The position numbers and the translations under genes were made by a program. From Actinomycetes bacterium (GTDB lineage Bacteria; Actinomycetota; Thermoleophilia; Gaiellales; F1-60-MAGs149): DNA of 38,697 bases. The notes beneath the pieces were generated by a model. The model worked only from the letters and a program-made list of their open reading frames with translations. It did not search any database and was not told the DNA's origin. The stretch's first letter is position 1. Each line of letters begins with the position of its first letter. The stretch spans positions 1 through 38,697 of the forward strand of contig JANYCN010000001.1 of assembly GCA_025360225.1 (NCBI GenBank), read 5' to 3'. Positions 1 to 38,697 of this stretch are shown one piece after another.

Positions 1-408
1 CTCAAGCAGGAAGTCCATCGCGCGGTACAGCTGATCATCCGTCACATCCGAGATCCCGTCGACGTGCACCGCGTCACGAAGCCACCTGGTCGCGGCGAGC
101 TTCGAGCCCGGCTCCAGACAGCGCTGACAGACCATCACCAGGATCGCCCGCTCAACGTCGGCGTGCACACGGCCCCGCCGCGCGAGCCGCGCGAGCGTCT
201 TCGCGAGCCCCAGCTCGGCCCACAACGCGCCCACCACGTGCGGGCCGCCCAACTCGCGCGAGGCGACGAACGCGAACTCCGAGCCGTCGCCTGCCGGCGC
301 CGCGCCCAGCGATCCCGCGGCCTCGGAGCCGAGGAACCGCTCGATCGACGCCACCAACCGCCGCAGCATCGCCACATCCAGCTCATCCTCAGGCCCGAAG
401 TGATGACA
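1..408 (-). pseudogene. IS1634-type (IS4 superfamily) transposase fragment, truncated at both ends
   Basis: The minus strand is open without a stop from about 408 to base 1, where it leaves the window. The translation resembles the N-terminal third of IS1634-family transposases: an FGPEDELD segment, then LRRLVASIERFL, a REL/GGPHVVGALW segment, then VERAILVMVCQRCLEPGSKLAATRW and DDQLYRAMDFLLE. The first roughly 45 residues expected of the family are missing. Upstream of about 408 the similarity stops and no start codon lies in frame, so the 5' end has been lost. The catalytic DDE residues would lie outside the window. The following M24 gene on the other strand starts exactly at this edge. The family call rests on remembered motif patterns. 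Confidence 0.7.
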
Positions 409-1683
409 ATCACCCCTCAGCCTCGTCGACGTGCCACACTCCCCGGGGTGGAATACCGCGACGAGATCTACTTCGAGAGCCAGCCCGAGCCGGAGCTGGC
501 CTTTCCACGGGCCGAGTACGCCGCTCGTCTGCACCGGATTCGCACGGCGATGGCCGAGGCCGGCATCGACGTGCTGTTCCTGACGGCGCCGGAGAGCATG
601 TTCTACATCAGCGGGTACCAGTGCGAGTGGTACCAGGCGCAGTCGCCGCCGCAGTGGCCGGCGTCGAGCGGGATCGCGATCCACGTCGACCACGACCGTT
701 TCATCCTCTTCGACTCCGAGCGGGAGGCCGTGCTCGGCCGGCTCACCTCCTGCTCCGAGGACACCCGCTTCTTCCCCCGCGCAACGCTTCGCGACGGCCT
801 CTCCTACATCGTCGACGAGCTGGTTCGCGAGGGCTGGCTGCGCGGCACCGTCGGCCTCGAGCTGCGCTCCTACCGGCCGAACCGCGTCATCTCCGAGCGG
901 TTCCAGGCGCTGGTCGAGGCGGCCGGCGGACGCGTCGCCGATGGTACGAGCATCGTCCGGGAGGTGCGCTGGCACAAGTCGCCGGCGGAGGTCGCCTGCC
1001 TGCACGAGGCCGCCACGATCGCCGACATCGGCCTCGCCGCCGCGCGCGACGCGATCGCGCCCGGGGTGACCGAGCTCGAGGTCCTCGGAGAGGTGATGCG
1101 GGCGATGTACGCGGCCGGTGGCGAGAACGGGGCGATCACGATGCCGGTGCTCTCCGGGCAGAAGACGAACGCGAGCCACTCGCTGTCGACCACGAAGCGG
1201 ATCCGCGCCGGCGAGATCGTCACCGTCGACGTCTGCGGCGTCCGGAACCGCTACCACGTCAACCAGGCTCGCGTCTTCTCGCTCGGTGAGCCGGCTGCCG
1301 ACGTCGCCGGGGTCGCGGCCCTCGCGGCCGGCTCGCTCGACGCCGTCCGCGCCGTGCTGCGGCCCGGGCTGTCGTTCCGCGAGCTGGGCCGGACGCTCGT
1401 CGAGTACTACACGGAGACCGGCCTCTGGGAGCGGCGCGGCTGGATCGGCGGCTACGAGATGGGGATCGCCTTCTACGGCGACTGGGTCGGCAACGTCGTC
1501 CTCGACCCGCTCTCCGAGATCGACGCCGAGCGGACGCTCGACGCCGGCACCTGCATCAACATCGAGACCCAGGTGTTCCTCCCCTGGCACGTCGGCCAGT
1601 TCTTCGCGATCGACACGATCCTCTGCGACGGCGAGCGCGCGACGACCGTCTCCGCGTTCCCATTCGCGCTGACGGTGCTCTGA
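403..1683 (+). CDS. M24-family (creatinase/ectoine hydrolase/Xaa-Pro peptidase-like) hydrolase
   Basis: Two-domain pita-bread-fold protein of about 425 residues: a creatinase-type N-terminal domain (from the AAR-HRIRTAMAEAGIDVLFLT segment) followed by an M24 catalytic domain. The metal ligands of true M24 peptidases (D, D, H, E, E) are only partly kept. The first Asp is present in TVDVCG, but the second position reads N in HVNQARVF, the His position reads Y in GGYEMG, and the last Glu region reads AIDTIL. This resembles metal-independent members such as creatinase, so a C-N hydrolase acting on a small amide (creatinine/ectoine-like) is more plausible than a peptidase; the substrate is not shown. 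The frame is open from position 64, but that part is antisense to a transposase remnant. ATG 403 and GTG 448 are the realistic starts, and neither has a good ribosome site. The original 5' end may have been altered by the IS junction. Confidence 0.8.
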   Translation: MTITPQPRRRATLPGVEYRDEIYFESQPEPELAFPRAEYAARLHRIRTAMAEAGIDVLFLTAPESMFYISGYQCEWYQAQSPPQWPASSGIAIHVDHDRFILFDSEREAVLGRLTSCSEDTRFFPRATLRDGLSYIVDELVREGWLRGTVGLELRSYRPNRVISERFQALVEAAGGRVADGTSIVREVRWHKSPAEVACLHEAATIADIGLAAARDAIAPGVTELEVLGEVMRAMYAAGGENGAITMPVLSGQKTNASHSLSTTKRIRAGEIVTVDVCGVRNRYHVNQARVFSLGEPAADVAGVAALAAGSLDAVRAVLRPGLSFRELGRTLVEYYTETGLWERRGWIGGYEMGIAFYGDWVGNVVLDPLSEIDAERTLDAGTCINIETQVFLPWHVGQFFAIDTILCDGERATTVSAFPFALTVL

Positions 1684-2063
1684 CACCTGCGCGGGCGGTC
1701 GGCATATCGGTGGCACGCGATCGCTGGCGTGGAGCCAGGACCGGGGCGGGTGGCGCGCCGTCCCTGCGTGCTGCGCCATGTGGCGTCATGGCCCGCATTA
1801 CCCGCAGCCCCCGGATCCGCTGAAGGGTTCCGGTGCTCGGATTCGGCTCTGTAGCGCGGATCGCCGACCACGACGAACGCGAGTCCTACCCTGCGTGTGC
1901 CAGCACCTCGACCGGGTGTTCCCCGGTTTCGGGTGGGCACGCGACACCGAAGGCTGGGCCGAGACCAACGACGCCTCCACCCTGTCCGTGCCGATGAACC
2001 GATCGGTGCGCATGGGCGCCCGTGAGTCAGGCCTGCGGGTGGCGACGGTCGTGCCGTGAGCCG
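1684..2063. other. Intergenic stretch, no recognisable gene
   Basis: About 380 bases between the M24 gene and the next minus-strand gene. Short frames exist on both strands (for example plus 1778-2059), but their products are Arg/Pro-rich, low in recognisable features and lack ribosome sites. A small hairpin of the form ACCGGG-loop-CCCGGT lies near 1908-1927 and could help termination. Nothing else is seen. Confidence 0.5.
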
Positions 2064-2465
2064 TCAGCGGATGCCGGTGTCCATCTCGACCTGGAGACCA
2101 CGGATGCCTGCGACGGTCACCGTGACAACGGCGGGGATGCCGCGCGGCAGCTGACCGCCGTTGAGGGCCTCGGCCACCACCGTGTAGTCGCCCGGCGGGA
2201 CGTATGCGCGGAAACCGCCGTCGCTGCCGCTATCTGCCGTGGCGACGGCGCGGCCGGCGGCGTCCTCGAACCGGACGCGGGCGGCGACCGGCTGCGGCGC
2301 ACAGGCCGGGTCGTCCGGTCGCGCGACGGGGCAGGTCGGCCCGGCGAGGACCGTGCCGGTGACGACTGGGCCTAGGCGCTCCTCTCGGCGCGTGAGCAGT
2401 ACGATCACGAGCGCCGCGATCGCGACGAGCGGTAGGACGGCGAGGATCCGAAGGCGCGTGGTCAT
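2064..2465 (-). CDS. Small membrane-anchored protein with a carboxypeptidase-regulatory-like (beta-sandwich) domain
   Basis: A protein of about 133 residues with a positively charged N-terminus (MTTRLR) and one hydrophobic helix (ILAVLPLVAIAALVIVLL), so it is a signal anchor or uncleaved signal. The remaining roughly 100 residues look like a secreted beta-sandwich: a TGTVLAGPTCPV start, then RVRFEDAAGR, ADSGSDGGFRAYVPPGDYTVVAE and a terminal TVTVAG strand. This pattern (gain-of-domain beta strand, then G-x-F-x-x-x-x-P-P-G-x-Y) is typical of transthyretin-like or carboxypeptidase regulatory-like domains on cell surfaces. The two cysteines (in PTCPV and PACAP) could form a disulfide. ATG 2465 puts the helix at the N-terminus; GTG 2483 in the same frame is an alternative. 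Function unknown. Confidence 0.65.
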   Translation of the reverse strand: MTTRLRILAVLPLVAIAALVIVLLTRREERLGPVVTGTVLAGPTCPVARPDDPACAPQPVAARVRFEDAAGRAVATADSGSDGGFRAYVPPGDYTVVAEALNGGQLPRGIPAVVTVTVAGIRGLQVEMDTGIR

Positions 2466-2601
2466 GCCCTTTGGACGGTTCACGATCCGCCGGGTTCCGG
2501 CAGGGGGCGAGCGCCGCGGTCAGCTCGGCACAGGGCTCCGGCGGCGCGCATTAGCCCCAATACCGTTAACTTAAGAATGGTCAGCGTGGTATGCTTCGGG
2601 G

Positions 2602-2688
2602 GTGCCGCGTGCGGGGTGGGTGAAGCCGGAGGTTGATTCTCGTCTGTCCGATCACATCTCGATCGGGGTGTTGACGCGGTCGTTTTCG
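2602..2688 (+). pseudogene. IS4-type transposase N-terminal stub
   Basis: From GTG 2602 the plus strand encodes about 29 codons resembling the start of IS4-type transposases with the Nterm_IS4 domain: a short basic lead followed by RLSDHISIGVLTRSF. The resemblance stops abruptly at about 2688, where the sequence becomes antisense YD-repeat DNA. The stretch just upstream (about 2555-2600, with a GTTAACTTAAG core) is AT-richer and may be the IS left end with its terminal inverted repeat. The matching right end is not found in the window. It is a remnant left by deletion or rearrangement. Confidence 0.6.
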
Positions 2689-3165
2689 GCGGTGACGCTG
2701 ACGGGGAGCCCGCGCGGGTCGGTGGTGTCGTCATAGGTGTACGTTGTCGTGCCCTTTGGATCGGTCACCGACTGCGTCCGGCCTGGCCGGTCGCCGCGTC
2801 GTAGCTCGTCGTCACGGTCGGGACGGCGCTCCCGATCGCGACGGGGCCCGTGCTCGCCACCGCGACGCCCGAGAGCCGCCACGACGCCGGGTCTTCCGTC
2901 ACCGTCGTCACCCGTTGGCTGAGCGATGCACCGGAACCGACCGACTGAACCGTGGAGAGCGGCGACCCGGCGCGGTCGTAGCTCGTGAACGTCGTCGTCG
3001 GGAGGGAAACGCCGGACGCACCGACCGGGTGACTAACCGTGCAGGGAAAGTCGGCGAAGCCGGGCTTGCCACCGCACGTTCCGGTCCCGGCCGCCGTGTA
3101 GTAACTCGTGACCGTCGAGCCGACGCGGTCTGGGCGCGCAGCGCCGTCGCCCGCGATGCGCGGGG
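2688..3165 (-). pseudogene. Inverted, frameshifted Rhs/YD-repeat fragment
   Basis: Read on the minus strand this segment encodes YD-repeat protein typical of actinobacterial Rhs cores: TVTSYYTAAGTGTC, then TFTSYDRAGSPLSTVQSV, RVTTVTEDPASWRLSGV, TVTTSYDAATGQ and, in a second frame, SVTDPKGTTTYTYDD and DPRGLPVSVTAE. A frameshift lies near 2780-2800, between the ATGQ and QSVTDPKG parts. Rhs genes normally run in one direction through such repeats into the core end, yet here the downstream part of the same kind of gene lies on the plus strand from 3173. So this piece has been inverted relative to its expected partner, and roughly a hundred codons expected between the two parts are missing. No start codon or ribosome site belongs to it. 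Confidence 0.75.
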
Positions 3166-3172
3166 TGCGGCG

Positions 3173-4618
3173 GTGACGTCGCAGTCGTTGTTGTCGAACC
3201 AGCTCTACGGCTACGACAACGCGGGCCGACTGGTGGACGTCAAAGACACCTACCTCGCCGCATGCACCGAGCGGCGCTACAGCTACGACGTGGACTCCAA
3301 CAGGCTCGGGCTTGTAAGCGTCGCGCCCGGGGTCGCGGGGGCTTGCACCGGGTTGGGCGCACAGACCGCGACGACGCACACCTACAACGCGGCCGACCAG
3401 GTCACCGACGCCGGCTACACGTTCGACGCGTTCGGCCGCGCGACGGTGGTGCCGGCGGCGTATAGCGACTCCGGCCAATCGACGCTGGTGGCGTACTACG
3501 CGAACGACCTCGTGCAGAGCATCCAGTCCGGCGCCGGGGCCGCGCGGCTGTACGGCCTCGACCCGTTGCTACGCCTCACGACGCAGACCGACGGCACAGC
3601 GCCGGGCGCGGTCGTGCACACGAACCACTACAACGGCGACGGGGACTCGCCGAGCTGGATCGCCGAGACGGCCGATGGCTCGACGTGGACGCGGGTTGTG
3701 CCGGATCTCGGCGCTGGGGTGTTCGCGCTTCAGGCCGGGGCGCCGTCATCGCCGTCGACGTCCTACCAGCTGGTGAACCTCCATGGCGACGTGGTCGCCG
3801 TGACATCGAGTGATCCGGCAGCCGCGTCGCCGGTCTCTACACAGGAGCAGACCGAGTTCGGGGTACCTCGGCCAGGTGGTAGCAGCACGCGATACGGATG
3901 GCTCGGCAGCCGACAACGCCCAACGGACACGACCGGCCTGGTCTTGATGGGCTTACGCCTTTACACCCCCTCGCAGGGACGGTTCCTGCAGGTCGATCCG
4001 GTTCCCGGCGGATCAGCGAACGCCTACGACTACGTCGACCAGAACCCGATCGGGGCGTCCGACCTGTCCGGCACGATGTTGCCGTCCGACGGCGGCGGCG
4101 GCGGATCGGCGTCCGGGCTGGCCATCGCATCGTCCGTTGTTGCGAAGGCGGGCGTCGCGCAGTCCGTGGCCGACAGCGCCGTGATGGTCCGCTCGCAGGT
4201 GAGCACCACGGCGCGGAGGCTCCGCGCTGGGCACGCGCCTAGCCGGCACTTCCGGTCTGTAGGTAGAGCCACGCGCTTCCTGGCCGAGCACTCCACGGCG
4301 GCGAAGATCATCCGAATAACCGGGCGCGTTGCGATCGGCGCGTCGATCGTCGTCGGCGCCGCCGAAGGCTTCGCAGAGGGCGGCAGGAGCGGCGCCGCCC
4401 GCGGCGCGACGATCGCTTGTATGAGCGTCGCGGCAGGCGCCGCGGTTGGTGCGGTGTGCGAGGGAGTGACTATCGGCTTTGGCACACCGGCCTGTATTGC
4501 CGCCGGTATCGGCGTCGCAGCTGCATCTGACGCGGTCAGTGCGGGCGTGTATGACCACGTTGTTGCACCGGTGGCCAAGGCGATCTGGACGGGACTGTCA
4601 TCCCTCAACCCGTTCTGA
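3173..4618 (+). CDS. Rhs/YD-repeat protein, C-terminal core plus variable glycine/alanine-rich membrane-type tip
   Basis: An open frame of about 481 codons from GTG 3173. The first 270 residues hold YD-type repeats (GYDNAGRLVDV, YSYDVDSNRLGL, HTYNAADQVTDAGYTFDAFGRAT) and the conserved core end: YQLVNLHGDVVAVT, then TRYGWLGSRQRPTDTTGLVLMGLRLYTPSQGRFLQVDP and AYDYVDQNPIGASDLSG. After this marker comes a tip of about 180 residues. Its last 120 contain two glycine/alanine-rich hydrophobic stretches (RVAIGASIVVGAAEGF; about 45 residues from GATIACMSVAAG to AAASDAVSAGVYDHVV). In polymorphic toxins this position carries the toxin, and Gly-zipper hydrophobic tips suggest membrane insertion; no nuclease or protease motif is seen. 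The N-terminal secretion and early repeats are absent, so this may be an orphan Rhs-CT cassette. The ribosome site for GTG 3173 is poor. Confidence 0.7.
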   Translation: MTSQSLLSNQLYGYDNAGRLVDVKDTYLAACTERRYSYDVDSNRLGLVSVAPGVAGACTGLGAQTATTHTYNAADQVTDAGYTFDAFGRATVVPAAYSDSGQSTLVAYYANDLVQSIQSGAGAARLYGLDPLLRLTTQTDGTAPGAVVHTNHYNGDGDSPSWIAETADGSTWTRVVPDLGAGVFALQAGAPSSPSTSYQLVNLHGDVVAVTSSDPAAASPVSTQEQTEFGVPRPGGSSTRYGWLGSRQRPTDTTGLVLMGLRLYTPSQGRFLQVDPVPGGSANAYDYVDQNPIGASDLSGTMLPSDGGGGGSASGLAIASSVVAKAGVAQSVADSAVMVRSQVSTTARRLRAGHAPSRHFRSVGRATRFLAEHSTAAKIIRITGRVAIGASIVVGAAEGFAEGGRSGAARGATIACMSVAAGAAVGAVCEGVTIGFGTPACIAAGIGVAAASDAVSAGVYDHVVAPVAKAIWTGLSSLNPF

Positions 4619-4642
4619 GGGTGCGGACTTGGGAGGCGCAAC

Positions 4643-5026
4643 GTGGCGGGCGATCTGATTAGAGTCGTGTTCCTCTGGGCGGTCGCCGGATCGCTCGTCG
4701 TGCTGGGGTGGCATCGGTGGCGACACTTCCCAGCGCCGGAGGACATCCCCTTCACCGGGAGGAGAGCTGGGCGAGTTGTTCGAATATACGTCCCGGTTAC
4801 GGTCTCGATGTTCCTGGTAGCCTGTTTGCAGACCGCGATGGTCGTGTTCGGTACGAATTCGCTGGCGACGCGTGTGACCGTATGGCCGGTTGCCGTGGCG
4901 GGTGTGCTGAGTGCGTCGGTGTACCGGTTCGGGCGGCCGCGCTGGTGCATCCCTCGTCGCGTGCGGGATTTCGCGGACGAGGTTGATCGGGTTCGAACGC
5001 GAGCGGACACATCGCGTCGTTCATGA
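4643..5026 (+). CDS. Small three-helix membrane protein, candidate immunity protein for the Rhs tip
   Basis: A protein of 127 residues starting at GTG 4643, with a strong ribosome site (GGGAGG, 7-8 bases upstream), 24 bases after the Rhs stop. Three hydrophobic segments are visible: LIRVVFLWAVAGSLVVLGW (residues about 5-23), IYVPVTVSMFLVACLQTAMVVFG (about 48-70) and VTVWPVAVAGVLSASVYRF (about 78-97). A basic tail follows. In Rhs and other polymorphic toxin loci the gene directly after the toxin tip normally encodes the cognate immunity protein, and membrane immunity proteins usually match membrane-acting toxins. Together with the hydrophobic tip this makes an immunity role plausible, but it is inference from position and topology. 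The stop codon TGA 5024-5026 lies directly against the IS30-derived repeat, so the C-terminus may have been trimmed. Confidence 0.65.
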   Translation: MAGDLIRVVFLWAVAGSLVVLGWHRWRHFPAPEDIPFTGRRAGRVVRIYVPVTVSMFLVACLQTAMVVFGTNSLATRVTVWPVAVAGVLSASVYRFGRPRWCIPRRVRDFADEVDRVRTRADTSRRS

Positions 5027-5250
5027 AACGCGAACGGTGCGCCCGTACCTCCAGCGCGTCCCCGTGCGCCGGTGCACACCAACGATCCGGCACGCCTCCG
5101 CGTTCGACACCCCGTGCGCGATCAGCCGGGCGAACTGCTCGCGCTTCCCCGACAGCGCCACTCCAACGACCTCGCCGCACCCGTCCCCATCGAACCTCAT
5201 CGTCGCCCTCGCCTCGCGTCAGCGTTGCGACGATCGCTGGAATCCGCCCT
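5027..5250 (-). repeat. 224-bp direct repeat, left copy (IS30 5' region)
   Basis: Nearly identical to 6165-6388 at a constant offset of 1138 bases. It encodes, on the minus strand, the same N-terminal transposase segment (SGKREQFARLIARGVSNAE) but without a following catalytic part. Differences seen include two changes near 5090, one near 5115, one near 5198 and one near 5234. Confidence 0.85.
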
Positions 5251-5251
5251 T

Positions 5252-6338
5252 TCGGGAAGTACTGGCGCAGGAGCCCGTTGGTGTTCTCGTTCGAGCGGCG
5301 CTGCCAGGGCGAGTGGGCGTCACAGAAGTAGATCCCCATCCCGGTCAGCTCGCTCGTCTGCTCGTGGAGCGCCATCTCCTTGCCTTGATCCCGGGTGAGC
5401 GTGCGCCGCAGCGCTGGCGGGAGCGTCCGGACGGCTGCGGCAATGCCGTCGCGGATTGCCTCGCCTCAGTGCGCTTCGGGGATGTGGATCAGGATCAGGA
5501 AGCGCGCCTGGCGTTCCACCAGGGTGCCGATCGCCGAGCGGTTTGACTCGCCCATGATCAGGTCGCCCTCCCAGTGGCCACCTTCGCTGCGTCCGTCGAC
5601 GATCGCCGGCCGGTCGCTGATCGGTGTCATCGCCACCAGCCGGCCCCGGCGCCGGGTCGTTGTTGCCTGCCGACGCCGGCGGCGACGCCCGCTGCGAAGC
5701 GCCGTCCATGCCGCGCGCGTGAGCGGTGTCGTGTCGTCGTAGATCGCCTGGTAGATGCTCTCCGTGCAGAGCTGACGAGTGTCGTCGTCAGGGAATCGCA
5801 GACACAGCTCACTCCGGATCTGCTCCGGGCTCCAGCGCGACTCGAGCAGCTCAACGATGACGCGTTGGAGCTCCAGATCGAGCTCCAGTCGACGGCGCCG
5901 GGGCCGCGCGAGACGAAGCCGCGCGGCGTGCTCGGCACCGTTTGCAAGGTACCGGCCACGCCCGTCCGCGTTCCGGCGTAGCTCGCGGCTGACCGTCGAC
6001 GGGCTCCGCCCGACCTCCCCGGCGATACTCCTGATCGAGCGCCCAGCGCGCACCAGGTCGGCGATCACACCGCGTTCATCAACCGACAGATAGCGCGCCG
6101 ACCGCGCGACGGGAAGGGTTCTCGGGATCATCACCGGCGGATAGTGAACAGCGCGCCCACCGACAACGCGAACGGTGCGCCCGTACCTCCAGCGCGTCCC
6201 CGTGCGCCGGTGCACACCAACGATCCGGCGCCCCTCCGCGTTCGACACCCCGCGCGCGATCAGCCGGGCGAACTGCTCGCGCTTCCCCGACAGCGCCACT
6301 CCAACGACCTCGCCGCACCCGTCCCCATCGAACCCCAT
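5252..6338 (-). pseudogene. IS30-family transposase, broken by an in-frame TGA and lacking its C-terminus
   Basis: From ATG 6338 the frame reads an N-terminal helix-turn-helix (SGKREQFARLIARGVSNAE, VGVHRRTGTRWR), a second HTH typical of IS30 (YLSVDERGVIADLVRAGRS, then SIAGEVGRSPSTVSRELRRN), and the catalytic core start (VDGRSEGGHWEGDLIMG, first Asp). After PEAH a TGA codon (5466-5468) interrupts the frame. Directly beyond it, in the same frame, come GEAIRDGIAAAVRTLPPALRRTLTRDQGKEMA, then GIYFCDAHSPWQRRSNENTNGLLRQYFPKG (second Asp and the Asn/Glu region). The expected last roughly 45 residues after FPKG are replaced by the repeated 5' sequence. A nonsense change plus loss of the C-terminus makes it inactive. 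No redox or cysteine site lies at this TGA, so a recoding role is unlikely. Confidence 0.8.
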
Positions 6339-6388
6339 CGTCGCCCTCGCCTCGCGTCAGCGTTGCGACGACCGCTGGAATCCGCCCT
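6165..6388 (-). repeat. 224-bp direct repeat, right copy (IS30 5' region)
   Basis: Partner of 5027-5250. It contains the region upstream of the IS30 transposase start and its first roughly 58 codons. Its right end at 6388 is where the DnaC-like ATPase reading is broken off. Confidence 0.85.
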
Positions 6389-6840
6389 GTCGTTGCCAAC
6401 AGGCTCGCCTCCGCCCCTGTCCGGTACGAGTCGCGGAGCTCGGCAAGCAGGTCGCGAGCGTTCACGAACAGGCCACCAGTGCCGGCGTGGACGAGCTCGC
6501 GCACGATCGACCAGGCGAGGCCGGTCTTCCCGGCACCGACGGCGCCGACGACGATCAGGTTCCCACCGGCGAGCCGGTCAGCGGCCATCCAGCGCCGTGC
6601 GAGAGCGACGGCACGCCGGGCCTCGCCGTCCACCGGGTACGACGCGAACGACCACGCGCGGCGGCGCGGGTCATCGAGTCGCGCACGCCGCAACCGCCGC
6701 GCCGACTCCTCCTTCTCCCCGTCGATCGCGTTCCTCGCCGCCGCGTCCGCCATGCAGGCAAGGCAGGTGGCCGCCTCGACCCGGAAGGCGCCGCTCCCGA
6801 CGACGGCACGCTCGGCGCCGCACGCGCAGCGCCGGCTCAT
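6389..6840 (-). pseudogene. DnaC/IstB-like AAA+ ATPase, 3' half lost at the IS30 junction
   Basis: About 150 residues from ATG 6840 are preserved. The N-terminus has a likely zinc site (CAC near residue 5 and CLAC near residue 26). It is followed by a linker and a P-loop (GAVGAGKTGLAWSIVREL) after the GNLIVVG strand, then LFVNARDLLAELRDSYRTG, a segment typical of DnaC-like helicase loaders of phages, plasmids and integrative elements. At 6388 the frame runs into IS30 DNA just where the Walker B strand (LLVLDDLG-type) would follow, and no continuation is found on the far side of the IS. The start overlaps the stop of the upstream helix-turn-helix gene by four bases (ATGA), so the two formed a replication operon before the disruption. 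Confidence 0.7.
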
Positions 6841-7337
6841 CGCTCACCCTCGAACTGCGAGTAGGTCGGCAGCGACTCGAACGCCGAGCCACCCGGAGCC
6901 GAACGAAGCCGCCGAGGGGGTCTGGGGGTCTCTTCCCTTCGTTCAACTGGATCCAAGTTCCCTGCGCAGCCCGTTGCGCTACCGGTCGCGCACTCCACTG
7001 CACCACCCCGCGCAGACGGCTGCACGACCCCGGGCCGGGCCCGAAGCACGGTGTACACGCTCGTCGTCCAGTCGCCACGCTCGTCACGACGCCGCGTGAT
7101 GCGCAACGCCCCAACACCGACGAGACGCTCGAGCGCAGCGTCGACCGTGCGGACGCTCGCGACCGCGCACCGCTCCGCGATCCGCCGCCGCGACGGCCAC
7201 GCCTCGCCCGTCTCGTTGTCGGCGTGCTCGGCGAGCACCAGGTAGACCTGCAGCTCGCGCGCCCCGATCCCCTCCGAACCCACGAGCCACGACGGCACCA
7301 CCAGGAGCGGCCCGGTATCCGACCGCGCCGGCTTCAC
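6837..7337 (-). CDS. Helix-turn-helix replication-initiator-like protein of a mobile element
   Basis: A protein of about 166 residues. GTG 7337 is preferred because GGGGAG lies five bases before it; the frame extends to 7412 without support. After SDTGPLLVVPSWLVGSEGIGARELQVYLVLAEHADNETGEAWPSRRRIAERC comes a winged-helix core (VASVRTVDAALERLVGVGALRITRRRDERGDW), the pattern of helix-turn-helix domains found in plasmid and phage replication proteins and often paired with a DnaC-like loader. The C-terminal third is Arg/Pro-rich and probably disordered. Its stop overlaps the start of the truncated ATPase. With the partner broken, the module is probably non-functional. The roughly 210 bases between this gene and the next hold no gene. 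Confidence 0.7.
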   Translation of the reverse strand: MKPARSDTGPLLVVPSWLVGSEGIGARELQVYLVLAEHADNETGEAWPSRRRIAERCAVASVRTVDAALERLVGVGALRITRRRDERGDWTTSVYTVLRARPGVVQPSARGGAVECATGSATGCAGNLDPVERREETPRPPRRLRSAPGGSAFESLPTYSQFEGER

Positions 7338-7549
7338 GACCACTCCCCGAGGTAGGGCCGGGGTAGGAAACTCGCCACCAGACGACCCTCCACGCACCGC
7401 GCCAACCCGCATTCAAGCCATTCAGCCAGCTCCGGCGGCCCTCTCGGCGAACCAGCTCTTCTAGATCGTTGGCCTAGTCATGGGCGTCTTCAGCTCCCAC
7501 CGATGACCGGGGGTTGGCGTCGCCCGGCTCGCGATGCAGGCTCCCGGCG

Positions 7550-7993
7550 TCAGACGGCCGCGGCAGGCTCCGCGAGCAGCACGGGGATGATGCGGTCAGT
7601 GCTCTCCTGGTACTCGGTGTAGGGCGGGTACGCAGTCACCGCGCGCTCCCACCACACGGCCCGCTCGTCCCCGTGCAGCTCGCGCGCGACGTAGTCAGCC
7701 GTCTGCGTGCCGTCCTGCATGCGCACGTGCGGATCGGCGAGCACGTTCCCGTACCAGGCCGGGTGCTCGGGGGCCCCGCCCCGTGAGGCAATCAGCGCGT
7801 AGGAGCCGTCGTGCTCCACGCGCATCAGCGGGACGTATCGGAGCTTGCCGGTACGCGCGCCTCGCACGGTGAAGAGGACCACCTCGCGGTCGAGCACGTC
7901 CACCGAGGCGGTCGTCCCGGATTCGAGGATCTGCTTGGTCTGCCCCGCAACCCAGGCGACCGGGCTCAGCTCGGGAGTGTCATCAACGCTCAT
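7550..7993 (-). CDS. Deazaflavin (F420)-dependent nitroreductase/quinone reductase family protein
   Basis: A protein of about 147 residues of the Ddn/F420H2-dependent reductase family (split beta-barrel). The typical core is visible: VVLFTVRGARTGKLRYVPLMRVEHDGSYALIASRGG, then PEHPAWYGNVLADPHVRMQDG, then a WWERAVTAYPPYTEYQ segment. Members use reduced coenzyme F420 to reduce quinones, nitro compounds or other acceptors in the cytoplasm or at the membrane. ATG 7993 gives the usual start of the family; the frame continues to 8074, but that part is not conserved-looking and no ribosome site decides. It stands alone, divergent from the secreted protein gene. The physiological substrate is unknown. 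Confidence 0.8.
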   Translation of the reverse strand: MSVDDTPELSPVAWVAGQTKQILESGTTASVDVLDREVVLFTVRGARTGKLRYVPLMRVEHDGSYALIASRGGAPEHPAWYGNVLADPHVRMQDGTQTADYVARELHGDERAVWWERAVTAYPPYTEYQESTDRIIPVLLAEPAAAV

Positions 7994-8049
7994 GCCGCTG
8001 ATGGTAGCCGCACTCCGAGGGACGGACTCCCCGGCTCTGTCATCAATTG

Positions 8050-8243
8050 TCACGTAATCGGTATCGAAATTCAAAAGAAATCTCTTTCAATCAATGCTTG
8101 AATCGGGTTTCAGAACGCGTCACATTCGATCTGTCGAACTCGGCGAATCCTCTAAATATCGTCATGGATATACCGATCTACCAGGTATTTTCTGAGATGA
8201 ATCGCTGGTCCCGTTCGGCACCAAGCGACGGAATGGAGAGCCC
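8050..8243 (+). promoter_or_regulatory. AT-rich upstream region of the secreted-protein gene
   Basis: This stretch is markedly AT-richer than everything around it (for example around 8060-8100 and TCTAAATATCGTCATGGATAT near 8151). It lies between divergent genes and probably carries the promoters. A -10-like TAAATA lies at 8153-8158, but no convincing -35 partner is seen. A short AAAGA/TCTTT dyad is near 8070-8085. Confidence 0.35.
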
Positions 8244-8720
8244 GTGCACATCAAGAGAACAGTCGCAGCGACGCTAGCGATGATTGCCGTCGCGGCACCG
8301 GCAACGGCAGCCGCCGCGACGATGGGCCTGAACGCCGCGGCGGACGGGACGAAGATCGTCACCGTCGCGTGGTTCAACGAGTCGTTCTCGACGACGCTCA
8401 CCGCCACGGGCGGCGTGCAGATGGCGACCCCGCGCGCGAGCCAGGTGTGCAAGTTCTACCCCCGCATCGGGAACCGCTGCCTGACCGTCGTCACGGGTGG
8501 CGCGAACTACTACACGGCGTTCTCCGGCGACTACTCGACCGCCGACGTGGGTCAGTGCGTCGCTGGAAGCACCTACGTGTCCGGCTACGGCTACGCGCCC
8601 CAGTTGCCCGTGTCCTGTGTCGGCAACCTCGGCGCCACCACCGGGTTCCTCGTCAGCTTCGCGGTCGTCGGGAGCGGCGCCGTGAAGATGACGGACGGCA
8701 CCACCCTGGCGATCCCGTGA
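8244..8720 (+). CDS. Secreted protein of unknown function
   Basis: A protein of 158 residues starting at GTG 8244. The N-terminus is a classic Sec signal peptide: HIKR, then TVAATLAMIAVAAPATAAAA, with likely cleavage after AAA near residue 25. The mature part of about 130 residues is Gly/Ser/Thr/Ala-rich with alternating beta-type strands (TKIVTVAWFNESFSTTLTATGG, GFLVSFAVVGSGAVKMTDG) and four cysteines (about residues 69, 79, 108 and 129) that could form two disulfides. No family was recognised. It has its own AT-rich upstream region and no operon partner; rplY follows 126 bases later. Confidence 0.7.
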   Translation: MHIKRTVAATLAMIAVAAPATAAAATMGLNAAADGTKIVTVAWFNESFSTTLTATGGVQMATPRASQVCKFYPRIGNRCLTVVTGGANYYTAFSGDYSTADVGQCVAGSTYVSGYGYAPQLPVSCVGNLGATTGFLVSFAVVGSGAVKMTDGTTLAIP

Positions 8721-8846
8721 CGCACCGCGCCGCCGTTCGTCCCGTGCGAGCGGCGGCGCGACTGGCGCCATTCGCGGCTCTGGCCCGTATGCTTCGAATG
8801 TCCGCCGCCGATCGGTGCGGCTGCATGCCTTCGAAGGAACCCAGCG

Positions 8847-9158
8847 ATGTCCGACACCCTTGAGCTCCAGCCACGCACGCCCGGCAAGACGAAGGCCGCG
8901 CGCGCTGCCCGGAAGACCGACATGATCCCCGGCATCCTCTACGGCCTCGGCAACGAGCCCGTGCCGTTCCAGGTCGAGCGTCCTGTGCTGCGCGCCGCGG
9001 TGAACGGCGCTGGCGGGCGACACGCCGTCCTCACGGTCCTCGTACCGGGCCGCAGCGCCGCCACCCACGCCGTGTTGAAGGACATCCAGCGCCACCCCGT
9101 CCGTGACAACGTGCTGCACATCGACCTTCTCGAGGTCGCAGCACCCACCGCTGGCTAG
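8847..9158 (+). CDS. rplY: 50S ribosomal protein L25 (short form)
   Basis: A protein of 103 residues with the ribosomal L25 pattern: an N-terminal LELQPRTPGKTKAARAARKTDMIPGILYG, a VPFQVERPVLRAAVNGAGG segment, then HAVLKDIQRHPVRDNVLHIDLLEV. It binds 5S rRNA in the large subunit. It ends after the L25 domain and lacks the C-terminal beta domain of the longer CTC/TL5 type, so it is the short E. coli-like form. A good ribosome site (GAAGGA) lies nine bases before ATG 8847. It is followed six bases later by pth, the usual rplY-pth pair in bacteria. Confidence 0.9.
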   Translation: MSDTLELQPRTPGKTKAARAARKTDMIPGILYGLGNEPVPFQVERPVLRAAVNGAGGRHAVLTVLVPGRSAATHAVLKDIQRHPVRDNVLHIDLLEVAAPTAG

Positions 9159-9164
9159 CTCGCG

Positions 9165-9713
9165 GTGGCGCTCGACGCGCTGATCGTCGGGCTCGGCAAC
9201 CCCGGGCCGCGGTACGCGGCGACCCGGCACAACGCCGGCTTTCTCGTCACCGACCGGCTGGCGGAGCGCCACGGTGGATCCTGGCGATCGAAGTACAACG
9301 GTCGCTTCTGCGAGACCGACGTGGCGGGCTTCCAGGTCGCGCTGCTCGAGCCCCTCGAGTACATGAACCTGTCCGGGCGCTCGGCCGGAGCCGCCGCCGC
9401 CTTCTACAAGCTGCGTCGCGGGCAGGTGATCGTCGTCTATGACGAGATCGAGCTCTCCTTCAACGACGTCCGCCCCCGCAACGGTGGCGGGCTGAAGGGA
9501 CACAACGGCCTACGCTCGCTCGCGGCGAGCCTCGGTGGGGCCGACTTCCTGCGCGTCCGCTGCGGCGTCGGGCGGCCGCGAAGCGGAGACCCTCGTTCCG
9601 TCGCGGACTTCGTGCTGGGCGCGTTCTACGACGACGAGGACGCGTCGGCGCTCGCCGATCGCGGCGCAGACTGTGTGGAGTCGCTCCTGCGCGACGGCCC
9701 GCCCCCGCCCTGA
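9165..9713 (+). CDS. pth: Peptidyl-tRNA hydrolase
   Basis: A protein of 182 residues from GTG 9165. It hydrolyses peptidyl-tRNA released from stalled ribosomes. The family motifs are in order: VGLGNPGPRYAATRHNAGF (catalytic His in RHN, residue about 20), YNGRF, PLEYMNLSG, VVYDEIELSFNDVRPRNGGGLKGHNGLRSL (catalytic Asp and the Asn of GHNG), FLRVRCGVGRP and VADFVLGAF. Length is normal for bacterial Pth. It is six bases downstream of rplY and is probably cotranscribed. Confidence 0.93.
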   Translation: MALDALIVGLGNPGPRYAATRHNAGFLVTDRLAERHGGSWRSKYNGRFCETDVAGFQVALLEPLEYMNLSGRSAGAAAAFYKLRRGQVIVVYDEIELSFNDVRPRNGGGLKGHNGLRSLAASLGGADFLRVRCGVGRPRSGDPRSVADFVLGAFYDDEDASALADRGADCVESLLRDGPPPP

Positions 9714-9892
9714 GGGCCGAGCGATCCGTCGGCGAGCGCGTCGAAACACGGTGCGCTCTCGAACGCCGCCAGACCGCGTGGTAGCGGCAGGCGCGCTCGC
9801 CGCGCCTTCGGCGCCACCAGGACGACGAGGCCGCCAAGCACCGATCCGACGATGAAGGTCCGTGCCCGGTGCCGTTTCGATCCGTCAGTCAC
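9626..9892 (-). CDS. Possible small membrane protein opposite the pth end
   Basis: A minus-strand frame from GTG 9892 encodes about 88 residues: a basic N-terminus (TDGSKRHRAR), one hydrophobic helix (TFIVGSVLGGLVVLVAP), a basic patch (KARRARLPLPR) and then GLAAFESAPCFDALADGS. This basic-helix-basic layout followed by an AAFE-APC motif looks like a real single-pass membrane protein. The last 29 codons overlap the 3' end of pth on the other strand and look less protein-like. No ribosome site is obvious. The alternative is non-coding spacer. Confidence 0.35.
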   Translation of the reverse strand: MTDGSKRHRARTFIVGSVLGGLVVLVAPKARRARLPLPRGLAAFESAPCFDALADGSLGPQGGGGPSRRSDSTQSAPRSASADASSSS

Positions 9893-9893
9893 G

Positions 9894-9907
9894 GCTACGA
9901 TCGTAGC
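9894..9907. promoter_or_regulatory. Perfect 14-bp palindrome before the psuG start
   Basis: GCTACGATCGTAGC is a perfect inverted repeat that ends directly before GTG 9908 and begins two bases from the divergent GTG 9892. It could be an operator for one or both genes. No regulator is known from the sequence. Confidence 0.35.
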
Positions 9908-10828
9908 GTGACCCGCCACCCCGCCCCGTTCGTCAACATGACCCGCGAGGTGCGCGACGCGCTGGTGCGCGGCGCCGGCGTCGTCGCGTTGGAGACGACC
10001 TACGTCTCCCACGGCTTCCCGCACCCCGACGGGGTCGCGACGGCGATCGCGTCCGAGGCAGCGGTCCGCGCGTCCGGCGCGACACCGGCGACGATCGCGT
10101 TGCTCGATGGCGAGATCCGCGTCGGGCTCGAACCCGACGACCTCGAGCGGATCGCCCTCGGCGACGCGCGAAAGGTCGGGCCTCGCGACCTCGCAGCAAC
10201 GATCGCTGACGGCGTGATCGGGGCGACCACCGTCGCCGGCACCCTCGCCGTCGCGCGCCTCTGCGGCATCCACCACGCCGCAACAGGCGGCATCGGTGGC
10301 GTACATCGTAACGCCGAGCTGACGTTCGACATCAGCGCCGACCTGACCGAGCTCGGCCGCGCACCGGTGTGCCTGGTCTCAAGCGGCGTGAAGTCGATCC
10401 TCGACGTGCCACGCACCCTGGAGGTGCTCGAGACCCTCGGCGTGCCCGTGGTCGGGTTTCAGACGAGCGTCCTGCCCCTCTTCTACTGCCGCGAGTCCGA
10501 CCACGCCGTCCCCGCGCGAGCCGATACGCCGCTCCGTGCGGCAGAGATCTGCCGCACGCACTGGGAGCTCGGGCGCGCGTCCGCGGTGCTCGTCGCCAAC
10601 CCGCCCCCGGCCGAGTTCGCGCTCGAACGGTCCGAGGCCGACGCCCTGATCGACGCGGCGCTGGCAGCAGCCGCAACGGCCGGCGTCCACGGGCAAGCCG
10701 TAACGCCGTTTCTGCTCGATCACATCCACACCGCGGCGGGCGAGCGAAGCCGAGCCGTAAACCGTGAGCTGATCGTCGCGAACGCGGGACTCGCAGGAGC
10801 CATCGCCACGGCTGCAGCCCAGCGCTAG
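9908..10828 (+). CDS. psuG: Pseudouridine-5'-phosphate glycosidase
   Basis: A protein of 306 residues from GTG 9908; the frame opens at 9869, but the first 13 codons lack support. It reversibly cleaves pseudouridine 5'-phosphate to uracil and ribose 5-phosphate. Family landmarks: VVALETTYVSHGFPHPDG (the Glu/Thr start motif), ATIALLDGEIRVGL, KVGPRDLA (the Schiff-base Lys region), GATTVAGTLAVA, IHHAATGGIGGVHRNAELTFDISADLTEL, VSSGVKSILDVPRTLEVLETLGVPVVGF and the C-terminal PFLLDHI segment. The usual partner pseudouridine kinase (PsuK) is not adjacent. Its stop lies inside a 119-bp inverted-repeat element. Confidence 0.9.
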   Translation: MTRHPAPFVNMTREVRDALVRGAGVVALETTYVSHGFPHPDGVATAIASEAAVRASGATPATIALLDGEIRVGLEPDDLERIALGDARKVGPRDLAATIADGVIGATTVAGTLAVARLCGIHHAATGGIGGVHRNAELTFDISADLTELGRAPVCLVSSGVKSILDVPRTLEVLETLGVPVVGFQTSVLPLFYCRESDHAVPARADTPLRAAEICRTHWELGRASAVLVANPPPAEFALERSEADALIDAALAAAATAGVHGQAVTPFLLDHIHTAAGERSRAVNRELIVANAGLAGAIATAAAQR

Positions 10829-10943
10829 TGGTGTGATTGTCAAATGGCATGGCCATTGGGTGTCTGGATCGTGGTCGCCGCAGCTGGCTGGCAGAGCCAG
10901 CAGGCGCGCGAATGACCACGCCATTTGACAATCAGACCGCTAG
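10825..10943. repeat. 119-bp inverted-repeat element spanning two convergent stop codons
   Basis: A left arm at 10825-10852 (CTAGTGGTGTGATTGTCAAA and on) and a right arm at 10916-10943 are inverted copies, with about 25 of 28 positions matching. The central part holds a second hairpin, CTGGCT at 10884-10889 with AGCCAG at 10895-10900. The outer CTAG ends supply the TAG stops of psuG (plus) and of the minus-strand membrane gene. It may be a MITE-like insertion, a REP-type element or a bidirectional terminator. Confidence 0.75.
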
Positions 10944-11659
10944 CGCCGCTTCCGCGCCGGCTTCTGCCGCTTGCCGCGGTCGACCTGTGAGCGGCTGACC
11001 GACTCGGGCAGCACGATCCGGCCCGTCAGATCGCCGTACAGGTTGCGCTGCAGGAGCGCCGCGATCGGGCTCATCAGCAACACCGTCAGGGCGACGGCAG
11101 CGACGAAGCGTGCCGAGCCATCGACCGGCGAGAGCGTCACGAGGAAGCCGCCGAAGAGCAGGCCGCCGCACAGGCCAAGGCCGACGAGGGCTCCGTAGCT
11201 GCGCCCCCAGTCGCGCAGGGCGAGGCGCGCTCCGGTCGCGAGCGCGGACAACGCGGAGGCGTCTCCGGCCGCGGCCGCAACCGGGGCGAACGCGACCAGC
11301 GGGTAGAGGATGACGGTGAAGGGACCGCCGACGGCCCAGCCACCCCCGAGGATGGCGGCGCCAACGATCGCAGCGCCACAGTAGTGCGCCACGCGGGCCC
11401 GGGCGGTGCCGGTCACGAGCGCCGTCAGGAGCCCCGTGAGGAGCAGGTTCGACAGCGCGACGGCCGCGACGACGAGCGCCTGAACGCCCGCGCCGAGCTT
11501 CTCGGTCGTCGACGGGTGGAGCGGCGCGATGACGGCCGCTGGGATCGCAGCGACCGCGATCGAGTACACCGTGTAGCTCGTCACGCGCGCGCCGAAGCGA
11601 CGGAACGCGGCCTCGAAGAGCGCGCCGAGCGGCGCGGGATCACGGGGCGACGACGACAC
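10940..11659 (-). CDS. Polytopic membrane protein, last gene of the heat-shock operon
   Basis: A protein of 239 residues with about six hydrophobic segments: VYSIAVAAIPAAVIAPL, ALVVAAVALSNLLLTGLLTALVTG, IVGAAILGGGWAVGG, VILYPLVAFAPVAAAAG, LVGLGLCGGLLFGGFLVTL and VAAVALTVLLMSPIAALL. The C-terminal tail is very basic (DRGKRQKPARKRR). It begins at GTG 11659, five bases after the clpB stop, so it is probably translated from the same mRNA. The layout resembles actinobacterial proteins of the glycerophosphodiesterase-membrane-domain type, but no catalytic motif is seen and no function is assigned. Its stop lies in the inverted-repeat element shared with psuG. Confidence 0.65.
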   Translation of the reverse strand: MSSSPRDPAPLGALFEAAFRRFGARVTSYTVYSIAVAAIPAAVIAPLHPSTTEKLGAGVQALVVAAVALSNLLLTGLLTALVTGTARARVAHYCGAAIVGAAILGGGWAVGGPFTVILYPLVAFAPVAAAAGDASALSALATGARLALRDWGRSYGALVGLGLCGGLLFGGFLVTLSPVDGSARFVAAVALTVLLMSPIAALLQRNLYGDLTGRIVLPESVSRSQVDRGKRQKPARKRR

Positions 11660-11664
11660 GACGC

Positions 11665-14256
<2,592 letters not shown>

Positions 14257-14277
14257 CATCGACTCCCCGGTTGCAGA

Positions 14278-14679
14278 TCAGTGACGGGCATGGCGGACGA
14301 CTGCGGTGCCCGGCTCACGCCACAGCACGACCTCCCGCCGGTACGAGCGGTGCACCTGCTCGACGGCCCGCTCGACGACCGCGGACGCCTCGTCGAGCGC
14401 GACCTCGAGCTCGTGGACACGGCCGCGGAGCGCTCGCACCTCGTCCTCGAGCGCAACGACGTGCTCGGCGCCCGAGAGCGACAGCCCGTAGGACGCGACG
14501 AGCTGGCTGACACGTCGCACACGCGCCAGGTCGGCGTCCGAGTAGAGCCGAGTGCCACCGGGCGTCCGGCGCGGTCGGATCAGACCTCGCGTCTCGTGCA
14601 TCCGCAGCGTCTGTGGGTGCACGCCAAGCAGGTCGGCAGCGACGCCGATCATGTACTTGGGCGTGGCGTCTTCTGTCAC
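14278..14679 (-). CDS. hspR: MerR-family heat-shock repressor HspR
   Basis: A protein of 133 residues. A MerR-type winged helix-turn-helix fills the N-terminus (YMIGVAADLLGVHPQTLRMHETRGLIRPRRTPGGTRLYSDADLARVRRV), followed by a coiled-coil dimerisation part (VVALEDEVRALRGRVHELEVALDEASAVVERAV). HspR represses dnaK/clpB operons of actinobacteria by binding HAIR sites together with DnaK as corepressor. It starts at GTG 14679, overlapping the dnaJ stop by four bases (GTGA), so it is translationally coupled. A HAIR-like site lies at the dnaK promoter (18690-18710), which fits autoregulation of the whole operon. Confidence 0.93.
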   Translation of the reverse strand: MTEDATPKYMIGVAADLLGVHPQTLRMHETRGLIRPRRTPGGTRLYSDADLARVRRVSQLVASYGLSLSGAEHVVALEDEVRALRGRVHELEVALDEASAVVERAVEQVHRSYRREVVLWREPGTAVVRHARH

Positions 14680-15773
14680 GTGAACAGCCCGGCCCTGATG
14701 TCGACACCACCGTCGAGCACAGCGAACCTCTCCAACGCCTCTCGTTGCTGCCGCGTCAGGGAGGAGGGCACCTGGATGCGCAGGCGCACCAACAGGTCGC
14801 CGATGCGCTCCGAGGAGCCGCTGACCGCGGCGCCGCGCCCCTTCACGCGCAGCATGCGCCCGTCGCCGGTCCCCTCGGGGACGCGGACGCGAACACGCCC
14901 GCGGTCAGGGGTCGGCACCTCGATCTGGGCGCCGAGCGCTGCCTCTGCGAAGGTGATCGGCACCTCGACGATGAAGTCGTCACCGCGTCGCTCGAAGCGC
15001 TGAGAGCCCGACACGTTGACGACGACGAACAGGTCGCCCGGCGGCCCGCCCGCTGCCCCGTCGCCGCCACGTCCCGGCAGGCGGATCTTCGCACCGTCCT
15101 TCACGCCTGCCGGGATGCGGACGGTGTATCGCTTCGTCCGTGGCACCCGACCACGGCCCGCGCAGACGGCGCAGGGCGTCTCGACGATCGCTCCCGTCCC
15201 GGCACATCGGGTACACGCCTCCGAGAGGGCAAAGAACCCCTGGTTTCGCGAACGTACGCCACGCCCCTTGCAGTCCGGGCACTGCATCGGTGACGTGCCA
15301 GGCGCCGCGCGGGTGCCGTTGCAGGCCGCGCACGCCGCCTCCTTCTCGACCGGGATCGTCAGCTGCACGCCGCTCAGCGAGTCCTCGAACGAGAGGCTGA
15401 CCGAGGTCTGCAGGTCGGCGCCGCGCTCCGGCGTGACCGGCCGCGCCCCGGAGCCACGAACGCGCCCGAAGAGGTCGGAGAGCATCTCCGATAGGTCGAC
15501 GCCGCGCTGCGAAGCGAAGTCGCCAAACGCGTTCGGATCGAACCGCCCGCCGGCCGTTCCCCCCGAGGCGCCGAACTGGTCATAGGTCTTTCGCTTGTCG
15601 ACGTCCGACAGCGTCTCGTACGCAGCGGTGATCTCCTTGAAGGTCTCCTCGGCCTTCGCATCCCCCGGGTTCTTGTCCGGATGCCAGCGCTGCGCGAGCT
15701 TGCGGTAGGCGCGCTTGACATCGTCCGCCGACGAGTTACGGGGCACGCCAAGCGTCTCGTAGAGGTCACGCAT
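14676..15773 (-). CDS. dnaJ: Chaperone DnaJ
   Basis: A protein of about 365 residues and a cochaperone that stimulates the DnaK ATPase. It has an N-terminal J domain with HPDKN (YRKLAQRWHPDKNPGDAKAEETFKEI), a G/F-poor linker (GASGGTAGGRFDPNAFGDF), four zinc-binding repeats (CAACNGTRA, CPDCKGRG, CTRCAGTG, CAVCAGRG) and two C-terminal substrate-binding beta domains. The first zinc repeat reads CNGTRA instead of CxGxG at its end, a mild deviation. ATG 15773 is preferred because GGAGG lies about six bases upstream; GTG 15776 is also in frame. The start overlaps the end of the membrane-PH gene. Confidence 0.95.
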   Translation of the reverse strand: MRDLYETLGVPRNSSADDVKRAYRKLAQRWHPDKNPGDAKAEETFKEITAAYETLSDVDKRKTYDQFGASGGTAGGRFDPNAFGDFASQRGVDLSEMLSDLFGRVRGSGARPVTPERGADLQTSVSLSFEDSLSGVQLTIPVEKEAACAACNGTRAAPGTSPMQCPDCKGRGVRSRNQGFFALSEACTRCAGTGAIVETPCAVCAGRGRVPRTKRYTVRIPAGVKDGAKIRLPGRGGDGAAGGPPGDLFVVVNVSGSQRFERRGDDFIVEVPITFAEAALGAQIEVPTPDRGRVRVRVPEGTGDGRMLRVKGRGAAVSGSSERIGDLLVRLRIQVPSSLTRQQREALERFAVLDGGVDIRAGLFT

Positions 15774-16233
15774 CACGGGCCTCCAACGACGCGAGCGGTG
15801 AGATCACCAGCAGCGCCGCTCCCACCGGGACGACGACGGCACGCCGCCGGTCGGTGACGAAGGAGCGGGCGCGGAGGCCGTCCGCCCGGAACCAGCCGAG
15901 GTAGCCATAGAGGCCACCCGAGCCGATCACCCGCAGGGAGGCCCCAACAGGCACGGTCGCACCGACCTCGCCGTCGATGCGGGTGCTTCGCCGACGACCC
16001 TCGATGACGACCGCGCCCGCTTCGACGCGGTAGCTGACGGGCTGGGCGCGGCGAAGCACCAAGGCGAGCAGCGCGATCCCAGCGGCGGCGGCGGCGAAGG
16101 CGGCAGCAGCGCCGCTTCGACCGGCCTGCGCCGACGAGCCGGACGCGACCCAGAGCAACGCAACGACGCCCCAGATGAGCCCGGTCGAGACGCGCGCGCC
16201 ACCATCGAGCGGCGCCGCCGGATGGGTTCCCAC
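15766..16233 (-). CDS. Membrane protein with a bacterial PH-like domain, inside the dnaK operon
   Basis: A protein of 155 residues. After a short lead there are two hydrophobic helices (TGLIWGVVALLWVASGSS and AAAAFAAAAAGIALLALVL), then a domain of about 85 residues: VSYRVEAGAVVIEGRRRSTRI, VPVGASLRVIGSGGLYGYLGWFRADGLRARSFVTDRRRAVVV. The GSGGLYGYLGWF...FVTD-RRAVVV pattern is that of bacterial PH-like domains (bPH family) found in membrane proteins. It lies between grpE (11 bases upstream) and dnaJ (overlapping), so it must be transcribed with the chaperones. The start at GTG 16233 is weakly supported. Its role is unknown; a membrane-stress link is only a guess from location. Confidence 0.7.
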   Translation of the reverse strand: MGTHPAAPLDGGARVSTGLIWGVVALLWVASGSSAQAGRSGAAAAFAAAAAGIALLALVLRRAQPVSYRVEAGAVVIEGRRRSTRIDGEVGATVPVGASLRVIGSGGLYGYLGWFRADGLRARSFVTDRRRAVVVPVGAALLVISPLASLEARDA

Positions 16234-16244
16234 GGGAGCGATGG

Positions 16245-16744
16245 TCAGCTCCCCGCCGACACGATCACGCGGGCTGGGCGGATGACGCGCTCGCCGAGAA
16301 GGAAGCCCTTCTGAAGGACCTGCACGATCGTCCCCTCCGGCGTGTCGGACGGCTGCTGCATGAGCGCCTCGTGTCGGTGCGGATCAAACGCCTCACCCCC
16401 GGGATCGACCTCGACCAGCCCCTCCTTCTCGAGCAGCGTGCGCAGCGCCCGGTGCACGAGCGCCACGCCCTCGGCGACGTGCTCCTTCGAGTGGTCGGCA
16501 AAGGCGTCCACCGCTCGCTCGAGGTCGTCGAGCACCGGCAACAGGTCGATCACGAGACGCTCCGCCGCGCGCTGCAAGAGCGCCACCTGGTCGCGAGCCA
16601 TCCGCTTCTTGTAGTTGTCGAACTCGGCGGCGACACGTCGATAGTGCTCGAGGTACTCGTCGCGCTCGGCGGCGAGCACGGCGAGGGGATCGTCTCCCTC
16701 ACCGCTCGCCGCAGACGCGTCGTGCTCGTTCGTCAGGTCGTCGC

Positions 16745-16748
<4 letters not shown>
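16245..16748 (-). CDS. grpE: Nucleotide exchange factor GrpE
   Basis: A protein of 167 residues. An acidic disordered N-terminus ([19 protein letters not shown]) precedes a long helical dimerisation region ([33 protein letters not shown]) and the C-terminal beta domain ([52 protein letters not shown]). The FDP-x-x-HEA and [12 protein letters not shown] motifs are diagnostic. It releases ADP from DnaK. The start ATG overlaps the dnaK stop (ATGA), giving tight coupling. Confidence 0.95.
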
Positions 16749-18646
<1,898 letters not shown>

Positions 18647-18680
18647 GGTGGTGCTCCTGTGTTTCGCTGGATCGAACCTC

Positions 18681-18710
18681 ATCCTAGAATATGAGTGACT
18701 AAACATCAAG
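18681..18710 (-). promoter_or_regulatory. dnaK operon promoter overlapped by a HAIR-like HspR operator
   Basis: On the minus strand a -35 TTGATG (18704-18709) and a -10 TAGGAT (18681-18686) are 17 bases apart. Overlapping them, CTTGATG-N7-ACTCATA (18690-18710) matches the actinobacterial HAIR consensus CTTGAGT-N7-ACTCAAG in 10 of 14 positions. HspR bound here would cover the -35 and spacer, blocking RNA polymerase. Confidence 0.6.
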
Positions 18711-18779
18711 TTTTCTAGTGCGCTTGACATCAATGGGCGCGATCTTGGCGACAGAGACCGGAGGGAGTAGCATCTCCCC

Positions 18780-20273
18780 ATGCGACTCCGCCGCGTGGTT
18801 GCCCTCGGAACGCTCATCGCGATCGCGCTCACGGTTGCGAACGCTGAAGCGAAGACGAAGGCGAAGAAGCACAAGCCCGTCCCGCTCACCGTCGCCGGCC
18901 TTGCCGCGAAGCTGACGATCGGCTACGCCTACGTCGACCCGAAGCTGGCGAGGCGGGCGCCACTGCAAACGTTGCAGCCGATCGCGACCGCCCACGCCGG
19001 GTACCGGGTCGCGATCCTCGGCACGCTGCCGACGGGAACGGTGAGCGCCCAGACCGCCGCGTTCGCAGCTCTTGCGCGGCTGAGCAAGGCGACGCCGCCG
19101 ATCTCCTTCGTCGCGATCATCCACGTCACCGCGACGGGATTGGACGTCGGTGGTGCGGCACGCACCACGCCGAACCCGCTCGTGATTAGCGACGCCGCAC
19201 GAGCGGCCGCAAAGAACGCGACGCTTCCCGGTGCCATGAAGGCCTTCGTCGATGCGATCGCCCGCTACCGCCCTCCTGCGCCGACGCCGAAGGAGTCGGG
19301 CGGGGTCGGTCTCGTTACGTGGATCGTCGGCGGCGTCGCCATCCTGCTCGCCGGGCTCGCGTCGATGCGTCTGCGCAAGGTCTCGCGCGAGCGCCGGTCG
19401 CGCGCGAGGGTCGGCTCGATCGGCACCGCAAGAACCTTCCACCTGGCCCGTCTCGACGGCCTCTCTGCCCGACACGCCGCCAAGGTCGGCGTCGTCGGCG
19501 AGCAGAACGAGAGCCCGGCACTGCACGCACACCACGAGACGGCGGGCGCGAAGCTCGTCGCGATCCGGCGTCAGATGGCTGGCCTGTTCTCGCCGCGAGA
19601 GCTGCGCACCTGCGCGCTCGAGCTCGACGCCGCCGAGTGGCACGTGCAGTGCACCGAGGCGATCCTCGCCGACGCCACGGTGCCGCCCGAGCCCCGCGGC
19701 GACCGCCCGGGACTGTGCTTCTTCACCCACGAGCACGGGCTCGGCACGGTGGAGGTCGAGGTCAAGCGCCCGGACGCGTCGCTCGTGACGATCTGGGTCT
19801 GCCCGGAGAACGCCGTCGCGCTCGCTCGAGGCGAGGAGCTGCTCGTCTCGACCGTCCACGTCGGTGGCCGGCGCGTCCCGTGGCCCGCCGCACCGACCTA
19901 CTACGGCGCCCCCGGCTGGGGATCGGACGAGCTACCGGGCCTCGAGCACGGCGGTCGCGAGATCTGGGGGCGCCGGGCGCCCGCCCGCGAGCTGCCACCC
20001 GAGGTTCCGCCGGAGTCCGTGCCGGGGACGCGAGCCTCCGACGTGTTGCCGCCAGGCGTCTGGACTCCGCTGCCGCCCGGCGTCTCGGCGCCGCCCGTAC
20101 CGCTCGACGCGCAGCTCCCAATCGTCGGCACGACCCAGGACTTCCCGCTGTTCGAGGAGCTTGAGAACGAGATCACGGCCGAGCACGCAGCGCTGACGCC
20201 CGACGAGACGCGCGCGTACGACCCGCTCGCCGACGATGACCACGTTCCGCCGTGGGAGCGAGCGAGCTCCTGA
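18780..20273 (+). CDS. Membrane protein with TPM-like extracytoplasmic domain and large cytoplasmic part
   Basis: A protein of 497 residues from ATG 18780. It has an N-terminal signal peptide ([23 protein letters not shown]) and an exported domain of about 140 residues with alternating helices and strands ([43 protein letters not shown]) that recalls TPM-type domains. One transmembrane helix follows ([16 protein letters not shown], about residues 180-197), then a cytoplasmic region of about 300 residues. That region contains [31 protein letters not shown] and [18 protein letters not shown], similar to a cysteine-bearing segment I associate with actinobacterial TPM proteins, then a Pro-rich tail. 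GGAGGG lies about 13 bases before the start, rather far. Divergent from dnaK; function unknown. Confidence 0.7.
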
Positions 20274-20274
20274 C

Positions 20275-20826
20275 GTGTCCGCCGAGCGATGGTACTGGGG
20301 CGTGGTCGTACGGCTCGACCAGGCCGACGACATGCTCGGAGCGATCGCGCGCGCCACGACGTCGCCGAGCCAGCACTCCCAGGCGCCGGGCACGGGTCAC
20401 ATCACGTTGCTCTACGCCCCGCTGCGCGGCGCTGTGGCCTGCGACGACCTGGCGACGCGTGCCCGCGAGGCCGCAGCCGGGCTCTCTCCCTTCGACGTCG
20501 AGCTTCACGGCGCCGGCGAGTTTCCCACCGCGACGCGCGTGGTCGCGTGGCTCGCGATCGAGCGGGGGATCGCGGAGCTACGGACGATCCGCCGCGCGCT
20601 CTGCGGGTGCGAGACCGACGTCCTGCCACACGCCTGGATCCCGCACTGCACGGCGCTGTACGCCGAGGACCCGGCGGCGTACGCGCCAGCGCGCCAGCAG
20701 GTACGCGCCGTCCTCGACGGGACGCGCTTTACCGCGTCCGTCGACGCGCTCTGGATCGCCGGCTTCCCGGAGAGCGGGCACCCAGCCCGCGACCTGACCT
20801 ATCGGCTGCGGGTGCCGCTCGGCTAG
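20275..20826 (+). CDS. 2'-5' RNA ligase/2H phosphoesterase-like protein
   Basis: A protein of about 183 residues from GTG 20275, directly after the upstream stop; the frame opens at 20236, overlapping the previous gene without support. It carries the two catalytic H-x-T/S motifs of the 2H phosphoesterase superfamily: [10 protein letters not shown] and, about 90 residues later, [15 protein letters not shown], each ending a beta strand, with the fold's typical [12 protein letters not shown] and VDALWIAGF strands. Such proteins cleave or form 2'-5' or cyclic phosphodiester bonds in RNA or nucleotides; the substrate cannot be read from the sequence. Probably cotranscribed with the gene before it. 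Confidence 0.8.
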
Positions 20827-20857
20827 CAGACGACCCGTGATCGACGATACTATCGCC

Positions 20858-21862
20858 ATGGCCACGACCGACCGGCTCGGACGCGTCGTCCGCGATCTCC
20901 GCATCTCGGTCACCGACCGCTGCAACTTCCGCTGCGTGTACTGCATGCCGAAGGAGGTGTTCGGCTCGTCCTACCGCTTCCTCGGCCGCAGCGAGGTGCT
21001 GACCTTCGAGGAGATCGAGCGGGTCGCGCGGGCCTTCGTCGACAACGGCGTGACGAAGATCCGCCTCACCGGCGGTGAGCCGCTCGTCCGACGCGACATC
21101 GAGCGCCTCGTCGAGCGCCTCGCGGCGATCGACGGCGTCGACGACCTGACGATGACGACCAACGGGGTGCTGCTGCCACAGAAGGCGCGCGCCCTCGCCG
21201 ACGCCGGACTGACACGCGTCACCGTCAGCCTCGACGCGCTGGATGACGCGACCTTCCAGGCGATGAACGACGTCGGCGTGCCGGTCGCAAAGGTCATCGA
21301 GGGCATCGAGGCCGCGGTGTCTGCCGGGCTCGGTCCGGTCAAGGTGAACGCGGTCGTCAAGCGCGGCCTGAACGAGCACGCGATCATCCAGCTCGCCGAC
21401 CGCTTCCGCGGGACAGCCGTGACGGTGCGCTACATCGAGTTCATGGACGTCGGGACGACGAACGGTTGGAACCTCGCCGACGTGCTCCCCGCGCAGGAGG
21501 TGATCGACCGGATCGGCGCCCGCTGGCCGCTCGACCCGGTAGGCCGCACGACGCCGGGGGAGGTTGCCGCTCGTTGGCGCTACCGGGATGGGGCCGGCGA
21601 GATCGGCGTCATCTCAAGCGTCACGCAGCCCTTCTGCGGCGCCTGCACCCGGGCCCGGATCTCCGCCGACGGGACGCTCTACACGTGCCTGTTCGCCGCC
21701 GCCGGCCACGACCTGCGCTCGCTGTTGCGCGACGGCTCGACCGGCACCCTCGAGGCGCGCATCGCCGCCGTGTGGCGTGGACGCTCCGACCGCTACTCCG
21801 AGCTACGGGCGGCGGCAACGACGAGCAGCGCGCGCGTCGAGATGTCGGCGATCGGCGGGTAG
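20858..21862 (+). CDS. moaA: GTP 3',8-cyclase MoaA (molybdenum cofactor biosynthesis)
   Basis: A radical SAM enzyme of about 334 residues that converts GTP to 3',8-cyclo-GTP in molybdopterin synthesis. The N-terminal cluster motif is CNFRCVYC after [26 protein letters not shown] and MTTNGVLL follow, the second iron-sulfur cluster uses [21 protein letters not shown], and the chain ends in Gly-Gly, which is important for activity. ATG 20858 gives the typical N-terminus; GTG 20837 is in frame, but neither has a clear ribosome site. No other Mo-cofactor gene is nearby. Its 3' end converges with the flavoprotein gene, leaving 15 bases. Confidence 0.94.
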
Positions 21863-21877
21863 GCCCCGTCCGGGCGG

Positions 21878-23260
21878 TCAGCCAAGGCTGGTGACGGCGT
21901 TGCGCACCGCAACCTTCAGCGCCTCCGAGAGCGTCGGATGAGCGAACGTCGTCGCGAGCACCGGCCCGAGGTCTCCGCCCATGTTCAGCGGGATCGTCAA
22001 CGATGCGAGCATGTCTCCGCCGTGCGCGGCGACGATCGTCGCCCCGAGGAGCCTGTGCGTCGAGCGGTCGAGGACGACCTTGACGAACCCCTCCGTCTCC
22101 CCCAGGGCACGCGCCTTGCCGAGCTCGCGCACGAGCTTGACGTGCACGTGCACGTCGTGGCCAGCCGCCCGCGCCTCGGCCTCCGTCAGGCCAACGGCGG
22201 CGACCTGCGGGTCGGTGAAGGTGACGCGCGGCATCGCATGGTAGGTCGGCGTCATCGCGTCACCGCGGAGCGCGTTGTTCACCGCCTGCGGCCCCTCGTA
22301 GGTCGCCGCATGGGTGAACTGGAAGCGACGATGCGCACCGCCGATCGCATCACCGATCGCCCACGTTGACGAGCGCGTCGTGCGGAGCGTCGCGTCGACG
22401 AGGATCCCGCCCTGGTCGAGCTCCACACCACCGGCGTCGGGGCGGAGGTCGGCCATCGCGGGCTCGCGGCCCGTCGCAAGCAGGATCCGCTCGACATCAA
22501 CCTGTCCGCCAGCCCACCGCAGTCGCCCGCCCGGCGCGGAGCGCTCGATGATGATCTCGGTCGCCCCGGTGACGACCGTCACGCCCTCCGCGCGCAGCAC
22601 CCGAGCGACGAGCTCGCCCGCCTCCGGCTCCTCACCGCGCAGCGGTGCGGCGGCGCGCATCACGATCGTCACGACGACACCGAGCCGGTTCAGCGCCTGG
22701 GCGAACTCGAGCGCGATCGGGCCGCCGCCAACGATCCCGAGCGAGGCCGGCAGGTGGTCAAGGTGCAACAGCTCGGCGCTCGTCAGGTGCGGCGTCTCGG
22801 CCGCACCCGCGATTGGCGTCACGCTCGGCGCCGCACCGACCGCGAGCAGCACGGGAACGTCGTCAGCAACGACCGCGTCGCCGACCGCGAGCTTGCCGCC
22901 TGCGAACCGGGCGACCTCCGGCACGACGAGCACGCCGTCATCCCCACCGAGAAGGTCCTCGTAGTAGCGACGGCCGTCGTCCATCACGCGATGGATGCGG
23001 GTCATCACCGCCCGCCCGTCGATCACGGTCTCGGAGCGAACGCCGAACTCCTCGCCGTGTCGGGCGAGATGGGCGATCTCAGCGGCCCTGACCAGGGCCT
23101 TCGTCGGGATGCACCCGACGTTGATTCAGGTGCCGCCAAGCGCTGCCGGCTCGATCACCGCCACGCGAGCTCCGAGCTTCCGGGCGCGCATCGTCGCCGA
23201 GATGCCGCCCATGCCGCCACCAACGACGATGAGGTCTGGTTCGAAGCGGGTGATGTCCAC
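21878..23260 (-). CDS. Dihydrolipoamide dehydrogenase/MerA-like flavoprotein with in-frame TGA at the first redox cysteine (candidate selenoprotein)
   Basis: Read from GTG 23260 with TGA 23126-23128 as an internal codon, this is a full-length class I pyridine nucleotide-disulfide oxidoreductase of 460 residues. It has the FAD motif (LIVVGGGMGG, residues 10-19), the redox motif GGT-TGA-INVGCIPTKALVRAAE (codon 45 is TGA, Cys 50 is TGC), the NAD(P) motif (LGIVGGGPIALEFAQAL, about 174-190), the second FAD motif (TWAIGDAIGG) and the C-terminal His-Glu dyad (AHPTLSE, about 440-446). Relatives read GGTCxNxGC here, and the first Cys is the nucleophile that meets the substrate. Everything else is intact and in one frame. 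Two perfect hairpins follow the TGA. It may be selenocysteine in place of cysteine, or a nonsense mutation or sequencing error. It lacks the MerA C-terminal CysCys, so the substrate is probably a disulfide. Without recoding, translation from ATG 23026 would lack the FAD and redox regions. Confidence 0.75.
23084..23120 (-). promoter_or_regulatory. Candidate bacterial SECIS: tandem hairpins downstream of the in-frame TGA
   Basis: On the minus strand, bases +6 to +24 after the TGA form CGTCGGG-TGCAT-CCCGACG (7-bp perfect stem). Bases +27 to +42 form GGCCCT-GGTC-AGGGCC (6-bp perfect stem), whose apical loop GGUC begins 33 bases after the TGA. Bacterial SECIS elements lie directly 3' of the UGA and have a G/GU in a small apical loop; the E. 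coli formate dehydrogenase element has a GGUCU loop. The second stem needs the Arg codon AGG. Confidence 0.55.
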
Positions 23261-23292
23261 GCCCGGACTCTAGCCGCGGCTACCATTGGCGG

Positions 23293-24081
23293 ATGCGTCG
23301 AGGGGTGAGACGGGCCGGGCGGATGCTGCCGCACGGCTGGGGTGACTTCTGGGTGCAGTTCGCGGTGTTCTGGACGTTCTACGCCGGCTACGAGCTCTCG
23401 GCACACCTCGCGAGCGGCGCTCGGCCGACGGCGTTCGCGAACGGCGAGCGCGTGATGTCGGTGGAGCGCTCGCTCCACCTGTTCATCGAGCCGGCCATCC
23501 AACGCTGGACGCTGCACGACGCGCCAGCGGCCTTCCTGTGGCTCGCGAACAACACCTACTTCACGTGCCAGTTCGCGATCTCGTTCGGCTTCATGCTGTG
23601 GACGTATGCGATGGCAAACCACGCGTTCTACTTCGTGCGCAACACGATCCTGCTGATCGACTTCATCGGCCTTGGCGGCTACTTCACCGTCCCAACGGCT
23701 CCACCACGGATGTTCCCCGGGTTCGTCGACACGCTCCACACACAGCCCATCAGCATGCAGAGCTCGCTGGTGCAGGCGCTCGGCAACCCGTACGCGGCGA
23801 TGCCGAGCCTGCACTCCGCGTACGCGATCGTGCTCGGCGTCACCGGCGTCGTCGTCTTCCGCCACCCAGCCGTGCGCGCGCTGTGGACGATCTACCCGGC
23901 GATCGTGGTGTACGCCATCGTCGCCACGGGAAACCACTTCGTGCTTGACGCGCTCGGCGGCCTCGCCGTCGCCGGAATCGCCCTCGTCGCGAGCCTCGCG
24001 ATCGCCAGAGGACGGTTCCCCCGCCGTGGCGCCGCTCCTGTCGGTTTCCTCGTGCCGCGCCCCGCTGCGACGACGCGGTGA
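23293..24081 (+). CDS. PAP2-superfamily (Aur1/Ipt1-type) membrane phosphatase or phosphotransferase
   Basis: A protein of 262 residues with about six membrane helices, starting at ATG 23293. The PAP2_3/inositolphosphotransferase-type active-site pieces are visible: TVPTAPPRMFPGF, then NPYAAMPSLHSAYAIVLG (PSLHS, first catalytic His) and VVYAIVATGNHFVLDALGG (GNH with downstream Asp, second His). Relatives either hydrolyse lipid phosphates or move phosphoinositol head groups. Next in the same direction are a phosphatidylinositol-phosphate synthase-like gene and inositol-phosphate synthase, so this protein may dephosphorylate phosphatidylinositol phosphate to phosphatidylinositol. That role is inference from context. 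Divergent from the flavoprotein gene, with 32 bases between the starts. Confidence 0.8.
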   Translation: MRRGVRRAGRMLPHGWGDFWVQFAVFWTFYAGYELSAHLASGARPTAFANGERVMSVERSLHLFIEPAIQRWTLHDAPAAFLWLANNTYFTCQFAISFGFMLWTYAMANHAFYFVRNTILLIDFIGLGGYFTVPTAPPRMFPGFVDTLHTQPISMQSSLVQALGNPYAAMPSLHSAYAIVLGVTGVVVFRHPAVRALWTIYPAIVVYAIVATGNHFVLDALGGLAVAGIALVASLAIARGRFPRRGAAPVGFLVPRPAATTR

Positions 24082-24481
24082 TGAGCCACCGAGTGTGCCG
24101 TTTTGTACATACCCTGGTGGTTCGTCGTGAGGAGCACGTCTGACAAGCGCCAGCGAGGGAGCTTGCTGATCGCGGGGCGTGCTGGATAGCACGCCCGCTC
24201 GCACGTGACCGAGCTGGAGACCCGGTGATCTGGTGGATACCAGATCACCTCGCACGCTGGTTGCCCAGCTCTCGACCCGACCTGTCGGGCGACGTTTCAG
24301 ACGCCGCTGCGGAGCGCTCGAACCGCCACGTATGTTCGAGACGGTGCACGAGCGGCGCGCGTCAAAGGACCAGAGCTCCGGTGCGTCACCGGCGGCGACT
24401 GACGACCGCTCGTCGGTCGAAAGCGACCGCTCGTCGGCGCATGCTTGGTTGATCGCCGGGAGCCTGGGACGCTGCACGGAG
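24082..24481 (+). promoter_or_regulatory. 400-base leader region of the inositol-lipid operon
   Basis: There is no convincing gene between the PAP2 stop and ATG 24482. The frame upstream of 24482 is open from 24233, but its product is polar, low in family-like features and antisense-neutral. The region is rich in dyads: two strong hairpins at 24175-24249 (separate entry), CCCGACctGTCGGG near 24280-24295, and a repeated GCGACCGCTCGTCGG-like sequence near 24404 and 24424. A long structured 5' untranslated region is likely. Confidence 0.45.
24175..24249 (+). ncRNA. Tandem strong hairpins with identical GGAT tetraloops (candidate structured RNA leader)
   Basis: Hairpin A (24175-24196) is GGGCGTGCT-GGAT-AGCACGCCC with nine perfect pairs. 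Hairpin B (24224-24249) is GGTGATCTGGT-GGAT-ACCAGATCACC with eleven perfect pairs. Both loops are GGAU closed by a U-A pair, although the stem sequences are unrelated. The loops are 51 bases apart. Neither hairpin is followed by a U-run. No known riboswitch class was recognised. Confidence 0.5.
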
Positions 24482-25105
24482 ATGAACGCGCATCTCGAAC
24501 GCTTCCAGCACGGCTACACGTCCGGCACGCGCCGGCTCGTCGCCGACGTGGTCCGCATGTTCCGCCGGATCCCGATCACTGCGAACCAGGTCACCGCGGC
24601 CGGGTTCGCTCTCAACATCATCTCGGCGGTGTTGATCTATCGCGAGCTGTGGGTCGCCAGCGGCGTCGTGTTCCTCCTCGGCTCGATCCTCGACGTCTTC
24701 GATGGAGCGATCGCCCGCTACAAGGGTGAGGAGAGCTCCGTCGGCGCGTTCGTCGACGCCACGGTCGACCGGATCGCCGAGGGCTTCGTGCTGGGTGCGA
24801 TCGCGCTCGTCTTTGCCCGACACGGAAACACGCTTGCGCTGGCGGCGGTCTTCGCGGCGCTCGTCGCCTCGTTCCTGACGTCGTACACGCGTGCGCGTGC
24901 CGAGATCGAGGGACTCGACGGCATCTCCGGACTGATGGCACGCGCCGAACGCGTCGTGCTGCTTGGCGCCGCGCTCCTCTTCGCGCCGCTCGGCGGGCCG
25001 GTGCTGCCGTGGGCGATGTACCTGCTCGCCGGTCTCTCCGCCGTCACGGTCTTCCAGCGTGTCCGGCACGTGCTCGCGCAGATGCGCGCGCTCGACCCTC
25101 GTTAG
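24482..25105 (+). CDS. CDP-alcohol phosphatidyltransferase, phosphatidylinositol-phosphate synthase-like
   Basis: A membrane enzyme of 207 residues starting at ATG 24482, with GGAG right before it. The CDP-alcohol phosphotransferase signature D-G-x2-A-R-x8-G-x3-D-x3-D is complete in [29 protein letters not shown] (about residues 70-98). About six hydrophobic segments follow the family layout, starting with [23 protein letters not shown] and ending with [21 protein letters not shown]. In actinobacteria this family makes phosphatidylinositol phosphate from CDP-diacylglycerol and inositol 3-phosphate. The next gene makes inositol 3-phosphate, which supports that substrate over glycerol phosphate. 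Confidence 0.88.
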
Positions 25106-25136
25106 TCAACCCGTCACCCCTGCAAGGAGCAAGTCC

Positions 25137-26291
25137 GTGAGTGAGAGCAACGGCTCGGTTGTTGGACGTCCATCCGACGGCAAGGTTCGCGTCGCCATCG
25201 TCGGCGTTGGCAACTGCGCGTCGTCCCTCGTGCAGGGCGTCGAGTACTACAAGAACGCCGTCGACGACGAGTTCGTCCCCGGCCTGATGCACGTCAACCT
25301 CGGCGGCTATCACGTCCGCGACGTCGAGTTCGTCGCAGCGATCGACGTCGACAAGGACAAGGTTGGCAAGGACCTTGCCGACGCGATCTGGTCGGGGCAG
25401 AACAACACGATCAAGTTCGCCGACGTCGCGACGACCGGCATCACCGTCGCCCGCGGTATGACGCACGACGGCATCGGCAAGTACCTGTCGCAGGTGATCG
25501 AGAAGGCCGACGGTCCGACCGACGACATCGTCCAGATCCTCAAGGACACCAAGGCTGACGTGCTCGTCTCCTACCTGCCGGTCGGGTCGGAGGAGGCGAC
25601 GAAGTGGTACGTCGAGCAGGCGCTGCAGGCCGGCGTCGCGTTCGTCAACTGCATCCCCGTGTTCATCGCCCGCGAGGACTACTGGCGCGGCCGGTTCGAG
25701 AAGGCCGGGCTGCCGATCATCGGCGACGACATCAAGTCCCAGGTCGGCGCAACGATCATCCATCGCGTCCTCGCCCGGCTGTTCGACGACCGCGGCGTGA
25801 AGATCGAGCGCACCTATCAGCTCAACGTCGGCGGCAACACCGACTTCATGAACATGCTCGAGCGCGAGCGCCTCGAGTCGAAGAAGATCTCCAAGACGAA
25901 CGCCGTCACCTCGCAGATCCCGTACGCGATGGCGCCGGGCGACGTGCACATCGGCCCGTCCGACCACGTGCCGTGGCTGAAGGACCGCAAGTGGGCCTAC
26001 ATCCGCGTGGAAGGTCGCTCGTTCGGTGACGTGCCGCTGAACGCCGAGCTGAAGCTCGAGGTTTGGGACTCGCCGAACTCCGCCGGGATCGTCATCGACG
26101 CCGTGCGGCTGATCAAGATCGCGCTCGACAACGGCATCGCCGGTGCGCTCGAGTACCCATCGGCGTACCTGATGAAGTCGCCGCCAGTGCAGCACCACGA
26201 CGAGCTGGCGCGCGACGCTGTCGAGGCGTTCATCGCCGAGCACGCACGAAGCGCCCCGACGAAGCCGGCGAAGGAGAAGGCCAAGAAGTGA
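25137..26291 (+). CDS. ino1: Inositol-3-phosphate synthase
   Basis: A protein of 384 residues from GTG 25137 with a strong ribosome site (AAGGAG, eight bases upstream). It converts glucose 6-phosphate to 1D-myo-inositol 3-phosphate with bound NAD. The actinobacterial form is recognised by [22 protein letters not shown] (NAD-binding), the [24 protein letters not shown] segment, [59 protein letters not shown], and [27 protein letters not shown]. The tail is Lys-rich. It lies 31 bases after the phosphatidyltransferase gene and overlaps the next gene by four bases, so all three form one operon. Confidence 0.95.
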
Positions 26292-28084
26292 CGCTGCGTG
26301 TCTGTCTCGTAACGCCGTACGCGTGGGACAGGCCGCACGAAGGGAACGACCACGTGGCCGCGCTCGCGTCGCACCTGACGCGAGCCGGTCACGTCGTCGT
26401 TGTCCTCGCCCCTGCCAGCCGCCCCGTCTCGCTCCGTGACGGCCGCGCCCGGCTGCGGCTGCTCGAGCGCGGCGTCAGCTCGGCGCTAGAGCCGACCCCG
26501 GGCACCCCGCTCGTGTTCACCGTCGGACAGCCGGGTCGCGGCATCCCGACGCTGCCCTCCGTGGCGGCGGCCGTCCGGCGGGTGCTCCACGACGGCGCGT
26601 TTGACATCGTCGAGGCCCTCGACCCGGACCTGCCGGGGCCGAGCGCCGCGGCGTTGCGCGACAGCCCGACGCCGGTGATGGCGACGTTCAGCCGAACGAC
26701 CGCGCGGCGCCCGATCACCGCGAAGGCGGCCGAGAGGATCGCCGCCAGGGCCGCGGTCGCGACCGCCCTGTCGCAGGCGGCAGCAACGAGCACGCGGGAG
26801 CGCCTGGGGATCGAGACGACGGTGCTGGGCCCGATGCTGCCGAACGCGACCACGCCTCGGGAGCGCGTGCGCACGGTGGTCGTCGAGTGTCCGCTCGCCG
26901 ATCCATCGCTGATCCGCCCGCTGCTCGCCGAGGTCGCCCTCCACACGGCGGCGGTACGTCTCGCCCGATCCTCCGCCCTTGCCGCGCCGGCGCTCCGTGC
27001 CCTCGTGCCGGCGGGCGCGAGCAGCGTCCAGATCGTCGACGCCGCAGGAGGCGCTGCTCGCGACGCCGCCCTCGACGGTGCGACGATCTACGTGGCCCAT
27101 CCTCGCGGCAGCATGATCGCCGCGCTCCACGCCGCGGCCGCAGGCGCCGTCGTCGTCGCCGTGCGCGACACCGCGCCAGCAGAGCACGTCACGCACGAGC
27201 GAGACGGCCTGCTGGTAGCGCAGGGCCAGCCGGCGCTGCTCGCGGCGAGCGTAGGGCGCCTGCTCGCCAACGACGCGCTCCGCCACGCCCTCTCCACCGC
27301 CGGCGTGACGCGGGCCGGGGAACGGGCCGCGACGACGAGCGCGGCACGGGAGGAGGCGTACCGCGACCTCGCTCGCCCCCGTGAGGAGCGACCGTCGCAG
27401 GGCGGCGATCGAATCCTCTGCGACTTTCACATGCACACCGACCACTCTGGTGACTGTGCGACACCTGTCAGGGCGCTTGTCGATCGGGCGGTGGCACTCG
27501 GCCTCGGTGCGATCGCCGTAACCGACCACAACACGATCGCCGGCGGCGTGGCAGCGGCAGCGGACGTTGCCGCCCGCGGCCTCGACCTGCACGTGATCGT
27601 CGGGTCGGAGATCAAGACGACCACGGGCGAGGTGATCGGCCTCTACCTGACCGAGGAGATCCCCCGCGGGATGCCGTTCGCCGACACGGTCGAGGCGATC
27701 CACGCGCAGGGCGGCGTCGTCTACGTGCCGCACCCGTTCGACCGGCTCCACAGCATCTGCGACCCGGCACTCCTGCGCCGCCTCGTTGACGAGATCGACG
27801 TGATCGAGTCCTGCAACGCGCGCCTGTACCGCGAGGCGTACAACCACGAGGCAGCGGCGTTCGCGCGTCGCCACGGCCTGCTCGAGGGCGCAGGTTCCGA
27901 CGCACACGTCCTCGAAGGGCTCGGCACGGCTGCCGTTCGTCTGCCGCGCTTCGACGACGCAGCGTCGCTCCTCATCGCCCTCGGCGAGGGCGTGATCGAG
28001 CGGCGGAAGGTGAGCGTCGCGTACGTCCAAGCACTGAAGTGGGTGCGTCAGGCAAGGAAGCAGCGCGGAGGCGGCGAATCGTAG
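26288..28084 (+). CDS. GT-B glycosyltransferase fused to a PHP-domain phosphoesterase
   Basis: A protein of 598 residues from GTG 26288, overlapping the ino1 stop (GTGA). Residues 1 to about 365 form a GT4-like glycosyltransferase: [38 protein letters not shown] at the N-terminus and a nucleotide-sugar site [25 protein letters not shown] with an E-x7-E-like arrangement. From about 378 a PHP domain follows with its metal ligands: [45 protein letters not shown] and [11 protein letters not shown]. In Mycobacterium a GT4 enzyme (PimA) mannosylates phosphatidylinositol, so a lipid glycosylation role is plausible here. The PHP half could remove a phosphate from the inositol lipid or from a sugar phosphate. 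The specificities are inference; the fusion itself is clear. Confidence 0.85.
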
Positions 28085-28093
28085 GGACGATCG

Positions 28094-28699
28094 ATGCCGA
28101 GCACCGACGAGATCTACGAGCGTTACCTCGCGAGGGCGATCCGCGAGATGAACACCCTCGGCGACGAGATCGGCGCCTGCACGCGGATCCCCCACCCGGC
28201 GAACGCTGCCGTGCTCGGAAGCGGGCACCCGCTCGCCGACATCATGCTGCTGAAGTTTCGGGCGCAGGCAGCGGAGATCCAGGAAGGCGTTGCCTTCTTC
28301 GGTCGCACCGGCGCCGCAATCCTGAAGTCGGTGCGTCGTCTCGACATCGACCCGCTCGTGATCTACGGCACAAACTGCGTCAAGTGCGCAGACGGCAACC
28401 CGGACGACGCGGTCGCGGCCTGCCCGGCGTGGCTGATGCGCGAGATCGCGATCACCGAGCCGAAGATCATCGTCGCGATGGGCGAGGACGTCGTGCATGC
28501 CCTGAACGACCTGAAGGTGCCGCTGAGCGAGCCGGTTGATGCAACGCGGCTCGGCGAGGTGCAGCGCCTGACGCCGACGATCGAGGTGCTCGTCGTGCCC
28601 GACATTGACGGTGCGCTCAACGACGAGGACGCGAAGCGGGCATTCTGGAACGCGTTCAAGGCGCTCGGACAGTGGTACGACGCGCTGCCGCCGTACTGA
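28094..28699 (+). CDS. Divergent uracil-DNA glycosylase-superfamily protein lacking catalytic motifs
   Basis: A protein of 201 residues from ATG 28094. Middle features match family 4-type uracil-DNA glycosylases: EGVAFFGRTGAAILKSVRRLDID, VIYGTNCVKCADGNPDDAVAACPAWLMREIAITEPKIIVAMGEDVVHAL, including three cysteines of the iron-sulfur site (NCVKC...AC); GACTR near residue 29 could supply the fourth. The usual first active-site motif (GExPGxxED) reads GSGHPLADIMLLK and the C-terminal HPS motif is absent (VVPDIDGALND instead). Base-excision activity is therefore doubtful; a DNA-binding or structural role is possible. The next gene starts inside its 3' end (28-base overlap). Confidence 0.7.
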   Translation: MPSTDEIYERYLARAIREMNTLGDEIGACTRIPHPANAAVLGSGHPLADIMLLKFRAQAAEIQEGVAFFGRTGAAILKSVRRLDIDPLVIYGTNCVKCADGNPDDAVAACPAWLMREIAITEPKIIVAMGEDVVHALNDLKVPLSEPVDATRLGEVQRLTPTIEVLVVPDIDGALNDEDAKRAFWNAFKALGQWYDALPPY

Positions 28700-30213
28700 C
28701 GCTCGCGACGGCCTGGGCGCTCTGGACCGTCGGGGCGCCGCGCCTGCCTGCGGCGCGTGAGCTCACCGAGATCCTCGCGACGGCGCTCGTCGCGATCCCG
28801 CTCGCCAGCGCGACGACGATCACCGCCGTCGCCGGGTTGCGCCGCTCCCCGCGATCGCTGGTCGTCGCCGGCGCTGCCGCCGCGACGGCCGTCGTCGGGG
28901 CGACGGCGCTCGGCTCGCCGACGCTCGCCGGTGCGGCAAAGCTCGTCGCGGCTGCCACGGTCGGCGCGCTCGCTGCACGCCTGCTCGACCGCTCGTGGCA
29001 GGCGGCGATCGTCGCGGTGCTCGTGATCGGCGTTGACACGTACTCGGTGTTCCGCGGTCCGACGAGGCAGCTGCTCGACCACGGCGGGGCGGCGATCGGC
29101 TGGTTGACGGTGCCGTTGTCGGCCCCAGGGCGCTACGGCGCAGCGGCGCTCGGAGTCACCGACTTCGTCTTCCTCGCGCTCTTCGCAACGGTCACGTTGC
29201 GCTGGCGACTGCGGCCCGGAGTGACCCTTCCGCTCTGCGTCGCCTCGTTCGGGGGCAGCCTCGTCCTCGCGACGGCGACGAGCGCGGCAGTCCCGGCGTT
29301 ACCGCTGCTCGCGCTCGGCTTCCTCGTCCCGAACGCCCGTCGCCTCCTGCCGTCAGCACCACCGCCAGCGCCGACGATCGATGAGCGGCAGCGGCCTGCG
29401 TCGGGCGCGAACGCGCGACGTAACGCCCGTGCGCCAATCGATCGGGCCGCTCGCTGGAGGCCAGCGAGAGACGCTCTGTGGTCCGTCCTTGACCCGATCG
29501 TGGCAAGCGGCGCGACGATCGCGATCGTCGGCGCAGGAAACTGCGACGACGTCCCCCTGACGCGGCTCGCGCTGCGCGCCGAGCGCATCGACCTGCTTGA
29601 CGTCGACGTGGCGAGCTGCCTGCGCGCGATCCACCGCGAGCCGGCGCTGCTGCGCCCACGGCTTCGGGCGCTCGGCGTCGACGTCACCGGTGGCGTCGCC
29701 GACAGCGTCGTCGCCGCGGTGATCGGCGGCCGGGTGCCAACGGTAGCGCAGCAGACGTGGGAGCCACTCGGCGACGGCCCGTACGACGTCGTCATCGGCG
29801 ACCTCCTCTACAGCCAGCTGCTCTACCCCGCGCTCGCGGACGCGAGCGTGCCCGAGGCGAGGATCGGCATCTCGCTCCGCGCCTACGGTGACGCCGTCAC
29901 CGGCATCGCGGTGTCGCGGCTGCATGCGAGCGCCCCGCGTGGCGTCGTGGTGCACGTCAACGACCCGCTCGCGTGGTGGGATGGGCACGAGCAGCCGTTT
30001 CCGCTCTCCCGCGTCCTGGCGGCTGCGGCGGAGGGCGCTGAGGACGCGCTCGCCCTCGTCGCAACCGGTAACCGGCCGACCGGTTGTGACCCGCGCAACT
30101 CGCTCGCGGCGCTCGGCATCCCTGTCGTCAGCACGACGTTCTGGCGCTGGCCGTTCACCGTCGGCGTGGACTACCTCGCCTGCGCGACGGTCGCCCGCAC
30201 CCCGTCGCGATGA
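28672..30213 (+). CDS. Presenilin/SPP-like intramembrane aspartyl protease fused to a SAM-binding-like Rossmann domain
   Basis: A protein of 513 residues from GTG 28672. Residues 1 to about 220 form seven or eight hydrophobic segments. Three motifs match GxGD aspartyl proteases: a TM6-like VLVIGVDTYSVFRGPTRQLL (Asp 122; compare YD...GPLRML in presenilin), a TM7-like LGVTDFVFLALF (Asp 164 in place of GLGDF), and PALP at 208-211 (the PAL motif). The spacing between the two Asp residues (42) is close to signal peptide peptidase. After a Pro/Arg linker (about 222-265) a soluble domain begins with ATIAIVGAGNCDDVPLTRLA and RIDLLDVDVA, like a SAM-dependent methyltransferase fold, then YDVVIGDLLYSQLLYPAL. 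The start overlaps the previous gene by 28 bases, and another start is possible. The substrate is unknown. Confidence 0.7.
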   Translation: MVRRAAAVLTLATAWALWTVGAPRLPAARELTEILATALVAIPLASATTITAVAGLRRSPRSLVVAGAAAATAVVGATALGSPTLAGAAKLVAAATVGALAARLLDRSWQAAIVAVLVIGVDTYSVFRGPTRQLLDHGGAAIGWLTVPLSAPGRYGAAALGVTDFVFLALFATVTLRWRLRPGVTLPLCVASFGGSLVLATATSAAVPALPLLALGFLVPNARRLLPSAPPPAPTIDERQRPASGANARRNARAPIDRAARWRPARDALWSVLDPIVASGATIAIVGAGNCDDVPLTRLALRAERIDLLDVDVASCLRAIHREPALLRPRLRALGVDVTGGVADSVVAAVIGGRVPTVAQQTWEPLGDGPYDVVIGDLLYSQLLYPALADASVPEARIGISLRAYGDAVTGIAVSRLHASAPRGVVVHVNDPLAWWDGHEQPFPLSRVLAAAAEGAEDALALVATGNRPTGCDPRNSLAALGIPVVSTTFWRWPFTVGVDYLACATVARTPSR

Positions 30214-30221
30214 TCGGACCG

Positions 30222-31598
30222 CTACGCGCTCTCGACGAGCTCGAAGCGCGCGACGCACTCGACGTGGTGGGTGTGCGGAAACATGTCGACGGGTCGCACG
30301 CGCTCGAGCCGGTAGCCGGCCTCGACGAGCAACTCCGCGTTCCCGGCGAGCGTCGTCGGGTTACAGCTGACGTAGACGATCCGCGACGGCGCGAGCTCGA
30401 TCACGCGCCGGACCGCCTTCGGCGTCAGCCCGGCGCGTGGCGGGTCAACAACGACGACGTCGGGCGAGGGTAGCCCGTCCTCGATCAAGGGCCGGAGAGC
30501 CTTCGCGACGTCGCCAACGACGAACTCAACGTTGCCGATGCCGTTCAGGTCGGCGTTCTCGCGGGCCCGCTCGACGGCCTCCTCGAGCAGCTCGACGCCG
30601 ATCACCCGACCAGCGGCGGCCGCCAGGGCGAGCGCGATCGAGCCGATGCCGGAGTAGAGGTCCCAGACGACCTCGTCGCCCGAGAGGTGCGCCTCCTCGA
30701 TCGCGATCTCGTACAGCCGCTCGCACATCGCCGTGTTCGTCTGCAGGAAGGCGCCCGAGGAGACCCGCAGCTTGAGGCCTAGGAGCCGCTCCTCGTACCA
30801 GTCGCGGCCGAACACCAGCGACGACGGCAGCCCCGCGGTCGCCTCCCCGCTGCCATCCGTGACGGCGTGCAGGACGCCGACGACTCCCGGACAGCGCTCG
30901 CGGAGCTCGGCCTCAAGCCAGCCGACCTCCGGCAGCGCGCCGGAGAAGGTGACGAGCGTGAGGAGAAGCTGGCCGGTGCGGTCCGACGCCCGCACGATCA
31001 GGTGGCGCAGGTACCCGGTACCGGCGCGACGATCCCAGACCGCGACGCCGGTGCGCCGCGCCCACTCCTGCACCACGGCTCGGGCGCTGTCGGCGGCGGC
31101 GCCCATCAGGAGGCAGCCACCGATCGGTGTGATCTCGTCCCAGCGGCCCGCCCGGTGGAAGCCGATCGTCGGGCCGTCCGGCGTCGACGCGAACGAGAAC
31201 TCGAGCTTGTTGCGATACCCGAGCGTCTCCGTCGCGGCCGCGATCTCGTCCATCGCGAACGCGTGCTGGTGTCCGATCCGCTCGAGGGAGTCGCGCACCT
31301 GCTGTGCCTTCCAGGTCGCCTGCTCGGCGTAGTCGAGGGCCTGCAGGCGACAGCCGCCGCAGGTGCCGAAGTGCGGGCAAGGCGCGGTAACGCGGCTCGG
31401 GCCAGCCTCGAGCAGCTCCGTCGCGTAGCCCTCGCCAAAGCGCCGCTTGAGCTTCGTCACGCGTGCGCGCACGCGGTCGCCGGGCAACGCGCGGTCAACG
31501 AACAGCACGAAGTCGTCGATGCGTGCGACCCCTCGGCCGCCGAAGGCGAGGGAGTCGATCACGACCTCCACCTCGCTGCCCTTCTCCGGTCTTGACAT
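30222..31598 (-). CDS. 23S rRNA (uracil-5)-methyltransferase, RlmD/TrmA family
   Basis: A protein of 458 residues starting at ATG 31598 (the open frame runs on to 32486 as a shadow of the next gene). An N-terminal TRAM domain (VIDSLAFGGRGVARIDDFVLFVDRALPGDRV) is followed by an iron-sulfur site (CPHFGTCGGCRLQALDY, fourth Cys in PIGGCLLMG), then a SAM-dependent methyltransferase (VVWDLYSGIGSIALALAAAAGRVIGVE, VDPPRAGLTPKAV). The catalytic Cys lies in IVYVSCNPTTLAGN, and the general base Glu in HHVECVARFEL. It makes 5-methyluridine in rRNA; which uridine (RlmC/RlmD-type) cannot be told. It lies 11 bases downstream of the MFS gene. Confidence 0.9.
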   Translation of the reverse strand: MSRPEKGSEVEVVIDSLAFGGRGVARIDDFVLFVDRALPGDRVRARVTKLKRRFGEGYATELLEAGPSRVTAPCPHFGTCGGCRLQALDYAEQATWKAQQVRDSLERIGHQHAFAMDEIAAATETLGYRNKLEFSFASTPDGPTIGFHRAGRWDEITPIGGCLLMGAAADSARAVVQEWARRTGVAVWDRRAGTGYLRHLIVRASDRTGQLLLTLVTFSGALPEVGWLEAELRERCPGVVGVLHAVTDGSGEATAGLPSSLVFGRDWYEERLLGLKLRVSSGAFLQTNTAMCERLYEIAIEEAHLSGDEVVWDLYSGIGSIALALAAAAGRVIGVELLEEAVERARENADLNGIGNVEFVVGDVAKALRPLIEDGLPSPDVVVVDPPRAGLTPKAVRRVIELAPSRIVYVSCNPTTLAGNAELLVEAGYRLERVRPVDMFPHTHHVECVARFELVESA

Positions 31599-31609
31599 CC
31601 CGTCGTAGT

Positions 31610-32767
31610 CTACGCAGCCGCGCTCGATGCTGCGCCGATCCTCCGCGCGGCGAACGACCCGGCGAGGCAGAACGCCGCGCAGACCGCGAACATCGCGCCG
31701 AAGCCCGCGGCGTCTGCGATCCAGCCGAGGCCCGGGACGGTCGCCGAGCCCATGAAGAACACGACCGTTGACGAGGCGCCGAGAGCGACCCCTGGTGAGG
31801 AGCCGGCGACCTCGCCGGCGGTGACGTAGACGACGGCGTTGAACCCGAGCGTCCCGAACGCGAGGACCAGGCACGCGACGATCGTGATCGGCACGCCGTG
31901 GGTGATCGCGAGCGGGAAGGCGAGCGCGGCGCCGGCGCCGAGCAGCCCGACGCGGGAGAGGGTCGCGGCCCGCCGGGTTCCGCCGTGGCGATCGGCGACG
32001 ACGCCCCAGGTGATGCGCGCGCACGCGGCGCCGAGGTTGACGAGCCCGAACAGCAGCCCCGCGGTGCGCTCCGAGAAGCCGGCCACGTGGAGCGCGTCGA
32101 CCGTGAAGGTCAGCACCCCACCGAGCGCGGTCACGTAGAGCGCTCCCGTCAGCATCACCCACCGCAGGGCCGGTGGGAATGACGCGCGGAGCGGTGCCAG
32201 CTCGCGCCGCACGCCGAGCGGACCGATCACGACCGCGAACACGCCGCCCCCGAGCGCGACGAGGATTGCCGGGACGAGGAATGCAAGGCGGAGGCCGCCG
32301 GCCGCGTGGAGTGCGGGAAGGAGCGCCGCGCCCACCATGCCACCGACCGGTACCGCCGCCTGGCGCAGCCCGAGCACGCGCCCGCGGAGCTCCGGCGGGA
32401 ACGCCGCCATCATCGCAGTCAGCCCTGCCACGGGCACCGCGGCCGCCCCGACCCCGGCGAGCAGGAGCACGACCAGCATCTGCCACGGGCGCTGGACTAG
32501 GCCGGCGGCGGCGAGCGGGAGCGATCCGGCAATGGCACCGACGATCAGGACGGGGCGCGCGCCGAACCGGTCGCAGGCTCGTCCCGCCGGAAGCAATGCC
32601 AGCGCCGGGCCGATCCCCGTCGCTGCGAACAGGACCGCGAAGCCGACCCTGCCGACGCCGCGGTCGTCTCGGAGGGCGAAGGTGAGCGCGGGCAGGCCGA
32701 ACTGGACGATCGAGATCGCGACCTGGGAGAGGATCGCTACAACCACGATCGCGCCGCGACGGGACAT
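31610..32767 (-). CDS. Major facilitator superfamily transporter
   Basis: A protein of about 385 residues with twelve hydrophobic segments from ATG 32767; an in-frame start at 32797 lacks support. The MFS loop 2-3 motif is GRACDRFGARPVLIVGAIAG, and the second half repeats it as WGVVADRHGGTRRAATLSRVG. Helix ends show the usual Gly/Pro-rich packing (AGVGAAAVPVAGLTAMMAAFPPELRGRVLGLRQAAVPVGGMVG). It probably exports or imports a small organic compound across the inner membrane. It is divergent from a LysR-type gene, with a 12-bp palindrome between them, so that regulator may control it. Confidence 0.85.
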   Translation of the reverse strand: MSRRGAIVVVAILSQVAISIVQFGLPALTFALRDDRGVGRVGFAVLFAATGIGPALALLPAGRACDRFGARPVLIVGAIAGSLPLAAAGLVQRPWQMLVVLLLAGVGAAAVPVAGLTAMMAAFPPELRGRVLGLRQAAVPVGGMVGAALLPALHAAGGLRLAFLVPAILVALGGGVFAVVIGPLGVRRELAPLRASFPPALRWVMLTGALYVTALGGVLTFTVDALHVAGFSERTAGLLFGLVNLGAACARITWGVVADRHGGTRRAATLSRVGLLGAGAALAFPLAITHGVPITIVACLVLAFGTLGFNAVVYVTAGEVAGSSPGVALGASSTVVFFMGSATVPGLGWIADAAGFGAMFAVCAAFCLAGSFAARRIGAASSAAA

Positions 32768-32815
32768 GCCGCTACCGTAGATGCCCTCTACGATCATTGC
32801 AAGCCGCGACAGTCG

Positions 32816-32827
32816 CTATCATGATAG
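32816..32827. promoter_or_regulatory. 12-bp palindrome between the MFS and LysR genes
   Basis: CTATCATGATAG is a perfect inverted repeat in the divergent intergenic region. LysR-type regulators usually bind dyads between themselves and a divergent target gene, so this is a candidate operator. Confidence 0.4.
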
Positions 32828-32858
32828 GTGAATGCCTATGGCTGACGGAGGCGGGATC

Positions 32859-33788
32859 GTGCAGACGCGACGGCTCGAGGCGTTCCTCGCGGTCGTCGAG
32901 CACGCCGGGTTCAGCCGGGCTGCCGAGCGGCTCGGCGTCAGCCAGCCAACGGTCTCCCAGCTGGTGCGAGCGCTCGAGCGCGACGTCGGCGCCGACCTGC
33001 TGATCAGGGCGCGCGGCGCGGTGCGGCCGACGGCTGCCGGGCGCGCGCTCGTTCCCTTCGCCGCCCAGCTGCTCGCGACCGTCGAGGACGCGGCAGAGGC
33101 GATCGGACGCGCCGACCGCGACGCGCGTCGGCACCTCGCGGTGGCGGCCGGTGAGGCGCTCGCAACCCACGTGCTGCCGCGAGCCGTGGCCGCGATCCGG
33201 GAGCGGCTGCCGGGCCTTCAGGTGACGTTGGTGGTCGGCGACGAGCTGCGCGTGGTCGAGGCGCTACGCAGCCGCGAGGTCGACGCCGCGCTCCTCACCG
33301 ACCGCACCGACACGCGTGATCTGACCACGCATGACTACGCGCCCGGCCGCCTGGTCCTCGTCGCCGCCCACGGTTCGCGCCTTGCTGCCGCGCAAGCTGC
33401 GACGATGGCCGACCTGGCGGCGGAGACGCTCGTCGTGCGCGACGCTGGCACGGTGAACCGGCGCGAGGTCGACGCGATGCTCGCCCGCGCCGACGTTCGC
33501 CCCCGCTCGCGACTCGTTGCCTCGACCCTCGAGGCGGTGAAGCGCTTCGTGGAGGCCGGGCTCGGCGTGACGATCGTGCCGGTGATCGCTGTCGAGCGGG
33601 AGCTGGCCGATGGCCGGCTCGTCGAGGTCCCGCTCGACGCCGACGGGCTGGACTACCGCTTCGTTCTCTGCACCCGCAAGGATGAGCCAGTCGCGCCGGC
33701 AGTGACGCTACTCCTGGAGCTTCTGCGCGGGACGGCATCAGGTTGCGATGGCGCGATCGATCCACGGCACGAGCGCGCAGGCCCTTGA
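32859..33788 (+). CDS. LysR-type transcriptional regulator
   Basis: A protein of about 309 residues. GTG 32859 is preferred because GGAGG lies seven bases upstream and it gives the standard N-terminus QTRRLEAFLAVVEHAGFSRAAERLGVSQPTVSQLVRALERDVGADLLIR, the LysR winged helix. The effector-binding domain (periplasmic-binding-protein fold) starts near residue 90 with RRHLAVAAGEALATHVLPRAV and includes EALRSREVDAALLTD and VKRFVEAGLGVTIVPVIAV. The flanking MFS gene (divergent) and FAD oxidoreductase gene (downstream, with a T-N11-A dyad) are likely targets. Its stop overlaps the -35 of the oxidoreductase promoter. Confidence 0.9.
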   Translation: MQTRRLEAFLAVVEHAGFSRAAERLGVSQPTVSQLVRALERDVGADLLIRARGAVRPTAAGRALVPFAAQLLATVEDAAEAIGRADRDARRHLAVAAGEALATHVLPRAVAAIRERLPGLQVTLVVGDELRVVEALRSREVDAALLTDRTDTRDLTTHDYAPGRLVLVAAHGSRLAAAQAATMADLAAETLVVRDAGTVNRREVDAMLARADVRPRSRLVASTLEAVKRFVEAGLGVTIVPVIAVERELADGRLVEVPLDADGLDYRFVLCTRKDEPVAPAVTLLLELLRGTASGCDGAIDPRHERAGP

Positions 33789-33813
33789 CCTGTAGCGCAG
33801 CCCGCAGTATCAT
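33785..33813 (+). promoter_or_regulatory. Sigma-70-type promoter of the FAD oxidoreductase gene
   Basis: TTGACC (33785-33790) and TATCAT (33808-33813) are separated by exactly 17 bases. This is the best promoter match seen in the window. The -35 box overlaps the stop codon of the LysR gene, so transcription would begin near 33820. Confidence 0.6.
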
Positions 33814-33837
33814 GCGAACGTCCACCACGGCAACACC

Positions 33838-33854
33838 ATTGCCTACATGGCAAT
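33838..33854. promoter_or_regulatory. T-N11-A type dyad (LysR-box-like operator)
   Basis: ATTGCC-TACAT-GGCAAT is a perfect 6-bp dyad with a 5-base spacer and contains T-N11-A. It lies about 20-35 bases downstream of the predicted transcription start and 18 bases before the ATG, where a bound protein would act as a roadblock. Confidence 0.45.
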
Positions 33855-33872
33855 TCTAAGGAGCTTGATCGC

Positions 33873-35183
33873 ATGACGCTGCCGAAGAGCACGCGATTCC
33901 TCGTCATCGGAGCCGGCATCCACGGCCTGTCGACGGCATACCACCTCGCGCTCGAGCTGAAAGCGTCCGGCCAGGGCTCTGGCGCCGACATCGTGATCGT
34001 CGACAAGACGGGCATCGCCGCTGGCGCCTCGGGCATCGCCTGCGGCGTGGTACGCAACAACTACTACCAGCCAGCGATGTCCGAGCTGATGGCCGCGAAC
34101 GTCGAGGTCTGGGAGTCCGATCCGACCGCCTATCACTACAACTCGGTCGGCTACATGGCGCTCGGCCCAGCGGCGCAGGTCTCCGACCTGACCGAGGTCG
34201 CGGAGCGACAGGAGCGTATCGGCTACGCGAACACGCTGATCACCGGCGAGGCAGCCTGCGACGCGTACATGCGCACGATCTTCCCCGACTGGCGCGCGAA
34301 GGGCATCGAGATCGTCCTGCACGAGCACCGCGGCGGGTTCGCGTTCAACGTCGACTCGATGCACGGGATCGCGAACAAGGCGCGCGCCGAGGGCGTGACG
34401 ATCATCGACGGGGTGCGCGTCACCGGCTTCGACTCTGACAACGCTGGCGCCGTGACGCGCGTGCACACGAACGAGGGGTCGGTCGACGTCGAGCAGGTGA
34501 TCGTCGGCGTCGGCCCCTGGGTGCCGGAGATCTGGCGCATGCTCGACCTGCCGGCGAAGATCGACGTGCGAACCCCCGCCGGCGAGGTGCACGCGGGTCA
34601 GAACATGTGGACGTACTGGTACCTGCAGGAGGGCGAGATCCAGGTCGACCCGCTCTCCTTCGACCGCGCCGACGGCACCGCGCCGCCCGTGATCCACGTC
34701 GACACCGACGCGCCCCTGTACGCCGACAACGGCACGCTGATCACCGACGAGCTGTGGGGGATCTACTACAAGCGCGACCGGCACGGCGTGCAGGGCGGCG
34801 CCTCGCCGCTCGCGATCGGCAGCGAGTTCGAGGTCGACCCGTACCCGACGGCGTCCGTCGACGACACCTTCCCCGACATGTGGTGTGCCGCGCTGTCGCA
34901 CTGCATGTCGCGCTTCGAGGGCTGCCGCGCTTCCTACAAGGACGCGCGCTCCGGCGGTGCCGGCGCGTTCACCGCTGACAACTTCCCGGTGTTCGACTAC
35001 ATGCGACCGAACGTCTACGTCATCGCCGACTCCAACCACGGCTACAAGATGATCGGCGTCGGCAAGGAGGTCGCCCGCGTCCTCACCGGTGGGCACAGCA
35101 CGCTGCTGCACCCGTTCCGCTACGAGCGCTTCGCGACCGGCGACCTGCACCCGGTCTCGAACTCGCCCTACCCCTGGTCGTAG
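33873..35183 (+). CDS. FAD-dependent amine/amino acid oxidoreductase (DadA/SoxB-like)
   Basis: A protein of 436 residues from ATG 33873 with a strong ribosome site (AAGGAG, eight bases upstream). The N-terminal dinucleotide-binding fold is FLVIGAGIHGLSTAYHLAL, followed by IVIVDKTGIAAGASGIACGVVRNNYY (flavin contact region) and a C-terminal GAFTADNFPVFDYMRPNVYVIADSNHGYKMIGVGKEVARVL segment that closes the FAD site in DAO-type enzymes. It probably oxidises an N-alkyl or D-amino acid (sarcosine/dimethylglycine/opine-like); the substrate is not readable. It has its own promoter and a LysR-type dyad, and the preceding LysR gene is the likely regulator. Its last 16 bases overlap the convergent aroE-like gene. 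Confidence 0.85.
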   Translation: MTLPKSTRFLVIGAGIHGLSTAYHLALELKASGQGSGADIVIVDKTGIAAGASGIACGVVRNNYYQPAMSELMAANVEVWESDPTAYHYNSVGYMALGPAAQVSDLTEVAERQERIGYANTLITGEAACDAYMRTIFPDWRAKGIEIVLHEHRGGFAFNVDSMHGIANKARAEGVTIIDGVRVTGFDSDNAGAVTRVHTNEGSVDVEQVIVGVGPWVPEIWRMLDLPAKIDVRTPAGEVHAGQNMWTYWYLQEGEIQVDPLSFDRADGTAPPVIHVDTDAPLYADNGTLITDELWGIYYKRDRHGVQGGASPLAIGSEFEVDPYPTASVDDTFPDMWCAALSHCMSRFEGCRASYKDARSGGAGAFTADNFPVFDYMRPNVYVIADSNHGYKMIGVGKEVARVLTGGHSTLLHPFRYERFATGDLHPVSNSPYPWS

Positions 35184-35989
35184 GCGCGTACGAGCGCGGC
35201 GCGGAGCACCGCCCGGTCGGCCTCACGGCCGGACCAGAGGGAGAGGTTCCGCGCCGCCTGCTCGACCAGCATGCCGCGACCGTCGACGCACGTCGCGCCG
35301 GCGGCCGCGGCGTAGCTGAGGAAGGCCGTTCGCGGCGGGTTCGCGACGACGTCGACAGCGACGACACCCGGCCCGACGAGCGCGAGGTCGACCGGCGGCA
35401 CCGCGTCGGCGGCCGGGAGCATGCCGACGCTCGTGGCGTTGACGATCACGTCGTAGGCGTCGCTCGTCGCGCGGACTCCTGTCGCCCGGTCGACGGCAAA
35501 CGCCAATTCCGCTCCGCGCGCCGCATCCCGGTTGACGACGCGGAGCGCACCGAGACCGGCAACCGCAGCCGCGAAGGCGATCGCCCGCGCCGCGCCGCCA
35601 GCCCCGACGAGCAGCATCGAGCGTCCACGAACCGGCCCGACCGCGGCCTCGAAGGCCTGGACGAAGCCCGCCCCGTCGGTGTTGTGCCCCACCAGACGGC
35701 CACCGTCGTTGACGACGCAGTTGACCGCGCCGGTGAGGCGCGCGGAGCCTGCGAGCTCGTCGAGAAGGGGGATCACCGCTTGCTTGTGGGGCAGGGAGCA
35801 GTTGAAGCCCCTCCACCCCATCGCGGCCGCTCCGGCCACGGCGTCTGCGAGCCGGTCGGGCGCGACGTCGCAGTTGAGGTAGGACCAGTCGATCGCGAGC
35901 TCGCCGAACGCCGCCTCCATCACGGCGACGGTCGGGTTGTCGCCCGCCGGGGAGGAGAACGATCCCGTGAGCGTGCGCAGGAAGCTCAT
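35168..35989 (-). CDS. Shikimate dehydrogenase-family protein (AroE-like)
   Basis: A protein of 273 residues. The substrate domain has the family Lys in FNCSLPHKQAVIPLLDEL and the Asp in VGHNTDGAGFVQAFE; the NADP domain has MLLVGAGGAARAIAFAA and VVNRDAARG. INATSxGM appears as VNATSVGM, and the C-terminal VDGRGMLVEQAARNLSLW is typical. The substrate loop reads GSFSSPAGDNPTVAVMEAAF, so the Ser-x-Ser pattern is present but the loop differs from the usual HSxSPxxHN. It is the last gene of a sugar ABC transporter/PfkB operon, overlapping the kinase by four bases (ATGA). Shikimate or quinate use, or a sugar-derived substrate, are both possible. Confidence 0.85.
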   Translation of the reverse strand: MSFLRTLTGSFSSPAGDNPTVAVMEAAFGELAIDWSYLNCDVAPDRLADAVAGAAAMGWRGFNCSLPHKQAVIPLLDELAGSARLTGAVNCVVNDGGRLVGHNTDGAGFVQAFEAAVGPVRGRSMLLVGAGGAARAIAFAAAVAGLGALRVVNRDAARGAELAFAVDRATGVRATSDAYDVIVNATSVGMLPAADAVPPVDLALVGPGVVAVDVVANPPRTAFLSYAAAAGATCVDGRGMLVEQAARNLSLWSGREADRAVLRAALVRAYDQG

Positions 35990-36903
35990 GAGCTCGCGAG
36001 GACCTCCGAGAGCGTCGGCGGCATCGCACCGCTACGCTCGCAGGTCATCGCCGCGACGCGGCAGGCGAAGGCAACGGCAGCGGTGAGGAGCTCGTCGTTG
36101 CCGAGGTCGTCGACGCCGAGGCCCCTGGCTCGCCACCAGGCGAGGAAGCCAGCGCCGAACGCATCGCCCGCGCCGACCGTGTCGACGACCGTCACGACCG
36201 GCGACGGCACGATCGTCACGCCACGTGCGGTGACGACGCGAACCGGGCCACCGCCGTCGGTGACGAGCACCACGCCGGCGCCAGCACCGACCAGCACGGC
36301 GGCGCCAGCACGGGCGTCGAGGCCGGGATGCAGAAACGCGAGGTCGTCCACCGAGACCTTGACGACGTCCGCCCGCGCAGCGACCCGCCCGACTCGAGCA
36401 GCGAACGCGCCTCGGTCGGTCACGACCGTCGGGCGGCAGTTCGGATCGACCATCACCAGGGTCTCAGCGGGCAACGCCGCGACGGTCGCCTCCAGCGTTG
36501 TCGCGATCGGCTCGAGCGCGAGGGCGAGCGTGCCGACGTGGAACGCGTCGATCGTCGGCGGGAGCGCGCGGGCGACGTCCTCACCCGTGAGGCCCGGCGC
36601 AGCTGTGCCTTCGAAGTAGAAGTTGTAGAGCGCGCCGCCAGCGGCGTCGAGCTCCGCCACCGCGAGCGTCGTCGGCGCGTCGCAGCCGATGACCGCGGTC
36701 TCAGAGACACCGTCGGCGACGATCGTCGCTCGGAGCATCTGCCCGAAGCGATCGGTCGAGACGCGTCCCAGGAACGTGCAGGTGCCGCCGAGACGAGCGA
36801 CGCCGCGCACCGTGTTGTATGGCCCGCCACCAGCACGCGCGACGACGTTCCCATGCTCGTCGACGATCAGGTCGACGAGGCACTCGCCCGCGACGACGAT
36901 CAT
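35986..36903 (-). CDS. PfkB-family sugar kinase (fructokinase/ribokinase-like)
   Basis: A protein of 305 residues. The N-terminal motif is AGECLVDLIVD with GGGPYNTVRGVARLGGTCTFLGRVSTDRFGQML (PfkB signature 1), followed by lid strands and the C-terminal signature VDTVGAGDAFGAGFLAWW, with the catalytic Asp in GAGDAF. It phosphorylates a sugar such as fructose with ATP; fructose is suggested by the neighbouring transporter type. ATG 36903 overlaps the stop of the ABC ATPase gene (ATGA), so translation is coupled. Confidence 0.88.
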   Translation of the reverse strand: MIVVAGECLVDLIVDEHGNVVARAGGGPYNTVRGVARLGGTCTFLGRVSTDRFGQMLRATIVADGVSETAVIGCDAPTTLAVAELDAAGGALYNFYFEGTAAPGLTGEDVARALPPTIDAFHVGTLALALEPIATTLEATVAALPAETLVMVDPNCRPTVVTDRGAFAARVGRVAARADVVKVSVDDLAFLHPGLDARAGAAVLVGAGAGVVLVTDGGGPVRVVTARGVTIVPSPVVTVVDTVGAGDAFGAGFLAWWRARGLGVDDLGNDELLTAAVAFACRVAAMTCERSGAMPPTLSEVLASS

Positions 36904-37667
36904 GCGTCGACGGTGACAGCGCCGGTCATGATCCCGACGGCCTCCGTCATGGTGTGCGACTGCGGCGTGACGATCGCTGCCCGCCGGCCAAGACGATGGA
37001 TGTGGATGCGGTCCGCGACCTCGAACACGTGCGGCATGTTGTGGCTGATCAGGATCACCGGCAGGCCGCGATCCCGGACATCCTGGATCAGCTTCAGCAC
37101 GCGCGCTGACTCCTTCACACCGAGCGCCGCGGTAGGCTCGTCCATGATCACGACGCGCGAGCCGAACAGGGCAGCGCGCGCGACAGCGACGCCCTGTCGC
37201 TGGCCGCCAGAGAGCGTCTCGACAGCCTGCCCAAGGTTCTGCACCGTGAGGATGCCGAGCTCCTGCATGTGCTTGCTCGCGTCGACGCGCATCCCGCTCA
37301 CGTCGAGCTTTCGCAACACCGAGCCGAGGAGCCCGGGAGCACGACGCTCACGGCCGAGGAACAGGTTGGAGGCGATGTCGAGCGCCGGCGACACGGCAAG
37401 GGTCTGGTAGACGGTCTCGATGCCGAGGGCCCGCGCGTCGAGCGGCGTGCGCATCCGGACAGGGGTTCCGTCGAGCAGGATCTCGCCCTCGTCCGGCACG
37501 ACGGCGCCGGAGAGGCACTTGATCAGCGACGACTTACCGGCGCCGTTGTCGCCGATCACGGCGAGGATCTCGCCGGGCATCAGCGAGAAGTCGGCGTGGT
37601 CGAGCGCGACGACGTGGCCGTAGCGCTTGACGAGCCCGCGCGCCTCGAGCACGGGGGTCGCGCTCAT
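36900..37667 (-). CDS. Sugar ABC transporter ATP-binding protein, single-domain fructose (FrcA) type
   Basis: A protein of 255 residues from ATG 37667, which overlaps the permease stop (ATGA). Walker A is GDNGAGKSSLIKCLSG, the signature is LSGGQRQGVAVARAALFG, Walker B is VVIMDEPTAALGVKES and the switch His is in VILISHNMPHVFEVADRIHI. Most monosaccharide importers of this class have a double ATPase of about 500 residues; this one has a single ATPase domain, as in fructose FrcA. The frame reads on to 37781 as a shadow. With the PfkB kinase this mirrors the Sinorhizobium frcBCAK order, with an additional AroE-like gene. Confidence 0.9.
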   Translation of the reverse strand: MSATPVLEARGLVKRYGHVVALDHADFSLMPGEILAVIGDNGAGKSSLIKCLSGAVVPDEGEILLDGTPVRMRTPLDARALGIETVYQTLAVSPALDIASNLFLGRERRAPGLLGSVLRKLDVSGMRVDASKHMQELGILTVQNLGQAVETLSGGQRQGVAVARAALFGSRVVIMDEPTAALGVKESARVLKLIQDVRDRGLPVILISHNMPHVFEVADRIHIHRLGRRAAIVTPQSHTMTEAVGIMTGAVTVDA

Positions 37668-38644
37668 GCCTGCACCTTCCGGATCTGCTGGTCCGCCGCG
37701 ACGGCGAGGATGACGAGGATGCCGATCACGAACGGCACCCACAGCGCCTCGATGCCGACGATCACCAGGCCGTCGTTGCACACGCCGACGATCAGCGCAC
37801 CGAACAGCACGCCGAGCACCTTGCCGCGGCCGCCGAAGAGGCTGATGCCGCCGATCACGACGGCGGTGATCGACGCGAGGTTCTCCGTCTGCCCGGCCTG
37901 CGGGCTCGCCGAGCCGATCCGACCGATCAGCATCCAGGCAGCGATCGCGCAGAGCAGGCCAGCAACGGCGTACACAGAGAGCAGCACGCGATCGGTGCGG
38001 ACACCGGCGAGACGCGCGGCCTCACGGTCGTCGCCCGTCGCGTAGACGTGGCGTCCCCAAGCCGTCCCGCCGAGCGCGTAGGCGAGAACGAGGAAGAGCA
38101 CGAACATCATCGGCGCGCCCCAAGGGATCGGCGAGCCGTTGATCGTGAAGGCCGTCTCGCCCGTCCACGTGAGGATCGACCCCATGTTTGCACCGAGGAT
38201 CGTCTGCGAGTGCGACAGGTACAGGTTCAACGCGAAGAACACCTGGAACGTGCCGAGCGTGACGATGAAGGGCGGCAGCTTCAGACGGACGATCAGCAGG
38301 CCGTTGGCGAGGCCGCACGCGGTCCCCGCGCCGAGGCCGATGAGGAGCGCAAGCCACCCTGGCAGGCCCTGCTCGGCGCTCAGCTTTCCCATCAGGATCG
38401 AGGTGACGACCATGATCGCGCCGACGGAGAGATCGATGCCGGCAGTGAGGATCACCAGGCTCTGGCCGATCGCGAGCGTGCCGACCACCATCACCTGTTG
38501 AACGACGGTCGCAAGGTTCGTGATCGTGAGGAAGTGTTCGCGATCCCAGATCGTGAACAGCAGGATCGCCATCACGAAGACGAGAAACGGAGCGAGCACC
38601 GAGCTGCGGTGCAGGAGGGCTAGCAGGCTGCGGGCAGAGGGCAC
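37664..38644 (-). CDS. Sugar ABC transporter permease (FrcC/RbsC-like)
   Basis: A protein of 326 residues of the BPD_transp_2 family with about ten hydrophobic segments, starting at GTG 38644 (GGAG nine bases upstream). Hallmarks are LTITNLATVVQQVMVVGTLAIGQSLVILTAGIDLSVGAIM, GLANGLLIVRLKLPPFIVTLGT, GRHVYATGDDREAARLAGVRTDRVLLSVYAVAG (the coupling helix region contacting the ATPase) and SITAVVIGGISLFGGRGKVLGVLFGALIVG. It forms the channel with the adjacent ATPase. The substrate-binding protein gene is expected upstream, beyond the window end at 38645 or further. Confidence 0.92.
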   Translation of the reverse strand: MPSARSLLALLHRSSVLAPFLVFVMAILLFTIWDREHFLTITNLATVVQQVMVVGTLAIGQSLVILTAGIDLSVGAIMVVTSILMGKLSAEQGLPGWLALLIGLGAGTACGLANGLLIVRLKLPPFIVTLGTFQVFFALNLYLSHSQTILGANMGSILTWTGETAFTINGSPIPWGAPMMFVLFLVLAYALGGTAWGRHVYATGDDREAARLAGVRTDRVLLSVYAVAGLLCAIAAWMLIGRIGSASPQAGQTENLASITAVVIGGISLFGGRGKVLGVLFGALIVGVCNDGLVIVGIEALWVPFVIGILVILAVAADQQIRKVQA

Positions 38645-38680
38645 GGGCGTCGCTCCAGGTCGGGTCTCAGAGTGGGTGGC

Positions 38681-38697
38681 GGGGGGGGGGGGGGGGG
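38681..38697. repeat. Terminal poly-G run (17 G)
   Basis: The last 17 bases are all G after GTGGGTGGC. A homopolymer of this kind exactly at the end of the sequence suggests a contig end or a sequencing artefact rather than genomic DNA. Confidence 0.8.

Follow-up and report, generated by a model that had tools for sequence, protein, structure and literature searches.

The window analysed here is a stretch of 38,697 nucleotides from an Actinomycetes bacterium (assembly GCA_025360225.1, contig JANYCN010000001.1, positions 1-38,697 of the forward strand), assigned in GTDB to Bacteria; Actinomycetota; Thermoleophilia; Gaiellales; F1-60-MAGs149. It contains a gene coding for a single polypeptide that joins an N-terminal membrane domain to a C-terminal methyltransferase-like domain, and the start of this gene is overlapped over 28 bases by an upstream gene of the uracil-DNA-glycosylase (UDG) superfamily (Table 1). 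An initial reading, made from sequence only, had pointed to three elements of the GxGD aspartyl proteases in the N-terminal half, namely one aspartate (D122) in VDTYSVFRGPTRQLL, a second in GVTDF (which contains G161-V-T-D164) and a PALP motif, and to a GAGN motif in the C-terminal half. The three protease elements were found in that order and as placed, GAGN lies at residues 287-290, and the open reading frame and its motifs are real. Another genome of the same family, G003, encodes the same two-domain open reading frame with 56% identity, beginning at the equivalent place with an ATG. This orthologue supports the GTG start of the window gene and rules out a sequencing accident, frameshift or assembly artefact as the source of the fusion.

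Table 1. Features of the fusion gene, its surroundings and related loci
Feature	Position	Strand	Basis
Whole fusion gene, 513 aa, GTG start, open throughout	28672..30213	+	Open reading frame; G003 orthologue of same architecture
Presenilin-type membrane domain, residues 1-229, eight predicted helices	28672..29358	+	AlphaFold2, PDB structure matches, profile match
Putative first catalytic Asp, D122, aligned with the presenilin-1/2 TM6 aspartate	29035..29037	+	Profile alignment; 59/59
GP(T) motif G129-P130-T131 and short helix 130-137, at the presenilin TM6a position	29056..29082	+	Model, conservation
Two short β-strands, residues 146-151 and 154-161, directly before the second Asp	29107..29154	+	AlphaFold2 model
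GxxD motif G161-V162-T163-D164 with putative second catalytic Asp; Thr for the usual second Gly	29152..29163	+	Alignment
PALP motif P208-A-L-P211, residues 208-211, start of last helix	29293..29304	+	Profile alignment, conservation
Class I SAM-methyltransferase-like domain, residues 232-513	29365..30210	+	AlphaFold2, Foldseek, Z 15.0 to UbiG/NodS
Methyltransferase motif I region VGAGNCDD, residues 286-293	29527..29550	+	Alignment of six homologues
UDG-superfamily gene	28094..28699	+	Pfam UDG 1.7e-9
Conserved inositol-phospholipid cluster: PAP2, CDP-alcohol phosphatidyltransferase, myo-inositol-1-phosphate synthase, glycosyltransferase-PHP fusion	window 23293-28084
M48 membrane protease genes near lone methyltransferase-like domain	L042 9563-10618; L043 9535-10467; L044 4433-5461

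A full-length phmmer search with the fusion protein against the PDB sequences returned no match, and single members of the family are so divergent that presenilins are detected by the family profile only. A profile built from 18 relatives, searched against 177,635 PDB sequences, recovered eight distinct matches, all of them presenilin-1 or presenilin-2 (best E 4.6e-7). The alignment keeps three parts in register: TM6 with its Asp, the surroundings of GxGD, and the segment that runs up to PALP. The same two proteins were retrieved at 8.9e-8 with a profile of 44 sequences, and no other PDB chain was significant with either profile. The Pfam presenilin model was directly matched by 5 of the 18 members (best 1.6e-6). 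The window protein itself has no PF01080 match, the best relative attains 28 bits against a curated cut-off of 34.3 bits, and this cut-off was passed in none of the 31 and none of the 12 genomes searched, which leaves the bacterial family unannotated. The signal peptide peptidase (SPP) model PF04258 matched one of 44 members, at only 0.038, and NCBIfam gave nothing of note for the window protein or the family members. Weak Pfam matches to DUF7673, DUF4267, YwiC and SDF, scattered among members, were set aside.

An AlphaFold2 model of residues 1-229, computed without templates (pLDDT 92.1, pTM 0.90), contains eight helices (2-24, 30-55, 60-79, 83-102, 108-127, 162-177, 182-203 and 210-225), and the two aspartates fall in adjacent ones, D122 in helix 108-127 and D164 in helix 162-177. 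Foldseek placed human presenilin chains at the top with a probability of about 1.0 at an E of only about 0.02 (0.018). With a second structure aligner the top 24 rows were all presenilin, the archaeal homologue PSH or SPPL2a (Z 16.4-10.5), and the next row, an unrelated fold, had a Z of 5.6. How the first four helices pair with TM1-TM5 of presenilin differs between the approaches: helix 2 (30-55) superposes on PS1 from residue 73, near TM1, whereas the sequence profile suggests TM2-TM3. Both the profile search and the structure prediction that had been proposed along with the sequence-only reading therefore bear out its view of the N-terminal half as presenilin/SPP-like. By fold, profile and motifs, the assignment of residues 1-229 to a compact diaspartyl membrane protein of the presenilin superfamily is supported, and protease activity is predicted for it.

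The fold of presenilin (PF01080; PS1/PS2) is matched along some 190 residues (8x53: Z 16.4 with an rmsd of 3.9 Å for 191 residues; 6iyc: Z 16.2 with an rmsd of 2.9 Å for 190 residues). Presenilin shares with the bacterial domain both aspartates, the GP after TM6, the strands before TM7 and PALP; the Armatimonadota members additionally share GLGDFIF with it. In PS1, TM6a comprises L268-R278 (PMC10290658), and the same paper describes two enzyme strands of gamma-secretase that pair with the substrate to form a hybrid β-sheet. The bacterial family differs from presenilin in several respects: 1) the model has eight helices rather than nine; 2) a tight turn replaces the long TM6-TM7 loop; 3) the second GxGD glycine is replaced in Actinomycetota; 4) the predicted orientation is opposite; 5) its members lie below the Pfam cut-off; and 6) the window protein carries a fused methyltransferase. 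SPP and the SPPL proteins (PF04258) share the superfamily fold as well (SPPL2a: Z 12.8 at an rmsd of 3.5-3.6 Å for 182-188 residues), as does the single-chain prokaryotic enzyme of archaea, PSH/MCMJR1 of the A22 family (4y6k, Z 13.3; 4hyc, Z 10.9). MCMJR1 is without an obvious PAL motif (PMC2947513), whereas the bacterial family has one, and PSH sequences in the PDB, unlike presenilins, were not recovered by the family profile.

The putative catalytic residues are strongly conserved. D122, G129, G161 and D164 occur in every one of 59 distinct homologues, which argues against chance occurrence of the motifs, while P208 and L210 are each kept in 57 of the 59 and P211 in 56. These homologues were recovered by profile with no motif filter, with a mild bias remaining from the motif-selected sequences on which the profile was built, and the Armatimonadota motifs were read in the strongest loci only. 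The residue directly before the second aspartate behaves otherwise. It is glycine, giving GxGD, in 17 of 18 Armatimonadota sequences, whereas strict GxGD is absent from the window protein (GVTD) and from all 26 Actinomycetota sequences examined, which have Ser (10), Pro (8), Thr (5) or Ala (3) instead; in a maximum-likelihood tree the two sets are split by a well-supported branch. The variant had been singled out at the outset as unusual, and it does depart from GxGD, but it is a property of the actinobacterial members at large rather than of this protein alone.

The PS1 counterpart of this residue, Gly384, is reported to be required for function (PMC2647162), and human presenilin becomes almost inactive when bulkier residues take the place of the GxGD glycines (PMC10290658). 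Hence the loss of this glycine throughout the Actinomycetota could mark a loss of proteolysis there, leaving a presenilin-fold pseudoprotease or a membrane protein that handles lipids or cations. The placement of the gene in an inositol-phospholipid cluster fits a role with lipids, and archaeal presenilin-like proteases have also been reported as ion channels, according to work cited in PMC7997004. We nevertheless regard such a non-proteolytic role as rather improbable: if catalysis had been lost, one would not expect P208/L210/P211, the remaining glycine and the two aspartates to be almost fully conserved, and three of the substitutes (S, A and T) have small side chains. The Actinomycetota may have bypassed the missing second glycine or may have lost proteolysis, and judging from the sequences we favour a bypass, since both aspartates are fully conserved.

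The orientation of the domain was assessed from its loop charges. The N-terminus, loops 2-3, 4-5 and 7-8 and the C-terminus have a mean net charge of +4.6, against -0.7 on the side of the catalytic loop, and the N-/C-terminal side is the more positive one in 42 of 44 sequences, including 26 of 26 from Actinomycetota. The positive-inside rule thus predicts two cytosolic ends and a catalytic loop on the outside. This does not match the topology of presenilin in gamma-secretase, where the N-terminus and the catalytic loop are both cytosolic. Presenilin and SPP are mutually inverted, and their substrate preferences, type I and type II respectively, correspond to this (PMC7768045; PMC2947513). In having a predicted cytosolic C-terminus and an external catalytic loop the bacterial family resembles SPP, but its sequence is closer to presenilin, so that an SPP-type orientation (N-in/C-in) is predicted for a presenilin-like sequence. 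A cytosolic C-terminus of the protease domain would be compatible with a SAM-dependent enzyme at that end.

Residues 232-513 were modelled by AlphaFold2 from an alignment of six homologues (pLDDT 89.4, pTM 0.90) and display the seven-stranded, Rossmann-like topology of class I methyltransferases. The domain begins near residue 232, and not at 265 as had been supposed. Foldseek matched it to methyltransferases at an E of about 1e-8 (1.3e-8), and the structure aligner ranked UbiG and NodS (both Z 15.0) together with NRMT2 (Z 14.9). Class I SAM methyltransferases as a group (UbiG, NodS, NTMT1/NRMT2, NNMT) share this fold with Z of about 14-15, at 10-18% identity. The best structures are a mix of small-molecule, lipid-quinone and peptide methyltransferases, and with matches of so many kinds the fold is clear while no single substrate is indicated. 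GAGNCDD is present, as are the acidic D310/D312 after strand 2, and DD-x-PL is conserved in all six homologues; the third glycine of GxGxG is absent, motif I of the fusion protein reads GAGNxDD, and it is more degraded in the homologue from G115. The window protein's C-terminal domain reached no curated family. The original notion of a SAM-enzyme-like C-terminal half agrees with these results, which support a class I SAM-methyltransferase fold, with SAM binding and activity predicted.

The fusion of the two domains was found in two genomes only, the window genome and G003. Among 61 relatives, most genomes of the window's order have a stand-alone protein that corresponds to the first ~229 residues only, and in three genomes of family f4 only the last ~280 are encoded, which indicates that the halves are independent domains fused in the window's lineage. 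The presenilin-type domain occurs in 16 of 246 sampled Actinomycetota genomes, each belonging either to the class of the window or to family f20, of which Rubrobacter is a member; for the profile, the remaining 230 genomes provided the negative control. It is present in 172 of 201 genomes of Armatimonadota, the only other phylum sampled. Two Armatimonadota members (L025, L026) have an extra hydrophobic segment past the last core helix that is absent in the Actinomycetota members. Another Armatimonadota locus (L083) encodes a second, diverged presenilin-like paralogue (5777-6691), directly downstream of which is a gene (6787-7509) whose beginning resembles that of a prepilin (GFTLIELLVVIAIIAILAAILFPVF); the proximity is possibly fortuitous, since genes of this kind may be frequent there.

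In all 25 loci checked in the window's class, the gene immediately upstream of the presenilin-like one is a UDG-superfamily gene with the same direction, and the gap between the two ranges from -24 to 863 bases. Its product falls well short of the family-4 UDG cut-offs, and by eye its usual catalytic motifs look altered; for these two reasons it may not be a working glycosylase. The recurring gene order is PAP2, CDP-alcohol phosphatidyltransferase, myo-inositol-1-phosphate synthase, glycosyltransferase/PHP, UDG, the presenilin-like gene and a TrmA-like methyltransferase, and the match to CDP-alcohol phosphatidyltransferase is kept in 5 of 6 Rubrobacteraceae loci. In the Armatimonadota neighbourhoods inspected by eye (L082-L084) no conserved partner gene was seen.

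These neighbours raise an alternative in which the two domains act independently, the methyltransferase modifying a lipid or small molecule of the inositol pathway and the fusion serving merely as a membrane tether. The first four genes of the cluster would suit such a role, as would the mixed structural matches of the C-terminal domain, and the homologue in G115 lies between cation-efflux genes with no protease beside it. On the other hand, the protease domain occupies the cluster in many genomes without the methyltransferase, so that the cluster needs no fusion, and the other lone C-terminal domains of the order, one in each of the three f4 genomes, all follow a gene for an M48 membrane protease, adjoining it in two cases and separated from it by one short open reading frame in the third. 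Independent action is accordingly the most serious competitor, though still an unlikely one in our estimation. The M48 pairing is possibly a second tie between the C-terminal domain and membrane proteolysis.

A diaspartyl membrane protease with methylation in the same polypeptide, as we infer for the fusion, recalls PilD, a bifunctional GXGD protease and N-methyltransferase (PMC3584216). The first report on the locus had known of no described fusion of these activities; PilD already combines a GXGD protease with methylation, but its domains are unrelated to those seen here. It belongs to another protease family and uses a zinc site, whereas the fusion protein has a class I SAM-methyltransferase fold, and PilD would be the closest functional parallel, built from different parts. 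An actual relationship to the type IV prepilin peptidases (PilD/FlaK), the other bacterial GxGD family, was also considered, as these are GXGD membrane proteases and PilD methylates its product (PMC3584216). None of the 44 members has a Pfam or NCBIfam match to such families, PALP is present, and the high-scoring structure rows are presenilin, PSH and SPP only; an identity as prepilin peptidase is scarcely credible, with neither profile nor fold behind it, and was rejected.

We consider it likely that the protein is a presenilin-family intramembrane protease in SPP orientation joined to a cytosolic SAM methyltransferase, the two inferred activities being coupled for cleavage and methylation. 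The N-terminal half would be a minimal intramembrane aspartyl protease of the presenilin family, an equivalence established for fold and motifs and expected for catalysis. Superposition suggests that D122 and D164 face each other in the membrane, where they would cut a transmembrane segment. The substrate, once unwound, would be gripped by the GP-helix and the pair of short strands, in a site expected to be lined by PALP. As the predicted orientation is that of SPP and not presenilin, the enzyme would probably act on segments of type II (N-in), for instance signal anchors or spent signal peptides. The C-terminal half, joined to the protease in the window's lineage only, would bind SAM in the cytosol and, in the weakest step of the scheme, would most probably methylate either the released cytosolic fragment or the membrane substrate of the protease, following a PilD-like logic. 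Counted against this explanation are the Thr at the second GxGD glycine, the Pfam scores below cut-off, the non-textbook motif I, the restriction of the fusion to two genomes and the presence of eight helices instead of nine.

Presenilin is the catalytic subunit of gamma-secretase, where nicastrin, APH-1 and PEN-2 are its partners, and has been studied because it is the maker of amyloid-β in Alzheimer's disease, and its prokaryotic relatives are, to our knowledge, known almost only from archaea. We found no paper on the present bacterial presenilin-type family in the open-licence literature, preprints excluded, and the family is apparently undescribed. Given that it is invisible to Pfam and NCBIfam, its members are to be expected as "hypothetical protein" in the annotation of many genomes. 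What is most interesting in these findings is the family itself, along with its predicted orientation and its deviation from GxGD. In the boldest reading, which we put forward as a speculation with the odds against it, there is a widespread clade of bacterial presenilins in inverted orientation, near-universal in Armatimonadota, whose actinobacterial members catalyse without the second GxGD glycine and which in the window's lineage gave rise to an independent, PilD-like enzyme that cleaves and then methylates. The compact single-chain bacterial form, with exact GLGDFIF and PALP in some members, would offer simpler enzymes for study, and the natural occurrence of S, P, T or A at the Gly384 position would provide a ready-made test of the role of that glycine. 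Lastly, the fusion and the M48 pairing together suggest a possible tie between membrane proteolysis and methylation.
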